From Promethearchaeota archaeon (GTDB lineage: Archaea > Asgardarchaeota > Lokiarchaeia > Sigyniarchaeales > SOKP01), in assembly GCA_019057865.1 (NCBI GenBank), contig JAHLWP010000002.1, positions 159,293 through 223,292 on the forward strand: DNA of 64,000 bases. Direction: 5' to 3'. The first letter of the stretch is position 1; every line of letters begins with the position of its first letter. This document shows, one piece after another, positions 1 through 64,000 of this stretch. A program made the position numbers and the translations under genes. The notes beneath the pieces are model-generated. The model did not search any database. It worked only from the letters and a program-made list of their open reading frames with translations, and had not been told where the DNA came from.

Positions 1-48
1 AAACTTGATAATGGAGAATATGATGATATTATTAAGGAGGAAGGATAA
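1..48 (+). CDS. rpl11: Ribosomal protein L11 (uL11), C-terminal end, partial
   Basis: The first 48 bases are open in frame 1 and end with TAA. They encode KLDNGEYDDIIKEEG, which resembles the usual L11 C-terminus (short helix ending in ...IIKE). The gene order L11-L1-L10-L12 is standard in archaea and supports the call. A GGAGGAAGGA stretch overlapping this end is the ribosome binding site of rpl1, three bases downstream, so the two genes are probably cotranscribed and translationally coupled. Only the last 15 codons lie in the window. Confidence 0.75.
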   Translation, partial: KLDNGEYDDIIKEEG

Positions 49-51
49 AAT

Positions 52-780
52 ATGAAAGTAGACGATAAATTACTAAGTAGATCCCTTAATGCAGCCATTG
101 AATTTTCGGTTTTAAAAAAAGAAGGACACAAAGATAAAGTAAGGAAATTTGATGAGACAATCGATCTCATCTTAAACATTAAAGATGTGAATCTTAATGA
201 TCCAAAGGCTAGAATTGATAAAGAATTAATACTTCCAAATGCGGTTATTACAACAGATAAACCAAATATCTGTGTAATTGCTTCTGATGAGATATTATTA
301 GAAGCTAAAAAATCAGGTTTAGATACTCTTGACCGTGAAGGTTTAGCAAGGATAAACAATGAAGAAAAAAAATATAAGAAAAAATTCGTAAAGAAGTATG
401 ACTTCTTTGTAGTTGAGGATAAAGAAATGAGAAATGTTGCTAGGTATCTAGCGCGTTTTTTGGGACCAATTGGAAAAATGCCTAAACCTTTTCCTAGCGG
501 ATATGGAATTATCTCATCAGTAAACGAATTAAATACGGCTATTGAGCGATATAAAAAGATTATTAGAGTTCAAATGAAGAAAAAACCAGTAATTCAAGTA
601 AAAGTTGGTAAAAAATCTATGGATTCAAATGATTTACTTGAAAATATGAAAGCCGTGGTAGATTATATTATAGATCTAATGCCACATAAATATAATAATA
701 TTAAATCAATGTTCTTAAAAACAACAATGGGTCGTTCTATTAGGGTTGATAATGATTATCTCACAAGTTTAGGGGTGTAA
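52..780 (+). CDS. rpl1: Ribosomal protein L1 (uL1)
   Basis: Forms the L1 stalk of the large subunit, which binds 23S rRNA near the E site and moves with the deacylated tRNA. At 242 residues it has about the usual length. The conserved interdomain segment LGPIGKMPKPFP lies near residues 137-148, and the C-terminal strand has the family pattern. The start ATG follows a strong GGAGGAAGGA site. rpl10 begins 5 bases after the stop. In many archaea L1 represses its own operon by binding a mimic of its rRNA site, but the leader is outside the window. Confidence 0.97.
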   Translation: MKVDDKLLSRSLNAAIEFSVLKKEGHKDKVRKFDETIDLILNIKDVNLNDPKARIDKELILPNAVITTDKPNICVIASDEILLEAKKSGLDTLDREGLARINNEEKKYKKKFVKKYDFFVVEDKEMRNVARYLARFLGPIGKMPKPFPSGYGIISSVNELNTAIERYKKIIRVQMKKKPVIQVKVGKKSMDSNDLLENMKAVVDYIIDLMPHKYNNIKSMFLKTTMGRSIRVDNDYLTSLGV

Positions 781-784
781 ATAA

Positions 785-1675
785 ATGATAAAGAAGAAAG
801 AAGTACCTCAATGGAAATTAGCAGAGGTAGATAATTTGGTAAATTTATTTAAGCAATATAAGAATATAGCAGTAATTGATGTTGCACATTTAAACGATAA
901 ACAAATTCAAGAAACTCGGAAAATATTAAGGGGAAAGGCAATTATAAGGATGTCTAAAAAAAATTTACAAATAAGAGCAATTGAACAATTTAAAAAAGAA
1001 GCTAAAAATGAAAATTTAGATGAGTTAGCAAATAGCATTCCTGGTCAGTCAGCTCTATGTTTCACTACCATGGATATTTTTGAATTGAAGAAAATTTTTA
1101 ATGAAAATGAATATTGGGTACCTGCTAAACCTGATGAAATAACTCCGGTAGATATATGGGTACCTGCTGGAGATACAGGATTACCTACAGGTCAAGTTAT
1201 TTCCGAATTAAATATGATTTTACGTTTACCAACTCGTATTCAAAATGATACTATCTGGATTAAAGAAGATACAAGAACCCATGGAGCAGGTGATTTTGTA
1301 GATGTTAAACAGGCAGCTGTTTTAAAAAAATTAGGTATAACTCCAATAGAATCGTTAATAAAGATTCATTTTGCATGGAGCGAAGGAGAAATAATACCAG
1401 AGGATATTTTATATATAGACACCGAACAATTCAAGCGAGATATAACTAAAGCATATAGAGAGGCGTTTGGAGTTCTTTTTGAAATGCCATTTTATGTGGA
1501 TGAGATGTCTGATGAATATATTCGAAAAGCAATATCTGAAGCTTATACATTAAATGCTATGATATTTGGAGAGGGAATTCAAGTCACTGCCGAAAAAGAA
1601 TTAAAAGTTGAAAAAGAAGAAGCTGAAGAAGAAACAGAGGAAGAAGAAGTTGGTATTGGAGGTCTATTTGGCTGA
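785..1675 (+). CDS. rpl10: Ribosomal protein L10 / P0 stalk base (uL10)
   Basis: Base of the ribosomal stalk: it binds rRNA with L11 and carries L12 dimers that recruit GTPase factors. The 296-residue length fits the archaeal form with a P0-type insertion. The N-terminal rRNA-binding half contains the RKILRGKAIIRMSKKNL region. The tail is very acidic and ends in EEEVGIGGLFG, the shared stalk signature that contacts elongation factors. It lies 5 bases after rpl1 and 74 bases before rpl12. Confidence 0.97.
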   Translation: MIKKKEVPQWKLAEVDNLVNLFKQYKNIAVIDVAHLNDKQIQETRKILRGKAIIRMSKKNLQIRAIEQFKKEAKNENLDELANSIPGQSALCFTTMDIFELKKIFNENEYWVPAKPDEITPVDIWVPAGDTGLPTGQVISELNMILRLPTRIQNDTIWIKEDTRTHGAGDFVDVKQAAVLKKLGITPIESLIKIHFAWSEGEIIPEDILYIDTEQFKRDITKAYREAFGVLFEMPFYVDEMSDEYIRKAISEAYTLNAMIFGEGIQVTAEKELKVEKEEAEEETEEEEVGIGGLFG

Positions 1676-1749
1676 AATTTAAAATAATATAATAATCTAA
1701 TAATAAGATGATTTTAAAATAAAAAATATTAAATGGGAGGTTTGAAAAT

Positions 1750-2040
1750 ATGGAAAGCATTTATGCTGCATTATTGCTCCACAAAGTTGGAGGAAAAATT
1801 ACAGAAGCAAATGTAGAAAAAGTATTAACTGCTGCGGGTGCAAAAGTAGATAAAACTGAAATCACCAAGCTTATTGCTGGATTGAAAGTAGCAAATATTG
1901 ATGATGTCATTAAAAATGCTAGTGCTATGCCAGTAATGGCTGCTCCTGCTGGAGAAAAAGCTGGGAAAAAGAAGGAAGGAAAGAAGAAAAAAGAAGAAGT
2001 AGAGGAAGCGGAACCTACGGGTATCGGAAGTCTCTTTTAA
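1750..2040 (+). CDS. rpl12: Ribosomal protein L12 / P1 (archaeal stalk protein)
   Basis: Archaeal and eukaryotic P1/P2-type stalk protein, 96 residues. The N-terminal helical dimerisation domain (MESIYAALLLHKVGGKITEA) is followed by an Ala/Pro/Gly hinge near residues 62-72, then a Lys/Glu-rich stretch and a C-terminal EPTGIGSLF that mirrors the end of L10. The GGGAGGTTTGAAAAT sequence just upstream gives a strong ribosome binding site. The operon appears to end here at T-rich tracts. Confidence 0.97.
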   Translation: MESIYAALLLHKVGGKITEANVEKVLTAAGAKVDKTEITKLIAGLKVANIDDVIKNASAMPVMAAPAGEKAGKKKEGKKKKEEVEEAEPTGIGSLF

Positions 2041-2110
2041 GCGTGTATCCTATGCCAGTTTCTCAATTCGGTTAATCTCCAGAACACTATAAGCAAAGGA
2101 CATCAATTAA

Positions 2111-2148
2111 CAGCGGTTTTTTTTATTATTTTTTTTTAGTTTTTTTTA
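2111..2148 (+). terminator. T-tract terminator after the L1-L10-L12 operon
   Basis: After rpl12 there is a stretch of more mixed base composition (2041-2116) and then three close T runs (T8, T9 or more, T8) at about 2117-2147. Archaeal RNA polymerase terminates at such U-rich tracts without needing a stem-loop. The rest of the gap up to secY (2310) is AT-rich with no open frame that I trust and presumably holds the secY promoter. Confidence 0.6.
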
Positions 2149-2309
2149 ACTGATTTATCTATATTGTTTATAAATTTATTTGAATATTCTTTTTGAAACA
2201 TAAACTTTTTTTAAAATTCTATTTTTTTTAAATTACTTCTATCAATTTGTGAAGAAAAACTTATTTGATTTATAAAAATAAAGTAAAAGATTCTTAGTAC
2301 TGATGAAAC

Positions 2310-3773
2310 ATGGCTGGAAGATTTCTTAAATTTTTCTCTCCTTTCGTTCGGGTTATGCCTGAGATTAAGCAACCCCAAAGGGAGGTTTCCTTTAAGGAGA
2401 AGTTCATTTGGACTGCTCTCGTTTTAATAATTTACCTAATAATGTCTAACATTCCTCTGTACGGAGTTCAGCTTGAAGAGTCCACCGATTATTTTTATTG
2501 GCTTCGCGTCATCTTGGCAAGTCAACGGGGAATGCTAACCGAGCTAGGAATTGGCCCAATCGTTACATCGGGTCTTATCATGCAATTATTATTAGGTTCA
2601 AAAATAATCAAAGTAAATATGGCTGATCCCTATGATAGAGCTATGTTTACTGGTGCACAAAAAGTACTAGCAATCTTCTTGACAACTTTTAATGCTCTTG
2701 CATATTTAGCAGGAGGAGCATTTGGTAGTTTAAGTGCAATTGGAATTGATGGAGCAACATTTATATTTGTACAATTACTTTTTTCTGGAATAATCATAAT
2801 ATTACTTGATGAACTACTTCAAAAGGGGTGGGGCATTGGGAGTGGTGTCTCTTTATTTATAGCAGCAGGAGTAGCCGGTCAAATTTTTTGGAATAGTTTT
2901 AGTTTTGTAGGGGATGAGAAGGGAGTACCAAGAGGTATAGTAATTGCATTCTTTTGGGTGCTGTTTGATGGTGATCCTAACACAACTCTCGGTACAATTT
3001 TTGCACGACAACAATTACCATCATTATTAGGGATTATTACTACAATAATTATTTTCTGCATTGTTATTTGGTTTGAATCTACAAGGATTGAGATACCGCT
3101 TGCCTATCGGGGTTACAGAGGGTTCAGGGGTAAGTACCCCATGAAATTACTATATGTTTCTAATATCCCCGTTATCCTTGTAATGGCATTATATGCGAAC
3201 TTTCTATTTTTCGGTCAGCTGCTGGCAGGTCCAGATTCTGCATTACGTGATATCATTTCTCCTTTTTGGGTTGATTTATTAGGGAAATTTAAAGTTCAAC
3301 AATCTCCAACAGGTCCAGGAGCTCAGTTAATTCCAACAGGAGGATTGATATGGTTACTCACACCACCATTAGGATTAGCTGATCTAATTGCAAATCCAGT
3401 AAAAGCGTTAATATATTTAAGCATATTTACTTTCATGTGTATAATGCTTGGGCGCGTATGGGTCGAAGTTTCAGGTCTAGCGCCGCGAGATATCGCGGAT
3501 CAAATAATAGCTTCGAAAATGCAAATACCAGGATTTCGTAGTTCCGCAAAAGTTGTAGAGCGAATTCTGAAGAGATATATACCCACTCTCATTATTCTGA
3601 ACGGAATAATAATCGCTTTTCTGAGCTTCTTTGCCGATAGTTTGGGGGCGCTTACGTCAGGTACAGGTCTTCTAATAGCTATAGGAATCACGCATCAGTA
3701 TGTAGAGTCAATATCGAAAGAGATAGCGGCTCAACAGTACCCAGCCATGCGTGACTTCCTTGGATTAGGTTAA
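2310..3773 (+). CDS. secY: Preprotein translocase subunit SecY (Sec61 alpha)
   Basis: Channel subunit of the Sec translocon, a polytopic membrane protein of 487 residues, the expected size, with ten predicted transmembrane helices. Family features are the N-terminal PEIKQPQREVSFKEKFIWT segment, the TELGIGPIVTSGLIMQLLLG plug and TM2 region near residues 77-95, and the conserved cytosolic loop with YRGYRGFRGKYPMKLLYVSNIP near residues 265-288. Unlike the classical archaeal order, secY is not joined to the L15 end of the ribosomal block, and no adk follows. It stands alone about 0.3 kb from each neighbour. Confidence 0.97.
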   Translation: MAGRFLKFFSPFVRVMPEIKQPQREVSFKEKFIWTALVLIIYLIMSNIPLYGVQLEESTDYFYWLRVILASQRGMLTELGIGPIVTSGLIMQLLLGSKIIKVNMADPYDRAMFTGAQKVLAIFLTTFNALAYLAGGAFGSLSAIGIDGATFIFVQLLFSGIIIILLDELLQKGWGIGSGVSLFIAAGVAGQIFWNSFSFVGDEKGVPRGIVIAFFWVLFDGDPNTTLGTIFARQQLPSLLGIITTIIIFCIVIWFESTRIEIPLAYRGYRGFRGKYPMKLLYVSNIPVILVMALYANFLFFGQLLAGPDSALRDIISPFWVDLLGKFKVQQSPTGPGAQLIPTGGLIWLLTPPLGLADLIANPVKALIYLSIFTFMCIMLGRVWVEVSGLAPRDIADQIIASKMQIPGFRSSAKVVERILKRYIPTLIILNGIIIAFLSFFADSLGALTSGTGLLIAIGITHQYVESISKEIAAQQYPAMRDFLGLG

Positions 3774-4102
3774 CAGAGCAATCTAATTCAAATAAAATAA
3801 AAATACACGAATGTAATAAATATTTGAAAAATTTAATTTCTAAAAAATAAAAGAGTTTAAAAAAAATTCAAATAAAGAATTATATAATTAAGTATCTATA
3901 TGTATAAATTGAGCCCAAGAATCTTCTTTTAAAAATGAACGCACTATAAGTTGACAAATTTAAAGATTTAGAAGAAGCAGATGATTATTATAATATTACA
4001 ACCAATTCTGATATTTCTTACATCCCCTAAGAATATCTAATTTTAGGTAATTTTCTCAATCTGAAAAGTTTATAATAATTTCAAAATAATTAAATAATAG
4101 AC
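3774..4102. other. Intergenic region between secY and the DUF106 gene
   Basis: This AT-rich stretch of 329 bases has stops in all frames. In many archaea adenylate kinase sits between secY and the DUF106 gene; I find no trace of it here. The region presumably holds the promoter of the downstream gene. I see no RNA gene or repeat. Confidence 0.5.
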
Positions 4103-4705
4103 ATGTTTTTTATGATTTTCAAAAGTGCATTTATGGATTGGATTTCAGAACCACCAGGTTCAATGATCTTTGTTTTATCATTAGCTTTAACAACGGGACT
4201 AATTAGTTCACTTTTAACAAGATGGTTAGTAGATGCTGAAGAGGTTGAAAGGAAGCAAAAACAAATTAAAGCACATGAAGAAGAAAAAGAAAAAATTATT
4301 GATATGGCAGAAACAGATGCAGAACGATATAGAAAAAATCGTAAGCGGTGGGAACGCAAAGATATGATGTTAAAAAAAACGCAACAATCTATGGCTCTTC
4401 AGAGATTAAAGCCCACTTGTGTAACTTTTGTCCCTATGATTATTATATTTACACTTGTGAGAATGATTTTCACAAATAATCCGGTTGCTCTAAGTCCTAT
4501 GCACGCGAACGATGTTCCTCTCATAGGTCCCTTAATAAGCGCAGGTGCTCTCTGGATTAATTTCACAGCATGGTATTTCCTCTGTTCACTTGGTATAAGC
4601 ACTCTATTTCAAAGGTTTTTCAAGCTTCAAACCCAGGCTTCTGGCGGAATAGGAAAGGCATTTGGAGGTACAAAAGGGAAAGGATTAGAATTTCCAGATG
4701 TATAA
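4103..4705 (+). CDS. DUF106 (EMC3/TMCO1-type) membrane insertase, Oxa1 superfamily
   Basis: Archaeal DUF106 proteins belong to the Oxa1 superfamily with eukaryotic EMC3, TMCO1 and GET1 and are thought to help insert membrane proteins. The 200 residues fit the family: an N-terminal helix (about 13-36), a cytosolic charged coiled coil (about 42-100, rich in Glu and Lys), then two or three hydrophobic helices (about 108-122, 138-185). The neighbourhood of secY and rpl14e/cmk/rpl34e is the standard context. The function is inferred from the family. Confidence 0.85.
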   Translation: MFFMIFKSAFMDWISEPPGSMIFVLSLALTTGLISSLLTRWLVDAEEVERKQKQIKAHEEEKEKIIDMAETDAERYRKNRKRWERKDMMLKKTQQSMALQRLKPTCVTFVPMIIIFTLVRMIFTNNPVALSPMHANDVPLIGPLISAGALWINFTAWYFLCSLGISTLFQRFFKLQTQASGGIGKAFGGTKGKGLEFPDV

Positions 4706-4710
4706 ATTCA

Positions 4711-4814
4711 TGGCGCAGACAGAGGGATTTGAACCCTCGAGTGCAAAGCACACTGGCTTTATGGTATAACAATCTTCTCCAAGCCAGCGCCGTACCAGGC
4801 TTGGCTATGTCTGC
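4711..4814 (-). tRNA. tRNA-Ser(GGA) with an intron of about 18 nt, CCA encoded
   Basis: Read on the minus strand, the acceptor arms GCAGACA and TGTCTGC pair, followed by G73 and an encoded CCA. The D arm is GCC...GGC and the T arm is GAGGG-TTCAAAT-CCCTC. A long variable arm (GTGC-TTT-GCAC) makes this a class II tRNA. The anticodon stem CTGGC/GCCAG encloses 25 nt instead of 7, so about 18 nt must be an intron, probably at the canonical 37/38 site. The loop then reads TTGGAG..A with anticodon GGA. Long variable arm, G73 and GGA together support serine. Confidence 0.85.
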
Positions 4815-4875
4815 AAAAAAAATTGAGGTAAGTTTGATTTATATTTTAAGATTTGAAATTAATTGAGACTTTTAA

Positions 4876-5148
4876 TTATCTTATCGGGATAGAGACAACT
4901 TCATTCATTTTTTTTTGTAATTTTGCTTGTTTAATAGCAGTCTCAATTTCTTCATGCGAAGCTCCTTTTTTAATGTTTATTGTGTCTGTAATCGGTTCAA
5001 TGTGTCTATAATTAACTCTTCTTCTTCGAATTTTCAATCCATCTATTATTAAATAATTTTTATCTATGATATCCACAATAACACAATAATGTCCTGCTTC
5101 TCTTCCCGTTGTTTTTATACATATTCTTCCAATATCGTAAACACTCAT
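4876..5148 (-). CDS. rpl14e: Ribosomal protein L14e (eL14)
   Basis: Large-subunit protein shared by archaea and eukaryotes, 90 residues. The N-terminal KOW/SH3-like beta barrel begins YDIGRICIKTTGREAGHYCVIVD, followed by NYLIIDGLKIRRRRVNYRHIEPI, both typical of the family. It lies on the minus strand in the order rpl34e-cmk-rpl14e, the classical archaeal arrangement. The usual downstream truB is absent; instead tRNA-Ser lies 60 bases away on the same strand. Confidence 0.95.
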   Translation of the reverse strand: MSVYDIGRICIKTTGREAGHYCVIVDIIDKNYLIIDGLKIRRRRVNYRHIEPITDTINIKKGASHEEIETAIKQAKLQKKMNEVVSIPIR

Positions 5149-5289
5149 ATATAATTCGTCACCAAATTATTTTTAGTTCATTTACCTTCACTGAATTTTT
5201 AATATTTCAGTAAAGATAAATTATCTATTGTAAATTAAAAAATATATGTAAAAATAAAATTTTTATGATTTTTAAAAGTTAAAGATAAG

Positions 5290-5823
5290 TTATAATTTAT
5301 TTAGAGAGGAGAGAATTCTATTTAAAACTTCTTCAATAGTTAAATTTTGCGTATCAATTATTAAGTCATAAATTTTTTTAATTTTATCATTATCACTTAA
5401 ATCAATATTGTATAATTCTTTGAATCTTCTTAATTCTGATTTTTCTCTCAATAGAGTTTCTTTTAGATTATCTTCATATAATGTCAGATCTCTTTCAGCC
5501 ATTCGTTTAACACGAGTTTCTAAAGGACAGGTTAATAATATTTTAAAATCTGCGATTGATTCAAGGATATAGCCACTTAATTGGCTATCAACTATTATAT
5601 TTCCTTTTTTAGCTATATCTATTATCTTTTTGTCTAATTGTTTATCGATCTCAGGATTTTCTTCTACATAATGAGTAAATTCTTTTAAAGACATGTTCAT
5701 ATCTTTTGCTAAATCTCGAAATGCTTCACCAGTTGAATAATATTTAATTCCAATAAATTTAGCTAACTTTTTACCTATTGTTGATTTCCCAGTGCCATGT
5801 AAACCTGAAATCGTTAAAATCAT
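5290..5823 (-). CDS. cmk: Cytidylate kinase (archaeal Cmk)
   Basis: Phosphorylates CMP/dCMP with ATP in pyrimidine nucleotide salvage. The 177 residues begin with a perfect P-loop, GLHGTGKST (residues 7-15), followed by the nucleoside-monophosphate-binding segment YYSTGEAFRDLAKDMNMSL and the Arg-rich lid RVKRMAERD. This is the short archaeal form without the bacterial insertion. It lies between rpl34e and rpl14e, as in many archaea. Confidence 0.93.
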   Translation of the reverse strand: MILTISGLHGTGKSTIGKKLAKFIGIKYYSTGEAFRDLAKDMNMSLKEFTHYVEENPEIDKQLDKKIIDIAKKGNIIVDSQLSGYILESIADFKILLTCPLETRVKRMAERDLTLYEDNLKETLLREKSELRRFKELYNIDLSDNDKIKKIYDLIIDTQNLTIEEVLNRILSSLNKL

Positions 5824-5924
5824 TGTTGTAACTAAAATTTCTAAATAATTTAATAATTAAATTATTGATTCTTAATTTTTAGAATTTTATTATGAATCAT
5901 TAAGAATTATAAAATTAAAATTCA

Positions 5925-6194
5925 TTATTGCGTCCATACTGTCTCTTTAATTAGAGTTTGAAGACATTTTGCACAATATCGTCCACTTTCTAATCGGTTT
6001 GCCCTTCTAGCAGTCTTGTTTGTTTTTTTCATTTTTGCAGGTCGTAATCTTGGAATAGACTGAATTGGTTTCTTACAAATGGCACATCGAGCTCTATGAG
6101 GTTTTTTTCTCCAATAATGTGATACATTTCGGTTACCTGGTGTCCTTACCTTCTTCCTAGCTTGAGCTTTAGATCTAAGACCTGGACGAGGAAT
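5925..6194 (-). CDS. rpl34e: Ribosomal protein L34e (eL34), apparent AUU start
   Basis: Translating the minus strand gives an 89-residue L34e: residues 2-7 read PRPGLR, then VRTPGNRNVSHYWRKKPHRA, a CAIC...CAKC zinc-binding pair and IPRLRPAKM, all characteristic. The frame is closed by TAA ten codons upstream of ATT-CCT, and no ATG, GTG or TTG occurs between. Family members begin MPxP, so the initiator must sit at ATT (6192-6194). An AAGGT Shine-Dalgarno-like sequence lies 7 bases before it. A conventional ORF caller would miss this gene. A sequence error is possible, but rps14 shows the same pattern. Confidence 0.9.
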   Translation of the reverse strand: MPRPGLRSKAQARKKVRTPGNRNVSHYWRKKPHRARCAICKKPIQSIPRLRPAKMKKTNKTARRANRLESGRYCAKCLQTLIKETVWTQ

Positions 6195-6280
6195 AGTGAT
6201 TACCTTAATTTTGTATTTATAGAATTAATACTTAAACTAATAAAATTTAAAATAATAGAAGAAATATTAACTTTATTATC

Positions 6281-6937
6281 TTAGGTTTTGAGATTTAATT
6301 TATTTTGAAATTCTTTAAAAACTTGATAGATATCATCTACTATTCTCTCACTAAATCTTCTATTTTCATGGAGCTTAGTAGAATTATTTAAAACTCTTTT
6401 ATTTATTTTATCAATATTTGTTTGAATCTCCTCCATCCCAGGGAATTTTTCCACATTTTTTTTTAAATCTTCAAATAACTTATTTATTAATTCGATCTCT
6501 TTAAATTCCCTTAACTTGATAGCGTCCATAAGTGTTATAAAGGATGATGTTATCTCTAAAGTTATCCCAGGTAATTCTAATACTGATGCTCTCATCTTTT
6601 TTGAAAATTGGGATCCTTGTCTATCTCTACTTCCTAATACTTCATTAGAAAGATCTAATGAAGAAATTTCATTAATAATATCAATAGCTCTATAGTAATC
6701 TTGAGTTAACTTCATTTTTTTTAAAAGTTTAGAAAGAATTATTTTTTTATCATTCAAAGAAAAATTAAATTTAAGTAACTCATTAGTAGAATTCTTAATA
6801 GTTTTTAGAAAGAAATTTTCTTTAATAATTCCATTCTGGTACTTCTCATATAAGTTAAATATAGTATTTAATAGTGCAAATAACTCAGATTCAATTTCAG
6901 GTTCGAATGCAAGAGATTTATCGTTATCTGGTGCCAT
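6281..6937 (-). CDS. Helical protein of unknown function
   Basis: The 218 residues have no signal peptide or membrane segment that I can see. The composition (many Leu, Lys, Glu, Asn, Ile) suggests an all-helical protein, with possible coiled-coil stretches near residues 60-85 and 140-215. A central SRDRQGSQFSKKMRASVLELPGIT segment (about 102-126) stands out as non-helical and may be a functional loop. It follows rpl34e on the same strand after a gap of 86 bases. I do not recognise the family. Confidence 0.6.
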   Translation of the reverse strand: MAPDNDKSLAFEPEIESELFALLNTIFNLYEKYQNGIIKENFFLKTIKNSTNELLKFNFSLNDKKIILSKLLKKMKLTQDYYRAIDIINEISSLDLSNEVLGSRDRQGSQFSKKMRASVLELPGITLEITSSFITLMDAIKLREFKEIELINKLFEDLKKNVEKFPGMEEIQTNIDKINKRVLNNSTKLHENRRFSERIVDDIYQVFKEFQNKLNLKT

Positions 6938-7003
6938 TTTAATTATAATATTTAGTAGATTAAATTAGTTATATAACAATAAGATTTTGTACTAATAAAT
7001 TTT

Positions 7004-7921
7004 TTAACCAAATACCGATGGTCTTAGAAAATAGAAAATTACTGCAACCAGAATACCTATGATAAAACTAGGTATTAAAACACGATAAGTAGAAGAATTA
7101 CTCAATTCTCTAATAGCCAATGTCATCAAGATAGGAACCCATATTGCTATCGTTAAGGCATCAATAACATCTAAAGCAGCCCAGCTTTTAGATCTAAACA
7201 TTTGATTAAATATAACTTCATTAAATATCGAAATATCAGGAACATCTACTGTAGGAAAAGCAACTAGTACAATCAATATTTTAATGGCATTTATTAGTAA
7301 AAAGGGAGTAAATGCACATAACATCATTCTAAATTTATGTGAACCTTCTAAGTGTAACATTGTTCCACCTTTATAAATGCTAAATGGACTAATCTCTTCT
7401 TCTTTATACCTTTCTTTTACTTCTCCTATTGATCCGAAGCGATCTTCCAATCTTTCAGTAAATCCTACAGCGTAATTGGCTCCTTTCGTAACCAACCAAA
7501 TTAATATTGAAAAAAAGATTAATTGAAAACAAAGTCCAAATATGAAAAAAGCAGCAAAAAAGCTAAAGGTAAAGTAAGCTTTTATAGGTGAATATGTAGA
7601 AATACTAGTGAAATTAAAGTGTGAGAATAAAGCTAAACCCATTAGCCCATAAAGTAAAGAGCTCAATAACAAAATTAACCACCCTGGAGCTTTACTGCGT
7701 TTATGGTTAATATCCCAAAATCCTCGATTGGGCTGAATGAACAGATAATAAATTTTAATATACCATGGATACGGATTTGTCCATTCTGCTTCATATCTTC
7801 TAAAAAAAGAAATTGTTTCAATTTTTTCGATTTTTAATCGTACACCACAGAAACTACAAGCAAAACTATCAGCACGATTCTCATTTCCACATCTAGGACA
7901 TCTTTGAATAGCAATGCTCAT
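7004..7921 (-). CDS. Zinc-ribbon membrane protein, Yip1-like
   Basis: The 305 residues start with a zinc ribbon, CPRCGN...CSFCG (residues 8-26). A soluble stretch then holds a WDINHKRSKAPGWLI segment just before the first of about five hydrophobic helices (about 80-100, 120-150, 205-225, 250-270, 283-300). The arrangement, a zinc ribbon plus a five-helix bundle with a Pro/Gly-containing first helix, is like archaeal Yip1/YIF1-type proteins. The family call is tentative; the role is unknown. Confidence 0.6.
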   Translation of the reverse strand: MSIAIQRCPRCGNENRADSFACSFCGVRLKIEKIETISFFRRYEAEWTNPYPWYIKIYYLFIQPNRGFWDINHKRSKAPGWLILLLSSLLYGLMGLALFSHFNFTSISTYSPIKAYFTFSFFAAFFIFGLCFQLIFFSILIWLVTKGANYAVGFTERLEDRFGSIGEVKERYKEEEISPFSIYKGGTMLHLEGSHKFRMMLCAFTPFLLINAIKILIVLVAFPTVDVPDISIFNEVIFNQMFRSKSWAALDVIDALTIAIWVPILMTLAIRELSNSSTYRVLIPSFIIGILVAVIFYFLRPSVFG

Positions 7922-8044
7922 TTTTTGATTACTCCTTAAAATTCATTATAATAATCATATAATAAAATAATCTTATAAAAATTTCTTTTAATTTTCTTAT
8001 TTAAATAAATTACAATTGCTAAATTAAGAATTATTGTCTTTTCA

Positions 8045-9115
8045 TTAACTTATTTTTTGAAATTCTATAATAAAATAATTTTTTTCTTTTAAAATGTCAT
8101 ATTTGCGATGTGAGAAGGATTGAATTAATTCTAGATTAGTTTTTGTATGGTTTGTAATTTCAAGTACTTTTATTTTTGATGCCCCACTACAATAGGCCAT
8201 TAAGGGTATTAATTGGTCGCTTAGAAAATTGTCAACAGGGATCTCATTTTTGATATATTTAAGGATTTCATTAGCAGCTATCGTTCCAAGTTTTTCAGAA
8301 GTAATTTGTTTTTCACCTAAAATTGTACCACTGGATATAATGGCTCCTGTATCTGAATGTGCCCATAAAAAAAGCCCTACACCAGGACTATATGAATTTA
8401 CAAACTTATATTTTATGTTTGTTTCTAATTTTATATTTTTTCTAACTTGTTGTTCAATTGTTCTTTTTATTCTTTCATTTATATTACTTTTTTTCAATTG
8501 ATTAGTTAAAATGATTTCTCCATTAAGATTTTCTAAATTCCCTAAATCTATTAAATTTATTGGCTTTAATTTGTCGGTTGGTGGATATATTACGCATTTA
8601 GCTTTAGCACCTCCCTTAGGATAAAATCCATGTTGATCTATATCAATATCAATTTTCAATCCGGATTTCTTGAAAATTTGATATGTTACTTCTTGAAGGT
8701 AATTGAGACTGGGAGCCCATTTTCCAAACGTACCTCCTCCATTCAATAATAACTCAATTTTTTCTGGTTTATTGAATCCTAAACTAGATATTTGAATTGG
8801 CTGGAGTAATAACCCAAGGTTTGCTGCTGTATTTATATTAACTTGAATTTTATCTTTTATTTTTTTATTTGGAATTAAAGTTACTTTTTTCGTACCAACA
8901 TGACATTCAGATAAGGTACTACTTGTTAATTCTGATAAAGTTTTTAGACCTAACATATGTTGAGTTCTTAAGCCAGGTTTTGGTCTATTAGCACGAATAT
9001 TTTTAATTCTGATCGGTTGATTAAATAGAATAGAAAATCCTGCACCTAACCGGAGTATAGCTCCTCCCCCCTCTCCCATTGCACCATCAATTTCTAAAAA
9101 CTCTAAATTAGTCAT
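8045..9115 (-). CDS. rtcA: RNA 3'-terminal phosphate cyclase RtcA
   Basis: Converts RNA 3'-phosphate ends to 2',3'-cyclic phosphates using ATP through an enzyme-AMP intermediate. The 356 residues fit the family: EIDGAMGEGGGAILRLGAG at the N-terminus, RANRPKPGLRTQHM near residue 43, and AHSDTGAIISSGTILGEK in the C-terminal half, matching the RtcA pattern with a nucleotide-accepting His. It overlaps the end of the upstream Nudix-NMNAT gene by 8 bases, so the two are cotranscribed. In a genome rich in tRNA introns, RNA end processing is a sensible partner function. Confidence 0.95.
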   Translation of the reverse strand: MTNLEFLEIDGAMGEGGGAILRLGAGFSILFNQPIRIKNIRANRPKPGLRTQHMLGLKTLSELTSSTLSECHVGTKKVTLIPNKKIKDKIQVNINTAANLGLLLQPIQISSLGFNKPEKIELLLNGGGTFGKWAPSLNYLQEVTYQIFKKSGLKIDIDIDQHGFYPKGGAKAKCVIYPPTDKLKPINLIDLGNLENLNGEIILTNQLKKSNINERIKRTIEQQVRKNIKLETNIKYKFVNSYSPGVGLFLWAHSDTGAIISSGTILGEKQITSEKLGTIAANEILKYIKNEIPVDNFLSDQLIPLMAYCSGASKIKVLEITNHTKTNLELIQSFSHRKYDILKEKNYFIIEFQKIS

Positions 9116-10271
9116 CTAATTCACTTTTTTCATATAACATTTTTATTCTCTCAATCCCATTAAAATCTTCAATCAAATCAATAACTTCTTTAGGTACTAA
9201 GTGCCTCCAGCTATTATTTCCTTCTCTTATTAAGGATCTTATGTTATTCCCATTGAATTTTTTTTTAAATATTGTTATTTTTCTTCCAACTTTAAAACCT
9301 TCATTCTGAAATAATTCTCGAACCCAATCGCTATTAGAAAAGACAACATTAAAGTCTCCAACTATAGAGACAACATGGTCAACCCAATTTTTTGCATTAA
9401 AAATGTCTGGGATCTCATATATATTATATCGCTTATTTTCTATTTTCCTTTTCTTTAGGGCTGCTTTGATAAATTTTATTCTTTCTTCACTTGTAAATGG
9501 ATCATTTGGCAAATGGGATAACTGAGAGCTTCCTATTCCTATTTTTACTGTATTATATGAATTAGGAATTTTATTTAGTACATAAATATGACCATGATGT
9601 AATGGTTGAAATCTTCCTATAAATAATGCTACATTTTCTGTTTTACTATTAATATTATCAAATCCTTGCTTAAAGTGAGAGATAATATCCATATTTAAGA
9701 TTTTTCTCCAGATTTTATGTGAATGATCGATGAGTTTCTCATTTTTTAGCAAAACTTCTAATTCTTCCTTTGTATAAAATTGGCTTCCATCAATTTCTAA
9801 CTCGTTAGGATTAGGTTTTAATTTAACATCATAATCAACCATTCCAAGAAATATATAAGATATCTCTTTTGTTAAATTATCCTTTTCTGTACTTAAGTCA
9901 AAAAATTTAATGTTTCTAATCTTCCTTGAAGGAATTCCAAATTCTTCTTCAAGTTCTCTTATAGCATTTTGCTTAACTTCTTTGAGATCTAAAGTTTTTT
10001 TCCATATTACATGCCCAGAAGCAGAATCTGTATAATATTCAGGATAAGATTTCTTACTTTTACCACGTTTTTGTACAAGATAAAGAAGTTTATTATCAGA
10101 ACTTTTTGAGACTATGAAAAATCTAATAATTAGATGTGTTACTTTTTTTCGATGAGCTTCTTTCCGTTCCATAGGAAAGACATATTTAGATATTTGCCCT
10201 GATTGCAAATATTTTATATTCTTATCATCAATGCAAGCTAAAAATTCTTTTTCCATAGACTTTTCCTTCAT
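9108..10271 (-). CDS. Nudix domain fused to NMN adenylyltransferase (NadM type)
   Basis: A two-domain protein of 387 residues. Residues 1-195 resemble IPP-isomerase-like Nudix proteins: SASGHV, then AIRELEEEFGIP as the Nudix-box core, although the expected upstream Glu is shifted by one. Residues 210-387 form an archaeal NMN adenylyltransferase: IGRFQPLHHGH is the HxGH nucleotidyltransferase motif, with PFTSEERIKFI and NNIRSLIREG (the ISST-like second motif). Known bacterial NMNAT-Nudix fusions have the opposite order. The start overlaps the stop of the SAM hydrolase gene by ATGA. Role inferred: NAD synthesis coupled to nucleotide sanitation. Confidence 0.85.
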   Translation of the reverse strand: MKEKSMEKEFLACIDDKNIKYLQSGQISKYVFPMERKEAHRKKVTHLIIRFFIVSKSSDNKLLYLVQKRGKSKKSYPEYYTDSASGHVIWKKTLDLKEVKQNAIRELEEEFGIPSRKIRNIKFFDLSTEKDNLTKEISYIFLGMVDYDVKLKPNPNELEIDGSQFYTKEELEVLLKNEKLIDHSHKIWRKILNMDIISHFKQGFDNINSKTENVALFIGRFQPLHHGHIYVLNKIPNSYNTVKIGIGSSQLSHLPNDPFTSEERIKFIKAALKKRKIENKRYNIYEIPDIFNAKNWVDHVVSIVGDFNVVFSNSDWVRELFQNEGFKVGRKITIFKKKFNGNNIRSLIREGNNSWRHLVPKEVIDLIEDFNGIERIKMLYEKSELDD

Positions 10272-11104
10272 AAATTAACTTTTATAACATCTCCTACTTT
10301 GACTCCTAACTTTTTTACAGCATTTCCTCGATTAATAGAAATTTCAAGATATCCACTTGATCCTCTTAGAAATAATAACGATTTTATTGGTATAACTGAG
10401 AAATGGGATGTGTATTTACCTTTAAACAACTGATGTTTAATCTGTACTGTAATTATATCATCAATATTTAATGAAAATGAAGTTCCCTTAATATTATTAT
10501 TATCATCTATTTTAATATTAGTAGTTATATTCCCAAAAGAATCTATATATTGAATAGTACATAAGATCTCTTTTTTTTTCAATATAACTTCATACTTAAT
10601 TGGAATTCCTACTAGATTGTTTAAACTAAACTTTGGTCCAAAATTTTTAAGTGTTATTCCATTTGAAATATATGCTCCAACGGGAGCCATAATATCCCTA
10701 CCATGAAATGTATTTGATATGGGATGAAGGAAAAAATTCTCATTTTGAAGTTTAACACATTCAGAGATTTTATCATTTTCAAGTAAAACTGAAAAAATCC
10801 CATTGTTAGGACCCACAAAAAAATAATTTGATTCAGTCTTTAGAGCTAATAGTTCCCTATAACTCCCAACCCCTGGGTCAACAACAATTATAAATATTGT
10901 ATATGGAGGGAAATGTTTATACGTGGTTTTAATTATATAAGAAGCTTCAATTATAGAAAATGAAGATATATTATGCGAGATATCAATAATTTTTGCTATC
11001 GGATTGATTTTTAAAATAACTCCTTTCATACTTGATATATAATGAGAACTTTTAGACCCGAAATCTGTTAATAAACCGATTATATTACAATTAGGCTCTG
11101 CCAT
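10268..11104 (-). CDS. S-adenosyl-L-methionine hydrolase / hydroxide adenosyltransferase (DUF62)
   Basis: This family splits SAM into adenosine and methionine using water and is related to fluorinases. The 278 residues contain the family signatures: LLTDFG (residues 11-16) with the substrate Asp, VDPGVG (about 75-80), FVGPNNGIFS (about 96-105) and FHGRDIMAP (about 133-141) with the Arg/Asp/His set. It is first in an operon with the Nudix-NMNAT fusion (4-base overlap) and rtcA. All three concern nucleotides and RNA ends, but a joint pathway is speculative. Confidence 0.92.
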   Translation of the reverse strand: MAEPNCNIIGLLTDFGSKSSHYISSMKGVILKINPIAKIIDISHNISSFSIIEASYIIKTTYKHFPPYTIFIIVVDPGVGSYRELLALKTESNYFFVGPNNGIFSVLLENDKISECVKLQNENFFLHPISNTFHGRDIMAPVGAYISNGITLKNFGPKFSLNNLVGIPIKYEVILKKKEILCTIQYIDSFGNITTNIKIDDNNNIKGTSFSLNIDDIITVQIKHQLFKGKYTSHFSVIPIKSLLFLRGSSGYLEISINRGNAVKKLGVKVGDVIKVNL

Positions 11105-11161
11105 TTTAATAATACTTAAAATTTGATAAATGTTTTAAAAAGTAAGAATTTGAAAAGACTA

Positions 11162-12067
11162 TTACTTTTTACCATATTTTTGATCTACATTATAAAAATC
11201 TTCTAATGCTTTGGATTTCAACCTATATTCCTCTTCTTTATCAAATTCAACTAACATTTTAGATAACTCGCTTGCTTTTCTATAGTGCATATAAGCTGAA
11301 TGAAATTCCTCATTTCTAAGAGCATTGCGCGCTTCTTGTACAACTCTTTCCCTCTCTTTTGAAAATTCAGGAACTTGTTGAGAAAAAGATCCTTTCTCTT
11401 TTAAAGAAGTAGATATATCCATTAAATAGAGTTTTTCAGCGAGCTCCGCTGCTTTATTGTAAAATTTTGCTGCTTTTTCATAGTCCGAGGATTTTAATGA
11501 TGTTTCAGCGGTATTATAATAATCAGAAATTTTTGTATGTTCTCCATCTTCAATTTTTTGTAGTAATTCTTGAGCGATACTCCTTTCTTTCTTTCCACCA
11601 CTTATCATAAATTTTGTGATATTCTTGATACTTGCTCTTAATGCATCTGGTTGTAAAATATCAATTAAGGGTTCCAAATGTTCAAGATATATATCCTTTA
11701 ATACATTCTCAAATTCATCTTTTGATTTCTTTAAGATGTTAAGGCTTGGCATTTCAAAAGTTTCAGCAGCTTCTTTAAGAGCGGAACGGAACTTCTCTGG
11801 TTTATCATCTTCATTTAATAATAAACCTAAGATAATTCCATTAGCGTTTCTAGATAATTTACCCTTAAATTTATAAAAATAAGAAAAAATCCTATGAATT
11901 TCTTTTAATTTTAATAGATTAAACTCATTTTTTGAATGATCAAGGTTTAATCTAAGAAATAAATCGCTCGTGACTTCGAAATCTGACTTACCCTCTTTAA
12001 AATAATATCCTAAAATTTTATAATCTGAATCTGTTGGTAATAATATTGCAAAACAGCCTATTGGCAT
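11162..12067 (-). CDS. Unknown protein, alpha/beta N-terminus with TPR-like C-terminus
   Basis: In 301 residues, the N-terminal about 120 residues (CFAILLPTDSDYKILGYYF...LLKLKEIHRIFSYF...IILGLLLNEDD) look like an alternating strand/helix sensor or longin/roadblock-type fold. The C-terminal half has TPR-like pairs: DYYNTAETSLKSSDYEKAAKFYNKAAELAEK (about 182-212) and ARNALRNEEFHSAYMHYRKASELSKM (about 247-272). It sits upstream, on the same strand, of two small coiled-coil genes. I recognise no named family; a scaffold or trafficking role would be a guess from the fold. Confidence 0.6.
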   Translation of the reverse strand: MPIGCFAILLPTDSDYKILGYYFKEGKSDFEVTSDLFLRLNLDHSKNEFNLLKLKEIHRIFSYFYKFKGKLSRNANGIILGLLLNEDDKPEKFRSALKEAAETFEMPSLNILKKSKDEFENVLKDIYLEHLEPLIDILQPDALRASIKNITKFMISGGKKERSIAQELLQKIEDGEHTKISDYYNTAETSLKSSDYEKAAKFYNKAAELAEKLYLMDISTSLKEKGSFSQQVPEFSKERERVVQEARNALRNEEFHSAYMHYRKASELSKMLVEFDKEEEYRLKSKALEDFYNVDQKYGKK

Positions 12068-12135
12068 AGAGAGAATTACACCTTTATTTTTACTTGTATT
12101 AATCTTGTTATCAAATTTAATTATAAAAAATAAAT

Positions 12136-12558
12136 TTAAGTTGGTTTAGCACCAATTAATCTATTGGTTTCTTCTCTTATAGATTGAATTATTGCTAACA
12201 GTTGGGTATAATAAAGATTATCTGATACTGCTTTCGATACCTGCTTTAGAGTTTCAATTGCTTTCTTTTCTTCATCTGTAATTGCCTCAATGGATTTTTT
12301 ATCCCATAAATCCTTAACTTTTTTATTAAAATCTTCAGCAAGCTCTTGAATACTCTTACTGGACTGGACTCTGAATTGTTTTAATACTTCAACGATTAAT
12401 CTAATATTTTCTGTTAATGCAACGTTCTGTTCAGAGAAGTTTTGGCTCATTTGATCAATTGATGCTCTCATTTGCCCTATTTGTGCAATAGTTCCACCTA
12501 AAGATTGAGTAATTTCATTAATTTTTTGAATCATATGCTCTAAGAGAGCTTCTGCCAT
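12136..12558 (-). CDS. Small coiled-coil protein
   Basis: The 140 residues are almost entirely helical. The N-terminus MAEALLEHMIQKINEI resembles that of the next upstream gene (MAEMLTDLLQNIYSRI), suggesting paralogs or partners. Heptad-like hydrophobic spacing runs through about residues 5-70 (methyl-accepting-like QNFSEQNVALTENIRLIVEVL), with a second helix near 90-130. No membrane segment is present. The upstream sequence GGAAATGGGAGTG gives a plausible binding site. Function unknown. Confidence 0.6.
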   Translation of the reverse strand: MAEALLEHMIQKINEITQSLGGTIAQIGQMRASIDQMSQNFSEQNVALTENIRLIVEVLKQFRVQSSKSIQELAEDFNKKVKDLWDKKSIEAITDEEKKAIETLKQVSKAVSDNLYYTQLLAIIQSIREETNRLIGAKPT

Positions 12559-12607
12559 TTTTCACTCCCATTTCCTTTCTTAATTAAATTAATTATTTTA
12601 ATATATT

Positions 12608-13012
12608 TTAGACTTCTTTTTTAACAGATTTCTTTAGAACTTTTACAGAATCAATTGCCTCTGATAAAAGTAAATTAACCGTATCTTGGTTAAGAACACC
12701 TCCAGAAATTTTAACGATCTCTTCAAGTTTATTAATTAGATTAGTAATAGCATCCAATCCTAACCCTTCTTGAATCTTTATTAATTCTTTTGTCGTTACT
12801 GCTCCAATTTCTTTTACAGTATCTATATGCTTAGTTTGAGTAATCTTAATCTCTGTTGAAAACTCTTGTAATTTTAATGTTAAATTAGTTATTTTTTGTT
12901 CAATATTTTTGTTAAGTGCATCTAAAGAATTCTTTAATTCTTGTATTGCTTTACCCAATTGGGCTATTCTACTATATATATTTTGTAGAAGATCAGTTAA
13001 CATTTCCGCCAA
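12608..13012 (-). CDS. Small coiled-coil protein, probable paralog of its neighbour
   Basis: The 134 residues are predicted coiled coil, about residues 8-60 (IAQLGKAIQELKNSLDALNKNIEQKI), then a helical tail with GLGLDAITNLINKLEEI and a basic end KKSVKKEV. It is 49 bases upstream of a similar gene on the same strand and probably in one operon with it and the TPR-like gene. The similar size and N-terminus suggest the two proteins may pair. I do not recognise the family. Confidence 0.6.
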   Translation of the reverse strand: MAEMLTDLLQNIYSRIAQLGKAIQELKNSLDALNKNIEQKITNLTLKLQEFSTEIKITQTKHIDTVKEIGAVTTKELIKIQEGLGLDAITNLINKLEEIVKISGGVLNQDTVNLLLSEAIDSVKVLKKSVKKEV

Positions 13013-13173
13013 GATATTTCACTTTTTTAATCTTTTTATAAGATTTAATTTTTTTCTTATTATAACTTCAATTATTAATATAACAGATTACTACAATAAA
13101 AAAATTTTTATGTTTTTATTAGTTCAATTATTAATATTAAATGCATCAAAAAAAGAAAGTCAAGAAGAATTCA

Positions 13174-13329
13174 TGGACTCGGGGGGATTTGAACCCCCGA
13201 TTTCCTGTGTCTTCTACAAAAAGTAGAAAAAATTCAGGCTTTTACTTGAACGGACATTTCTTAGAATTTCTTGTTTGTCCGTCGGTCATTTATAAGACCT
13301 GCGCTTTAACCAAACTAAGCAACGAGTCC
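13174..13329 (-). tRNA. tRNA-Ile(UAU) with two introns
   Basis: On the minus strand the acceptor GGACTCG pairs with CGAGTCC, followed by A73 without an encoded CCA. The D arm is GCTT...AAGC and the T arm GGGGG-TTCAAAT-CCCCC. The anticodon stem CAGGT/GCCTG encloses 57 nt, giving loop CTTATA..A, anticodon UAU, with an intron of about 50 nt at 37/38 whose core folds as ACGGACA...TGTCCGT. Between the anticodon and T stems lie 36 nt instead of 5, so a second insert of about 31 nt with hairpin TTCTAC...GTAGAA sits in the variable region. Removing both leaves 75 nt. The loop matches eukaryotic tRNA-Ile(UAU). Confidence 0.8.
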
Positions 13330-13479
13330 GTATATACTCGAAAATTATAATGTATTAAAAAATAAAAACTTAACTTATTCATAGAACTATAGTATATTAA
13401 TTAATTTGAGCTTATTATTTTTTGAAATTGTGGTGGGGAATTTTACTTTAGGATTTCCTATTATATCTAACTGCTCAAG

Positions 13480-13517
13480 ATTTTTCAATTTACAAATACC
13501 TAATTTTTCAATTTACA
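13480..13517. repeat. Direct repeat of 15 bp, two copies
   Basis: The 15-base unit beginning ATTTTTCAATT occurs at 13480-13494 and 13503-13517, separated by 8 bases, just before the orphan tRNA 3' half. No gene overlaps it. The 376-base gap 13330-13705 otherwise holds only that tRNA fragment and AT-rich sequence. Confidence 0.6.
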
Positions 13518-13528
13518 GATTTCCGAAA

Positions 13529-13565
13529 GGCAGGGAGATCTGGGGTTCAAATCCCCGATGGCCCA
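13529..13565 (+). pseudogene. Orphan tRNA 3' half (T arm and acceptor 3' strand)
   Basis: The sequence has variable nucleotides AGATC (13536-13540), a T arm TGGGG-TTCAAAT-CCCCG (13541-13557), then ATGGCCC and A (13558-13565), an ideal tRNA 3' end without CCA. The matching 5' strand GGGCCAT is absent from the 250 bases upstream, and I saw none elsewhere in the window. It could be a truncated pseudogene, an attachment-site remnant of an integrated element, or the 3' half of a split tRNA. No integrase gene is nearby. Confidence 0.6.
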
Positions 13566-13705
13566 TATTTTTTTATTGTTTGATAATTGTTAATTTAATC
13601 ATTATACTTCGTGAAACATCAATTTCACGCTTGTTCATATACATCTATGTAGTATTTAGAGATATCACTAGATAATATAAAAAAAGTTCTTGGTTAGGAT
13701 CAATT

Positions 13706-14386
13706 TCATTTATCTAAACGAGAAGATATTAAATTAAGAAGCCATTTCTTAATTTGAGTTAAATTCTTTAATATTCCAGGCATACGATTTTCAGGATATG
13801 TATGCTCTTGTTCTAATCTTTGAGTTGACTCCATCCATTTATTTAAAGCTAATTGGACCAAATTTGAACCTTCAGCTTCCATAAATAAAGGGATAACAGC
13901 AGCACTTTCTCTTGCATCACCGATGGCAAAATAAACCTTTCGATTGATATCCTTTAACATTACAAGATTAACACACTCATCTATTTTTCGTTCTACTAAA
14001 ATGGCTTTAAGTATTTGTGCTTGAATATCCTTATCTTTATTTTTAAAAATATCTTTTCTTCTTAAAAGAGCTGGCTGAACTTCTGTAATAACTTTTTCAC
14101 CAGTGCTTCCTGTGCTAAAATATTTAGCGATTCTTAAATTATCATTTAAAGCTTGGATAGATGTAAATTTTTTACTATTTGAATATAAAATTGCTTTAGA
14201 ACCACCTGAAGTTTCGCTTGATGATAATTTAATATAAATATTTCTCATAGCAACGGAATTACAGGTATGATATGCTAATTCGAATAACTCTCGTGAACTT
14301 AATGGTTTGTAAGGTATTTCAATATGTTTGAAAAGCCATTGAGAAGAAATAACGTCATTAAATTGAATAAGAAGTCGATTTTCCAT
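13706..14386 (-). CDS. Unknown protein
   Basis: The protein has 226 residues from the ATG that gives MENRLLIQF; a further ATG five codons upstream is possible. It shows no membrane helix, metal motif or P-loop. It begins with a possible strand/helix domain and ends in a helical, Arg/Lys-rich tail (ILKNLTQIKKWLLNLISSRLDK). It is downstream of spcS on the same strand (gap about 130 bases), so it could be cotranscribed with the selenocysteine genes. I do not recognise the family. Confidence 0.6.
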   Translation of the reverse strand: MENRLLIQFNDVISSQWLFKHIEIPYKPLSSRELFELAYHTCNSVAMRNIYIKLSSSETSGGSKAILYSNSKKFTSIQALNDNLRIAKYFSTGSTGEKVITEVQPALLRRKDIFKNKDKDIQAQILKAILVERKIDECVNLVMLKDINRKVYFAIGDARESAAVIPLFMEAEGSNLVQLALNKWMESTQRLEQEHTYPENRMPGILKNLTQIKKWLLNLISSRLDK

Positions 14387-14518
14387 AATTAAAATAAACA
14401 CTCAATTACGAATTTATTCTTATAGTGTTGATTAAAATATAGAACTTCTTATTTTTAACCTTTCCCCCATATGAATATTTCTATTTGAATAGAAATTTAG
14501 ATTTCTGAGTGTAAACAA

Positions 14519-15883
14519 TTATTGTTTTATTTGATTGTAAGCTTTTACAAATCTCTCAACAGCTAATTCGATATCTTTCGTTGTTGCACCAATGGCAGCA
14601 TTCATAACAATATAAGGAGTTGTATAATTTTCACAACATGTTCCAAATGCTGTTTCTTTTGGATTATAGACTCTTGGACCAGTAACCCGTAAATTGTATA
14701 AAGCACCTCCAAGGGCATATAGTTGTTCTTCTTTTAAGTTCTTTAAAGATACTGCTACTGCTATTGGATTATAAATATCAAGAATTCTTTCATTAATATT
14801 ATCTGCAACTATCTTTAATTTTTCTTCTAATATTTTACGATTCTGCTGTTGTTCTTCAATTAATTTTTGATATCCATTAATTCCTAATGAAAGAACTGAA
14901 ATTAAGAAGTTAACAACTGGAGTGGCTGAAGCACGTCCAGCATAAGTTTGACTAATTTCAATTATAATTTCTTTGCTAGGTGATGCTATTATTGCACCTC
15001 CAACCGGAGTTAGAAAGTTTTTGTCAGTTGATTGAATTATCGCATCTACTCTACCAGCATCTATAGCAACTCTAATTAGTTTCATCCATTCAGGGCTTTG
15101 AGCTCCATATGCATTTATAATAATATGTACTAGGTTATTATCTTGCGCAAATTTACTAATTTCTTTGATATTATCAGATTCTCTAGGAGGAAAATAACTA
15201 GTGGTTGAAACAATAGCAAAGCAATCATTATCTAAATTTTTTTTAATGTCTTCAACAGGTATTCTCACAACATCTCTAAAAATTTTTCCTTTAACGATTT
15301 TTGCCCGAAAACCCATTAATTCAATTGATTTTAATAATGATTTATGATCAATTTGTGGCAACAACACCTTTCTCTTATGAAGTAGTTTAGAATCATCCCA
15401 ATCTGGTCTTAATGCTCCTAAACATAAAGATAATGACATTCCAGTACATAAGGGCACTACAATTGCTTCTTTTATATTTGGTAATCCAATATTTTTCAAT
15501 AAGTTTCGCGCTAAATAATTGGTAATTTCATACATTATTGATCCTCCAGGTGCTTTAGGTTGTGGAGCTGTTAAAAATCCACTTCTACCTACACCATGAC
15601 AAAATCCAGCCGAAGTTTTCAAATGAAGTTTTGACGCAATTCTAGCCTCTCTTTCACCTACTCTAGCAGCGTTATCATCCTTGTCTGTATCCATATTTGA
15701 AAGTGTTGCAAGTAAGAATTCTATTTGTTCATCACTCCACGGTTCTTTTGGAACACTTTTCTGTTCAAATAAGTTCTTTATTGGATTTAAGAAATTATTT
15801 AATACAACCTGTCCTCGATTCAACATATTTTGAGGAACAGATGAACTTTTAAAATATTTAATAATCTCGTGAAAATTTACCAT
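14519..15883 (-). CDS. spcS: O-phosphoseryl-tRNA(Sec):selenocysteinyl-tRNA synthase (SepSecS)
   Basis: A PLP enzyme that converts phosphoseryl-tRNA(Sec) to selenocysteinyl-tRNA(Sec) with selenophosphate. From the ATG at 15883 it has 454 residues. An upstream in-frame ATG would run through the tRNA-Sec gene, so it is rejected. Key features are ARVGEREARIAS near residue 73, GFCHGVGRSGFLTAPQPKAPGGS near 93-115 (phosphate/tRNA-end loop) and the PLP lysine in STDKNFLTPVGG (Lys288). The gene lies 26 bases from tRNA-Sec on the same strand. Confidence 0.95.
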   Translation of the reverse strand: MVNFHEIIKYFKSSSVPQNMLNRGQVVLNNFLNPIKNLFEQKSVPKEPWSDEQIEFLLATLSNMDTDKDDNAARVGEREARIASKLHLKTSAGFCHGVGRSGFLTAPQPKAPGGSIMYEITNYLARNLLKNIGLPNIKEAIVVPLCTGMSLSLCLGALRPDWDDSKLLHKRKVLLPQIDHKSLLKSIELMGFRAKIVKGKIFRDVVRIPVEDIKKNLDNDCFAIVSTTSYFPPRESDNIKEISKFAQDNNLVHIIINAYGAQSPEWMKLIRVAIDAGRVDAIIQSTDKNFLTPVGGAIIASPSKEIIIEISQTYAGRASATPVVNFLISVLSLGINGYQKLIEEQQQNRKILEEKLKIVADNINERILDIYNPIAVAVSLKNLKEEQLYALGGALYNLRVTGPRVYNPKETAFGTCCENYTTPYIVMNAAIGATTKDIELAVERFVKAYNQIKQ

Positions 15884-15909
15884 AAAATTCACATCAAAAA
15901 TATTAAAAA

Positions 15910-16061
15910 TGGCGGCCCCCAGGGGGATATTCTTAAAAAGAGTAAATCTCTTTTCATATCGAACCCCTATCCCTCCGCAGGATAACTGGGTTTGAAGCCC
16001 AGCGTCAAAGACCACTTATCGTCGAGGATCGGAATGACCTCCAATTCGACCGCTAGGGGCC
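15910..16061 (-). tRNA. tRNA-Sec(UCA) with extra inserts in the T-loop and D region
   Basis: On the minus strand a 9-bp acceptor (GGCCCCTAG with CTGGGGGCC) is followed by G73 and encoded CCA. The anticodon arm CTGGG-CTTCAAA-CCCAG gives UCA. A variable arm TATCC...GGATA and a 4-bp T stem GGGG/CCCC complete the 9/4 archaeal-eukaryotic tRNA-Sec form. The gene spans 152 nt where about 95 is normal. The T-loop has 37 nt instead of 7, including hairpin AAAAGAG...CTCTTTT, and the D region has about 50 nt instead of about 21. Both are best explained as introns; exact splice sites are unresolved. spcS follows directly. Confidence 0.92.
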
Positions 16062-16126
16062 ACAAAAATTTATTTTTTAATTTAATTTATCAGTTAATTT
16101 AAATGAATTTTATGTTTTTGTTTTAT

Positions 16127-16795
16127 TTATTTGATTAGTCGATCTTTTATATCTTCACAATTTATACGTCTACAGCCAGGGATCATCAGTCCGATATTGT
16201 AAATATTATCTATGAAATTAACTATAATATGTGAAGTTGCACCGAAGACAACATACTTTTTTCCATTAGGTGCTCTATAATTAAATTTTCCAACACCGAT
16301 AAGATCTCCTTTAAGCAGGTATGTTCTTTCTCTATAATTTTTTTTTTCTGTGAAAAAAGATATCGGGATTTTCACTATTTCCTTTACTTCTTCATCTTGC
16401 TTTATCATTGTTTGATTTTCATTAATATAAGCAACAAATGCAGTAATTATAAAACCTTTTGGTGTTAAATGATCATCAATACAACCTAGTAATTTTACAT
16501 TCGATTTGGGAATTCCCAGCTCTTCCTCTAATTCTCGTAATGCGGTATCCAAAAATGTTTTATCTAACTTGGAGTCAAATTTTCCACCAGGAAAAGACAT
16601 TTCTCCAGAATGTTTATCCCCTTCTCTCTTAGTACGCCTAATCATTACCAAATCAAAAGGTTTATCTTGATAAGGAATTATTAAGAAGATGATACCGGAA
16701 TTTATAAAATGTTCATGGTGCATGGAAAGTCTATCTGAAGAATTGAAATCTTTTAATTTACTTTTGATTAAATTTGCATCAAAAATAAGATTCAA
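16127..16795 (-). CDS. Nudix hydrolase, CoA pyrophosphatase-like (copy 1)
   Basis: The 222 residues include the CoA-type N-terminal motif RRTKREGDKHSGEMSFPGG followed by the Nudix box GGKFDSKLDKTFLDTALRELEEELGI (about residues 64-95), with the catalytic REL-EE. Such enzymes usually cleave CoA or its derivatives to phosphopantetheine and 3',5'-ADP. It is 26 bases downstream of a paralog that is similar throughout, so this is a tandem duplication. In addition to 'R..G..SFPGG', the C-terminal ...YVVFGATSHIIVNFI is shared by both copies. The true substrate is not known. Confidence 0.85.
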   Translation of the reverse strand: MNLIFDANLIKSKLKDFNSSDRLSMHHEHFINSGIIFLIIPYQDKPFDLVMIRRTKREGDKHSGEMSFPGGKFDSKLDKTFLDTALRELEEELGIPKSNVKLLGCIDDHLTPKGFIITAFVAYINENQTMIKQDEEVKEIVKIPISFFTEKKNYRERTYLLKGDLIGVGKFNYRAPNGKKYVVFGATSHIIVNFIDNIYNIGLMIPGCRRINCEDIKDRLIK

Positions 16796-16821
16796 TATTC
16801 CACACCAATTTATTCAAAATC

Positions 16822-17532
16822 TTAAAATTCTTTAGTAATAAGATTTCTATGTTTGATATATTCTTTAACATGTTTCATTTTATCAATTTTAAATCGCTTT
16901 AATCCGAGTTCTGATAAATCAAATTCATATACTCTTTCAATGAAATTAGAAATCATATATGCGGTTGCTCCCCATACGGTATATTTCTTTCCATTTTCTT
17001 TATCTACATAATTAAAATAAAAAACGGGGAACTTATTGCCATTGATATCGATGGCTTGTTCTCGAAAGTTTGTTTTGTTTATAAAAAAATCAATAGGGAT
17101 CTTAACAATTTCCTGAACTTCTCTTGGATCTTTTATTAATTTCTGATTCTTATCAATAATTCCAATAAATGGTGTAATTATAAATTTGGTCATGGTAGGA
17201 AAGTCATCTAGACAACCAATTATTCTAACATTTTCTCTGGGAACTCCAATTTCCTCTTCTACTTCTCTTAAAGCAGTATTTTCTAAGGATTTGTCAAATT
17301 GAGATTCATATTTTCCACCTGGAAATGACATTTCACCTTTATGTCTTGTCCCCTTATTTGTACGATGAATTAGAATTAGATCGTAAGGTTTATTTTTATA
17401 AGGTATAATGGAGAATAGAACTGCTGAACTTGTAAAAAAATCATCATTTAAAGAGATTCTTAAAGATGAATCACATGGAATTAATTTATTTTTTACTAAG
17501 TTTTCATCAAAAGTTAAATCTAAACCATCCAT
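16822..17532 (-). CDS. Nudix hydrolase, CoA pyrophosphatase-like (copy 2)
   Basis: The 236 residues carry the same architecture as the next gene: HRTNKGTRHKGEMSFPGG and the Nudix box GGKYESQFDKSLENTALREVEEEIGV. The shared DENLVKNKL/DANLIKSKL N-termini and VWGATAYMISNFI C-termini show the pair arose by duplication. The catalytic glutamates are intact in both, so both are probably active, perhaps on different CoA esters or nucleotides. It is transcribed towards tRNA-Sec. Confidence 0.85.
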   Translation of the reverse strand: MDGLDLTFDENLVKNKLIPCDSSLRISLNDDFFTSSAVLFSIIPYKNKPYDLILIHRTNKGTRHKGEMSFPGGKYESQFDKSLENTALREVEEEIGVPRENVRIIGCLDDFPTMTKFIITPFIGIIDKNQKLIKDPREVQEIVKIPIDFFINKTNFREQAIDINGNKFPVFYFNYVDKENGKKYTVWGATAYMISNFIERVYEFDLSELGLKRFKIDKMKHVKEYIKHRNLITKEF

Positions 17533-17618
17533 ATTAGAATTAGCAAAAATTTTAAAATATCCAATATTTAAGAAACATAATCTTTTATCCTAAAAAAGTT
17601 TTTAGAAAGTGTATAACT

Positions 17619-17912
17619 GTGAAACTTCCGAAAGAACTGAGAGATAAGAATGATTTAACTAGAGTAGGTAAAGTAAAAACATGTTCTGTAAAAGGATGTA
17701 GTGAGAACGCTATTCGTTCATTATCAGAAAATGCTTGGAAAAAGTATCTTGAAAAAGCCCATCTTAAATTTGAAAAAAATCGATATCATAAAATTTACTT
17801 GTGTAAAGCTCATTATAATCAATCAAATAAGTTTAGAAAATCTCAGGAGAAGATATATCAGAAAAAAGGTTTTTTAGAAAATGCTACCAAAAAGGGGATA
17901 AGGGAGTATTAA
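17619..17912 (+). CDS. Small Cys/His-containing basic protein
   Basis: Using the GTG at 17619, the protein has 97 residues. It contains CSVKGC near residues 22-27 and CKAHYN near 67-72, a spacing compatible with a zinc site (C-x4-C...C-x2-H). It is very rich in Lys, suggesting nucleic-acid binding. It diverges from the Nudix pair and its stop codon overlaps the end of a small convergent gene by four bases. I do not know the family. Confidence 0.55.
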   Translation: MKLPKELRDKNDLTRVGKVKTCSVKGCSENAIRSLSENAWKKYLEKAHLKFEKNRYHKIYLCKAHYNQSNKFRKSQEKIYQKKGFLENATKKGIREY

Positions 17913-18034
17913 GGAATTACTGCCATCTGTTCATAAGATTGCCTTATTAAGGCAAATTGACCTTCCATAATTCCTAGGGTAAATAGTGACAATCCTAGTA
18001 AGAGTATTATAAGTGCAATTAATTTATTCCTCAT
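17909..18034 (-). CDS. Small single-pass membrane protein (41 aa)
   Basis: The minus strand encodes 41 residues from ATG: basic start MRNKL, then a hydrophobic helix IALIILLLGLSLFTLGI (about 6-22), then a short polar tail with QFALIRQSYEQ. The inside-positive start followed by one helix is what a real small membrane protein looks like. It converges with the Cys/His gene with a 4-base overlap and lies 50 bases downstream of the zinc-ribbon coiled-coil gene on the same strand. No family known. Confidence 0.45.
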   Translation of the reverse strand: MRNKLIALIILLLGLSLFTLGIMEGQFALIRQSYEQMAVIP

Positions 18035-18084
18035 TTTTATCAAATTTTGAAATTATTCTTAATTTTAAAAATTTTCTTTATAAT

Positions 18085-18981
18085 TTATTTTGTTAATTCT
18101 TCTAATGTATCAACCTTAGCTGTTATTTTTTTTAATTTTAAGTCAAAATTTTTATCATTCTCTTTGTATTCTTCTTCAGATATCTCCTTAGCAGAGAATC
18201 TACCTTTATTAAGTTTTCGCTCACTTGCTAATTCTGCTTTTTCCAATTTCAATTCTTGAATCCATAATTTCATTCCAACAACTAAGTCTTCTTTCTCAAT
18301 TTCTAAATCTGTTTTTTCTTGCTTATATTTTTCTCTTAGTTTTTCAAAAGTTTCTCGATCTATTTTATGTAACTTATGTTCTCTTGTTAAATTCTCAAGG
18401 TGAAAAATTTTAGATTCAATATTAATATTGATCTTCTGAACTAAGAATGGTTCTTCCATTTTTTGCTTAATAACTTTTTCATTTTGTTTAAGCTCCTCAA
18501 TAAATGCTTTAACAGCTTCTAATTTTATATTTAATTCTTTTTTAAAGCTGTTATCCCATTCATACCTTGAATCTTTTGTAGATTTTAGAATTTCATCTAA
18601 TTTTTCAGTTAATACTTTCTTATTTAATTGGATGTCATTATATTCAATGTAAAAAACTATTTGCTCTTTTACTTCTTCAGGTAGAGGTTTTACTTCTTTC
18701 TTTTCTTTTCCTTTTTTCCATTTTTTCAGCTGTTTTTCTATGCTTTTCTCTTCTAATCGTTCCTCTTTTTCTATTTCTTCATCCGATATTAATTCATCTA
18801 GTTTCCCCTTAGTTTCTTTCTTTTCTTTCTCTTTTTTAGTATCTTTTATTTCAGGAGCTTTTTCTGGCTTTGGGATGCCGGGGATGCCGGTAAGCATAGG
18901 TTTACCGCATATGATACAAAATTTATCTGTTTGTTTTACAGGGTTTCCACAATATGGACAAAATTTTGGCATTTTATTCAA
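18085..18981 (-). CDS. Zinc-ribbon and coiled-coil protein
   Basis: The 298 residues open with a zinc ribbon, CPYCGNP...CIICGKP (residues 8-29). A Pro/Lys linker (GIPGIPKPEKAPE) and a long, highly charged segment of Lys and Glu (about 45-110) follow, then extended coiled coil to the end, including the repeated pattern EKLREKYKQEKTDLEIEKEDL. Soluble. It diverges from selB, 184 bases away. This zinc-ribbon plus coiled-coil layout is common in Asgard archaea, but I cannot name a function. Confidence 0.6.
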   Translation of the reverse strand: MNKMPKFCPYCGNPVKQTDKFCIICGKPMLTGIPGIPKPEKAPEIKDTKKEKEKKETKGKLDELISDEEIEKEERLEEKSIEKQLKKWKKGKEKKEVKPLPEEVKEQIVFYIEYNDIQLNKKVLTEKLDEILKSTKDSRYEWDNSFKKELNIKLEAVKAFIEELKQNEKVIKQKMEEPFLVQKININIESKIFHLENLTREHKLHKIDRETFEKLREKYKQEKTDLEIEKEDLVVGMKLWIQELKLEKAELASERKLNKGRFSAKEISEEEYKENDKNFDLKLKKITAKVDTLEELTK

Positions 18982-19165
18982 TTTTTTTTATATTTTTATA
19001 TGATATTCTAAACTAAAATAATAAATAAAATTAATTGAGACCGATTTTTGAAATTTGAATTTAAAATAATTTGTTTCTTAATTTTTTTACATTAAATTAT
19101 TATTATTTTATCGTTTTATATAATGGCAATTTATTTATTTTGCTTATCTTTTTTTGTAATTAGAA

Positions 19166-20584
19166 ATGGAGATTGAAAAGAAAATCCCTGTCCATATCGG
19201 ATTATTTGGTCATATTGACTGTGGCAAAACTGCAATAGCCGAGGTACTAAGTGAGATAATTTCAACCGCTGGTATCGATGCTCATCCACAAAGTAAAGAA
19301 AGAGGAATTACAATTGATTTAGGATTCACTAGTTTTGTCCTTGATAAATATTTAATCACATTAGTAGACGGTCCTGGTCATGCCGATTTAATTAAAATTA
19401 GTGCGTCATCAGTAGAAATTATTGATTGTGCAATTGTGGTTATTGATATAAATAAAGGTCCTCAAGTCCAAACTGGTGAGCATTTAGTTATAATTCAATC
19501 ACTCAAAATTGAAAAAATTATTGTTGTTCTTAATAAAATAGATCTTTTTACTGGAAATGTTAAAAATGAAATTGAAAAAACAAGGAGATTTTTCAATTCT
19601 ACATCATTTGGTTCAGATGTCCCCATTTATGCCGTATCTGCAAGAAGTAAGAGTGGATTTGAAGATTTAAAATTGGGAATCTTAGAAATGATTAGCTCAT
19701 TAGAAATCAAGAGAGCCATTGATGGAAGTATTGTTATTCCAATTGACCATCATTTTCCAATCAAAGGAATGGGAGTAATTTTAACTGGTACAATTGTAAG
19801 AGGAATGTTAAAATTGAATGAAAATCTAAAAATTTTGCCAATAAAATCTTCAGGAAGGGTTAAAAGTATTCAGATTTTTCATCAGAACGTTAATACTGCA
19901 AAAGCAGGTGATCGCATTGGGATTAATATAAAAGGTGTAGACGTTAAAAAAGTATTTAGAGGTTGTTATGCTACGAATAATCCAGAATTATTTGATTTTT
20001 GTGATATTATTGAAGTAGAAGTAAATTGTAATGAATTATTCAAACCTAAAACTAGTTTTGGAACCCAAATCCACATTACGATTGGAATGGTAACGGTTGC
20101 AGGAAATATTTATCCATATTACAAGAAAGAAAGCAAAAAAATTCAAACAACAATTTCAAGTAAAGGAGTGAATTTTGAAGCAATAATAATGTTAAAAAAA
20201 AAGGTTTTAATCAGAAAAGAAAAAACTATAATACTTTTAAGCCGATTAGATTTACCACCTACTACTCTTAGGATAATGGGATCTGCCGAAATATTAAAAC
20301 TACATAAACAACCCCCAGTTTTTTATAAATATAAAACTAAGAAAGGGTATATTAAGAATCCAGAACATCCTGAAGGAATTATATGTACTGGATTAGCGCA
20401 AAGTGGGACTGGTGCGAAAAAGATTGTTGGTAGAAAATTAGAATCCCCTTTTACAAAAGTTTTAAATACCTTTGGTACCAAGGGTGCTGTAATCGTGGGA
20501 ATTGAAAATAAAAATATACCCCTTAAGAAAGGAGGTCCCGTTCTACTAAAAGAGTTGAGAAGTTTTCAACTAAAAAACATTTAA
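19166..20584 (+). CDS. selB: Selenocysteine-specific elongation factor SelB (EFSec)
   Basis: GTPase that brings selenocysteinyl-tRNA(Sec) to UGA codons marked by a SECIS element. In 472 residues, the G domain has GHIDCGKT (G1, about 15-22), RGITIDLGF (G2), DGPGH (G3) and NKID (G4). Domains II and III follow (about 200-365), then a short domain IV (about 370-472). This is the archaeal/eukaryotic form without the bacterial winged-helix C-terminus. Close to tRNA-Sec and spcS, it completes most of a Sec decoding set; PSTK and SelD are not in the window. Confidence 0.93.
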   Translation: MEIEKKIPVHIGLFGHIDCGKTAIAEVLSEIISTAGIDAHPQSKERGITIDLGFTSFVLDKYLITLVDGPGHADLIKISASSVEIIDCAIVVIDINKGPQVQTGEHLVIIQSLKIEKIIVVLNKIDLFTGNVKNEIEKTRRFFNSTSFGSDVPIYAVSARSKSGFEDLKLGILEMISSLEIKRAIDGSIVIPIDHHFPIKGMGVILTGTIVRGMLKLNENLKILPIKSSGRVKSIQIFHQNVNTAKAGDRIGINIKGVDVKKVFRGCYATNNPELFDFCDIIEVEVNCNELFKPKTSFGTQIHITIGMVTVAGNIYPYYKKESKKIQTTISSKGVNFEAIIMLKKKVLIRKEKTIILLSRLDLPPTTLRIMGSAEILKLHKQPPVFYKYKTKKGYIKNPEHPEGIICTGLAQSGTGAKKIVGRKLESPFTKVLNTFGTKGAVIVGIENKNIPLKKGGPVLLKELRSFQLKNI

Positions 20585-20624
20585 ATTTTCAGAAATTATA
20601 ATATTATTAACAAAGGTGGTTAGA

Positions 20625-21050
20625 ATGGAAAAAGCTGAAATTGATATAAGCCAAGAAATTCTAGATGAGTTAATGCGGAATTTAGAAAAGCTGGAAGCCT
20701 CGACAGATTTAGAAGGGTCTGCAGTTGTTTCAAAAACGGGATTAAGAATCGCAAGTTCTGAAACTGCTGATGTAGTATGGGATATCTTTAGTGCAAGCCC
20801 GGCAACTTTAATTTCACTTGGTGAAAAGATTAGTCAAGGATTAGAACAGGGTGAGTTGAGGGATATTGTCATTAGAGGGACTAAAGGATATACGATTATT
20901 TTAGTTGGTGCGGCTGACAATAATTTTATGCTTTTTACAAATTGTAAAAAAGGATATAAACTAGGATATTATTTTCATAAAATTAGAAAAGCTTTTAGAG
21001 AAATGGAACCTGTTTTAAAGAAAATCGAAACTAAAGATATGATATATTAA
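20625..21050 (+). CDS. Roadblock/LC7 domain protein
   Basis: Small alpha/beta protein of 141 residues from the ATG at 20625, chosen because AAAGGTGGT upstream forms the binding site. The pattern ILDELMRNLEKLEASTDLEGSAVVSKTGLRIAS...TLISLGEKISQGLEQGELRDIVIRGTKGYTIILVGA fits roadblock/LC7 domains, which regulate small GTPases or form dimeric platforms. Such proteins are abundant in Asgard archaea. It follows selB by 40 bases on the same strand and may be cotranscribed; a functional link is not evident. Confidence 0.85.
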   Translation: MEKAEIDISQEILDELMRNLEKLEASTDLEGSAVVSKTGLRIASSETADVVWDIFSASPATLISLGEKISQGLEQGELRDIVIRGTKGYTIILVGAADNNFMLFTNCKKGYKLGYYFHKIRKAFREMEPVLKKIETKDMIY

Positions 21051-21073
21051 GATTACTTCTTTTTGGTTAACTT

Positions 21074-22870
21074 TTATCCATAAATCCATTTAACTGTATC
21101 TCCATCTCTTAAGTTATATTTATTAGATGATACTCCTGGGAAATCATCGTTAACCGTATACCGCCAATTTCCTTTTACTCCATCTATTTCCTCTACAAGA
21201 ATCCCCATATCACCATAATCATGGTACTTAACTTTACACCATGTAATTAATGCATCAAAGGCTGTTGTATTATAATCTGTCAAATCAAAATTTTCTATAA
21301 TTTTTACTGTTCCATTTCCATAATCTACAATTAAAGTAATATCTTCAACTTCTCTTTGTGGTTTATTTACTTCACCAACTTCTAAACTCGAGGTAAAAAC
21401 AAAGAAAGAGGTAAAACTTGCTATTGCTATAATTGCTACTAAAATATATTTATTAAATTCCTTAACTTTACTGTTTACCTTCGAAGCAATCAGAGTAGTT
21501 ATGGCTGAAATAAAACTTATTGATATGATAATCAAATAAGGTAGAAAATCTAATAAGAAATTAGTTCTTGGAGGTAACTCTGTTTTAAGTTCCCAAGGAA
21601 TATATCCATCAATCACCATCTCGAGCAAGTAACTGCCAACAGAAGTTTTAGTCCATAATAAAAGCCCTGTCCACTTCTCGTAAATTAAAGAAGTTTCTTG
21701 ACCTCCTCCATCTTGAATAAACATTATTTTAATTGTTAAATCAGATTCTTCTATATTAACTACTCCGCTTACAAACCCTTCAGCTTCTTGTAAAGCTAAT
21801 TTCTTCACCCTAGTAATATTTTCCATAATCTGAATAAGAATTCCAGGTTGAAATTTGTTATATCCAAGCGTGAGAGCCCATGCTATTTCACTATTTGAAC
21901 GATTAGTTAATGTAAAATTAGTTTGTAAAATGCCAGAATTGTTCTCAAATATAGCGATATCAAACCAAGCTATTGGATCATCAAAAATATTACCCCAATC
22001 ATTCGGATCCTTATTATAGAAACCAGTAAAGTTTACAACTATTTCCCCACCAGTATTAGTCTTCCAATCTCCCTCATATGAATTTCCTGGCCATGGAGTA
22101 AAATTATACCAACCTACTGCTCCCCCAAATTGAAGAACATTATAATTAAAACCTGAAGTATAATCTAATGTAAAATTTAGAGATCTAACTTCAAGAAGGT
22201 ACCCAAAGACACTAGTTTTAGCCCATACCAATACTCCTGACTTTTTCTCATAAATCAAATATGTTTTTTGATTTCCTTCAATTTGTTCAAAACCAATATA
22301 AATAAAATTATAAGTCTCTTCGATGTTTACTTCTCCTTTGATATCATATAATCCTCCAGGGTCAGCTTGATTTAAAGCTAATTGTTCAATATATGTCAAA
22401 TTACTGATAGGTATTAAAAAACCGGGTTGGAACATGTTATACCCAAGGGTTAAAGCTCTTGCGACTTCACTATTTGATCTATTGCTTAAAGTAAAGTTTG
22501 TATCTAATATGCCAAGATTATGTTCAAGTATTTCAATGTCAAGCCAAGGAATAGGATCCTCAAACACATTACCCCAATCATTAGGATCCTTGGCATAAAA
22601 TCCCGTAAAATTAATCTTAATCTGACCTCCAGGATTCGTTCTCCAATTACCCTCAAAAGAATCTTCTGGCCAAGGGGTAAAATTATACCAACCAACTGGA
22701 TCACCAAATTGAGATACATTATAGACATATGGTTTATTGAACTCGAGATTCTGGTAATATTGAATAGGGATTTCAGAATTAGCTTTCACATTTGGAGTAA
22801 AACTTAAAAATAATAATTGGATTAACATCAAAACAGCAAAAAGGTAAGCACTATTTTTAATTTTTTTCAT
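21074..22870 (-). CDS. Secreted, membrane-anchored protein with a tandem duplication and DUF4430-like C-terminus
   Basis: From the ATG at 22870 it has 598 residues. A signal peptide (MKKIKNSAYLFAVLMLIQLLFL) leads into two copies of a domain of about 200 residues, each starting with VGWYNFTPWP and containing GFYxKDPNDWGN and NFTLxNRSNSE. Many N-x-S/T sites suggest glycosylation. Two membrane helices lie near 445-500. The C-terminal about 85 residues (VDYGNGT...FDALITWCKVKYHDYG...WRYTVND...RDGDTVKWIYG) resemble DUF4430, a domain also found at the end of transcobalamin. Ligand unknown. Confidence 0.75.
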   Translation of the reverse strand: MKKIKNSAYLFAVLMLIQLLFLSFTPNVKANSEIPIQYYQNLEFNKPYVYNVSQFGDPVGWYNFTPWPEDSFEGNWRTNPGGQIKINFTGFYAKDPNDWGNVFEDPIPWLDIEILEHNLGILDTNFTLSNRSNSEVARALTLGYNMFQPGFLIPISNLTYIEQLALNQADPGGLYDIKGEVNIEETYNFIYIGFEQIEGNQKTYLIYEKKSGVLVWAKTSVFGYLLEVRSLNFTLDYTSGFNYNVLQFGGAVGWYNFTPWPGNSYEGDWKTNTGGEIVVNFTGFYNKDPNDWGNIFDDPIAWFDIAIFENNSGILQTNFTLTNRSNSEIAWALTLGYNKFQPGILIQIMENITRVKKLALQEAEGFVSGVVNIEESDLTIKIMFIQDGGGQETSLIYEKWTGLLLWTKTSVGSYLLEMVIDGYIPWELKTELPPRTNFLLDFLPYLIIISISFISAITTLIASKVNSKVKEFNKYILVAIIAIASFTSFFVFTSSLEVGEVNKPQREVEDITLIVDYGNGTVKIIENFDLTDYNTTAFDALITWCKVKYHDYGDMGILVEEIDGVKGNWRYTVNDDFPGVSSNKYNLRDGDTVKWIYG

Positions 22871-23052
22871 AATATTGACTCTTTCTATTTTATGGTCTAT
22901 AGATCTTTTGTTCAAATGTTCGTTTAACTAGGTTAAAATTCCTATATTTAATTAATAAAAAAGTACTATTCAATTTAAAACTTTTTCCTTTTTTATAAAT
23001 TTGCAATGCCTAAGGATTTAAATAGACAAATCTCTTTAATAATATTAGCAAA

Positions 23053-23841
23053 ATGAAAGATGAAAATGGAAAAGAATTTGTAATTTATAAGGGAAAGAGA
23101 CATTATGTTAATATCTTACGATTTAGTTCTTTAGAACGATATAAATCCTTAGATCTTGAAGATATAGAAATTAAGAACATCAGCGAAATTAAAGGATTAG
23201 AAGAACTTACAGACTTACAACGTTTAATTTTCTATTACACTCAAATTCCTGAAATAAAAGGTCTAAATAACTTAAAAAATCTCGAATACTTAGACTTACA
23301 AGGAAATCAGATATCTGAAATTAGAGGTCTCGAAAACCTTACTAATTTGCAAGAATTAAACCTTTGTTATAATCGAATATCTGAACTGAAGGGATTGGAT
23401 TCATTAGAAAAATTAAAAATTTTACGCCTATATGGAAATCAAATCAGTGAAATTAAAGGACTTGAAAATCTTAAAAATTTGGAAGTTTTAGAATTAGGAG
23501 CAGCCCGATATCAATCAGGCAATCTTATAAAAGAAATTAAGGGGATCGACAATCTAATAAATCTTAAAGAATTACACCTTCCTTACAATCAAATAACAGA
23601 GATAAAAGGGCTTGAAAACTTAAAAAATCTTGAATTTTTAGACTTTCATAAAAATGAAATTTCAGAAATAAAGGGACTGGATAATTTAGAAAAACTATTT
23701 TGGTTGAATCTTTCTCACAATCGAATAACTGAGTTTAAAGGTCTGGAGAAGCTTGAAAATTTAACACGGTTATTTTTAGAGCCTGAACTTCTGAAAGGCA
23801 CGGTATATGAATCAAAACCAGCTGATGAATTACTTAAATAA
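23053..23841 (+). CDS. Leucine-rich-repeat protein (SDS22-like)
   Basis: The 262 residues are mostly 22-residue leucine-rich repeats of the form LENLTNLQELNLCYNRISEIKG, about eight copies from residue 40 to the end, matching the SDS22-type consensus. A short N-terminal cap (KDENGKEFVIYKGKRHYVNILRF) precedes them. There is no signal peptide, so it is probably cytosolic and a protein-binding module. The near-identical repeat units suggest expansion by local duplication. Binding partner unknown. Confidence 0.85.
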   Translation: MKDENGKEFVIYKGKRHYVNILRFSSLERYKSLDLEDIEIKNISEIKGLEELTDLQRLIFYYTQIPEIKGLNNLKNLEYLDLQGNQISEIRGLENLTNLQELNLCYNRISELKGLDSLEKLKILRLYGNQISEIKGLENLKNLEVLELGAARYQSGNLIKEIKGIDNLINLKELHLPYNQITEIKGLENLKNLEFLDFHKNEISEIKGLDNLEKLFWLNLSHNRITEFKGLEKLENLTRLFLEPELLKGTVYESKPADELLK

Positions 23842-23877
23842 AAATAGATATATAGAAATGATTTATCAATTTTAATT

Positions 23878-24342
23878 TTAGAGTAATAACTTATTCTTAA
23901 CTTTTTCTTTTAATTCTTGTAATGCTTTTCCCCAAGCTTTTTCAAAATAATTTCGTGCTTCTTGCCAGTTTTCATCTTTTCTCCAACCTGTATGGAAGAG
24001 ATGAATAGTTGTTTTATTTTTTTCATTGGAATTGGATGAAAAAAATACGATTACATGTGTAAGAGGATCAGCAACATTCATAAATGATTTGAACTGAACT
24101 GGTCCCTTCCAATCAAAAGAAATAAATCTGTTTTCTTCAATTCCAGTAATTTTACATCCAATTGTACTATTGTTTTCTCTATCTTCTGGTTCCCAAAAAA
24201 GTTCATATTTGCCTCCAACCTTAGGTTCTACTTCTGCCTTTTCAGATAACCAAGCTTCCAATAAGTTATTAATTGTAAACATTTTAAAAGCATTGTAAAT
24301 ATCACATTCAATTTCTACATTAATTTGAATTATATTTTCCAT
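23878..24342 (-). CDS. SRPBCC (AHSA1/START-like) domain protein
   Basis: The 154 residues have the activator-of-Hsp90-homolog pattern: IECDIYNAFKMFTINNLLEAWLS at the N-terminus, KVGGKYELFWEP, ITGIEENRFISFDWKG in the middle and a final long helix from WQEARNYFEKAWGKALQELKEKV. This helix-grip fold binds hydrophobic ligands or acts on client proteins. It is monocistronic and convergent with the leucine-rich-repeat gene. The ligand is unknown. Confidence 0.8.
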   Translation of the reverse strand: MENIIQINVEIECDIYNAFKMFTINNLLEAWLSEKAEVEPKVGGKYELFWEPEDRENNSTIGCKITGIEENRFISFDWKGPVQFKSFMNVADPLTHVIVFFSSNSNEKNKTTIHLFHTGWRKDENWQEARNYFEKAWGKALQELKEKVKNKLLL

Positions 24343-24541
24343 TAAGAACGACCATTAGTATGATTCTTATATATTTTTTAAATTAGATGTTTGATATTAT
24401 TGGTTATCATTCTATTCTTAAAAAATTTCTCTATATACGTCTTAGATTTTAAAGATTGGGGAAATAGGAAAGAAAGCCTATAAATTTTTAAAACTTTATT
24501 TATTAATAATCTTAACTAAAAAAGAAGAAGTAAAGATTTAA

Positions 24542-25159
24542 TTGGAATTAGAATCTGAAGTACAGGAACTAGATCAAGAAAAAGAAAATCACTCAGCTTG
24601 GCTTGAGAGAAAAACTTTTCGAATTGTCTTAAGTAGCACATTTGTAGCGTTAGCTATAGTTTTAGGATATATGCTTGCATATATTCCTAACATTGAATTA
24701 TTTACCTTAACTATATTCTTGTCAGGCTTTATTTTAGGAAAGAGAGATGGGATTATTGTTGGATTTTTTAGTTCATTAATTTTTTGTTTTTTTAATCCTA
24801 TAGGTGCTTCTCCTTTGCCACTCTTAACTTTCCAATTGTTTCATTATTCTCTGACGGGTTTTTTAGGAGCCTTGACCAGAGATTACTTAAAAAGAAAGAC
24901 TTTTTTTAAACCAGATGAAGATATGTTTGTACTTCCTGTGATGGTGTTATTTGGTCTTATGGGGGCATTAATTACAATTAATTTTCAAATTTTTGCTTCG
25001 ATGGTTGATGTATTATCATTTTTTGGCACTATAGATGAATTTATACCATATTTTCTTACTGGCATAGTGTTTACAGTTACCCACATTATTGGAAATACTC
25101 TTGGATTTATTTTTATATTACCTGGATTAATTCAACTAACTTACAAAATGCTCGATTAA
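24542..25159 (+). CDS. ECF-type transporter S component-like membrane protein
   Basis: Starting at TTG (the codon before is TAA), the protein has 205 residues. An acidic/basic N-terminus (about 1-28) is followed by five or six hydrophobic helices. The pattern VLSSTFVALAIVLGYMLAYIPNIELFTLTIFLSGFILGKRDGIIVGFFSSLIF...NPIGASPLPLLTFQL is typical of vitamin-binding S components of ECF transporters, including the N-terminal Ala-x3-Ala-type helix. The A/A'/T components are not nearby, so the substrate is unknown. Confidence 0.7.
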   Translation: MELESEVQELDQEKENHSAWLERKTFRIVLSSTFVALAIVLGYMLAYIPNIELFTLTIFLSGFILGKRDGIIVGFFSSLIFCFFNPIGASPLPLLTFQLFHYSLTGFLGALTRDYLKRKTFFKPDEDMFVLPVMVLFGLMGALITINFQIFASMVDVLSFFGTIDEFIPYFLTGIVFTVTHIIGNTLGFIFILPGLIQLTYKMLD

Positions 25160-25174
25160 GTTAGAAGAAACACT

Positions 25175-25315
25175 TTAAAAAATAGCAAGTAAAGCTATTG
25201 TTGAGGGTAGCATCATAACTAATATTATAATGAGACAAATTATCAACCAAATCTTTCTTTTTTTTGGTTCTTCATTATTAGATTCAATTTCATTCTCATC
25301 TAAGTAATCTTCCAG
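25175..25315 (-). CDS. Possible small tail-anchored protein, non-AUG (CUG) start
   Basis: An open frame on the minus strand encodes an acidic stretch, EDYLDENEIESNNEEP, a basic KKRK and a hydrophobic helix, IWLIICLIIILVMMLPSTIALLAIF, then a stop. The frame is closed by TAG two codons upstream of the CTG at 25315, and no ATG, GTG or TTG precedes the helix. GAGGT lies 8 bases before the CTG. The tail-anchored layout looks real; the start is uncertain. It follows rpl15 by 69 bases on the same strand. Confidence 0.4.
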   Translation of the reverse strand: MEDYLDENEIESNNEEPKKRKIWLIICLIIILVMMLPSTIALLAIF

Positions 25316-25384
25316 ATTTAACTACCTCATAATATCTAATATTGACAATTAATAGTATATATTATAAATATAGAAGGAGATGTT

Positions 25385-25873
25385 TTATTTTGTAGTTGAA
25401 AGAAGAGTTACCTTACCGCCAGCAGCCTCTACTTTTTCAATCGCACTTTTTGAGGCTTTATTAACTGTAACATTTATTGATTTTTTAATTTGTCCTCGTC
25501 CTAATATTTTTTGGATATTAATACCATTTAAATTAATAGCATATTTATTTCCAGTTTTTGATGCTTTATTATTTAAAACAAGGTTTTCGATCTGATTATC
25601 AAGTTCTCTAATATTTAAAGTATTTACCTGGTAGATACGAACCAAATCTTGAGGTTTTTTAAATCCTTTTTTCCCAATATTCCAATCAGGATCCGGAAAT
25701 CCTAATTCTTTTTGTTTTAGGTAATAACTCTTTTTACTTTTTTTCCATTGAGTTGTTTTACCTTTTCCTGCGCGTTGTCCTGCTTTCCTGTGTTGTCCTA
25801 CTCTACCATAACCCTGAGTGCGGGTTCCTCTTTTTTTACGTATTTTTCTTGGAAACTTTCTCATATATACCAT
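25385..25873 (-). CDS. rpl15: Ribosomal protein L15 (uL15)
   Basis: The 162 residues have the L15 N-terminus KIRKKRGTRTQGYGRVGQHRKAGQRAGKGKT, rich in Gly and basic residues, and the C-terminal KSINVTVNKASKSAIEKVEAAGGKVTLL. It is the last gene of the S19-to-L15 block and starts 7 bases after rpl30. In many archaea secY follows here; in this window secY is at 2310 instead. Confidence 0.97.
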   Translation of the reverse strand: MVYMRKFPRKIRKKRGTRTQGYGRVGQHRKAGQRAGKGKTTQWKKSKKSYYLKQKELGFPDPDWNIGKKGFKKPQDLVRIYQVNTLNIRELDNQIENLVLNNKASKTGNKYAINLNGINIQKILGRGQIKKSINVTVNKASKSAIEKVEAAGGKVTLLSTTK

Positions 25874-25880
25874 TCACCAT

Positions 25881-26423
25881 CTATAACATCTTATAGATTA
25901 ATTCATTAATATATATACCCACATTTCCGAGAGTTCCTCCTTCCTTATAATGTTTTTTAATAGATCCGCGATATCCTTTTCTTGGAGGGTGTAAACGGAA
26001 CACAGGTTTGATTTTATATATATCTTTCTCTCTATATTGTATTTCTCCATTTATTAATGATTTTGCTAATTCTTTAATAGTCTTATATTTTGTTAAATTT
26101 TTAATATGTTCATCTGTGAGTGGTTCATTTCCAATTACTCTTCCCCTAACTCTTAATAATCGGATTAGGGTTTTTTCATCAATTTCTCCAAATGTAATAT
26201 AATCTTTACATTTAACAAGCATACCCTTATAGGAAGGATTACCCCATACTAAAACTCCATGATTTACTTTATGCATTCTTAACATTTTTAACGTATCTAA
26301 AATCTTTCTCCGCATACCTGGGCTTCCTCTAATCCTAATTGCAAAAAACAATTTAGGGACCTCTTCTGTTTCCTTTGATTTTACTTTCTTTTTAGCCATA
26401 GCCATTTTCACACCACTCAACAT
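25881..26423 (-). CDS. rpl30: Ribosomal protein L30 (uL30)
   Basis: The 180 residues include a basic N-terminal extension (AMAKKKVKSKETEE), then FFAIRIRGSPGMRRKILDTLKMLRMHKVNHGVLVWGNP, the archaeal/eukaryotic L30/L7 signature, and a C-terminal FRLHPPRKGYRGSIKKHYKEGGTLGN. Its ATG lies at the stop of rps5 with no gap. Whether translation starts at the first ATG or at MAMAKKK six codons later is unclear. Confidence 0.95.
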   Translation of the reverse strand: MLSGVKMAMAKKKVKSKETEEVPKLFFAIRIRGSPGMRRKILDTLKMLRMHKVNHGVLVWGNPSYKGMLVKCKDYITFGEIDEKTLIRLLRVRGRVIGNEPLTDEHIKNLTKYKTIKELAKSLINGEIQYREKDIYKIKPVFRLHPPRKGYRGSIKKHYKEGGTLGNVGIYINELIYKML

Positions 26424-27038
26424 TTATAAATTAAAGTTAAGTTTATGAGCGTTTTTAAGGGCATCAAATGTTGCTTTAACAAGATTTTCGCTTGTTCTAG
26501 TATCACCGTAAGTTTTACTCCAAATATCTTCAATTCCAGCTAATCTTAAAACTTGTTTAACCTTATCAGCACATGCTAATCCTACTCCTACTGGAGCGGG
26601 CATTAGTCGAATCCTCACTGAACCACATTTTCCTTGAATTCTAAAAGGGACACTATGAGTCCCACCACATCCACATTCTTTACTTCCACAACCTCTAAGT
26701 ACAGGTACTACAGCGAGTTTCGCTCTGTCTATTGCTTTCCTAATAGCTGGACCAACTTCTTTACTTTTGGACGCACCAACACCAAGAAATCCATCAGCTC
26801 CTACAATTACAACTGCTTTAAATCTACTACGTTGACCGCTAGCAGTCATCTTTTGAATCATCTTTATCGTCACAACAGCTTCACGTAATTGTGGGAGCAA
26901 AATATCAATAATCTCTTTTTCTTTTACCACAAGATTATTTTGATATATCTTATCTATAGTAATCAGCCCTTGTACCACTAATTCTCCAAGTTTAGTCTTT
27001 GGAACCCATTTTTCATCAATATTTCTTAAACGACTCAT
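26424..27038 (-). CDS. rps5: Ribosomal protein S5 (uS5)
   Basis: Small-subunit protein near the decoding site and mRNA entry. In 204 residues it has WVPKTKLGELVVQGLITIDKI, then the S5 dsRNA-binding domain with RFKAVVIVGADGFLGVGASKSKEVGPAIRKAIDRAK and the C-terminal RLMPAPVGVGLACADKVKQVLRLAGIEDIWSKTYG. A CGSKECGCGG insert is typical of archaeal/eukaryotic S5. Tightly packed in the block. Confidence 0.97.
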   Translation of the reverse strand: MSRLRNIDEKWVPKTKLGELVVQGLITIDKIYQNNLVVKEKEIIDILLPQLREAVVTIKMIQKMTASGQRSRFKAVVIVGADGFLGVGASKSKEVGPAIRKAIDRAKLAVVPVLRGCGSKECGCGGTHSVPFRIQGKCGSVRIRLMPAPVGVGLACADKVKQVLRLAGIEDIWSKTYGDTRTSENLVKATFDALKNAHKLNFNL

Positions 27039-27052
27039 TTCTATTCACTTAA

Positions 27053-27646
27053 TTAAGCTTTACTTTCAATAGTTTTTAATGCACTTGAAAACAATTGATT
27101 AATCTTTTGAGGATCAATTCCTTGTTTCTTTATATATCCTGAGAAGATTTGTTCATACTTTTCCGGGTCTTCTCTTTTTAATAGCTTTGCGTAATTTTCA
27201 ATATGAGAACCTTTAATTCTTTCTTCTAAATTTTCTGGAAAAAATTCCTTTCGATAAGGAATCCCCATACCAGCATCGATAATACCCTTACAAGCGGCAA
27301 GTACTCGGTTTCTATGATAAAAAATACCGAGGTCAAATATACCTTCATTAATTTTTTTAGCTTTTGCTCTAAATCCTGCTAAATAACCAGTTAAGTAAGA
27401 AGCTGGGAGGTTTCCTGTATTAGCATTCCATGCATATTTTGAAACTAATTCTTTAGAAAATGCGGAGACTAGAACTTTATCTCCACGCAATTTAGACTGT
27501 ACAATTTGAACCATAAGATGATTATTTGAGGCTCTTATAACTACTCTTAACTTTCTTGATTTTAATAATTTTAATCTTTTATGATAATCTGTTTTTCCTT
27601 GAACTCTTCGTCGAAATCCTTTTCTATATCGCGGACCTTTTGCCAT
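27053..27646 (-). CDS. rpl18: Ribosomal protein L18 (uL18)
   Basis: 5S rRNA-binding protein, 197 residues. The signatures are RRRVQGKTDYHKRLKLLKSRKLRVVIRASNNHLMVQIV at the N-terminus and LGIFYHRNRVLAACKGIIDAGMGIPYRKEFFPENLEERIKGSHIENY in the C-terminal half, matching archaeal L18/eukaryotic L5. It begins 2 bases after the rpl19e stop. Confidence 0.97.
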   Translation of the reverse strand: MAKGPRYRKGFRRRVQGKTDYHKRLKLLKSRKLRVVIRASNNHLMVQIVQSKLRGDKVLVSAFSKELVSKYAWNANTGNLPASYLTGYLAGFRAKAKKINEGIFDLGIFYHRNRVLAACKGIIDAGMGIPYRKEFFPENLEERIKGSHIENYAKLLKREDPEKYEQIFSGYIKKQGIDPQKINQLFSSALKTIESKA

Positions 27647-27648
27647 TT

Positions 27649-28110
27649 TTATCTACCTCTCCCCCTTCTTATTAATTCTCTTTCTTTAATATATCGATTT
27701 AATTGAGCAACACTAGTGAACATTCCACCTTTAGCATTTTTATATAATTTTCGATAGGTAGCGGTAGTGATTAGTTTACGATCTCTTAATTTTTTCAATT
27801 CTCGTCTAAGCGGACGAATTCGTTTAATCCAAGCTCTTTTTTTAGGAGTTCTGGCATACTTAGTACCTTTGCGTTTTCCTAATCCTCTTGCTCTACCTTT
27901 TTTCTTTCTCTCATGTCGTAGATTTTTTCGATATTTAGAAATTCCTTTTTTATATTTCTTCTGTATGGCTCCTTCCTTTATAAGGTTGCGAATATCCTCC
28001 CTAGTAATAGCTAATTTGATATCCTCAATGAAATACGGATCAAAATATACTTTATTAATTCCACATTTAAGTATTTCTGAAGCGATTCTTTTCTGAGCAT
28101 TTAAACTCAA
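27649..28110 (-). CDS. rpl19e: Ribosomal protein L19e (eL19)
   Basis: The 153 residues are helical and very basic: NAQKRIASEILKCGINKVYFDPYFIEDIKLAITREDIRNLIKEGAI, then a Lys/Arg-rich middle (RKKGRARGLGKRKGTKYARTPKKR) and TYRKLYKNAKGGMFTSVAQLNRYI at the end, all typical of eL19. It lies between rpl32e and rpl18, the standard archaeal order. Confidence 0.97.
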   Translation of the reverse strand: MSLNAQKRIASEILKCGINKVYFDPYFIEDIKLAITREDIRNLIKEGAIQKKYKKGISKYRKNLRHERKKKGRARGLGKRKGTKYARTPKKRAWIKRIRPLRRELKKLRDRKLITTATYRKLYKNAKGGMFTSVAQLNRYIKERELIRRGRGR

Positions 28111-28141
28111 TTCAATTCACCTTAATATTTTTCCTTTTAAT

Positions 28142-28645
28142 CTATTCATCCATATCAAGAGCATCTTCTAATTCATCTACATCAATAAATTCTTCATCAT
28201 CTAATTCAGATATTGGACTTCTAACCATCGATTCTAAAGCTTCAATTTCTTTTTGAGAAATACCAAGATTTAGAATTTTAAAGCCCCTCCTTTGACAATA
28301 ATCAATAAGAGCTATTCTTTTTTTCGCTCCTAGTTTGCTTGAAATTTTAACAGCATGCTTTTTTTTATTTAGATTTTTAAGTTCATTTATTGTATTTATT
28401 CTTACCTCTTCATATCCTGATGGATGTAAACCTCTAACTTTTTTTGGACCTCTATAACCAATTGTTGGTGATTTAACACCTGATTTAGTCTTTTTACGCG
28501 TTTTTGAATCTATTCCTCTCGCCTTTCTCCAAGATTCTTTTACTCTTTTATATCTCCAGGATTCTACTCGTCTAAAAGACGGTCTTTTCATACTAATTTT
28601 TTTCCGAAGTTCCATTAATCTTTTATTTTCTACCATAAATAACAC
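28142..28645 (-). CDS. rpl32e: Ribosomal protein L32e (eL32) with an acidic tail
   Basis: The 167 residues have the L32e core KRPSFRRVESWRYKRVKESWRKARGIDSKTR followed by PTIGYRGPKKVRGLHPSGYEEVRI and later AVKISSKLGAKKRIALIDYCQRRGFKILNL. An Asp/Glu-rich C-terminal tail (LDDEEFIDVDELEDALDMDE) extends it beyond most archaeal homologs. The ATG at 28633 (MVENKRLMEL) is an alternative start, since the first four residues are poorly conserved. Confidence 0.96.
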   Translation of the reverse strand: MLFMVENKRLMELRKKISMKRPSFRRVESWRYKRVKESWRKARGIDSKTRKKTKSGVKSPTIGYRGPKKVRGLHPSGYEEVRINTINELKNLNKKKHAVKISSKLGAKKRIALIDYCQRRGFKILNLGISQKEIEALESMVRSPISELDDEEFIDVDELEDALDMDE

Positions 28646-28646
28646 T

Positions 28647-29225
28647 TTATTTTATTTGCCATATGATTTCTTCTCCATGCATTTTTTTATAACAATAAAC
28701 TCCATCTTGAAAAACGCGTGGATCTTTCTTTCGTATTCGACAAGCTCTTTTTATATTTGCTGCCACTTGACCTAAGCTTTCTTTATCTGGTCCAATAAGA
28801 TATACATCATCTCCATCAACTTCTACTTTAACATTATCAAAATAATTTGTAACTCTCGGAGCTCTTTCTCCAAGAAAATTTACAATATGCACCTCTTTTT
28901 TATCAGTTTTTACCTCTACTGTACAAGGAAAATGGGAATAAGCTACTTTACATACATATTTATAGTTGGTTTGTACTCCCATAATTAAATTATTAATAAT
29001 GCTTACAATCGTTTTAATTAATGCTAGCGTTTCACGTTTAGGAAAATTTGTTGAAAATATTACTTTATTATCCTTTATTGCAACTTTAATACCTCTAACA
29101 TGTGAAAAATCTTTTATAATATCTCCATTAGGTCCTCTTACTCTAATTTGGTGACCACCTTCTAATGTGACTGTTACTCCCTTGGGAATCTCCACTTCTT
29201 CTTTAAAGAATGCTATTTTAACCAT
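28647..29225 (-). CDS. rpl6: Ribosomal protein L6 (uL6)
   Basis: The 192 residues hold the duplicated L6 fold: EVEIPKGVTVTLEGGHQIRVRGPNGDIIKDFSH at the N-terminus, GVQTNYKYVCKVAYSHFPCTVEV in the middle, and GPDKESLGQVAANIKRACRIRKKDPRVFQDGVYCYKK as the C-terminal rRNA-binding motif. It is one base from the rpl32e start. Confidence 0.97.
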   Translation of the reverse strand: MVKIAFFKEEVEIPKGVTVTLEGGHQIRVRGPNGDIIKDFSHVRGIKVAIKDNKVIFSTNFPKRETLALIKTIVSIINNLIMGVQTNYKYVCKVAYSHFPCTVEVKTDKKEVHIVNFLGERAPRVTNYFDNVKVEVDGDDVYLIGPDKESLGQVAANIKRACRIRKKDPRVFQDGVYCYKKMHGEEIIWQIK

Positions 29226-29248
29226 TTTTTAATAACCTCTAAATTGAT

Positions 29249-29632
29249 TTAATAAATATAACATAAAGTATGGCCACCAATATTATTTTCTTCTGCCTCT
29301 TTCATTGTCATAATTCCTTGATTCGTTGTAAGAATGATTAATCCAAATCCGGGAGCAAGCAATAACTTTCTCTCTAATGCTTCATATTGAGAAGTTTTAT
29401 AATTTAGACGCATTAACCCAGCACAATGATTAATTTTTCCCAATAGTGCAATTTTAAATTTTCCTTGGCGTCCATCTTCATATCTCTCAAATTCTCCAAT
29501 ATACGCATATTTTTGAAATATTCTTAGAACTTGTTGTAAAATCTTAGAAGCAGGGCTAATAACAACTTCATTTTTCCGCGCTCTTTCCGCATTTTTTATC
29601 ATATTCATCGAATCCGCTAATGTATTTGCCAT
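29249..29632 (-). CDS. rps8: Ribosomal protein S8 (uS8)
   Basis: The 127 residues match archaeal S8: LADSMNMIKNAERARKNEVVISPASKILQQVLRIFQKYAYIGEFE, then GKFKIALLGKINHCAGLMRLNYK and the C-terminal LLLAPGFGLIILTTNQGIMTMKEAEENNIGGHTLCYIY. The conserved GGxLL/IAYIY-type end is clear. It lies between rps14 and rpl6. Confidence 0.97.
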   Translation of the reverse strand: MANTLADSMNMIKNAERARKNEVVISPASKILQQVLRIFQKYAYIGEFERYEDGRQGKFKIALLGKINHCAGLMRLNYKTSQYEALERKLLLAPGFGLIILTTNQGIMTMKEAEENNIGGHTLCYIY

Positions 29633-29647
29633 TATTTTACACCTCTT

Positions 29648-29797
29648 CTATTCATACCTTTTGAATCCAATTTCCCTCCCTATTTCAAAAAAACATCTCC
29701 GACAAATGTATAATCCATACCTTCGAATCACTCCTCTATGAGTATGACATCTTCTACACTCTCGTTGACCTTTACCATAACTTTTGCCTTGTGGAAT
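29648..29797 (-). CDS. rps14: Ribosomal protein S14 (uS14), apparent AUU start
   Basis: Zinc-binding S14 of 49 residues lying between rpl5 and rps8: KSYGKGQRECRRCHTHRG and VIRRYGLYICRRCFFEIGREIGFKRYE, with the four cysteines C-x2-C...C-x2-C. The frame is closed by TGA three codons upstream of ATT-CCA, and no ATG, GTG or TTG lies between TGA and the conserved core. Translation must therefore start at ATT (29795-29797), 6-8 bases after a GGTGA Shine-Dalgarno-like sequence. rpl34e has the same kind of start followed by a Pro codon. Confidence 0.92.
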   Translation of the reverse strand: MPQGKSYGKGQRECRRCHTHRGVIRRYGLYICRRCFFEIGREIGFKRYE

Positions 29798-29816
29798 ATC
29801 TCTTCACCTTTATTTA

Positions 29817-30410
29817 TTATATATATTCAAGATCTAATACTTTAACGATGTTCACTCCAAAATTTTTTTCTAGAAAAAATTGAGCCTCCTCACGTGAAAC
29901 ATAATGATATTTTGGGACTTTAGCACGACTTTTCCTTCTATATTTTACACGAATTCCTGGTCTTATTATTCTACCGCAAACATCAAGACCCCAAATACCT
30001 AAAGTGCTTTCATATTCTATCCCGGGAATGGAGATATGTTCTTTTATTCCAAAACCAAAATTTCCATAATTATCAAAACTTTTCCTCAAAATTTTATTAT
30101 TATTAACTATTAATAATCTTTGTAATAATTTCTCTGCCTCTTTATCCCTAACTGTTATTTTTGTTCCTATTGGACGACCTTTTCTTAAATTAAATTCTTT
30201 TACATTTTTTTTAGATATAGTTTTGATTGCTTTTTTACCTGTAATTGATTCTAATATTGTTACTGCTCGTTCTAACTCCTCACCTCCAGCTCCAACTCCT
30301 ATATTTAGAACTAGTTTTTCTAAATATGGTCGTTTCATAGGATTTTCCCACATTTTTTCATATTCTTTCAGTTGAGCTTTTTGTATGGTTTTTTTGGTTC
30401 TGGTTGACAT
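29817..30410 (-). CDS. rpl5: Ribosomal protein L5 (uL5)
   Basis: 5S rRNA-binding protein of the central protuberance, 197 residues. Signatures are PMKRPYLEKLVLNIGVGAGGEELERAVTILESITGKKAIKTISKK, RKGRPIGTKITVRDKEAEKLLQRLL, then the family segment FGIKEHISIPGIEYE and GLDVCGRIIRPGIRVKYRRKSRAKV. The end runs into the ribosome binding site of rps14. Confidence 0.97.
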   Translation of the reverse strand: MSTRTKKTIQKAQLKEYEKMWENPMKRPYLEKLVLNIGVGAGGEELERAVTILESITGKKAIKTISKKNVKEFNLRKGRPIGTKITVRDKEAEKLLQRLLIVNNNKILRKSFDNYGNFGFGIKEHISIPGIEYESTLGIWGLDVCGRIIRPGIRVKYRRKSRAKVPKYHYVSREEAQFFLEKNFGVNIVKVLDLEYI

Positions 30411-30431
30411 TTAAAATCTCCCATTTTTATG

Positions 30432-31190
30432 TTAATTTGTTATATTTGGTAAATTAATTTCGAGTTGATCTTCACCAATAATAAATGTATAGTCATATAA
30501 CGTCTCTGTAATTTGTGAATTTTGCTGGCTGATTGAAACCGTACTTGCTTTAGGACCAAATCTTTTAGTAATATTTAAGATTTTTCCAATTTGTCCGATA
30601 TTTTTTCCGGACATAATAATTGCTAAATTATTCTCTTTAAATTTTAAAACTTTAATAATTTCTTGCTCGGGGATTGAAATTTTTAAGACATCCATTCTTT
30701 TGTAGTTATCCTCTTTAGGATTTTTTGGATCATTAACCTTTATTAAAATGTTTCTTCCATCATGAAGATTTAATTGAATATGTCCACCTTTAATAGTTCT
30801 TTTTTGGATTATTCTACACAATTTATATTGACTTTCTTCTTCGGTAATTTCATGTAAAATTAAATCATGATGAGAATCTGGTAATATTCGAAAATATTTA
30901 TTCATTTTTTCGATAGAAAGTACATCCATTAATCCAACCGGAAACGAATTATCTTTACAAACTTTACCATCTACTTTAAAATATCCTAATCCAATTATTT
31001 TTTTCGCTTCTCTATAATTATCTACAATTTTAAGAAGATCTCTTACTATATGGAGAAGTGGCAAACAAAATTTACTAGGATGAGTTCCTGGAGATGGCTT
31101 TACAAAAAATTTCCCATGCTTTCTTTTAATCTGTAAGAATGCTGGAGTATTTAATCTCTTTAATGTCTTCGTTTCTCCATGACGAGTCAT
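30432..31190 (-). CDS. rps4e: Ribosomal protein S4e (eS4)
   Basis: The 252 residues start RHGETKTLKRLNTPAFLQIKRKHGKFFVKPSPGTHP, the S4e signature. An S4-type RNA-binding region (IGLGYFKVDGKVCKDNSFPVGLMDVLSI) and a C-terminal KOW-like domain (GKNIGQIGKILNI) follow. It lies between rpl24 and rpl5, overlapping the start of neither beyond 4 bases with rpl24. Confidence 0.97.
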   Translation of the reverse strand: MTRHGETKTLKRLNTPAFLQIKRKHGKFFVKPSPGTHPSKFCLPLLHIVRDLLKIVDNYREAKKIIGLGYFKVDGKVCKDNSFPVGLMDVLSIEKMNKYFRILPDSHHDLILHEITEEESQYKLCRIIQKRTIKGGHIQLNLHDGRNILIKVNDPKNPKEDNYKRMDVLKISIPEQEIIKVLKFKENNLAIIMSGKNIGQIGKILNITKRFGPKASTVSISQQNSQITETLYDYTFIIGEDQLEINLPNITN

Positions 31191-31630
31191 AATTTATCTT
31201 CCACCTCTTTTTCTTTCTTTGGACCAGTTAACTCTTCTTCCCAAAATCCATATAATGCTTTTCTCTCAATCATCTTAGCACGCCAAGGATCCATTTTCTT
31301 TTCTTTTGTAAATTTTGTAATAACTAAATTCGATATGTGTATTGGAGGATTGAATGTCGTCCCATCTGTTTTTTCGAACTGGGCTTCTTTAATTTTTACT
31401 CGCTGATCTTTTGTGATCTCAAGCACAGAGCCTTCAAAATCTTTAAACTCCCCCCGACATACTCTCACTTGGTCATCCACTCTAAGAGGAAGTCGCTTTA
31501 TGCCATATTCATCACGTAAAAAATCGGCAACTCGTGTGCTAAGTAATTTTGATCTTTGATGATTTTTGTAATTGTATAAAGCTTTTCTTTGCTTACTTGG
31601 TTTTTTTGATTCAATTTTCACTTTTACCAC
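31187..31630 (-). CDS. rpl24: Ribosomal protein L24 (uL24)
   Basis: The 147 residues have the archaeal/eukaryotic L24/L26 signature: SKKPSKQRKALYNYKNHQRSKLLSTRVADFLRDEYGIKRLPLRVDDQVRVCRGEFKDFEGSVLEI, with the KOW motif in the last part. The C-terminal ERKALYGFWEEELTGPKKEKEVEDKL is a charged tail. It overlaps rps4e by four bases. Confidence 0.97.
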   Translation of the reverse strand: MVKVKIESKKPSKQRKALYNYKNHQRSKLLSTRVADFLRDEYGIKRLPLRVDDQVRVCRGEFKDFEGSVLEITKDQRVKIKEAQFEKTDGTTFNPPIHISNLVITKFTKEKKMDPWRAKMIERKALYGFWEEELTGPKKEKEVEDKL

Positions 31631-31643
31631 TCTAATACTGATA

Positions 31644-32069
31644 TTAAATAATTAATGATGATATTGATGCTAATCTTGGAAAGATTTCAGCAGCTTCTCT
31701 TGCAATTGGTCCTCTAATCTCTGTACCTCTTGGATCGCCTTCCTTAGATATTAAAACACCTGCATTATCTTCAAAACACAATCGTGTTCCATCTAAGCGC
31801 CTATAAATCATTCTTTGTCGTACGATAACAGCTTTTAAAATATTTCCGCGCATTTCAGGTTTTCCTTTCTTAATTGTAACCGTACATACACTCCCAACGG
31901 TTGCTTTAGGTAATCTTCTTAATCTTGTTTTACTATGGTCAACATTAATAATTTGAGCAATCTTTGCTCCAGAATTATCCGTAATGAGAATTCTTGAGCC
32001 ATTGCACAACCCATAACTCGTTCTTGGCTTAATGACTCTTTTATGACCTAATTTTCTTCTTGTTCCCAT
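31644..32069 (-). CDS. rpl14: Ribosomal protein L14 (uL14)
   Basis: The 141 residues include SRILITDNSGAKIAQIINV near the N-terminus, RLRRLPKATVGSVCTVTIKKGKPEMRGNILKAVIVRQRM in the middle and EDNAGVLISKEGDPRGTEIRGPIAREAAEIFPRLASISSLII at the end, the classic L14/L23e pattern. It lies between rpl24 and rps17 in the standard order. Confidence 0.97.
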   Translation of the reverse strand: MGTRRKLGHKRVIKPRTSYGLCNGSRILITDNSGAKIAQIINVDHSKTRLRRLPKATVGSVCTVTIKKGKPEMRGNILKAVIVRQRMIYRRLDGTRLCFEDNAGVLISKEGDPRGTEIRGPIAREAAEIFPRLASISSLII

Positions 32070-32420
32070 TTACATCGCCGTACTTGAAAGTTTTTCTAAT
32101 ACAATAAATGCTTTGGTTTTTGATATTTTACGAGACTCACCTACTCTTACCATATCGCCAATTTGAACCTCGTTATTTAAACATTCTGGTAAATGACATG
32201 CAAGTCGTGAATTACGACGTTCATAACGTTGATATTTTCTTACAAATTGAAGATAATCTTGTCTTATAATTACGGTATTTCTTGATCTTTTACTTACTAT
32301 AACTCCTTTGGTAATTTTTCCTCTTATACGAGTAGTACCATGAAATGGACAATATTTATCATTGCATTCGCTTACTTTGGGAGGATTTACTCCAGGAATA
32401 CCAATATTTCGTGCACTCAT
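32070..32420 (-). CDS. rps17: Ribosomal protein S17 (uS17)
   Basis: The 116 residues have the archaeal N-terminal element CNDKYCPFHGTTRIRGKITKGVIVSKRSRNTVIIRQDYLQFVRKYQRYERRNSRLACHLPE, then GDMVRVGESRKISKTKAFIVLE. This matches archaeal S17/eukaryotic S11. It starts one base after the Rpp29 gene stop. Confidence 0.97.
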   Translation of the reverse strand: MSARNIGIPGVNPPKVSECNDKYCPFHGTTRIRGKITKGVIVSKRSRNTVIIRQDYLQFVRKYQRYERRNSRLACHLPECLNNEVQIGDMVRVGESRKISKTKAFIVLEKLSSTAM

Positions 32421-32421
32421 T

Positions 32422-32718
32422 TTATTTCTTCAACCATTTTTTCTTTTTTAAACTTCTTAATCTATTTACCGGAATTCCAACAATCTTAGATCCGTTCACT
32501 TCCAAAATTCCTTCTACTATTTTAAACTTAAATATATGATCTTTTTTTATATATTTTCTAATCACATTATTTTTTTGTGTTATTAACATATTTCTTGTTT
32601 CATCAATTACAACACCAACATCCGAGAAATCTGCATTATTTGGTTTTGATTTGGATTTTATATATACATATAGACCAATTAAATCATGATATATTAGATA
32701 TTTTGGATTAATAGTCAT
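32422..32718 (-). CDS. rnp1: RNase P protein component Rpp29 (Rnp1/Pop4)
   Basis: Protein subunit of archaeal RNase P, which removes tRNA 5' leaders. The 98 residues have the Sm-like Rpp29 pattern: IYHDLIGLYVYIKSKSKPNNADFSDVGVVIDETRNMLITQKN, then DHIFKFKIVEGILEVNGSKIVGIPVNRLRSLKK. In archaea it sits between L29 and S17, as here. It overlaps rpl29 by four bases. Confidence 0.93.
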   Translation of the reverse strand: MTINPKYLIYHDLIGLYVYIKSKSKPNNADFSDVGVVIDETRNMLITQKNNVIRKYIKKDHIFKFKIVEGILEVNGSKIVGIPVNRLRSLKKKKWLKK

Positions 32719-32912
32719 TTCTCTTCATTTATTATGGTTAATATTCTAGCTATTTGCTTTTTTAACATTTTTGCTTTTGCTGGGTTATCAGAAAGACCGC
32801 CACCAGTTTGGGATGAGTATAACATCATTAATTGCTCTCTTAAATCAATTAATGCTCTTTCCCTTTCCCGATCATCCATCTCTCGAACTTTATTGGCAGT
32901 TATGATATCCAT
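32715..32912 (-). CDS. rpl29: Ribosomal protein L29 (uL29)
   Basis: The 65 residues form the helical L29 hairpin: TANKVREMDDRERERALIDLREQLMMLYSSQTGGGLSDNPAKAKMLKKQIARILTIINEEK, with the family motif near the C-terminus (K-xx-R-x-IAR-xxT). It is between rps3 and rnp1. Confidence 0.95.
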   Translation of the reverse strand: MDIITANKVREMDDRERERALIDLREQLMMLYSSQTGGGLSDNPAKAKMLKKQIARILTIINEEK

Positions 32913-32943
32913 ATCTTAACACAATTTTGTATTTTTATTTTAA

Positions 32944-33696
32944 TTATTTTTCTTTTTCAACTTTTTTATTTGGCTCTAAAGAAATCTCAGAAATATCTTC
33001 TTCATCCACTTCATCGAGCAATGCTCTATCTTCCTCACTTAGAACTCCCTCTTCTTCCACCATTTCATAGTCTTTTTTCAATTTTTTCTCTGCCCTTGTT
33101 TTGGTTAACTCTGCTGCCTTTTTTGCTTGAGCTTGTGCTAAGAGATCATCTTTAATTGTAATGTCATCCCCCATTTTAGTATCGGCTCGCATTACTTTTA
33201 CAATTACTCCTAAAGTTCCTGATTTTAGAATACATTGAGCAACTCCTTTATCTACCCCTTCTTGAGCGGGTTGTCCCGATTTTGATATGGTTCCAGCGCG
33301 AAATATTTGCGTACGTGCACGTTGTGAAGTAACCTTGCCTGATATAATTATTTCCACACCCTTTGCACCAGCATCCATTACTTTGCGGAGGATATAGTAA
33401 CCTGCTCTTCTATAATGCCTTCCTCTATCGAGACTGTATGCAAGCCTTTCAGCCATAATTTGTGCATCTAAATCAGGCTGTTCTACTTCTTCCACTTCTA
33501 TTTGTGGCATTTCTAATTCAAATCTTTCTTGAAGAACATCTGTAATTTCTTGAATTCGCTTTCCACCTTTACCTATTACAAGGCCAGGCCTTGATGTTTT
33601 GAGCGTAATACGAACTCCAAGGGGAGTCTTCTGGATGTCAATACCTGCAAATCCAGCTCGAACCAACTCAAACCTTAGATATTCATTTATTTGCAT
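32944..33696 (-). CDS. rps3: Ribosomal protein S3 (uS3)
   Basis: KH-domain protein at the mRNA entry site, 250 residues from the ATG. Signatures are LVRAGFAGIDIQKTPLGVRITLKTSRPGLVIGKGGKRIQEI (KH GxxG) and YYILRKVMDAGAKGVEIIISGKVTSQRARTQIFRAGTISKSGQ. An acidic C-terminal tail (EEEGVLSEEDRALLDEVDEEDISEI) follows. Seven more in-frame codons upstream of the ATG (EQGIKL and one before) look like family sequence but offer only an AUC before a stop, so the start is uncertain. Confidence 0.96.
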   Translation of the reverse strand: MQINEYLRFELVRAGFAGIDIQKTPLGVRITLKTSRPGLVIGKGGKRIQEITDVLQERFELEMPQIEVEEVEQPDLDAQIMAERLAYSLDRGRHYRRAGYYILRKVMDAGAKGVEIIISGKVTSQRARTQIFRAGTISKSGQPAQEGVDKGVAQCILKSGTLGVIVKVMRADTKMGDDITIKDDLLAQAQAKKAAELTKTRAEKKLKKDYEMVEEEGVLSEEDRALLDEVDEEDISEISLEPNKKVEKEK

Positions 33697-33723
33697 TAAT
33701 TTGATACCCTGCTCGATTTCACT

Positions 33724-33763
33724 TTAGGAAAGTCTTGCTTTACCTAATGAAGTGTTTAGCAAG
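33724..33763 (-). promoter_or_regulatory. Possible RNA pseudoknot in the S3 leader
   Basis: On the minus strand two inverted repeats are interleaved in the 156-base L22-S3 gap: CTTGCT (33763-33758) with AGCAAG (33739-33734), and TTAGG (33747-33743) with CCTAA (33728-33724). The order a-b-a'-b' has the topology of an H-type pseudoknot, ending just before the S3 coding region. Such leaders are typical of ribosomal protein autoregulation in bacteria. Both arms are short, so chance is possible. Confidence 0.35.
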
Positions 33764-33852
33764 CGGCATCAGTATTCACCAACCATCTTGTTCTTTATCA
33801 CCAATTATGTTTTTTTTTTTTTATGTTTTTTTTTAATTTTAATAATTCATAC

Positions 33853-34332
33853 CTAACTTGGAAATTCATAGATTACAATTTCAACATGGCTCAAATGTTT
33901 AAATTTAGCAGTTGATCGACCTTGAGCTCGAGGCATATACCTTTTTATTATTCTTCCCCTATGTGTTGCCGCATGGATTATTCTGCATAATTCTGTGTCT
34001 AAACCTTTATATTCAGCATTTGATTCAGCAGAGGCAAGAAGCTCGTAAATTATAGCTGCTGCTTTCTGAGGATATCTTCCAGCGTACCATTTAAATTGTT
34101 TTAGATCTTTTTTATGAGCAAGTTTTTTCTTGTGTCGTCTGAAGGGGACTGATTGCTTTAATTGAATTACATTTTCTAAAAAAGCCTTAGCTTGATCGAC
34201 CTTCATACCTTTTATTACAGCACAGATTTCTCTTCCATGTTTAGGTTTGATTCTTAGATCTCTACCTGCTGCCTTTGCCAATCTTTCGGCATCATATTTC
34301 TGTTCTATGAAAGAATAACCCCAGTTAGGCAT
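33853..34332 (-). CDS. rpl22: Ribosomal protein L22 (uL22)
   Basis: The 159 residues match archaeal L22: ERLAKAAGRDLRIKPKHGREICAVIKGMKVDQAKAFLENVIQLKQSVPFRRHKKKLAHKK, then GRYPQKAAAIIYELLASAESNAEYKGLDTELCRIIHAATHRGRIIKRYMPRAQGRSTAKFKHLSHVEIVI. It lies between rps19 and rps3. The 156-base gap before rps3 is far larger than other gaps in the block. Confidence 0.97.
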   Translation of the reverse strand: MPNWGYSFIEQKYDAERLAKAAGRDLRIKPKHGREICAVIKGMKVDQAKAFLENVIQLKQSVPFRRHKKKLAHKKDLKQFKWYAGRYPQKAAAIIYELLASAESNAEYKGLDTELCRIIHAATHRGRIIKRYMPRAQGRSTAKFKHLSHVEIVIYEFPS

Positions 34333-34374
34333 TTAATATCATCTTTCTTATTTGATTAATTATTGTAATAATTA

Positions 34375-34896
34375 TTATTTTAAAGGAACATATTTACTTG
34401 AACGTGTGGCTCCTATTCCAGGGCTTCCATGCTGAACTCGCCTTCTTGTTAATGAAAATTCTCCAAGATAATGTCCAATCATATCTGGTAAGATATCAAC
34501 GATTTCAAATTGTTTTCCGTTGTAAATACCGATCTTAAGTCCAACCATCTCAGGGAAAATAATCATATCACGGACGTGTGTTCTTGTAATTAAATCTTTA
34601 CCTCTTTTCTTAGCACGATAAGCCCTTCTTAATCTCTCGAGCAATTTTTTTTGTCTTGGCGGTAATCCTCTGCGTAACGATCGTCGTGCTCTTGCTGGTA
34701 ATATTTGAATAAATTGGTCCATGTTCATCTTCTTTAATTCATCTAGTGTGTAGCTTCGATATTGAAATTGCAATTTCCTTCTTGCTTCTTCTAAATCTAA
34801 CTCTTCCTCTAACTCTTCCTTAATTTCTTCATCAGAGATATCTTCTTTTTCATCTTTTTCCAATTCTTCTTCATTAAACTGTTCATCCGGAGCCAT
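34375..34896 (-). CDS. rps19: Ribosomal protein S19 (uS19) with an acidic N-terminal extension
   Basis: First gene of the block, 173 residues. Residues 1-40 are extremely acidic ([21 protein letters not shown]); the S19 core follows: [117 protein letters not shown]3, L4, L23 and L2, which normally precede S19, are missing upstream. Confidence 0.97.
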
Positions 34897-35137
34897 TTTT
34901 AAACCAATCTGCTTGTTCCATTTATTATATTATGTAATTTTTTTTTATAATTTTATTCATTACGGTGAGGTTTTAAGTAATATATCAAATTTTAATTTTA
35001 TTAAAAAGAGATATAAATCTAAGAAAAAACATAAAACTTATAAGTCTTAGATACGCATTTGAAAGATTTTTTGTTTATCTTCAAATCTTAAATTTATCGA
35101 ATATTCTAATTGCTCTTTTTCAAAATAGGCATAATGA
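34897..35137 (-). promoter_or_regulatory. Upstream region of the S19-L15 ribosomal block
   Basis: This gap of 241 bases separates S19 from the cupin gene and must hold the promoter for the ribosomal block on the minus strand. TATA-like elements (TTTATATC, CTTATAAG on the minus strand) lie around 35010-35045. I cannot choose a start site from sequence alone. No small gene is evident. Confidence 0.4.
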
Positions 35138-35806
35138 TTATGTATAATTATTTGGGTTAAATACTCTTGAAATGTCTTCCTCGTTAAAATTTCCACTCCA
35201 TTGCTCTTTTAAAATGACAAATCTTTTTTTATTTGGATTAATAACTGTGTGAAATGTGTTTGTAGGAATTTTAAATTTAGTACCGCTTTTTACATTATAA
35301 TAAACCGTATTTCCATTTAGAATAATAGAATTACCATCTAAAATTTCCCATAACTCATTCCTATACTTATGTATTTGAATTGAAAGCCCATATTCTGGTC
35401 GAATAAAAATTAAATTATGATCTGGATACGTAAATTTAAAACTGTACCACTTAGGAAGTGTGTTAATATATCCTTTAGGGATTCGATATTTTCTTTTAAA
35501 AAATTCAGCTTTAAAATATATTTTTTCTGAATCCTCATACTTATAAGGATCATAAATAACTTGGTGATTAGAAATATCCCTACTATATGTGATCTCAATA
35601 GGATTTTTTTCTTTATTTATGATCATATAGTGATTGTCTGGTTTTATAATTAAAATAGAACTCAAATTATTTTCCGTAATAAAAGATGAACCATTAATAA
35701 TGTATACTTTTTTAGTGTTGTTTTTTTTAAACGAGATTCTTAATTCTTGAGAACCATTTTTTCTCAATGATGTACTTCTTTCCGGGAAAATTATTTTTTG
35801 TATCAC
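35138..35806 (-). CDS. Cupin-type protein, phosphomannose-isomerase-like C-terminus
   Basis: The 222 residues appear to be a double-stranded beta-helix in two halves. The C-terminal half (about 115-205) has cupin features, including YGLSIQIHKYRNELWEILDGNSIILNGNTVYYNVKSGTKFKIPTNTFHTVINP, in which the His of NTFHTV occupies the second cupin motif and IHKYRNELWEIL the first, as in mannose-6-phosphate isomerase type II. It lies 13 bases downstream of the ribokinase gene, so a sugar-phosphate role is plausible but unproven. Confidence 0.65.
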   Translation of the reverse strand: MIQKIIFPERSTSLRKNGSQELRISFKKNNTKKVYIINGSSFITENNLSSILIIKPDNHYMIINKEKNPIEITYSRDISNHQVIYDPYKYEDSEKIYFKAEFFKRKYRIPKGYINTLPKWYSFKFTYPDHNLIFIRPEYGLSIQIHKYRNELWEILDGNSIILNGNTVYYNVKSGTKFKIPTNTFHTVINPNKKRFVILKEQWSGNFNEEDISRVFNPNNYT

Positions 35807-35819
35807 ATTAAATCTCTCT

Positions 35820-36788
35820 TTAATAAAGATTAATATTCAAATTTTTTATTTTTTCTTCAATTTCATTTAAAAAGGGCATTGATTCTTGAGCTCCTTTTCT
35901 AGTAACAGCAATAGATGCTGCTACTGTTGCATATTTAACTGCTTTAACAATTGTTTCACCTTTACTCAATTTACTTGCTAAAACTCCAATGAAACAATCT
36001 CCAGCTCCAACTGTATCTACTGCCTTAACTTTAGGAGCTGAAATGTCAAGAATCTTATCTTTTTCTCCATCATAAATAACACAACCTTTATTACCAAGTG
36101 TAGTAATGATAATTTTTGGACCTAAATTGTATATATCTTTAGAAGCTTGAAGAATTTTTTGCTTTCCTTCACCAGATAGACCTTTTAACTCTAAAAGTGA
36201 ATATAAACAAAATAATTCTCCTTCATTAGGGATAATTATATCAATGTTCTTTAAAATACTGAGAGGAATGGGTTTTAATGGGGCAGGATTTAATATTTTT
36301 ATTACATCACCTTTAGAAGCTATATTAAATATTTCAATGATAGTTTCAATTGGAATCTCCATTTGAACCACTAACGATTTAGCATTTTTGATTATATTTG
36401 CTTTTAATTTGATTTCTTCTGGAGTTAATTTGAAATTTGCTCCTGGAGCTACACTTATCATATTTTCTCCATTATCATCAATGATTATGAATGCTACACC
36501 GCTATGTTCTTGTGGATCTCTAAAAATATGTTCTGTATTAATACCCTCAGCAGTTAATCGCGATATCATTTGTTCACCAAAGGGATCAATTCCAATTTTT
36601 CCTATGAAAATTGTACTTGCCCCGGATCTAACAGCTGCAACTGACTGATTAGCTCCTTTGCCACCTAAAAATTGTTTAAATCTCCCGCCAGTAACAGTTT
36701 CACCAGGATTTGGAAATCGCTTAGAATAAATATTTAGATCCATATTGCTCGAGCCAATTATTAGTACATAACCATTTTTACTAGACAT
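35820..36788 (-). CDS. rbsK: Ribokinase (PfkB family sugar kinase)
   Basis: Phosphorylates ribose or a related sugar with ATP. The 322 residues contain GSSNMDLNIY at the N-terminus, FKQFLGGKGANQSVAAVRSG (PfkB motif 1, about 38-57) and DTVGAGDCFIGVLASKL (motif 2 with the catalytic Asp, about 257-273). Archaeal PfkB enzymes may prefer nucleosides, so substrate assignment is by closest resemblance. The cupin gene follows at 13 bases. Confidence 0.85.
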   Translation of the reverse strand: MSSKNGYVLIIGSSNMDLNIYSKRFPNPGETVTGGRFKQFLGGKGANQSVAAVRSGASTIFIGKIGIDPFGEQMISRLTAEGINTEHIFRDPQEHSGVAFIIIDDNGENMISVAPGANFKLTPEEIKLKANIIKNAKSLVVQMEIPIETIIEIFNIASKGDVIKILNPAPLKPIPLSILKNIDIIIPNEGELFCLYSLLELKGLSGEGKQKILQASKDIYNLGPKIIITTLGNKGCVIYDGEKDKILDISAPKVKAVDTVGAGDCFIGVLASKLSKGETIVKAVKYATVAASIAVTRKGAQESMPFLNEIEEKIKNLNINLY

Positions 36789-37011
36789 TCTATTAATACA
36801 ATATTCAGATTCTGTTAAGATTTTTATTATTTCTATATAGTCTAATTATGGATCATCATAATATTTTATTTATAATTATATAGTTTTGATCGAATGGTTT
36901 TAATTAAATAAATTTTTAAAATATAATATAAAGCAAATTAATCTGCTTAAAATAATAAAGTGTAAAGCAATTAAATAAAAAATACAAAAACATTTCCTAA
37001 AGGTTATTAAT

Positions 37012-37335
37012 ATGGCTAAAGATAAAGTGATTGGAGCTATTGTGATGATTATCGGGATTCTAATCGCTATCGTCTATACAATGGGTTCTATCTTAGATCT
37101 CTTATTTACAACAATTTGGGCTCCTTCCAGTGGTGAGTGGGATGAATGGACACGGATATTTGATATAGATTGGTTAGATTGGAGACTATTCGTTGTCGCT
37201 CCCATGTGGCTCCTGGTTATGCTAATCGCGATTATCGCAATCTGGATTGGATATTCAATGCTTACAACCCCAGCGCCTGTTCCATTAGAGGAGTTGGAAG
37301 AGGAATTGGCAGCAGAAGAAGAGCGCGAAGAATAA
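37012..37335 (+). CDS. Small membrane protein with an acidic tail
   Basis: The 107 residues have two hydrophobic helices (VIGAIVMIIGILIAIVYTM, about 6-24; LFVVAPMWLLVMLIAIIAIWIGYSML, about 59-84), a tryptophan-rich loop (APSSGEWDEWTRIFDIDWLDWRL) between them and a Glu-rich tail (LEELEEELAAEEEREE). No family recognised. It is monocistronic and ends before a T8 tract at 37353-37360 that may terminate transcription. Confidence 0.65.
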   Translation: MAKDKVIGAIVMIIGILIAIVYTMGSILDLLFTTIWAPSSGEWDEWTRIFDIDWLDWRLFVVAPMWLLVMLIAIIAIWIGYSMLTTPAPVPLEELEEELAAEEEREE

Positions 37336-37350
37336 AATATAACAAAATTA

Positions 37351-37375
37351 TATTTTTTTTATTTTTCAAATTTAA
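37351..37375 (+). terminator. T-rich terminator after the small membrane protein gene
   Basis: A T8 run and a following ATTTTTC lie 15 bases after the stop. Archaeal U-tract terminators look like this. The call rests only on composition and position. Confidence 0.4.
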
Positions 37376-37549
37376 ATCTTTAAGATTTAATATTGTCTAT
37401 TATTCATTTGAGAACAACCAATCTAAAAATTGAGTAATCATCTTTTTCTTCAGTATTTTAATACTAATTAAAGAACTTAATTACAAGATTAGTTCATTTT
37501 CTTATCAAATAAAATTTTTTTCCAGAATTTTAGCTGAGTATTAAAAATA

Positions 37550-38667
37550 TTAAGATTCTTCTAAAAAATAGGCAAATATTGTTCCATTATCATGGCAAGC
37601 GATTATAATGTTAAGATTTAAACAATATTTAATAGCATTCAAGCACGATTTATATTTAATATTGAGTAAGATTTTACCAGTAATTTCATCCATAATAATC
37701 AATTCACCCAGGTAGTTCCTAAGAATATTAAATTTCTTTTATTTTTTTTAACTATATGTATGGCCTCGATATTCTTATTTTTTAATTCCCATTTTTGCAC
37801 TAAATATTCATCTAAATAGACTAATTTTGAAGTGAAAGAAATTTTTTCATTTGGAATTGAGTCATTGAAATACGCGAATGAATAAGTACTAACTATTAAT
37901 TTATTGTAAACACTAGAAGGGAAAGATTTACAATTCCATACGTAGTCATTAAATTTCATAGACTTAATTTCTTCATGTGAGCTTTTATCTATGAAATGCA
38001 GAAGCTTATCGTCTCCACCACATATCACTAAATTCCCTAAATTTGATTTTAAAGTAGTAATACAACGTACTTTATTTGAGAACTGTTTAAACCAGCTTAA
38101 TTCTCCACTTTTACCATTAAATACTCTAATAGTGCCATCATTTCCACATGCTATTAATTCTTTATTTCTAAATCCATTAATTTCAGACCAAATGATTGCA
38201 TCTTCAATACCATCTTTAAAAATTTGTCCCCAAACTAAACTACCCTCTAATGGATTTAACACTCTAATAGTTTTATCTAGTGAGAATGCAATTATATTGT
38301 CTAATCCATCATTATTTATATCATCGATAAGTACTCCACTTATCGAAGCCCCAAATTGGTGTGACCAGAGGAGATTTAAATTATAAGTTAAATCACAGCT
38401 AAAACTTCTTAATACACCATCTATTCCAACCAAGATAATTTCTTTTTTTCCATCATTATCGATATCATAGATATATGTTTGCCAAATTGAACTATTTTCT
38501 GAAATTTGCTCTTCACGTAATATTTTTCCTTCTAAAGAAATAATTAAAATTTTGCCAGTTTTAGAATAAGCAATAATTTTTTTTTGACCATTATTATTAA
38601 TATCACCGAGCTCAATTCCTAGAATTGAGTCATTGTACTTAACTCTCCAGAGTTCTTTTACTTTCAA
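37550..38667 (-). pseudogene. Beta-propeller (WD/PQQ-like) protein, frameshifted near the 3' end
   Basis: The open part (322 residues) carries repeated blades with INNNGQKKIIAYSKTG, YDIDNDGKKEIILVGIDG and SELSWFKQFSNKVRCI, resembling FG-GAP/WD-type propellers seen in Asgard proteins. It ends LGTTWVN at 37699. In another frame the coding continues from YLGELIIMDEITGKI for about 55 residues to a stop at 37550, restoring the last blade. A single-base deletion near 37711-37716 explains both halves. It may be a sequencing error or a real mutation. Confidence 0.7.
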
Positions 38668-38826
38668 GATTGATTTCCATTTAAATATTAAATTTTTTGA
38701 AAAAAAATACCTGATTGATAATTCTAAATAAAAACGAAATTTAAATTTTTTATATTATTTTCAAATATAGAATTATTTTAAAAAAAGTAGAAAACAAAAA
38801 ATCACAAAAAAAAGTGTTATTAAGTC

Positions 38827-39024
38827 ATGAGTTTCGATATAAAGCTTGATTTAGATGCCTGTACCGGCTGTGGAACATGTTATGAAGTCTGCCCTTCAGA
38901 ATGTTTTGGCGAACCAGAGGGCGGTAAAGTAAATGTTCTCGAGGAGAATCGTGAAGATTGCGTAGGTTGTATGGCATGCGAAACCCAGTGCCCTGAAGAA
39001 GCAATAGAAATAATCGAAAACTAA
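38827..39024 (+). CDS. Ferredoxin, 2[4Fe-4S]
   Basis: The 65 residues contain two perfect C-x2-C-x2-C-x3-C motifs, CTGCGTCYEVC (Cys12, 15, 18, 22) and CVGCMACETQC (Cys45, 48, 51, 55), each followed by Pro. Acidic overall. This is a small electron carrier. The following T-rich stretch (39041-39056) could terminate transcription. Confidence 0.95.
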   Translation: MSFDIKLDLDACTGCGTCYEVCPSECFGEPEGGKVNVLEENREDCVGCMACETQCPEEAIEIIEN

Positions 39025-39085
39025 TTTCAAATTAAGTATTTTTCTCTTTTTTTTCTTTAATTATTGTAAATAAGATGGAGTTCAC

Positions 39086-40204
39086 TTACCATAATAATAT
39101 TCTACCACAATTCTTACATGTTCCTTCATTTATTTGTGTATTTATGCAGTTTTCATGATAAGGGACTCTACATGCTTGGCAAAAATAAATTTTGCCTGAA
39201 TATTCTATAAAATCATATCCACAATATACACATTTAGATGTAAAAGAAAAGCTTTTACTATTAACATCTGCTTCTATAATTTGAGAAGTTTCTGTTAATC
39301 CTCCTCCAATAGGATTAGGCGTTATATAATTTTCTTGTTGGGGGACCGAAACCCATTGATCTTCTAAAGGTTGTTGAGGTTGAGATTGCATACTTTCCCA
39401 ATCAGAAACATATCCAGAAGTAGGTTTCTTTGTTATCCCCATTTTTTTAGATATTTTTTCATCTAAGATATTTGTTAAAATTAATGCGGAAGCATATTTT
39501 CCTTTAGCTCCTCCTTTTTGCAAATGTGTATGGCTAATCATATGAATAATTTTTCCACCTGTTTTACCATAATCGAATTCAACTAACACAGGTGCTTCTC
39601 CCCATTTATTTTGAATCTCCCATGAGCCAATTAATACCTTAACCGCTTGATGGTTTATAATTTGTATAGGAAAGGAGCGAGTTTCAAGCCACCATCTAAA
39701 CTCTTTCTTTTTTGTATTTTTTGATGCTTGTTTCTCCCATTTACTCTGTTGAATTTCATTTATCACTCCTTCTAGAAAAGGATGATTTGGTTCAAGAATT
39801 TGACAAGCCACAACAGCATCAGCAGTTTTAGCGCCATTCCATCTGATATAACCTGGAAAAATATTTTCAATAATACTTCGAATGGCCCAATCAGTAGTAA
39901 TTAACCATCCACCATTTACAACAAAATTTTTAACTTTGGGATGAGCAGAATAAGGAATATCACTTCCTGGACATCCTATAAGTAATACATCATATTGAGA
40001 TAAATCGACTTTCATAATTTCTTTTTCTTTTATTACTTCCTTTTGAGAGGCATACATGTATTCAATCACTTTTTTAGGTTTCTCATATTTTCCACTTACA
40101 GCTAGAATTTTTCCATGTTTTTCCACCGCTTCTACTACTTCTTTTTTATTCAATGCCTCTATTTTTCGTTTTTTTACTTCTGAATATAAATCTTTCCAGC
40201 TCAT
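39086..40204 (-). CDS. Glutamine-amidotransferase-like domain with C-terminal zinc finger
   Basis: The 372 residues begin with a helical part and then a Rossmann-like domain: VDLSQYDVLLIGCPGSDIPYSAHPKVKNFVVNGGWLITTDWAI (about 66-108), as in ThuA/GATase-like proteins. A Gln/Pro-rich linker (about 278-300) leads to a C-terminal zinc finger, CVYCGYDF...CQACRVPYHENC...CKNC, of RING/PHD-like spacing. The combination is unusual. I have no named family; ubiquitin-pathway links cannot be claimed from this alone. Confidence 0.6.
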   Translation of the reverse strand: MSWKDLYSEVKKRKIEALNKKEVVEAVEKHGKILAVSGKYEKPKKVIEYMYASQKEVIKEKEIMKVDLSQYDVLLIGCPGSDIPYSAHPKVKNFVVNGGWLITTDWAIRSIIENIFPGYIRWNGAKTADAVVACQILEPNHPFLEGVINEIQQSKWEKQASKNTKKKEFRWWLETRSFPIQIINHQAVKVLIGSWEIQNKWGEAPVLVEFDYGKTGGKIIHMISHTHLQKGGAKGKYASALILTNILDEKISKKMGITKKPTSGYVSDWESMQSQPQQPLEDQWVSVPQQENYITPNPIGGGLTETSQIIEADVNSKSFSFTSKCVYCGYDFIEYSGKIYFCQACRVPYHENCINTQINEGTCKNCGRILLW

Positions 40205-40300
40205 TTTACTTGCCTTTAAATAAAGTTAAAAGGAATCTAGTGTTATTTTATAATTAATATAAATAAGTTAATATATATTTTTGTATAGGAAGTGAAGAAA

Positions 40301-41797
40301 TTGTCAATATTAAAAGAGTTAGGTCCACCATATGAATTTTGGGATTATTTTGAAGAAATTTCTAAAATTCCTCGTTGTTCGGGTAATGAAGATGAAGTAA
40401 GAGACTATATTAAAAATCAAGCAGAGAAATTAGGTTTCAATACAAAGGTTGATAAAGCAGGAAATCTAGTAGTTAGAATTTCATCAATATCTCATGAAAA
40501 ACAACGAATTATTTTGCAGTGTCATATGGATATGGTTTGTGAAAAAAATGAAGCCATTTCCCATGATTTTACAAAAGATCCATTAAAGTTAAAAACAATA
40601 AACATTGATGATGAAATATGGGTTACAGCTGAAGGAACCACTTTAGGTGCCGACAATGGTGTTGGAATTTCTTATTTATTAACTCTAATGAAAAAGATTT
40701 ACAAGAAAGAATTAGAGTTTGATTCATTAAGTTTTGAATTATTATTTACTGTTGATGAAGAAGTAGGTCTAAAGGGTGTTTTCGAGATAGAAACAGATTT
40801 AATAAAAGGAGATTATCTAGTAAATATCGATTCAGAAGAAGATAATGCTTTTACAGTCGGATGTGCAGGAGGTATAGTTACTATCTTTGATATTAAGAAA
40901 GAGATATCTAATATAAATCAGAGTGAAGATCGACTAATACCTATAAAAATTTTTATAACTGGCTTATTAGGAGGACATTCAGGGGCTGATATTCATTTAG
41001 GGCGAGCTAATGCTCTAAAAATAATGAGTCAACTTCTCTGGAAGTTAAATGATAAATTTTTAATTCATATCAATTCGATAGATGGAGGAAATAGGAATAA
41101 TGCTATACCTAGAGAAGCTAATGTTATTTTATTAATAAAGAGGGAGAAGTTTTCAGAAATAACCACTTTTATTGAGGATCTTATTAAAGATATAAAAATT
41201 GCTTTTAATGGTATTGAGCCAAAGATGGAAGTTATTATAAAAAAAATAGAACACGTTGCTGACAACAAGGTTTTATCAAATAATTTCCAGGAAAAACTCT
41301 TGAATATCTTATATTTACTCCCTAGCGGTCCTCATTTGATGCATCCAAAAATTAAAGACTTAATATTTACTTCAACAAATTTCGCAATAATAAATACTAA
41401 AAATAATCATATTGAAATCGTATTTCATCAAAGAAGTATGAGTGAATACTTCAAATACGTAATTTGGGAAAGATTAAAGACTTTATTCAAATTATCTGAT
41501 TTAGAAACTAAAATTATAATAGACAGTGATTATCCGGGGTGGACACCTGATTTTGATTCCAAGCTATTGGCATTATCCAAGGATGCTTATAAACAAATAT
41601 TTAAAAAAGATGTTCACATTAAAGCAATTCATGCTGGTTTAGAATGTGGTATTCTAAAGAAACATTTTCCTAAAATGGAAATGATTTCATTAGGACCTAA
41701 CAATGAAGGAGCTCATTCTCCCAATGAGCGATTACAAGTAAAATCTGTTGAAAGGATCTGGAATTTTCTAGTTAATTTATTCGAGAAATTAGATTAA
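40301..41797 (+). CDS. pepD: Aminoacyl-histidine dipeptidase PepD (M20 peptidase)
   Basis: Zinc dipeptidase acting on Xaa-His and other dipeptides. The TTG at 40301 is preferred because AGGAAGTGA is suitably placed before it; a GTG three codons upstream is the alternative. It has 498 residues. Metal-site motifs are QCHMDMV, LGADNGVGISYLL and DEEVGLKGV in the catalytic domain, with GGHSGADIHLGRANA in the lid domain and HAGLECGIL near the end. Monocistronic. Confidence 0.93.
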   Translation: MSILKELGPPYEFWDYFEEISKIPRCSGNEDEVRDYIKNQAEKLGFNTKVDKAGNLVVRISSISHEKQRIILQCHMDMVCEKNEAISHDFTKDPLKLKTINIDDEIWVTAEGTTLGADNGVGISYLLTLMKKIYKKELEFDSLSFELLFTVDEEVGLKGVFEIETDLIKGDYLVNIDSEEDNAFTVGCAGGIVTIFDIKKEISNINQSEDRLIPIKIFITGLLGGHSGADIHLGRANALKIMSQLLWKLNDKFLIHINSIDGGNRNNAIPREANVILLIKREKFSEITTFIEDLIKDIKIAFNGIEPKMEVIIKKIEHVADNKVLSNNFQEKLLNILYLLPSGPHLMHPKIKDLIFTSTNFAIINTKNNHIEIVFHQRSMSEYFKYVIWERLKTLFKLSDLETKIIIDSDYPGWTPDFDSKLLALSKDAYKQIFKKDVHIKAIHAGLECGILKKHFPKMEMISLGPNNEGAHSPNERLQVKSVERIWNFLVNLFEKLD

Positions 41798-41869
41798 GAT
41801 ATTAAGACTTTTTTTATATCATTTGAAAAAATTAATAAATTTAAATAAATAATCTATCCATAGTTCATT

Positions 41870-42397
41870 ATGCAAAAGCAATCAGGTTCAAAAAAAAAAA
41901 TTAAAAAAGAAGAAGTCATAGGCTCCGAAACAATATTAGAAAGAATAAGAAGTAAAACTCCTTGGATTCCAGGAAAATTATTGAGAAAACCTAAAATCAA
42001 TTTTCCTAAATTTAGAACTCCTAGAGTTTCTTTACCTATGCCATCAAAATATTTGAGTATTGTGTTAGTATACATAATACTATTTATTCTTCAGACAGGA
42101 GTAATTTATTTAATGATCAGAAACCCCCCAGCATTAGGATCTGATCCAAATAGCGGTAATCCGATTTTTCTTTATCCAGATCTTTATGAAAGTTTTATAA
42201 TAGAGGGTATAGTAGCTTCTATGTTGATGTTTTTTTGCTCAATAGGATTTATCTTTTTATATCAAGCGTCTAAACACGTCTATAATAAAAGTTTAGCTAT
42301 ACGAATTCTGGCAATTGGTATAGTAATGGTAATTATTACATTTATCATACTCCAATACATGATTGGGGTGAAAATGGGCACGCTGGATGAACCATAA
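41870..42397 (+). CDS. Four-helix membrane protein, possibly Ost3/Ost6-like
   Basis: The 175 residues have a basic N-terminus (about 1-60), then hydrophobic segments near 63-82, 105-130 and 140-165. The arrangement, with a soluble loop containing NPPALGSDPNSGNPIFLYPDLYESFIIEG between helices, resembles the membrane part of Ost3/Ost6 subunits of oligosaccharyltransferase, known from Asgard genomes. The thioredoxin-like domain of those proteins is absent. This assignment is tentative; 'small membrane protein' is the safe description. Confidence 0.5.
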   Translation: MQKQSGSKKKIKKEEVIGSETILERIRSKTPWIPGKLLRKPKINFPKFRTPRVSLPMPSKYLSIVLVYIILFILQTGVIYLMIRNPPALGSDPNSGNPIFLYPDLYESFIIEGIVASMLMFFCSIGFIFLYQASKHVYNKSLAIRILAIGIVMVIITFIILQYMIGVKMGTLDEP

Positions 42398-42531
42398 ACA
42401 AATTATTAAATTAGATATTAAATTTATTTAAATTAAAAAGATATAGGCTGATACTTTTTTAATTCTAATAAAGGAGTATGATAAATTGCTTAGTTTTCAT
42501 TAAAGGGATTAGATTTCAATTTGAATTTATA

Positions 42532-43677
42532 TTATTCCACTTTACAGATTTTTATCTCGTCATAATCTACAAATGCTTTATATAATCCTTTCATTTCTTC
42601 ATCTAATTCAGAATCGCGCGTATCTAATCTTAATATTTGATTAGGAATGGTTTGAAGTTTATATTTCGCACATAAAATAATTATATTTTTAGAGCTTATT
42701 TTACGTAAGATTCTTGGCGAAATTTGTAAATTACCACGTCCAAAGAGAAATCCTTGCCTTCCAATAGGTGAAACAATGATCTTAACTTTTTTATCCTCAA
42801 TATATTCGAGAATTTGTTGTTCATTTAAATCCATTGCAATAATTTTACCATTTCTAAGCAAATCCACACCTAAAATTGATTTTTTTTCGTTTAATCTGTC
42901 TGTTATTGCCTTAGTTGTGGATCCAGGTCCAATTAAGTAATATATATCTTTTTCTAAGTTTTCCACAACTCTTTTAGCAATTCTTTCTTGATGAATTAAA
43001 TCCGAATCAATAGAACCCATCTTAGATAATTGAGAAAAATCTGGATTAAAAGGTGTTAGTAAGTAACCATATAATCTTGAGATTAATTTACCTTCTCTAT
43101 ATTCAGTCTCATCAATATCTAAAACCTCTGATTCCTTTAATGGTAATTCATCCCATAGAAATTGTATTATTAAATAGCTTGCAATTCTTGGATTTAAAGA
43201 AAAAACACTTGAATAAATTTTTACACCTGCAGGAATCCCAAGGCATGGGATATTTGTATTAACAACACTAAAGATGTCACGTGCTGTTCCATCACCTCCA
43301 ACAAATAATAACAATTTTAGATCTTCAATATTTTTCATCATCTTCGCTGCGATTTTCGTGTGGTCAGCATTAGTATCTAAAATTCCCTCAATTTTATTAA
43401 AAATCGAGTGATCAATAAGTTCATAATCAAAATTCAGATCTTTCAAAATATTTTGACCCATAATTCCCGGACAAGTAATGAATTTTAGTTTAGCTTTAAT
43501 TGATTCTAATTCTATTAAAAGTTCTTTTGTTCTATTTATAGCATTAGGTTTAGCACCTAATCTAATTGCCTTTTTTAATATTTCCTTACCGTCTGTACCT
43601 TTTAATCCTACAGAACCACCCATTCCTGAGATGGGATTTATGATTAAACCTAATTTGAATTTAGTAAGATTTTTCAT
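42532..43677 (-). CDS. ATP-NAD kinase family protein (predicted NAD kinase)
   Basis: Makes NADP from NAD, by family. The 381 residues contain GLIINPISGMGGSVGLKGTDG at the N-terminus, FVGGDGTARDIF (the GGDG motif, about 95-106) and CLGIPAGVKIYSSVFSLNP, matching the COG3199-type NAD kinase-like family. Acyl-chain or polyphosphate kinases share this fold, so the substrate remains a family inference. Monocistronic. Confidence 0.85.
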   Translation of the reverse strand: MKNLTKFKLGLIINPISGMGGSVGLKGTDGKEILKKAIRLGAKPNAINRTKELLIELESIKAKLKFITCPGIMGQNILKDLNFDYELIDHSIFNKIEGILDTNADHTKIAAKMMKNIEDLKLLLFVGGDGTARDIFSVVNTNIPCLGIPAGVKIYSSVFSLNPRIASYLIIQFLWDELPLKESEVLDIDETEYREGKLISRLYGYLLTPFNPDFSQLSKMGSIDSDLIHQERIAKRVVENLEKDIYYLIGPGSTTKAITDRLNEKKSILGVDLLRNGKIIAMDLNEQQILEYIEDKKVKIIVSPIGRQGFLFGRGNLQISPRILRKISSKNIIILCAKYKLQTIPNQILRLDTRDSELDEEMKGLYKAFVDYDEIKICKVE

Positions 43678-43742
43678 TTATCATCAATATAATTAAAAAA
43701 AGAAAAAATTTTTGAAGTTACGTAAAAAAAATCAAAGATGTA

Positions 43743-44156
43743 TTATTCTGCTGTAAATGATTGATAATCTGCTGCCGAAAGTAAGTTACCTTTTTCTCCG
43801 TCCCAATTTGATGGTTCAATTTCATACAACCAGCCTGCTCCATAAGGATCTTCATTCATTTTTTCAGGTTCATCCATTAAGTCGTTATTGATATTAGTAA
43901 CTTTTCCACTAACAGGAGAATATATATCACCTACTGCTTTAGAGCTTTCAACTGTAGCATCAATAGGATCTGAGGTTGGTTCATCCCCTGACATTTCCAC
44001 TTGAGTCAATTCTGCTCCCTCAAGACCCTCAACATCTACAAAACTAATTTCTCCAAGTTGTTCAGCAGCGTAGGCGGTAAGACCTACTTTTTTAGATCCA
44101 GGATCGAACCATTGATGAGTTTTAGTGTAAAAAAATCCCTCTTTAACATCAGCCAT
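43743..44156 (-). CDS. gcvH: Glycine cleavage system H protein
   Basis: Lipoyl carrier of the glycine cleavage system. The 137 residues contain KTHQWFDPGSKKVGLTAYAAEQLGEISFVDV and the lipoylation site DATVESSKAVGDIYSPVSGKVT, with Lys69 as the modified lysine. The C-terminal GAGWLYEIEPSNWDGEKGNLLSAADYQSF is typical. No gcvP or gcvT is nearby, so it may serve alone or with distant genes. Acidic. Confidence 0.95.
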   Translation of the reverse strand: MADVKEGFFYTKTHQWFDPGSKKVGLTAYAAEQLGEISFVDVEGLEGAELTQVEMSGDEPTSDPIDATVESSKAVGDIYSPVSGKVTNINNDLMDEPEKMNEDPYGAGWLYEIEPSNWDGEKGNLLSAADYQSFTAE

Positions 44157-44291
44157 TTTTTAAATCACAATTTTTTTATTTTTAATTTATAAATAAAAAT
44201 TATTAAAAGATATTGAATTTAATGATATTTTAAATTAATTATAGTAAAGATTTAAAATTTTTTTATTTATTAATATTAGAAAAAAAGAACA

Positions 44292-45119
44292 GTGACTCTT
44301 AAAGAACAAATTGATTTTTATAGAGAATTTAAAGATTGGTACTTTAAAATTATAGAGGATTTTAAGTTTAATCATAAAAAAGATTACAAAGCACGTAATT
44401 ATTTATCTCAAATTTTAGAAAAAAAAGGAAAGAATTGGGATCTGGAATTAAATTTAGTTACTTTTAAAAATCTTCTTAAAACTAAAAATATCATTTTAAT
44501 CTATGGGTGCGGACCATCACTAGAAGTTACCGTTAAAATTTTATTGAAAGAACTTAGACCAAAATTTTTTGCTAATTGTATAAATTTAGCTGCTGATGGC
44601 GCCTCGATTTTACTAAAAAATAAAGGCTTACATATCAATGGAATCTTTACTGACTTAGATGGAATAACTAAAGAAGAATTTTTCTATTCAGAGTTTCTAT
44701 TTATTCATGCTCATGGAGATAATATTGAAAAATTGAAAAGTTTTAAGGATGAAATACTTATTTTTAAAAATGTAATTGGAACTACTCAAGTAGAACCATC
44801 AAAGAACTTAATTAATCCAGGAGGTTTTACAGATGGAGATAGGATTCTTTATTTTTTACGAACACTTTTAGAACCTAAACATCAAATATTTTTAATTGGT
44901 ATGGATTTTCAAAATATTATTGGCAAATATTCTAAATTGAATATAAATGAAAATCAAGAAGGAAATGCAATTAAAATAAAAAAACTCAAATTTGCTATAG
45001 AATTAATAGAATGGATTATGCATTTAATAAAAAACGAGATATATTTTGTAAATTCAAAATTTATCTCAGATAAATTCAACTACCTTTCAATAGAGGAATT
45101 TAAAAAAATAATTTCATAA
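44292..45119 (+). CDS. mptE: 6-hydroxymethylpterin diphosphokinase MptE (DUF115)
   Basis: Archaeal pterin pathway enzyme that pyrophosphorylates 6-hydroxymethyl-7,8-dihydropterin. The 275 residues include NIILIYGCGPSLE (about 68-80), LAADGASILLKNKGLHINGIFTDLDG (about 98-123), and FIHAHGDN, then GGFTDGDRILYFLRTLLEP, all matching the DUF115/MptE family. It begins with GTG. It converges with the RadA-like gene. Confidence 0.88.
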   Translation: MTLKEQIDFYREFKDWYFKIIEDFKFNHKKDYKARNYLSQILEKKGKNWDLELNLVTFKNLLKTKNIILIYGCGPSLEVTVKILLKELRPKFFANCINLAADGASILLKNKGLHINGIFTDLDGITKEEFFYSEFLFIHAHGDNIEKLKSFKDEILIFKNVIGTTQVEPSKNLINPGGFTDGDRILYFLRTLLEPKHQIFLIGMDFQNIIGKYSKLNINENQEGNAIKIKKLKFAIELIEWIMHLIKNEIYFVNSKFISDKFNYLSIEEFKKIIS

Positions 45120-45126
45120 ATAAAAT

Positions 45127-45954
45127 CTATATCTTATAATCTTGGATACCAGCAGAAGTAATTTTATATAATAATCTTTTCTCAGGATTTGCGCTTGAAT
45201 TGACATTATGAATATAATATTTCCCTTCTTCTTTGCGATTTAGATATAAATATTCTGAGAAATAATTATTTATGAAATGGTTACCAACAGGTAATACTCG
45301 AATAAATGCATTTTCAAATAGGTTCGGAGCAACTTGTGCTGTTGCTATAGTTATTAGATTATATGTTTTGGTGAGTGAATTTATTTTCTTTATAATTTCT
45401 ATAAACGTATCTTTTGATTTTTTATATGAAATTCTCTTTTCACCCTGTTCTGATCTAAAATGATTATTTAGAGTATCAATAATCAATACTCCATAAGGTT
45501 TTTTTTCTATTAAGTTTTCTAGATCATTTAAAGTAAGTAAAAAAGCAGAATTACTTAGAATTTTAGTAACTAGTATACTTTTTAATACTTTTTTATAGTC
45601 ATATTTAAATTCATTTGCTATATCCCTTATTCTTTCTGGACGAAAGGTATTTTCTGTATCAAAATAATAAACAAATCTTACGTTTTTTAATTTTTCATAA
45701 ATTCTTGAAAAATTTTTGTATGCTTGAACACATATTTGATGACAGATCTGAGTTTTACCTGTTTTATTAGCTCCAAAAATCAAATATTTTTTACCCGTAT
45801 AAAGCCCTCCACCAAAAATTTCATCACAATTTTTTGAACCGGAAGATAATACTAATTTTTCACTTCTTTTTTTACTATAATCATTTAAAGCATAACGTAT
45901 GTTGATCAATTGATTTTGTTTAATATTTAGGCTGTTGCAGAGATCCATTTTCAT
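45127..45954 (-). CDS. RadA/Rad51-like recombinase paralog
   Basis: The 275 residues have a RecA-type core: Walker A GANKTGKTQICHQ (about 60-72) and Walker B VLIIDTLNNHFRSE (about 155-168). A YYFDTENTFRPERI segment and ITIATAQVAPN also match RadA. No N-terminal helix-hairpin-helix domain is present, as in RadB and Rad51 paralogs. It is diverged from true RadA. A second RecA-fold gene lies about 2.7 kb downstream. Confidence 0.8.
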   Translation of the reverse strand: MKMDLCNSLNIKQNQLINIRYALNDYSKKRSEKLVLSSGSKNCDEIFGGGLYTGKKYLIFGANKTGKTQICHQICVQAYKNFSRIYEKLKNVRFVYYFDTENTFRPERIRDIANEFKYDYKKVLKSILVTKILSNSAFLLTLNDLENLIEKKPYGVLIIDTLNNHFRSEQGEKRISYKKSKDTFIEIIKKINSLTKTYNLITIATAQVAPNLFENAFIRVLPVGNHFINNYFSEYLYLNRKEEGKYYIHNVNSSANPEKRLLYKITSAGIQDYKI

Positions 45955-46137
45955 TTAATATTTAATTAATTAATTAATTAAGGGTTTTAATATAATTTAA
46001 CGTATTCATCTAAAAAATTTTTATTGTATTCTCCAATATAAAATCGAAAAATTAATTTTTAGGTAATCATAAATATGATCTATCCTAAGATTTGTGAATT
46101 TTCTTATAAACTACCACTTATTTATATAATTATAAAA

Positions 46138-46749
46138 ATGGCAAAACGAAAAAAAGAAATTTGTCCGTATTGTGGAAAGAGTTTCGTTTATTTATCTCGT
46201 CATAAATGCAGAATTAAAGAACGAGTTGAAGGTTCTTCAGATGAGAAATCTGAAATGGAGAGAAGAGTTGAAAGAATGGAAGAAAAGAAGAAAGTATTTA
46301 ACCGAACATTACGAAAAGATGAGGCAATGATCTTAAGCATTATTAATAGAAAAAAAGATTTATTTTTTAATGATCTTTTAGAGTTGAGTAAAAAGAAACG
46401 AGATGAATTGGATCAAATCCTAGATGTTTTAGCAATGCAATCAAAAATAAGACTTAGACGAGAATTATTGGAGGCTTCCTGGACAAAACATATAACTTCA
46501 ATTGAAGAAATTGATATAAAAACTAAAGAACTTAAAATTAACAAGAAACTGAAGCCTTTCATTTGGAATATGTTTTCAAGACAACCGTGCTTCATTTGTC
46601 CTTTCCGTGAAAAGTGTAATGAAACTAATTCAGATCAGTTTAATCCATATCATTGTCATTGGTTAACAGATTGGATTGAGGTATCACTAGAAGGAAAAGA
46701 ATATAATGTCAATTTTGATGAAATTAAAGCAAGATTACAAAAAAGCTAA
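46138..46749 (+). CDS. RPC34 (RPC39)-like protein with zinc finger and Cys cluster
   Basis: From the ATG at 46138 it has 203 residues. An N-terminal zinc finger CPYCGKSFVYLSRHKC is followed by a charged coil and a winged-helix-like region (RKDEAMILSIINRKKDLFFNDLLELSKKKRDELDQILDVLAMQSKIRLRRE). The C-terminal cluster CFICPFREKCNETNSDQFNPYHCHWLTDWIE fits the C-terminal Fe-S motif of RNA polymerase III subunit RPC34, known in some archaea. The Fe-S site is inferred; the N-terminal zinc finger is not part of known RPC34. Confidence 0.7.
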   Translation: MAKRKKEICPYCGKSFVYLSRHKCRIKERVEGSSDEKSEMERRVERMEEKKKVFNRTLRKDEAMILSIINRKKDLFFNDLLELSKKKRDELDQILDVLAMQSKIRLRRELLEASWTKHITSIEEIDIKTKELKINKKLKPFIWNMFSRQPCFICPFREKCNETNSDQFNPYHCHWLTDWIEVSLEGKEYNVNFDEIKARLQKS

Positions 46750-47385
46750 TTATATTTTCTGTAAGCCGATAAGATAAATTTCGTTACTTGTTTTTTTAGA
46801 TGATTTTGGTTTATAAGATTTTAAATATTTAAATTCTTGCTTTACCTTTTTATAAAAATTATTAAAGTCAGTTCCTTGAAAAACTTTAATAACTAAACTT
46901 CCATTAATTTTTAGATTTTTTTTTGTTAAATCAATAATTTTAAGACAAAGGTTAATTTGTCTTATTTGATCACTGAATTTATTACCAGATTTATTAATTG
47001 AAGCATCAGATAAGATTAAATCTAATTTCTTTGGAAAAAATGCATTTAATTCATCAATGAATTTTGGTTTAGTAAAATCCTCTTGGACTAGTTTAATTTT
47101 TTCAATTGGTGTTGTTTTTTTTATATCAACTCCCATAATTTTATAATGATCTCGATGATAATACTGATCATTATATTTCTCTAAATTTTCTTCAGAGAAT
47201 TTCCTTGCTACTTGCAACCATGAACCAGGAGCACATCCTAAATCTAAAATATAAAATGCTCGTTTAAAAATGTTGAATCTTTTTTGAATTTCTAATAATT
47301 TAAAAGCAGATCTCGCTCTATACCCTTCTTGTTTAGCACTTTTATAATGTGGATCTCTCCTATGCTCTTTTGAATTTCTAACCAT
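46750..47385 (-). CDS. rlmE: FtsJ/RlmE-type RNA 2'-O-methyltransferase
   Basis: The 211 residues form a compact SAM-dependent RNA ribose methyltransferase. Motifs are YRARSAFKLLEIQKRF with the catalytic Lys, LDLGCAPGSW (SAM site), LDLILSDASINKSGN (catalytic Asp) and GSLVIKVFQGTD (catalytic Lys). The K-D-K-E tetrad is visible. The target is 23S rRNA or tRNA by family. It converges without a gap on the RPC34-like gene. Confidence 0.93.
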   Translation of the reverse strand: MVRNSKEHRRDPHYKSAKQEGYRARSAFKLLEIQKRFNIFKRAFYILDLGCAPGSWLQVARKFSEENLEKYNDQYYHRDHYKIMGVDIKKTTPIEKIKLVQEDFTKPKFIDELNAFFPKKLDLILSDASINKSGNKFSDQIRQINLCLKIIDLTKKNLKINGSLVIKVFQGTDFNNFYKKVKQEFKYLKSYKPKSSKKTSNEIYLIGLQKI

Positions 47386-47402
47386 CTTTTTTCAATAAAG
47401 AA

Positions 47403-48677
47403 TTAAATTTTTAAATCTAATAGACTATCCTTTATAAGGTTTAAACCCATATTTGTTTTAATTGAGAGAAAATCAAAATGTGTTCTTGAAACCTTGTATC
47501 CTTTTTCCTTAATTTTGTTTTGAATTACATGCATCTTTGGAACGTAGGGCAACTTTAAGTTTTGACTCAATTTATGTATATTGTAATAAGAAACAGGCAT
47601 ATTAATTTCCTCTAATGCTAAATTTAAGAGCTTATCTATTCTATTCTTACATTTATATCCAATTTTTTGGTTTAAAATTAAAATTTCTTTGATAAATTGA
47701 ATATCATGAATTTCCTCAAGCCACAATGGTCCTGCATAATCTAATGTATCCTTAGTATTACATAAGGGACACTTTTCAAATATATGAAGGGGTTGATTTT
47801 TTAGAGTAGTTCTATATCCACAGTATTGGCAATGGATTATATATCCATAATTTTTAATGAATTTAGTTATTATTTTTTTATTTTTAAAAGTTAGAGCAAA
47901 AATACGGATGAAATGTTTGTAAGAAAAAGTTAAAAGAGGAATGATACCTAAGTTATTGATATTTGCCATTCTTGAAATAAAATAAATCAAAATTCTTGCT
48001 CCAATTTCCTTACAATACTCACTATGAAGTGGCTTAGATAAATACTTTCTTATGCAAGCATTTTGTTTGATTCCAAACAATACAGGTGTATCTGTAGCAG
48101 TTACACATAATAAACCATTTACTTTTTGGATAGCTTTAAAGGCTGAATCTAAGTAGCGATTTGGGGTACCAAAGGGATCAATGGAGATTATATTTGGTTT
48201 ATGTTTTTCTTGTTCTGATGTAAAGCAGTCATCTTGAACAATTTCAGACAAAAGGAAATTAGCATCTTTTCTTGAAATTTCAATTTTATGTTTTGGCTTG
48301 TCTAACTTATTTAAAGTGATATTTTTCTTAATTAACTTAATAGCAATGGGATTAATATCATTAATATATATTTTTTTAACATTTCTACATTCTTTTAGAA
48401 TTCTAATAGAACTTACTCCCGATGCTGCCATAGAATCTACTATAATGAGACTTTTTTGACTGTAAATTTTATTATATGCTGTTATTGCTAGATTAGTTAT
48501 ATCACGATTTATCATCATATTTTTATTATAAAAAACAACCATAGATTTTGAAGGAACTGTGTTTTCATCAATAGCAAGAACATAAAAATCTGCTAATCCT
48601 TCCCTGTTTATTATGAAATCTTTTACTTCCATTTTTTTATGTTTGAAAACATTATAATAATAATTATTCAAATCCAT
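47403..48677 (-). CDS. trm1: tRNA (guanine26-N2)-dimethyltransferase Trm1
   Basis: Methylates G26 of tRNAs. The 424 residues include VDSMAASGVSSIRILKE (SAM motif) and ISIDPFGTPNRYLDSAFKAI (DPFGxP catalytic motif), and a zinc-binding region CQYCGYRTTLKNQPLHIFEKCPLCN. The G26 position is present in the tRNAs of this window, for example tRNA-Ile. The start overlaps the radB-like gene stop by 14 bases. Confidence 0.95.
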   Translation of the reverse strand: MDLNNYYYNVFKHKKMEVKDFIINREGLADFYVLAIDENTVPSKSMVVFYNKNMMINRDITNLAITAYNKIYSQKSLIIVDSMAASGVSSIRILKECRNVKKIYINDINPIAIKLIKKNITLNKLDKPKHKIEISRKDANFLLSEIVQDDCFTSEQEKHKPNIISIDPFGTPNRYLDSAFKAIQKVNGLLCVTATDTPVLFGIKQNACIRKYLSKPLHSEYCKEIGARILIYFISRMANINNLGIIPLLTFSYKHFIRIFALTFKNKKIITKFIKNYGYIIHCQYCGYRTTLKNQPLHIFEKCPLCNTKDTLDYAGPLWLEEIHDIQFIKEILILNQKIGYKCKNRIDKLLNLALEEINMPVSYYNIHKLSQNLKLPYVPKMHVIQNKIKEKGYKVSRTHFDFLSIKTNMGLNLIKDSLLDLKI

Positions 48678-49353
48678 TTTCAGTTAAATTCAATGTAAAG
48701 TTATTTAACTCAATTTCAGGATCTTTAGTTAAAATTAATTTTCTTTCATTCAATTTTTCTGTTCTTGTTATTTTTATACTAAATTCCACCCAATATTTCA
48801 TAACTTTACCGCCACTCTGAACTTCAATGATTTGATCATTGAAATTTTTTCTACTAATTTCGTTAATTATCATAATTTCGATACCATAGGTTTTATTTAT
48901 ATAGAATAAATTTGCTAAGATCTGATTTAATTGGTAATTTAAATTATAATTCTTTTCTTTTTTATCTTTATTTAACTCTATTCGATATAAATTAGTTAAA
49001 GAATCTATAACAATTAAGTCAAAATTGATATTACTCTCATTCAGATATTTCAGAATCAAGAATTCAAAATTAAAAACAATATTATTCAATTCATCAAAAT
49101 TAGTAGTTTGAATAAATATTATCTTATCTAATATTTTAAAGGAATCCTTTTGAATCATATCAATTTTCTCAGAAGGAAAGTTAGGTTTAGTATAAATATA
49201 TATAACTCGTTTTCCAATTTTTGCGGTATTAATTGCTGTCTGAAGAGCAAATGTAGTTTTTCCAACACCGAAATCCCCCCAAATAGAAAATATTCCTTTT
49301 AAAGGATCGGTGCTTTTGAAATATGCATTTAATTTCTGGGTTGGAAATTTCAT
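48664..49353 (-). CDS. radB: RadB-like recombinase
   Basis: The 229 residues have RecA-core motifs: GIFSIWGDFGVGKTTFALQTA with Walker A GDFGVGKT (about 26-33), and FDLIVIDSLTNLYRI as Walker B. There is no helix-hairpin-helix domain, and the length fits RadB (about 220-240 residues). RadB assists RadA and resolves recombination intermediates in euryarchaea. It starts 45 bases from the divergent RuvC-like gene. Confidence 0.8.
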   Translation of the reverse strand: MKFPTQKLNAYFKSTDPLKGIFSIWGDFGVGKTTFALQTAINTAKIGKRVIYIYTKPNFPSEKIDMIQKDSFKILDKIIFIQTTNFDELNNIVFNFEFLILKYLNESNINFDLIVIDSLTNLYRIELNKDKKEKNYNLNYQLNQILANLFYINKTYGIEIMIINEISRKNFNDQIIEVQSGGKVMKYWVEFSIKITRTEKLNERKLILTKDPEIELNNFTLNLTENGFE

Positions 49354-49397
49354 TTAATTAAAAATTTTTAATTTTATTTAATATTTATAATTATAAT

Positions 49398-50255
49398 TTG
49401 AGAAATAAAATTTTATATGTATATACGGAAAATTTAAATTTTTTTTATAGAATAAATAATGAACTTAACCGTCTAAATATTAAGTTTAAAATTTTAAATA
49501 TAGGAGCTAAACTTCCATTTCATTCCTCCCTAATCCTTACAACTTCAGAAGATCTCCAACAATATAGAAACTCTAATAAAAATTTAAATTTCCTCATATA
49601 TTCTAAAGATGATAATTTCAACCATTATATTCTAAAAGTAATCGCCGCTTATCGAATAGAATATAAAAATTTTTATTCAGAGCTGACATTTTCTATTGAT
49701 CCAGGAACAAAACATATTGGAATGGTTGTTTTTTTAGATGATTATTACTTAAATTCTCAAACAACTTATGACGAAAAAGCTTTTATCATGGTGATTAGAG
49801 ATTATGTTGACTGTTTCCAAAAAAATAACCCAAAGTTATTAGAAGTAAACCTTAAATTTGGAAGAGGAATTCTGCAAATAACTATAAATTTGATAAAAGA
49901 AATTTATCAAGTTTTTAATAATAGAAGTCATTTGAAACTTTATTTAATTGATGAATCAAAATCCTCAAAAATTAAAATTCAGGATATTAAAAAGAGAATA
50001 ATGACAAAGCATGAAGTTTCTGCATTAATCTTAGCATTTAGGAATGGAATTGAAATGAATTATGCAAATAATTTTGAAAATATTAGACAGAATAAATTTC
50101 AAAAGTTAAATACCATGGATAATAAAGAAAGACACATTGAAGAAGTCAATGATTCAGTAATCGATTTAAGAAATATAATTGAGAAAGTATTAAACAATGA
50201 AATTTCTCTTAGTAAATCAATAGAAATGTTAAAGGATGATAAAAATTGTTTATAA
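49398..50255 (+). CDS. RuvC-like (RNase H fold) protein of unknown role
   Basis: Beginning at TTG, the 285 residues start with a non-conserved stretch (about 1-95) and then enter an RNase H fold: LTFSIDPGTKHIGMVVF (about 96-112), matching RuvC's first motif with the catalytic Asp, then NPKLLEVNLKFGRG, and MTKHEVSALILAFRNG, the usual C-terminal helix. Some catalytic acids, expected as D/E-x2-D, are replaced or shifted (HEVSA). Divergent from the radB-like gene, it may belong to a recombination unit. Confidence 0.6.
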   Translation: MRNKILYVYTENLNFFYRINNELNRLNIKFKILNIGAKLPFHSSLILTTSEDLQQYRNSNKNLNFLIYSKDDNFNHYILKVIAAYRIEYKNFYSELTFSIDPGTKHIGMVVFLDDYYLNSQTTYDEKAFIMVIRDYVDCFQKNNPKLLEVNLKFGRGILQITINLIKEIYQVFNNRSHLKLYLIDESKSSKIKIQDIKKRIMTKHEVSALILAFRNGIEMNYANNFENIRQNKFQKLNTMDNKERHIEEVNDSVIDLRNIIEKVLNNEISLSKSIEMLKDDKNCL

Positions 50256-50340
50256 GAAAGTTGTTAACGATAGAGTCTTTATATCTTTGTGTATAACCCA
50301 ACCATTAAAATAATTAATAGAACAATCCTTTGAAATTTTT

Positions 50341-51450
50341 ATGAAGAGATTAAAGAGTATCGATATTTTTCGAGGAATGGGAATGGTCTATATTATAGTA
50401 GGCCACATGATTGACTGGTGGACAAGACCTGAAGATGATTTTTTATTTTATATATATGTATCCCTTTTCTCCGCTATAGGAGCTGCTGGATTTGTATTTA
50501 TTTCAGGAGTAAGTACTGCGTTATCTTATAGAAATAGGCTTGTTAAAGCTAAAACCTTAGATGATTATAACAAAAAGGTAATAAAAAAGGAATATCTATT
50601 TCGAGCATTTTTAGTTTTAATACTTGGGTTAATATATAATTCTATTGTAGCAATTGAATTTTTAGATCCCCTTCTAATTTGGAAATGGTTTATTATATTA
50701 ACTGTTGCAGTTTGCCTTTTTATGGCTTGGCCATTTTTAAAGACTTCAAAATTGTTCAGATTATTAGTTGGAGCTATAGTATGGATTGTAAATCAATTTG
50801 TATTGATATTTTTATTACCCTTTGAAGAGCAAACCAATTTTTTTGGCGTAATATTCTTCATATTATACAATTCTTTAGATCAAAATCCTATATTGTCTTT
50901 TTTTACCTTCTTTTTAATAGGAACAGTAATAGGGGATATTATCTATGATATTTACCTAGTAGATGATGAAATTGCTAGAAAAAGAGCTATAAAACAGAAA
51001 ATTTTAGTTCCGTCATTAATATTTGGTATAGCTATGATTATGTTTAGTTTTTGGTTTTTATTACCTAATTTATTTACCGAAAAAATTCTTACGATAAAAA
51101 CAAACATTTGGTGGTTAATCTATTCATTAGGAATAGAATTAATTTTAATTCTAATTTTATTAGGCATTGAAGAATTTGAACTCATTAAAACTGAAAAAAG
51201 TTATAGATTTTTATATTATTTTTCTTATTATTCTCTAACCCTTTTTCTCGTACAAAATATAAATTACTTTCTTTTTTATGCTCTATTAAATAGATATAAT
51301 ATCTGGCTTTTTATTGTAGTGACGGTTATAGTATATGGTTTATTGTTAAGATTTTTGTATAAAAAATTAGGTCCCCAATATTCTTTAAAAGTTCAAATTG
51401 GTAGAATGGCGGTTTCTCTTGCAAGAACGGAAGAAGTAAAGAGTAAATAG
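50341..51450 (+). CDS. Integral membrane acyltransferase-like protein (DUF1624/HGSNAT type), copy 1
   Basis: The 369 residues start KRLKSIDIFRGMGMVYIIVGHMIDWW, with the R-x4-D-x2-RG...GH pattern of DUF1624 / heparan-alpha-glucosaminide acetyltransferase-like proteins, and have about ten membrane helices. A second copy lies 52 bases downstream. They presumably transfer acyl groups across the membrane; the acceptor is not known. Confidence 0.75.
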   Translation: MKRLKSIDIFRGMGMVYIIVGHMIDWWTRPEDDFLFYIYVSLFSAIGAAGFVFISGVSTALSYRNRLVKAKTLDDYNKKVIKKEYLFRAFLVLILGLIYNSIVAIEFLDPLLIWKWFIILTVAVCLFMAWPFLKTSKLFRLLVGAIVWIVNQFVLIFLLPFEEQTNFFGVIFFILYNSLDQNPILSFFTFFLIGTVIGDIIYDIYLVDDEIARKRAIKQKILVPSLIFGIAMIMFSFWFLLPNLFTEKILTIKTNIWWLIYSLGIELILILILLGIEEFELIKTEKSYRFLYYFSYYSLTLFLVQNINYFLFYALLNRYNIWLFIVVTVIVYGLLLRFLYKKLGPQYSLKVQIGRMAVSLARTEEVKSK

Positions 51451-51502
51451 AAATGAAATAATTAAGGAATAATTAATTGTAAAAAGGAAAAAATTGCTTT
51501 AA

Positions 51503-52623
51503 ATGAAACCTCAAAGACTAAAAAGTGTTGATATTTTTCGTGGTTTATGCATGTCTTGGATGGTCTTGGCGCATCTTATTGATTGGTGGTTAAAAAGTGA
51601 ATATAATTGGCTACATAAAGCTTTAATAATGATCCTAGACCCAATTGGAGCTTCTGGATTTTTATTTATTGCAGGAGTGAGTACAACTTTATCATATCGA
51701 AGTAGACTTATTAAAGTTAAAATTTCAGAAGATTATAATTATAGAATGGTAAGAAATTCATACCTATTTCGAGCACTTTTCATATTTATAATTGCTATAT
51801 TTTTCAATTTTTGTATAGCAGCACTACTTAGCGATCTTTCATGGATTTGGACTTGGTTTTTTTTATTAACAGTAGCTGTATCGCTTTTTATGGCTTGGCC
51901 CTTATTAAAGACTTCCAAAATGTTTAGAATTATTTTCGGAACAATAATTTTAATTGTAAATCAGTTTATAATTGGATTTTTAGTGCCTTATAAAGGTGAT
52001 TTAAACCTATTTGGAATACTGTTTCGTATTTTATATAGTGATATGCATCAAGATCCAATATTGACATTTTTTCCTTTTTTTCTATTTGGAACGGTTATTG
52101 GAGAAATTATATTCGACTCATATCTTAGAAATAATAAAAACGAAAGAAAAATGGTATTGAAAAAAAATCTTTTAATTCCGTCATAATAACTGGTATTCTT
52201 CTAATAATAATTGGGGTTATCTTTAATTTTCCTAATTTTTTAAATAGAGAAAATTTTTCATGGATAATATATTCTTTAGGAATTAATTTAATTTTACTTA
52301 CAATCTTATTAGCCTTTGAAGAGTTTAAGATTATTAAGACACAAAAAAGCTATAAGGTGTTATTTTACTACTCTTATTATTCTTTAACTATTTACTTAGC
52401 TCATAGTTTATTATATTTTCTATTTTATAATCAATTAAATGCATTTAATATCTGGATCTTAGTAGCAATGGTGTTTATTATTATATCTATATTATTCAGA
52501 GTCATTTATAAAAAATGGGAAGGTTATGCATCTATAAAAGTACAAATAGGGAGATTAAGTTCAGGTTTAACAATGAAAATTGAAAATATAAGAGGAAAGA
52601 GAATCAATGAAAGAAAGAATTGA
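51503..52623 (+). pseudogene. Integral membrane acyltransferase-like protein, copy 2, split by a frameshift
   Basis: The first open part (228 codons, 51503-52186) is a close copy of the previous gene up to KKNLLIPS. It stops at TAA-TAA. In the other frame, the coding runs on from IITGILLIIIGVIFN through FEEFKIIKTQKSYKVLFYYSYYSLTIYLAH to a stop at 52623, matching the C-terminal third of copy 1. One missing base near 52181-52183 explains both. It may be an assembly error; if real, the gene is inactive. The stop is TAA, so selenocysteine readthrough is excluded. Confidence 0.85.
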
Positions 52624-53389
52624 TATTCTATTAGTAGAACCGCGGTTAGTTGAAAGTAGAACTAAAGCGCAATGGTTAATAAAGAATGGGTATGTTTTTG
52701 TTAAAGGAAAAAAAGTGTTGAAACCTGGAAAGAGAATAGACAATTCCCTTAATATTAAATTAGAGAAAGATTTCCCTTATGTAGGTCGTGGAGGTCTAAA
52801 ATTAGAAGTTGCTCTAAAAGAATTTTCAATTACTGTTGAAGGGAAAACATGTATTGATATTGGAGCATCAATAGGAGGATTTACAGATTGTTTGGTAAAA
52901 CATGGAGCTTCAAAGGTATATGCTATTGATACTGCTACTGATCTACTTCATTCCTCATTAAGGTGCGAGAAGATGAAAAATAAGGTAATGCCTATGTTAG
53001 GAGTTGATGCTCGTGATATAATAAATATTGAAGAGAAGGTTGATATTTGTACTATAGACGTTACCTTTACCTCCTTAAAAACAATTCTTCCAAATGTAAA
53101 AAGAATCTTGTCAGCTAATGGTGATATCATCGCATTAGTAAAACCACTTTTTGAGGCAGCCTTTCAAAATGAGATTAAATTTAAAATAATTCAAGATTCT
53201 AAGAAACTTTACCAAATTCTTTTAAATTTAATTCAATGGAATATTGAAAATCAATTATTCCCTTGTGGAATCATTAAGTCTCCAATATCAGGCAAAGAGG
53301 GATCAATTGAATTTTTTATTCATCTAAGAGTAGAAAAGTTAAACTCAAACTTTAATTATCAAGGGAGATTAAAGGAGATCCTACATTGA
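52607..53389 (+). CDS. tlyA: TlyA-type rRNA 2'-O-methyltransferase (S4 + FtsJ domains)
   Basis: The 260 residues have an N-terminal S4 RNA-binding domain (DILLVEPRLVESRTKAQWLIKNGYVFVKGKKVLKPG) and a FtsJ-like methyltransferase, with YVGRGGLKLEVAL, TCIDIGASIGGFTDCLVKHGASKVYAIDTA and VDICTIDVTFTSLKTIL. The TlyA family methylates rRNA. It overlaps the end of the broken acyltransferase gene by 17 bases. Confidence 0.93.
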   Translation: MKERIDILLVEPRLVESRTKAQWLIKNGYVFVKGKKVLKPGKRIDNSLNIKLEKDFPYVGRGGLKLEVALKEFSITVEGKTCIDIGASIGGFTDCLVKHGASKVYAIDTATDLLHSSLRCEKMKNKVMPMLGVDARDIINIEEKVDICTIDVTFTSLKTILPNVKRILSANGDIIALVKPLFEAAFQNEIKFKIIQDSKKLYQILLNLIQWNIENQLFPCGIIKSPISGKEGSIEFFIHLRVEKLNSNFNYQGRLKEILH

Positions 53390-53413
53390 ACTTCAAGAGT
53401 TTTTAAATTTTTT

Positions 53414-54586
53414 TTATGTTTCGGGGTAGCTAGTAAAAATTTTACCCCACCCTGAGTTTAGGAATTTCTTTATCAATTTTTTCCCTTTTGTAGGATACCA
53501 AAACATATCATGATATATTTTAGATGCATAAATAGGACCTAAAAAGAAGAGTTCACTTCGAAAAAGGGGGTAAATAAATTGTAGAGGACCTTTTCGAACC
53601 ATTTGATCTCCCCAAATAACCAAGCTTCGTTTAACTTTGAATTTCCAATTAATTTCAGACATATTTTCTCCAATAATTTCAATTTGATCGAAATCTCCAC
53701 AGCCCAATCCTTCGTCATGCGCCATTTTTATAGCGGGTAATTTTAATGGTTCAAAACCTAGCATATGAGCCACAGCTGCATCAACTGCTACTTGATCATA
53801 TCCCGCTAGCAAAAAATTTTTAATACGCGGAATCATAGTTCTGGGACCTGCACCGTCTCCACAAACTGTACCATCTACCACTGCAAATATGCTAGGGTGG
53901 ATCTGCTTTTGAATAATTAATAGATCCACCAATACTTCAGACATATACTGATGACTAAAATGTCTTCTTTTTGTTAATAATCCACCAAACGCATTTTTCA
54001 TTGCACATGTTATTCCACCATGTTTCATTACTCCTTTTGTTTTTTTTAAACTACCTCCTTCTGCACCGGTATGGCCATGAGTTTTCATAGTTGGAAGATG
54101 AATTATAGGCTTCCCTACATAAAATTTAGGAATTTTAAAACCCTCTGGAAATATTTTTGAATCTAAAGCATGCAATTGTTTATTTTTTAACGTTATGAAC
54201 TTAGATTTTAATGATTCATATGGAATAAAAGGAATTCGAGTTAATGGTATAAACCAAACGCCATACCTTTTAATAATTGGGTTCCATTTATTTCCTTTTA
54301 AGCCTTTTTCAATGTTCGTAACAACAGTTCTATTCTCAGCAGTAAAAAGTTTTTTAGGATCATATCCATCTTCAATCATTGTTTTAATTAATCCTTCTAC
54401 TTGCCATGGAGGGCTAGAACAAGCTGGAAAAAATTTAGACCAACTTAAGTTTAATTTAATGATAATTCTTTTATCTTTATCGTAATATTTTTCATAATTC
54501 GCCATGTGTAATAATTTCTTATAGTCTTCTAAGACTGTTTTAGGAGAAGTTTTAATTACGAATATCTGAGAACTTTCTGACTTCAT
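53414..54586 (-). CDS. DUF362 domain protein
   Basis: The 390 residues match DUF362: KRIIIKLNLSWSKFFPACSSPPWQVEGLIKTMIEDGYDPKKLFTAENR at the N-terminus, HLPTMKTHGHTGAEGGSLKKTKGVMKHGG and AVVDGTVCGDGAGPRTMIPRIKNFLLAGYDQVAVDAAVAHMLGFEP. DUF362 proteins often carry [4Fe-4S] clusters, but no CxxC set is present here. The function is unknown; it converges with tlyA and is 246 bases from oppF on the same strand. Confidence 0.75.
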   Translation of the reverse strand: MKSESSQIFVIKTSPKTVLEDYKKLLHMANYEKYYDKDKRIIIKLNLSWSKFFPACSSPPWQVEGLIKTMIEDGYDPKKLFTAENRTVVTNIEKGLKGNKWNPIIKRYGVWFIPLTRIPFIPYESLKSKFITLKNKQLHALDSKIFPEGFKIPKFYVGKPIIHLPTMKTHGHTGAEGGSLKKTKGVMKHGGITCAMKNAFGGLLTKRRHFSHQYMSEVLVDLLIIQKQIHPSIFAVVDGTVCGDGAGPRTMIPRIKNFLLAGYDQVAVDAAVAHMLGFEPLKLPAIKMAHDEGLGCGDFDQIEIIGENMSEINWKFKVKRSLVIWGDQMVRKGPLQFIYPLFRSELFFLGPIYASKIYHDMFWYPTKGKKLIKKFLNSGWGKIFTSYPET

Positions 54587-54713
54587 AATTCAATCTGCTT
54601 TAATACTTTAACAATTTTATTGGGTTTTTTATATAAATATCTTCAAATCTAATTGTAAATATAATTACAAAAAAAATGAAATGAAGATTAATAAATAGAA
54701 TAATAATTATTAT

Positions 54714-54722
54714 AAAAAAAAA
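54714..54722 (-). terminator. T-tract terminator of the opp operon
   Basis: On the minus strand a T9 run lies 10-18 bases after the oppF stop. Archaeal U-tract termination is a reasonable reading. Confidence 0.4.
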
Positions 54723-54732
54723 GTAAGCAAAA

Positions 54733-56499
54733 TTAATCTGAAATATAATCCATGCCCTTGTAAGACTTATATTCTTTTTTAAAAGGGAGACACATCATAT
54801 AATGATCTCCATCTAGATGAATCTTTCTTGGATTTTCTATATCACAACCTATGTGTTTATCTTTTTCAGGGCATCTTGGATGAAAGGCACATCCTTTGGG
54901 AGGATTAATTGGACTAGGCACATCACCTTCTAGTATAATTCTAGTCCTTTTTGAAGAAGGATCAAATGTGGGTCGTGCAGATAACAAAGCTTTCGTATAT
55001 GGATGACTAGGGTTATAAAATACCTCTTCAATTGTACCGGTTTCTACAAATTTACCTAAATACATTACAGCAATTCTATCAGCAATATGTTGCACTACAG
55101 TAAGATCATGGGTAATAAATAAAAAGGATAGACCGAATTTTTTTTGAAGATCTTTTAATAGATTCAATATTTGTGCTTGAACCGATACATCAAGGGCTGA
55201 TGTGGGCTCATCCAATATAATCACTTCAGGATTACATGCTAAAGCTCTTGCAATTACTATTCTTTGTTTTTGCCCACCTGAAAATTCATGAGGAAATCTA
55301 TCTAGATGTTCAGATTTCATAGAAACTATTTCTAAGAGTTCTAGCACTCGACTTCGAATTCTTCTGCCCCTTTTCATACCTAGAAGAATTTTAAGAGGTT
55401 CACCAATAATATCTACAATTTTCCATCTAGGATTTAATGAAGAATCTGGATCTTGAAAAACCATTTGAATTTTTTTACGGATTTCTATATCAAACCTTAG
55501 CTCTTTATTAATTTCCTTAAGAATAGGTTTAAGTTCGTAAAAAATCTTCTTAATCCTTACTTCTTTTATGATTTTCTCTGATCTATCCCTCAGAACATCT
55601 TTTAATACAGGTATATGAGAAGTTTCTTCTTTCAGCTTGCGAATTCTATCTTTAATTTCGTTTCTTTCCTCTTTAGCTAATTCTCTTTTATTACTTTTTA
55701 GTTGTTCTTTTAATTTTTTAATTTCTTCTTTTTTATTTTTCCTTTTCAAAAAGCGTTCATCCAATTCCCTTTTTAATTCATCTAGTTGGTCTAATAAGAA
55801 TACTTCTTTAGAAAAACTTAATAAAATATAACGAAAAAAGATAATTGTTGCAGTCCAAACTTCAATTATATAGAACGAATATATGTATAGAACTATTGAA
55901 CTCATTGATGGCAACATTGGGATAATAAAAAGATTTGATACAAATAATATCGTACAAATGACTGGCATCATAACTATGAGAATACCATATAAAAGGGTCA
56001 TGTTGGACAACATATACATAAGTGGTAATGTCGGAAGAAATGCGGGAATAGATATTCTTTTTTTGAATTTTTTGTTAAAAACTGATGATACGTAAAGAAA
56101 AACACCTCTAAGCCATTGAGTCAAAATTTTATATGTTATAGGATTATTTATTAAATTTTTTAGAGGTGATTTAAGAGGAAATTCTCTTTTCTTCCATATT
56201 TGTGTACCCTCTAAACTAATTGAACCATCAGTAGCATCTACTAGATTCAAAATATTGTTTCCTATAGTAGTTTTCCCACACCCACTCTCACCCACTAATC
56301 CAAGAGTTTCTTTTTTATAAAGGTTAAAAGATACATCATCAACCGCCTTAACCTCTCCAATTTTACGCTTGAAAATTCCACCATAAATCGGGTAATATGT
56401 TTTAAGGTGATCAACGGTGATAACTGTTTCTCTTTTCTTTTTTGGTTTTTTTACTTCTTCCAACTCAATTCTTTTTACTTTTTCTTCTCTTAAAGTCAT
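54733..56499 (-). CDS. oppF: Oligopeptide ABC transporter ATPase OppF with a large membrane-helix insertion
   Basis: The 588 residues are far over the usual about 330. Walker A GESGCGKTT is at residues 70-78, but the Q-loop MVFQDPDSSLNP only at 346-357. Between them, about residues 110-338 form an insertion: three hydrophobic helices (about 153-230), then coiled coil (about 238-316). The coiled coil is nearly identical to one in OppD, including the preceding EVFLL. Signature SGGQ (407-410), Walker B VIILDEP and the C-terminal peptide-type FHPRCP follow as normal. Active sites look intact. Confidence 0.9.
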   Translation of the reverse strand: MTLREEKVKRIELEEVKKPKKKRETVITVDHLKTYYPIYGGIFKRKIGEVKAVDDVSFNLYKKETLGLVGESGCGKTTIGNNILNLVDATDGSISLEGTQIWKKREFPLKSPLKNLINNPITYKILTQWLRGVFLYVSSVFNKKFKKRISIPAFLPTLPLMYMLSNMTLLYGILIVMMPVICTILFVSNLFIIPMLPSMSSIVLYIYSFYIIEVWTATIIFFRYILLSFSKEVFLLDQLDELKRELDERFLKRKNKKEEIKKLKEQLKSNKRELAKEERNEIKDRIRKLKEETSHIPVLKDVLRDRSEKIIKEVRIKKIFYELKPILKEINKELRFDIEIRKKIQMVFQDPDSSLNPRWKIVDIIGEPLKILLGMKRGRRIRSRVLELLEIVSMKSEHLDRFPHEFSGGQKQRIVIARALACNPEVIILDEPTSALDVSVQAQILNLLKDLQKKFGLSFLFITHDLTVVQHIADRIAVMYLGKFVETGTIEEVFYNPSHPYTKALLSARPTFDPSSKRTRIILEGDVPSPINPPKGCAFHPRCPEKDKHIGCDIENPRKIHLDGDHYMMCLPFKKEYKSYKGMDYISD

Positions 56500-56570
56500 T
56501 TTAAATCTTCTTTTAAGTTGTAATTATTTTATTTTTAAATTTTTTTAGCTTTAACAATTTCTTATTCTTC

Positions 56571-57794
56571 CTATTTGTATTTTGGAGAATCCTTATATCT
56601 TGGATCATAAAGATGACAAGCAACAAAATATCTATCTCCACTTTCAATTAATTGAGGCTTTACTTTATCACAAATTTCCATTCGATAATCGCATCTTGGA
56701 TGAAATCTGCAACCTGAGGGAGGATAAATTAAGTTCGGAACCATTCCACGAATTACTTGCAACTTTTTACCCTTCTTTTCTATACTGGGGATTGCTGAAA
56801 TTAATCCTTGAGTATATGGGTGCCGTGGCTTTTTAAATAATTCCTCAGCTGTTGCATATTCTGTGATATTTCCACTGTACATAACAGCGACTCTATCACA
56901 CAATTCTGCGATAATTCCTAAATCATGAGTAATTAAAAGAATTGACGTTCTGAATTTCTTTTGTAAATCCTTCATTAAATCAAGAATTTGCGCCTGAATA
57001 GTGACATCTAAAGCTGTTGTTGGTTCATCTGCTATTAATAATCCGGGATTACACGAAAGGGCCATAGCAATCATGATTCTCTGCCGCATACCTCCACTCA
57101 ATTCATGAGGGTATCTTGTTAATATTCCTCTTGCATCAGCAATTCCTACTTCTTTTATGATTTTCTCTGATTTATCCCTAAGAACATCTTTAAATACAGG
57201 TATATGAGAATTTTCTTCTTTCAGTTTGCGAACTCTGTCTTTAATTTCGTTTCTTTCCTCTTTAGTTAATTCTCTCTTATTATTTTTTAGTTGTTCTGTT
57301 AATTCTTTAATCTCTTCTTTTTTATTTTTCCTTTCTAAAAGACGTTCATCCAATTCCCTTTTTAATTTATCTTGTTGGTGTAATAAGAATATTTCACCCA
57401 CCTGATCTCCCGCGGAAATTACTGGATTGAGTGAATTAAGTGGATCTTGAAAAATCATGGTGATATTATTACCTCGATACGTTCTCATCTGTTGTTTATC
57501 TAGTTCTAATAAATTTTCACCTTTAAACCATATCTCGCCTTCAATTATTTTTCCCGGTGCTCTAACTAATTGTAGTATAGATAATGCTGTAACCGATTTT
57601 CCACAACCTGTTTCTCCTACTAATCCAAGTACTTCATCCTCATATATGTCGAAAGAAACACCATCTACAGCTTTTACTACGCCTTCTTCTGTATAAAAAT
57701 AGGTTTTTAATCCTTTAACTTCTAATAATTTCTTTTTTTCCTCCACTTTAGATGTTGAAACTTTGGTTTCTGTAAGCTTTGTACTTTCTACCAT
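56571..57794 (-). CDS. oppD: Oligopeptide ABC transporter ATPase OppD with a coiled-coil insertion
   Basis: The 407 residues have Walker A GETGCGKS (60-67), Q-loop IFQDPLNSLNP (114-124), signature SGGM (233-236), Walker B LLIADEP and the OppD C-terminal PRC-x-YRMEIC Cys region. The helical subdomain after the Q-loop contains a charged coiled coil (about 141-217: KLKRELDERLLERKN...EIIKEVGIAD). Most OppD proteins have a short helical link here. This segment is also present in OppF, at another position. Confidence 0.93.
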   Translation of the reverse strand: MVESTKLTETKVSTSKVEEKKKLLEVKGLKTYFYTEEGVVKAVDGVSFDIYEDEVLGLVGETGCGKSVTALSILQLVRAPGKIIEGEIWFKGENLLELDKQQMRTYRGNNITMIFQDPLNSLNPVISAGDQVGEIFLLHQQDKLKRELDERLLERKNKKEEIKELTEQLKNNKRELTKEERNEIKDRVRKLKEENSHIPVFKDVLRDKSEKIIKEVGIADARGILTRYPHELSGGMRQRIMIAMALSCNPGLLIADEPTTALDVTIQAQILDLMKDLQKKFRTSILLITHDLGIIAELCDRVAVMYSGNITEYATAEELFKKPRHPYTQGLISAIPSIEKKGKKLQVIRGMVPNLIYPPSGCRFHPRCDYRMEICDKVKPQLIESGDRYFVACHLYDPRYKDSPKYK

Positions 57795-57859
57795 AATTAA
57801 TTCATATTCTCCAATATTATATATACTATCTTTTCTTTATTAAAAAAATATAGAACAAG

Positions 57860-58891
57860 CTATAAGTTTTTCAGTCGAGGATCTAAAGCATCCCGTAATC
57901 CATCCCCTAATAACATAAAACCCATAACAGATAATAAAATGAAAAACCCAGGCCACAAGGAAGCCCACGGGGCATCATAAAGTCTATCCCGAGTATCTGC
58001 AATTTCATTGCCCCAGTCAATCATCAGTGGATCGCTGAAACCTAAAAATGAAAGCCCGGCTAAACTCAATATTATACCTCCTATATTAAAAGTGACCGAA
58101 ACGATAATAGGTTGGATAACATTAGGTAAAATGTGTTTAAACATAATCCTCGAATTTCCCGCTCCCGCTACTTTTGCTGCTTGAACATAAGGTAATTCTC
58201 TGGCCTGGAGAACGTTCCCTCTAATTAATCGGGAATAATAAGGTATTCCAAGAATGCCCCAAGCAAGCATAATATACTCTATTCTAACTTCTGTTTCTAA
58301 AATATTAGTGAAAACAGAAATAAAGACTAAAGCAAGGATCAATCCAGGAAAGGCGAGTAATACATCCATTATTCGCATAATTAGTGAGTCCACCCAGCCT
58401 CTATAATATGCAGCAATAACGCCAATAAGAACACCAGCCACCACACTAAGAGAGATAGCCGGAAGAGCGACTATTAAGGAAGTTCGAGCGCCAAAAATAA
58501 GTCTAGAAAGAACATCACGCCCAAATTTTGTCGTTCCTAAGAGATGCTCAGGGGAAGGCGGCTGCCAGTCACCCCAGAAAACTGCACTATTAGCGTCCTC
58601 ATAGGTATATGGAGAAATCCAATGGGGAAAAACCGCTAAAGTGACAATAAAAAAAACTAAACATATACCTAATAGGGTTAAAAATGACTTAAATCTTCTA
58701 ATAAATTTTCTTTTACTGATAGTTTTTTCATATTCATATTCCTTGATAGATAATTCCTCTAATCTGTAAGCAGGAATGAATATAAATTTAAGATTATTTA
58801 TAGTCCAGGATAAAATTCTTCTTGCTGTGCTCCTTATTTTCTCAATTTCTTTCTCTTCTTCTCTAATTTCATATAATTCCTCTTTTAACAC
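57860..58891 (-). CDS. oppC: Oligopeptide ABC transporter permease OppC
   Basis: The 343 residues have an extended charged N-terminus (about 1-75) and then the usual DppC/OppC fold, with GTTKFGRDVLSRLIFGARTSLIVA, six membrane helices and the EAA-type loop AAKVAGAGNSRIMFKHILPN that docks to the ATPases. The end LGDGLRDALDPRLKNL is the family's signature. It lies downstream of oppB by 54 bases. Confidence 0.95.
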   Translation of the reverse strand: MLKEELYEIREEEKEIEKIRSTARRILSWTINNLKFIFIPAYRLEELSIKEYEYEKTISKRKFIRRFKSFLTLLGICLVFFIVTLAVFPHWISPYTYEDANSAVFWGDWQPPSPEHLLGTTKFGRDVLSRLIFGARTSLIVALPAISLSVVAGVLIGVIAAYYRGWVDSLIMRIMDVLLAFPGLILALVFISVFTNILETEVRIEYIMLAWGILGIPYYSRLIRGNVLQARELPYVQAAKVAGAGNSRIMFKHILPNVIQPIIVSVTFNIGGIILSLAGLSFLGFSDPLMIDWGNEIADTRDRLYDAPWASLWPGFFILLSVMGFMLLGDGLRDALDPRLKNL

Positions 58892-58945
58892 ATTTCCTCA
58901 CTTTTTTGCGTAATTTAATATCTATAATTTATTAATTCTGATAAA

Positions 58946-59965
58946 TTAATATCTAATTCTTGGATCTAACACTCCATAAAGAATATCTACTGCTAAATTG
59001 GCAACTACAAAAATAATTGCAAAGAAAAATACTAATGCATTAAGCACCCAATAATCACTGGTGACAATAGCTCGTACTAGCAATTGTCCGACCCCTTTTA
59101 AATTAAATGTTGTTTCTGTGAGCACAGCACCAGCTAAAAGTCCTGCCAAATTTAAACCTATTACTGTTACAGTAGGAATCATAGCATTTTTTTTTGCATG
59201 GGTATTTATGACATCCTTTTCTTCACAACCTTTCGCCCTAGCAGTTCTTATATAATCTTGTTCTAAAACTTCTAGCATACTGGAACGCGTTTGTCTTACT
59301 ATTCCAGCAAGTGATATAAATGATAAACAAAAAACAGGCAAAACTAAGTGCCATACATAATCGGGTACCATATATAACTCACCAGAAAGTAATGCATCAA
59401 TTATTCTAAAACCTGTTACGTATTTAGGGTCTACATACTCATAAGTTTTAAATCCAGTAGTCGGAAATAATCCAAGTTGATAACCTAGAAGAAATTGTAA
59501 GAGCATACCAAGGAAGAAAACGGGAATTGCTACACCTATAAGTGACATACCCCTAAAAACGGCATCTTTAGTTTTATTTCTATGTGTAGCGGATATGATA
59601 CCCGTTTTTATACCGATAAACGAAGAGATGATTACTGAAAAGAGTGCAATATCTACTGTTCTAGGCAAACGTGTCATTATTAAATCCCATACCATCCCCC
59701 CACGCGCGATGGAAACAGAAAGACCCCAATTACCGGTAAATAAATCACCCAGATATCGAAAATATTGGATTATAATTGGTTGATCTAGTCCTAATTTATG
59801 CTCCCAATACGCGTGTAATTCGGGATTTGGTTTCCCTTCGGGAAGAAATGCTAATATTGGATCTCCTGGCATTAATCTTGACAATATAAAAGTTAATGTT
59901 AATGCACCAAACAAAACTGGTATCATTGCTACCAATCTTCTTATTATGTAACTAATCAAGCTCAT
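58946..59965 (-). CDS. oppB: Oligopeptide ABC transporter permease OppB
   Basis: The 339 residues begin SLISYIIRRLVAMIPVLFGALTLTFILSRLMPGDP, the classic OppB start, and contain LGLDQPIIIQYFRYLGDLFTGNWG, the EAA loop YIRTARAKGCEEKDVINTHAKKNAMIP and the end NLAVDILYGVLDPRIRY. It starts 26 bases after the gene for a small membrane protein. Confidence 0.95.
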   Translation of the reverse strand: MSLISYIIRRLVAMIPVLFGALTLTFILSRLMPGDPILAFLPEGKPNPELHAYWEHKLGLDQPIIIQYFRYLGDLFTGNWGLSVSIARGGMVWDLIMTRLPRTVDIALFSVIISSFIGIKTGIISATHRNKTKDAVFRGMSLIGVAIPVFFLGMLLQFLLGYQLGLFPTTGFKTYEYVDPKYVTGFRIIDALLSGELYMVPDYVWHLVLPVFCLSFISLAGIVRQTRSSMLEVLEQDYIRTARAKGCEEKDVINTHAKKNAMIPTVTVIGLNLAGLLAGAVLTETTFNLKGVGQLLVRAIVTSDYWVLNALVFFFAIIFVVANLAVDILYGVLDPRIRY

Positions 59966-59991
59966 AATTAAATACTTCTTTACCTTTTAAT

Positions 59992-60453
59992 TTAAATTTG
60001 CGTTTTTATTTTTTTTCTATATATTTTATATCTTTCTTTGGTTATGGCGGCTAAAATTGCAGTAAAGAGATTTATTCCGAGTAGTACAAGGATTGTTGTA
60101 TAACTTTCTATTCTTAAAAAGTAACCTCCAATGATCGTGATATCAAAAGATTCACTTATAAACCAATACCAAATCCACGATTCAATTACAATAAATGGAA
60201 CTAACCAGATACTATTTTTAATTCCGTATTCATAAAATTGTTCTCTAAATACCATTATAAACACTATGACACATAGGATTAAAACTGAAAGAAATGATCT
60301 TGGATGAAACATGACTTGATATAAAAATAAAACCCCTTCTCCGATATCTTTCCTATAAACATTTGATAAATACCCGAAAAATAAGAAATGCGTCAATAAT
60401 AATGCTAAAATGAAATTTCCTTGTCTACCAAAATCAATTTTTTTATAAACCAT
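59992..60453 (-). CDS. Small membrane protein in the opp operon
   Basis: The 153 residues have four hydrophobic stretches (about 13-30, 53-70, 82-100, 115-138) with a basic end (ERYKIYRKKIKTQI). It stands between oppA and oppB on the same strand and is presumably coexpressed, perhaps as an accessory subunit. I recognise no family. Confidence 0.6.
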   Translation of the reverse strand: MVYKKIDFGRQGNFILALLLTHFLFFGYLSNVYRKDIGEGVLFLYQVMFHPRSFLSVLILCVIVFIMVFREQFYEYGIKNSIWLVPFIVIESWIWYWFISESFDITIIGGYFLRIESYTTILVLLGINLFTAILAAITKERYKIYRKKIKTQI

Positions 60454-60466
60454 AAAATCATTCTCA

Positions 60467-60682
60467 TTATTCTAAATCGTTATACATTTGTAATAACTTA
60501 TCAAATTCAAGATCACGTATATTATCCATATCTGTAAATTGTTTACTATCTCTCAGTTCAAATAAATTTGATCCTTTATTAATTATTTTATAATCTTCGT
60601 AAACTTTTAAGTTTATCATTTTTTCTTTATCATTTTTCATTAAAATAGTCTTATTATAAGAGAAATAATTTAATAGGGACAA
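60467..60682 (-). CDS. Small soluble protein in the opp operon
   Basis: The 71 residues contain MKNDKEKMINLKVYEDYKIINKG...LRDSKQFTDMDNIRDLEFDKLLQMYNDLE. Highly charged, no membrane helix. The ATG at residue 15 (MKNDKEK) is an alternative start. It lies 13 bases upstream of the small membrane protein gene. Unknown family; may be genuine because the frame is maintained within the operon. Confidence 0.45.
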   Translation of the reverse strand: MSLLNYFSYNKTILMKNDKEKMINLKVYEDYKIINKGSNLFELRDSKQFTDMDNIRDLEFDKLLQMYNDLE

Positions 60683-60747
60683 TATCTTTTCTAAATGATT
60701 TTAATTTTGAGGGAATATCAGATAATGTGAAAAAATTCATTATAAAT

Positions 60748-60764
60748 AAAAAAAAAAAAAAAAA
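60748..60764 (-). terminator. Long T17 tract between oppA and the downstream opp genes
   Basis: On the minus strand, a run of 17 T begins 27 bases after the oppA stop. A U-tract this long should terminate many transcripts, allowing the binding protein to be made in excess over the permease genes. It is also a hotspot for length variation and sequencing error. Confidence 0.5.
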
Positions 60765-60790
60765 TTTTAGTTAGCTAATTTTTCTGTCTT

Positions 60791-62473
60791 TTACTCACGA
60801 TATATAGGATATGCTTGCCAGGTACCCATAGCGTTATAAGTTACTCCTTTCAAGTTTGCAGCATGAACAGCAGTAATAGTGGGATGATATGCATATATGT
60901 GGAAGGTACTTTCAGCAAAATACCATTGAGCATGTTTAAACAAATCATTTCTAGTGTCTGGGTCAGTTTCTTCGACCATCTGTATCATCAAGTCTGTTAG
61001 GTATGGATCATCCACTTGTGCAGAATTCGATGATGAGACAGGATTAAATAATGGATCTAACATGTTCCAAGGATCGAGATAATCAGGAGCCCAACCTATG
61101 AAATAGAGTTCTAATTCATCATATCTTGATGGATCTAGTAAGATGGCAAGGAAGTCATCCCAAATCATTAGATTGTTCGTTACTGTAATACCGATTTGGC
61201 TGTAAGCGTCTTTGACAACTACCAACATATCTTCTCTAAAAGCATTACCAATATTACCAGTATAGCTATAGGTGTCAATACCAGCGGCTTTCCATGCAGC
61301 ATCAGTAGTATCATTATTTACAGGTAAAGTATCAGGAGCGATTCCGGCATCAACTAATATTTTCCTTGCATGCGCTAAATCATAGTTAGGATAATTAACA
61401 GATTCATTATAAACTGCACCGTAACCAGGAGAAATTGGCGAATAAGCTCGTATTGCTAAATACCCTTCTAACATTTCCTCAAGCATATAATCGTAAGGAA
61501 AAGCCCAGGCCATAGCCTGTCTCATAGTCTTGTTAATTTTAATATTGTTAAGCCCAAGGTATTGGTAAACCAAGCTAGCCCTTCCAGTTTCTTCGGTAAA
61601 TCTTTTTACGGTAATGTCAGGATTTGCTTCAAAAATATCATATAGAGAAGTTAAAGCCCCAGATATGTAATCAATCTCTTTAGTTAGGAATGCATTACTT
61701 CGGGCTGTTGCATCTTCGATGATAACAAAAATCAACGTTTCGAAATATGCTGGTCCTCTCCAATAATTATCAAATCGTGTAAATCTCACTTCTATATCTG
61801 GTGTAAAATAATCATACATAAAAGGACCGGTTCCAACCAAATCTCCTGTTGTAAGATCTATCCAGTCCGTAGCCGGAGTTGAGGTTGGTGAAAGCATAAC
61901 AGCGTTTGCATAGCATAGTAAATCTAAGAAAGGTGCAAAGACACCATTCAAAGTGATGGTAATATTATAATCACCAACAGTCGCGGTATTATTGATAATC
62001 GGTTCGCCATTTGGTAGCCTCCATAATGATTCCGTTTGAGCAACCGGAACAGGTTCGGTTCCTGTAGCGTTTATGAAATAATTTATCCTATCGAGATTCC
62101 ATTTAGCTGCTGCGGCATTAAATGAAGTACCATCGTGAAATCGAATGCCTTGCCTTAATTCTACTTGAAGGGTCACACTATTTTCCCACCAATAACTTTG
62201 GGCGAGTAAATTTATTCTGGGTAAGTCAACCTTTGAAAAATTGTAAGAAAATAGACATTCTGTTACTTGTTCAATCACATCATTTGAAGCACTATCCCAT
62301 GAATTAACCGGATCAAGATCACGAGGGCCAGCAGCAGTACCAAACTTTAAGGCTATTACGTCTGGTGCTTCAAGTTCAAAATACGGTAAAGCAAGTATAA
62401 CGTTCCCAACTCCAGATGCGGCTAAAACTACAGCTAAAATTATTATTGCTAAATTTTTCTTTTCCATTTCCAT
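60791..62473 (-). CDS. oppA: Oligopeptide-binding protein OppA (SBP family 5)
   Basis: The 560 residues start with a membrane anchor or signal peptide (KKNLAIIILAVVLAASGVGNVILALPYF) and then the family 5 binding fold: GPRDLDPVNSWDSASNDVIEQVTECLFSYN, VELRQGIRFHDGTSFNAAAAKWNLDRI (SBP_bac_5 motif) and VGTGPFMYDYFTPD. The C-terminal part holds YFIGWAPDYLDPWNMLDPLFNP. It is first in the operon and presumably displayed on the cell surface. Confidence 0.95.
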   Translation of the reverse strand: MEMEKKNLAIIILAVVLAASGVGNVILALPYFELEAPDVIALKFGTAAGPRDLDPVNSWDSASNDVIEQVTECLFSYNFSKVDLPRINLLAQSYWWENSVTLQVELRQGIRFHDGTSFNAAAAKWNLDRINYFINATGTEPVPVAQTESLWRLPNGEPIINNTATVGDYNITITLNGVFAPFLDLLCYANAVMLSPTSTPATDWIDLTTGDLVGTGPFMYDYFTPDIEVRFTRFDNYWRGPAYFETLIFVIIEDATARSNAFLTKEIDYISGALTSLYDIFEANPDITVKRFTEETGRASLVYQYLGLNNIKINKTMRQAMAWAFPYDYMLEEMLEGYLAIRAYSPISPGYGAVYNESVNYPNYDLAHARKILVDAGIAPDTLPVNNDTTDAAWKAAGIDTYSYTGNIGNAFREDMLVVVKDAYSQIGITVTNNLMIWDDFLAILLDPSRYDELELYFIGWAPDYLDPWNMLDPLFNPVSSSNSAQVDDPYLTDLMIQMVEETDPDTRNDLFKHAQWYFAESTFHIYAYHPTITAVHAANLKGVTYNAMGTWQAYPIYRE

Positions 62474-62787
62474 ATTGAATTCACTTTAACTTTTTATTTT
62501 TTTTTAATTTTTTTTAGATTTGTTGTTAAATAGTTGTTTAAATTTGTATACTTATAAGTTTTATCTTTTTTTTTAAATCCTTTTATGAAATTATAAAAGG
62601 TTTTTTTCGAGATTTTTGGATTCAAAGGTATTCTATATTTAATTATTTATAGTGTAGTGCTTTTTAATTTGCACTAAATGCTCAAATTCTTCAAAGAAAT
62701 AATTAGGATGTTTTTAGGAAAAATTTCAATTAGGAAAAAATAAATTCTTACAAGGGGAAAGAAGTGGGATTGGTTTTAATTATTTTG
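62474..62787. promoter_or_regulatory. Intergenic region upstream of oppA
   Basis: This AT-rich gap of 314 bases lies between two minus-strand genes. It holds T-rich tracts and TATA-like sequences for oppA (for example around 62545-62560), plus the end of the UbiA-type gene's transcript. I see no RNA gene or open frame that I trust. Confidence 0.4.
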
Positions 62788-63714
62788 TTATTTAAATAAT
62801 TTGTCAAAATAAAACGAGAAAAATAGAATTGCAACAAGTAATAATGCTGCTATTATCATGCCTTTATCTAGAAAGGCTCTTTCTGTATTACGAGCGATTT
62901 TTGGCTTAGCTGAAATTAAATACATATATCTCATGAGAATATATAAAGAAATAGGGATAGTGAGTATTGCAATATATTCATAAAGTTCAGGAACACCTGG
63001 TTCAGTTGAACCAAGATTAAATGTGATGATTAAATAAAGAGAATAGGTCATAAATAGAGAGCCAGCAATAATAACATGAAATTGATCTAATAATTTTAGA
63101 GAATATTGGTCATATATTTTCTTATGCTCAACAGCTCTATCTTTTCCAAGAAATTCCAAATCTCCTTTTCGTTTAGCTATACTTAAAAACATGGCTATCT
63201 CAAAAATAGCTAAAAATAACCAAGCTGAAACAAATTCTTCGATTATTGCACATCCTGCCAATGCTCTCCACAGATATCCGGTAGATAAAACAAGTATATC
63301 AATGAAAGCATAATTCTTAAAAAGGTGATTATAAAGTTGACCTGTTATGATTATTAAGACTATCGTAAGAATAAAACCCAAATTAGGGATCAAAAAGATC
63401 AGAGACGAAACCATTATTACCAATAATGCTATCAACAATAGTATAGCAAGATAAATAGGTAAATCTCCTGATGCAAGTGGTTTTTTTCTCAATTTTTCTG
63501 GGTGTTTTTTATCAGTTTTAATATCTCTTATGTCATTGATAATGTAATTAAATGAAGAGGCACAACATAACAAAATAAACCCTACTATTAGAGGAAAATA
63601 GAGGGATGTTTCAAATAGTCTTTCACTAAAAAAGATTCCAACGAAAATCATCACATTTTTATAATATTGTCGAATGCGTAGAAGATATATAATACCTCTG
63701 ATTTTACTTGTCAT
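62788..63714 (-). CDS. UbiA-family prenyltransferase, decaprenyl-phosphate phosphoribosyltransferase-like
   Basis: Using the ATG at 63714 (a GTG seven codons upstream is possible), it has 308 residues with about eight membrane helices. The Asp-rich motif NDIRDIKTDKKHPEKLRKKPLASGDL near residues 58-84 and GYLWRALAGCAIIEE near 145-159 resemble DPPR synthases, which transfer phosphoribose to polyprenyl phosphate. The second typical motif (usually DxxxD) is altered. The lipid acceptor could instead be an archaeal polyprenol. Confidence 0.75.
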   Translation of the reverse strand: MTSKIRGIIYLLRIRQYYKNVMIFVGIFFSERLFETSLYFPLIVGFILLCCASSFNYIINDIRDIKTDKKHPEKLRKKPLASGDLPIYLAILLLIALLVIMVSSLIFLIPNLGFILTIVLIIITGQLYNHLFKNYAFIDILVLSTGYLWRALAGCAIIEEFVSAWLFLAIFEIAMFLSIAKRKGDLEFLGKDRAVEHKKIYDQYSLKLLDQFHVIIAGSLFMTYSLYLIITFNLGSTEPGVPELYEYIAILTIPISLYILMRYMYLISAKPKIARNTERAFLDKGMIIAALLLVAILFFSFYFDKLFK

Positions 63715-63752
63715 TGTTAACTTTTTGAAATACACATTTATTTTAAACTTTA

Positions 63753-64000
63753 TTAAGTTATTATAATTCTTTCCGGCTTAAATTTCTTCAAGATTCTATA
63801 CCCTAAACGACTAGAAAAGCTTGTTGAAGATTTAGTCTGAATCATTGCACTACTGTATTCAAAACTAATTAATTCTATCGTTTTATATAGGATTCTTTTA
63901 TCTTTACCAAATATGTTTTTAATACTAATTATATCTTCATTGTATTCTTCATTCTTATTTGAGCTTTTTTTCAAATTTTTTAATTCTACATTTACTTGCT
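63753..64000 (-). CDS. Partial gene at the window edge, unknown protein
   Basis: The frame is open to base 64000 and ends at 63753. The C-terminal about 80 residues contain LKKSSNKNEEYNEDIISIKNIFGKDKRILYK and RLGYRILKKFKPERIIIT. An internal TTG at 63974 could be a start, but the frame continues upstream with sensible sequence (VNVELKN), so it is more likely a truncated view of a longer protein. It is 38 bases upstream of the UbiA-type gene on the same strand. Confidence 0.5.
   Translation of the reverse strand, partial: QVNVELKNLKKSSNKNEEYNEDIISIKNIFGKDKRILYKTIELISFEYSSAMIQTKSSTSFSSRLGYRILKKFKPERIIIT

Follow-up and report, generated by a model that had tools for sequence, protein, structure and literature searches.

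Interrupted tRNA-Sec genes described to date

The closest described counterpart of the gene reported here is the tRNA-Sec of Lokiarchaeota, the T-arm of which carries a 31-nt intron (Mariotti et al., 2016, as cited in PMC5330540 and PMC9499178); one of these two accounts calls it the sole archaeal case. In Daphnia pulex, tRNA-Sec has introns at the anticodon loop (PMC5330540). Sun et al. (2021) noted 'unusual insertions and deletions' in the tRNA-Sec of Sifarchaeia and some Lokiarchaeia, and used them to argue against domain-specific features, leaving the inserts uninterpreted and the word intron unused (PMC9723677). A 2024 paper on the Asgard selenoproteome does not mention introns. On Asgard tRNA introns more generally, our literature search returned on this point only a study of complete Atabeyarchaeia and Freyarchaeia genomes, in which 92-95% of tRNA genes contain introns, often several (PMC11291895).

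Within the window analysed here, the whole 64,000-nt stretch of DNA, we find a tRNA-Sec(UCA) gene of 152 nt on the minus strand (16061-15910, including G73 and an encoded CCA) which is interrupted twice. On sequence comparison, we consider it very probable that this is the sole functional tRNA-Sec of its genome, that of a Lokiarchaeia-type Asgard archaeon, and that it harbors two archaeal-type tRNA introns which would be cut by the tRNA-splicing endonuclease and joined by RtcB, to give an ordinary 9/4 product. One intron shares its host tRNA and its arm with the Lokiarchaeota intron of 2016, and is of similar size (30 nt here, 31 nt there); whereas the accounts of that case give one intron and a 7-bp D-stem, the D-stem here is interrupted by a second intron. 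Daphnia tRNA-Sec is likewise intron-bearing, but is eukaryotic, with a single intron at the anticodon loop (PMC5330540). The bulge-helix-bulge (BHB) introns of Thermoproteales, Atabeyarchaeia and Freyarchaeia are similarly short, occupy D, anticodon and T sites, can number several per gene, and likewise depend on EndA for cleavage and on RtcB for ligation (PMC11291895); the present case differs from them in its host, tRNA-Sec, in having an intron where the 5' strand of the D-stem ends, and in a weak D motif with which other folds compete.

The original prediction had held tRNA-Sec introns to be hardly described, which is right in substance but passes over the T-arm intron published in 2016 and those of Daphnia. 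The T-loop site is thus known, whereas neither an intron in the D-stem nor a tRNA-Sec with two introns appears to have been described: we found no literature report of either, though a tRNA-Sec with two introns might be among the genes tabulated in the supplement of PMC11291895. These observations bring to light a second tRNA-Sec intron site among the archaea most closely related to eukaryotes. They also account for insertions hitherto published as structural oddities, as the Lokiarchaeia inserts of Sun et al. (2021) very likely include some of those seen here, which, unlike those authors, we explain as introns (PMC9723677).

The predicted mature tRNA and the two insertions in its gene

The gene conforms to the predicted 9/4-type tRNA-Sec(UCA) in sequence, size and coordinates, with its strand now assigned as minus. 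The anticodon UCA lies in a 7-nt loop, CUUCAAA; the discriminator is G73 (the complement of 15913); and the mature form has a 9-bp acceptor, a 4-bp T-stem, a 7-bp D-stem, a 4-nt D-loop (UGGU) and a long variable arm. Removal of both inserts in silico leaves an 89-nt tRNA-Sec (plus G73-CCA) in which 32/32 helix pairs are formed, and folding of this spliced RNA returns the Sec cloverleaf. Exon 1 (16045..16061, minus strand) comprises the 5' acceptor strand GGCCCCUAG, the linker CG and the first six nucleotides of the D-stem, GUCGAA. Exon 2 (15958..16015, minus strand) provides the remainder of the D-arm (G UGGU CUUUGAC), the UCA anticodon arm and the variable arm, followed by the 5' T-stem and the UUCGAU of the T-loop. 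Exon 3 (15910..15927, minus strand) opens with U60, and continues through the 3' T-stem CCCC and the 3' acceptor strand CUGGGGGCC to G73 and the encoded CCA. The exon assignments rest on the complete helix pairing, on alignment to intronless orthologs and on the match to a dedicated tRNA-Sec model, outlined below. The CCA is encoded at 15910-15912 on the minus strand, and also follows G73 in many Asgard relatives; a review states that CCA is not encoded in archaeal tRNA-Sec genes (PMC9499178).

Existing models handle this gene poorly. ARAGORN reported no tRNA in the window and missed the tRNA-Sec, while the Rfam tRNA-Sec family (RF01852), with a gathering cut-off of 47 bits, gave it a score of only 34.6; the cut-off is a statistical threshold as opposed to a biological defining feature. 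The Rfam match begins wrongly at 16030, and both this and its low score are due to the inserts, as intronless relatives exceed the cut-off. As the standard model under-scores twice-interrupted genes in this way, the extent to which Asgard archaea use selenocysteine may have been underestimated in surveys. A model built from the gap-free alignment of tRNA-Sec from 16 intronless relatives recovers the gene over its full length (70.2 bits, E = 1.9e-15) and places two long inserts in it, the first in the D region and the second in the T-loop. In the alignment of intronless genes, 98.9% of cells are paired under the 9/4 cloverleaf with its 7-bp D-stem, changes on both sides are seen in 22/32 pairs (14 distinct relatives), and covariation reaches 0.561, compared with 0.210 when shuffled and at most 0.160 when slid. 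Relative to these genes, the present one carries paired changes in the acceptor (U-A to C-G, G-C to A-U and A-U to G-C) and in the D-stem (G-C to A-U), and these paired substitutions indicate that the mature tRNA-Sec is under selection. Judged on such comparisons, the observation is real and far from chance, in that same-genus orthologs match the layout of the gene minus its inserts. Among the tRNA-Sec matches from a search of 228 genomes of the phylum, many genes of the same genus are 89-nt matches that lack them.

The T-loop intron (15928..15957, minus strand) is 30 nt long and lies between positions 59 and 60, so that the T-loop reads UUCGAU, 30 nt, U; the 37-nt T-loop with an AAAAGAG/CUCUUUU hairpin had been correctly predicted, as had its identity as an intron, since the insert is missing from intronless orthologs and a BHB-type motif is present. 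Introns at the same site in relatives measure 29-32 nt. The D-stem intron (16016..16044, minus strand; 29 nt, UUGGAGGUCAUUCCGAUCCUCGACGAUAA) interrupts the 5' strand of the D-stem after its sixth base; its boundary can be moved by up to 2 nt, every choice giving the same mature tRNA. In alignment, it is missing exactly from same-genus orthologs. The original prediction had described a D region of about 50 nt, which is indeed long, at 47 nt (18 + 29), but which reflects a second intron and not an enlarged arm. The possibility that the mature tRNA retains an enlarged D-arm was entertained and rejected on comparison with the intronless orthologs.

Splice-site motifs

In the canonical anticodon-loop geometry of archaeal BHB introns, the central helix forms between the exon bases that immediately precede the 5' bulge and the intron bases that precede the 3' bulge. 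A search for such motifs recovered one of BHB type at each of the two junctions, and at both sites the predicted cuts, placed after the second bulge base, yield exactly the sequence of the intronless relatives. The opposite handedness, with bulges 5' of the central helix, was also considered and offers only G-U pairs, whereas the canonical geometry fits all sites.

At the T site, intron AGAA pairs with exon UUC(G) to form a helix flanked on either side by a 3-nt bulge (AU^A and UA^U), and cleavage there would recover the known mature sequence. The motif in this gene comprises three pairs (UUC/GAA) and a G-A mismatch, with the fourth position being G-C or G-U in many relatives; across distinct introns, exon UUCG faces CGAA, UGAA, CGGA, AGAA, AGGA or GGAA. 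At least three of the four central pairs form at the exact junction in 32/32 distinct T-loop introns, compared with 21% after shuffling (maximum 47%), and all four form in half of the 32; offsets other than the exact junction score lower. The ensemble probability of the motif is about 0.08 in this gene, and that of its innermost pairs is 0.7 or more in many relatives.

At the D site, intron CGAU can pair with exon GUCG, giving a central helix of 4 bp and, at each splice site, a bulge of 3 nt (AA^U and AA^G). Over 22 distinct introns a mean of 3.55 of four pairs form, compared with 1.72 after shuffling (maximum of 2000 shuffles, 2.55), and all four are present in 82% of distinct introns, compared with 2.7% shuffled. 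As the control offset at -3 reaches 2.77 pairs, this signal is clear but not isolated; the introns compared are also related to one another and do not count as independent cases. Although otherwise variable, these introns share a conserved end, CGAUAA, and one covarying case (GUUG/CAAU) was detected. In one relative with two tRNA-Sec genes, G122, pairing of the intron 3' end with exon GUUA would require the 3' bulge to be enlarged. The fold ensemble gave no support to the D motif, which in this gene lies 3.8 kcal/mol above the minimum-energy fold with an ensemble probability near 0, and reaches at most 0.13 in any relative. There is no clear outer exon helix, and the strict hBHBh' form is absent; the D-site motif is at best a relaxed BHB.

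These thermodynamic shortcomings, along with the publication of insertions and deletions in Sifarchaeia and some Lokiarchaeia tRNA-Sec as structural oddities (PMC9723677), could be taken to indicate that only the T-loop insert is spliced, and that the 29-nt D insert stays as an expanded D-arm. We give this a small chance, as the 7-bp D-stem would be broken after six bases if the insert were kept, while all 28 of 28 homologous D introns (29-34 nt), whatever their length, leave an identical 18-nt D-arm once removed. The junction motif is, moreover, both conserved and covarying, and the insert is precisely missing in sister genomes. Excision of both introns remains the preferred reading.

Similar interruptions are found elsewhere. 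Anticodon-loop introns in tRNA-Sec of other genera fit the same BHB rule by eye (for example CUUC/GAAG in L060). The tRNA-Sec genes of other Asgard families (L094-L097, L100) have a D-loop intron after UGG, with a GGGU/GCCC motif by eye, and some of these also have anticodon, T-loop or possibly variable-arm introns. In the genome under study, intron-size spans occur in about half of the tRNA genes detected. A second twice-interrupted tRNA gene lies in the window at 13174-13329 on the minus strand (RF00005, 45.4 bits), its anticodon loop being enlarged by about 50 nt and its variable region by about 30 nt; its loop, CUUAUAA, suggests the anticodon UAU (isoleucine), which would be unusual for an archaeon.

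Genomic context, splicing machinery and intron turnover

The draft genome (4.26 Mb, 87 contigs) is 99.67% complete and 5.15% contaminated. The original prediction would have been undone by an intact second tRNA-Sec elsewhere; none was found in this genome, as the other RF01852 matches lack a UCA anticodon. That the gene is a decaying pseudogene, its intact counterpart being unassembled or unrecognized, seems barely credible to us. An assembly in 87 contigs could miss a copy, and G122 does have two copies, but the high completeness, the full helix pairing with compensatory changes, and the conservation of the position upstream of SepSecS in all members of the genus speak against decay, as does the closest relative, G113, which has both introns, with one substitution in each.

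The gene is embedded in a selenocysteine cluster. SepSecS (O-phosphoseryl-tRNA(Sec) selenium transferase; 14519..15883, minus strand; 454 aa; TIGR03531, 488 bits) starts 26 nt downstream of the encoded CCA, and the order tRNA-Sec then SepSecS is kept in 19/19 genomes of the genus. Just downstream of SepSecS lies a Sel_Asgard 'putative selenocysteine system protein' (13706..14401, minus strand; NF045535.1, 220.5 bits, above cut-off), consistent with such a cluster in the window, and the selenocysteine-specific elongation factor SelB is encoded at 19166..20584 on the plus strand (TIGR00475, 246.6 bits, above cut-off). The genome also encodes a PSTK-like protein (148 bits, below the family cut-off of 290.5). 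Selenoprotein candidates include four genes of FlpD type, each containing two in-frame TGAs, and two SelD genes with a single in-frame TGA apiece (contexts FG-U-SCKL and FG-U-NCKL). Since only one tRNA-Sec was found, the SelD and FlpD genes would be readable only if that tRNA is spliced. In another genome, G094, the SepSecS gene itself (L170, G094:C197:20696-22024) has one in-frame TGA.

The components needed for splicing are present, namely two EndA paralogs and one RtcB. The first EndA paralog (200 aa) is alpha-like, with its best match to the solved tRNA-splicing endonuclease subunit 3p1z (E = 3e-35) and the catalytic Tyr, His and Lys kept; the second (207 aa) is beta-like, and in its alignment to 1a79 another residue stands in place of the catalytic His. 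This pairing points to an (alpha-beta)2 enzyme, a type of endonuclease which tolerates relaxed motifs. We infer a sequence of events in which the precursor would be cut at the BHB-type motifs of both introns by the endonuclease, probably an (alpha-beta)2 heterotetramer of the two paralogs, and the exons ligated by RtcB to form the archaeal 9/4 tRNA-Sec with its 7-bp D-stem, which would then pass from SerRS to PSTK and SepSecS, and on to SelB. Before splicing, the D intron keeps the two halves of the D-stem apart, and the CGAU at the 3' end of the intron could replace the true partner strand in pairing with exon GUCG; the D-arm recognized by PSTK and the D/T elbow would therefore be correct only after splicing, on which charging would thus depend.

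To this extent the proposal that splicing must precede formation of Sec-tRNA stands as a likely consequence of the gene's structure, but a special coupling of splicing to selenoprotein synthesis found no support, given the intron-size spans in other tRNA genes and the many close relatives that are intronless. The stronger form of this idea, that the introns constitute a regulatory checkpoint at which splicing is tuned to selenium or selenoprotein demand, has a very slim chance of being right. It draws on the predicted need for splicing to obtain a usable tRNA-Sec, with the D intron blocking the D-arm that PSTK would read, and on the location of the gene directly upstream of SepSecS. Against it, introns have been repeatedly gained or lost, 19 family members with Sec machinery are intronless, and interruptions of this size are commonplace among the tRNA genes of the genome.

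Intron content varies within the family. In 19 genomes the tRNA is intronless, while other members have a single intron at the D, T or anticodon site, or two introns, combining T with either D or anticodon; the spliced forms of complete members are all 89 nt with 31 or 32 pairs, although in the anticodon-intron class the length was fixed by script, so that only the pairing counts as evidence. When intron states are placed on a SepSecS phylogeny covering 62 family members, at least 11 changes of state are required for the D intron, at least 14 for the T intron and at least three for the anticodon intron. Supported sister pairs that differ by both D and T include G112/G128, G125/G118 and G136/G138, among others. 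Among independent pairs differing in D, the direction of the T difference agrees with that of D in about 6 of 9 and opposes it in 0.2 (median p 0.03), with the reverse test of co-change giving 0.06. Such patchy introns at a fixed gene order make this locus a good natural system in which to study the turnover of archaeal tRNA introns.

Exon sequence changes along with intron content. U occupies D-stem position 14 in 15/19 intronless genes, compared with C in all genes with both D and T introns, and among complete genes a T-stem A-U pair (GGAG/CUCC) occurs only in this latter class (14/21), while the incomplete G119 gene has the A-U pair without a T intron. Both allele replacement and splice-motif selection could explain this co-change. 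A more elaborate possibility, which we regard as tentative and rather unlikely, is that in Lokiarchaeia the locus repeatedly switches between whole alleles (intronless, D, D and T, or anticodon and T) swapped between genera, as opposed to shedding single introns in turn, and that the D intron acts as a fold switch gating recognition by PSTK. Identical 89-nt exons with different introns are found in D-and-T genes of several genera (L048, L052, L057, L065, L067, L068 and L077). In G122, the two tRNA-Sec genes (L055, L056) have different D introns, and the second of these genes precedes a truncated copy of SepSecS (89 aa matched).
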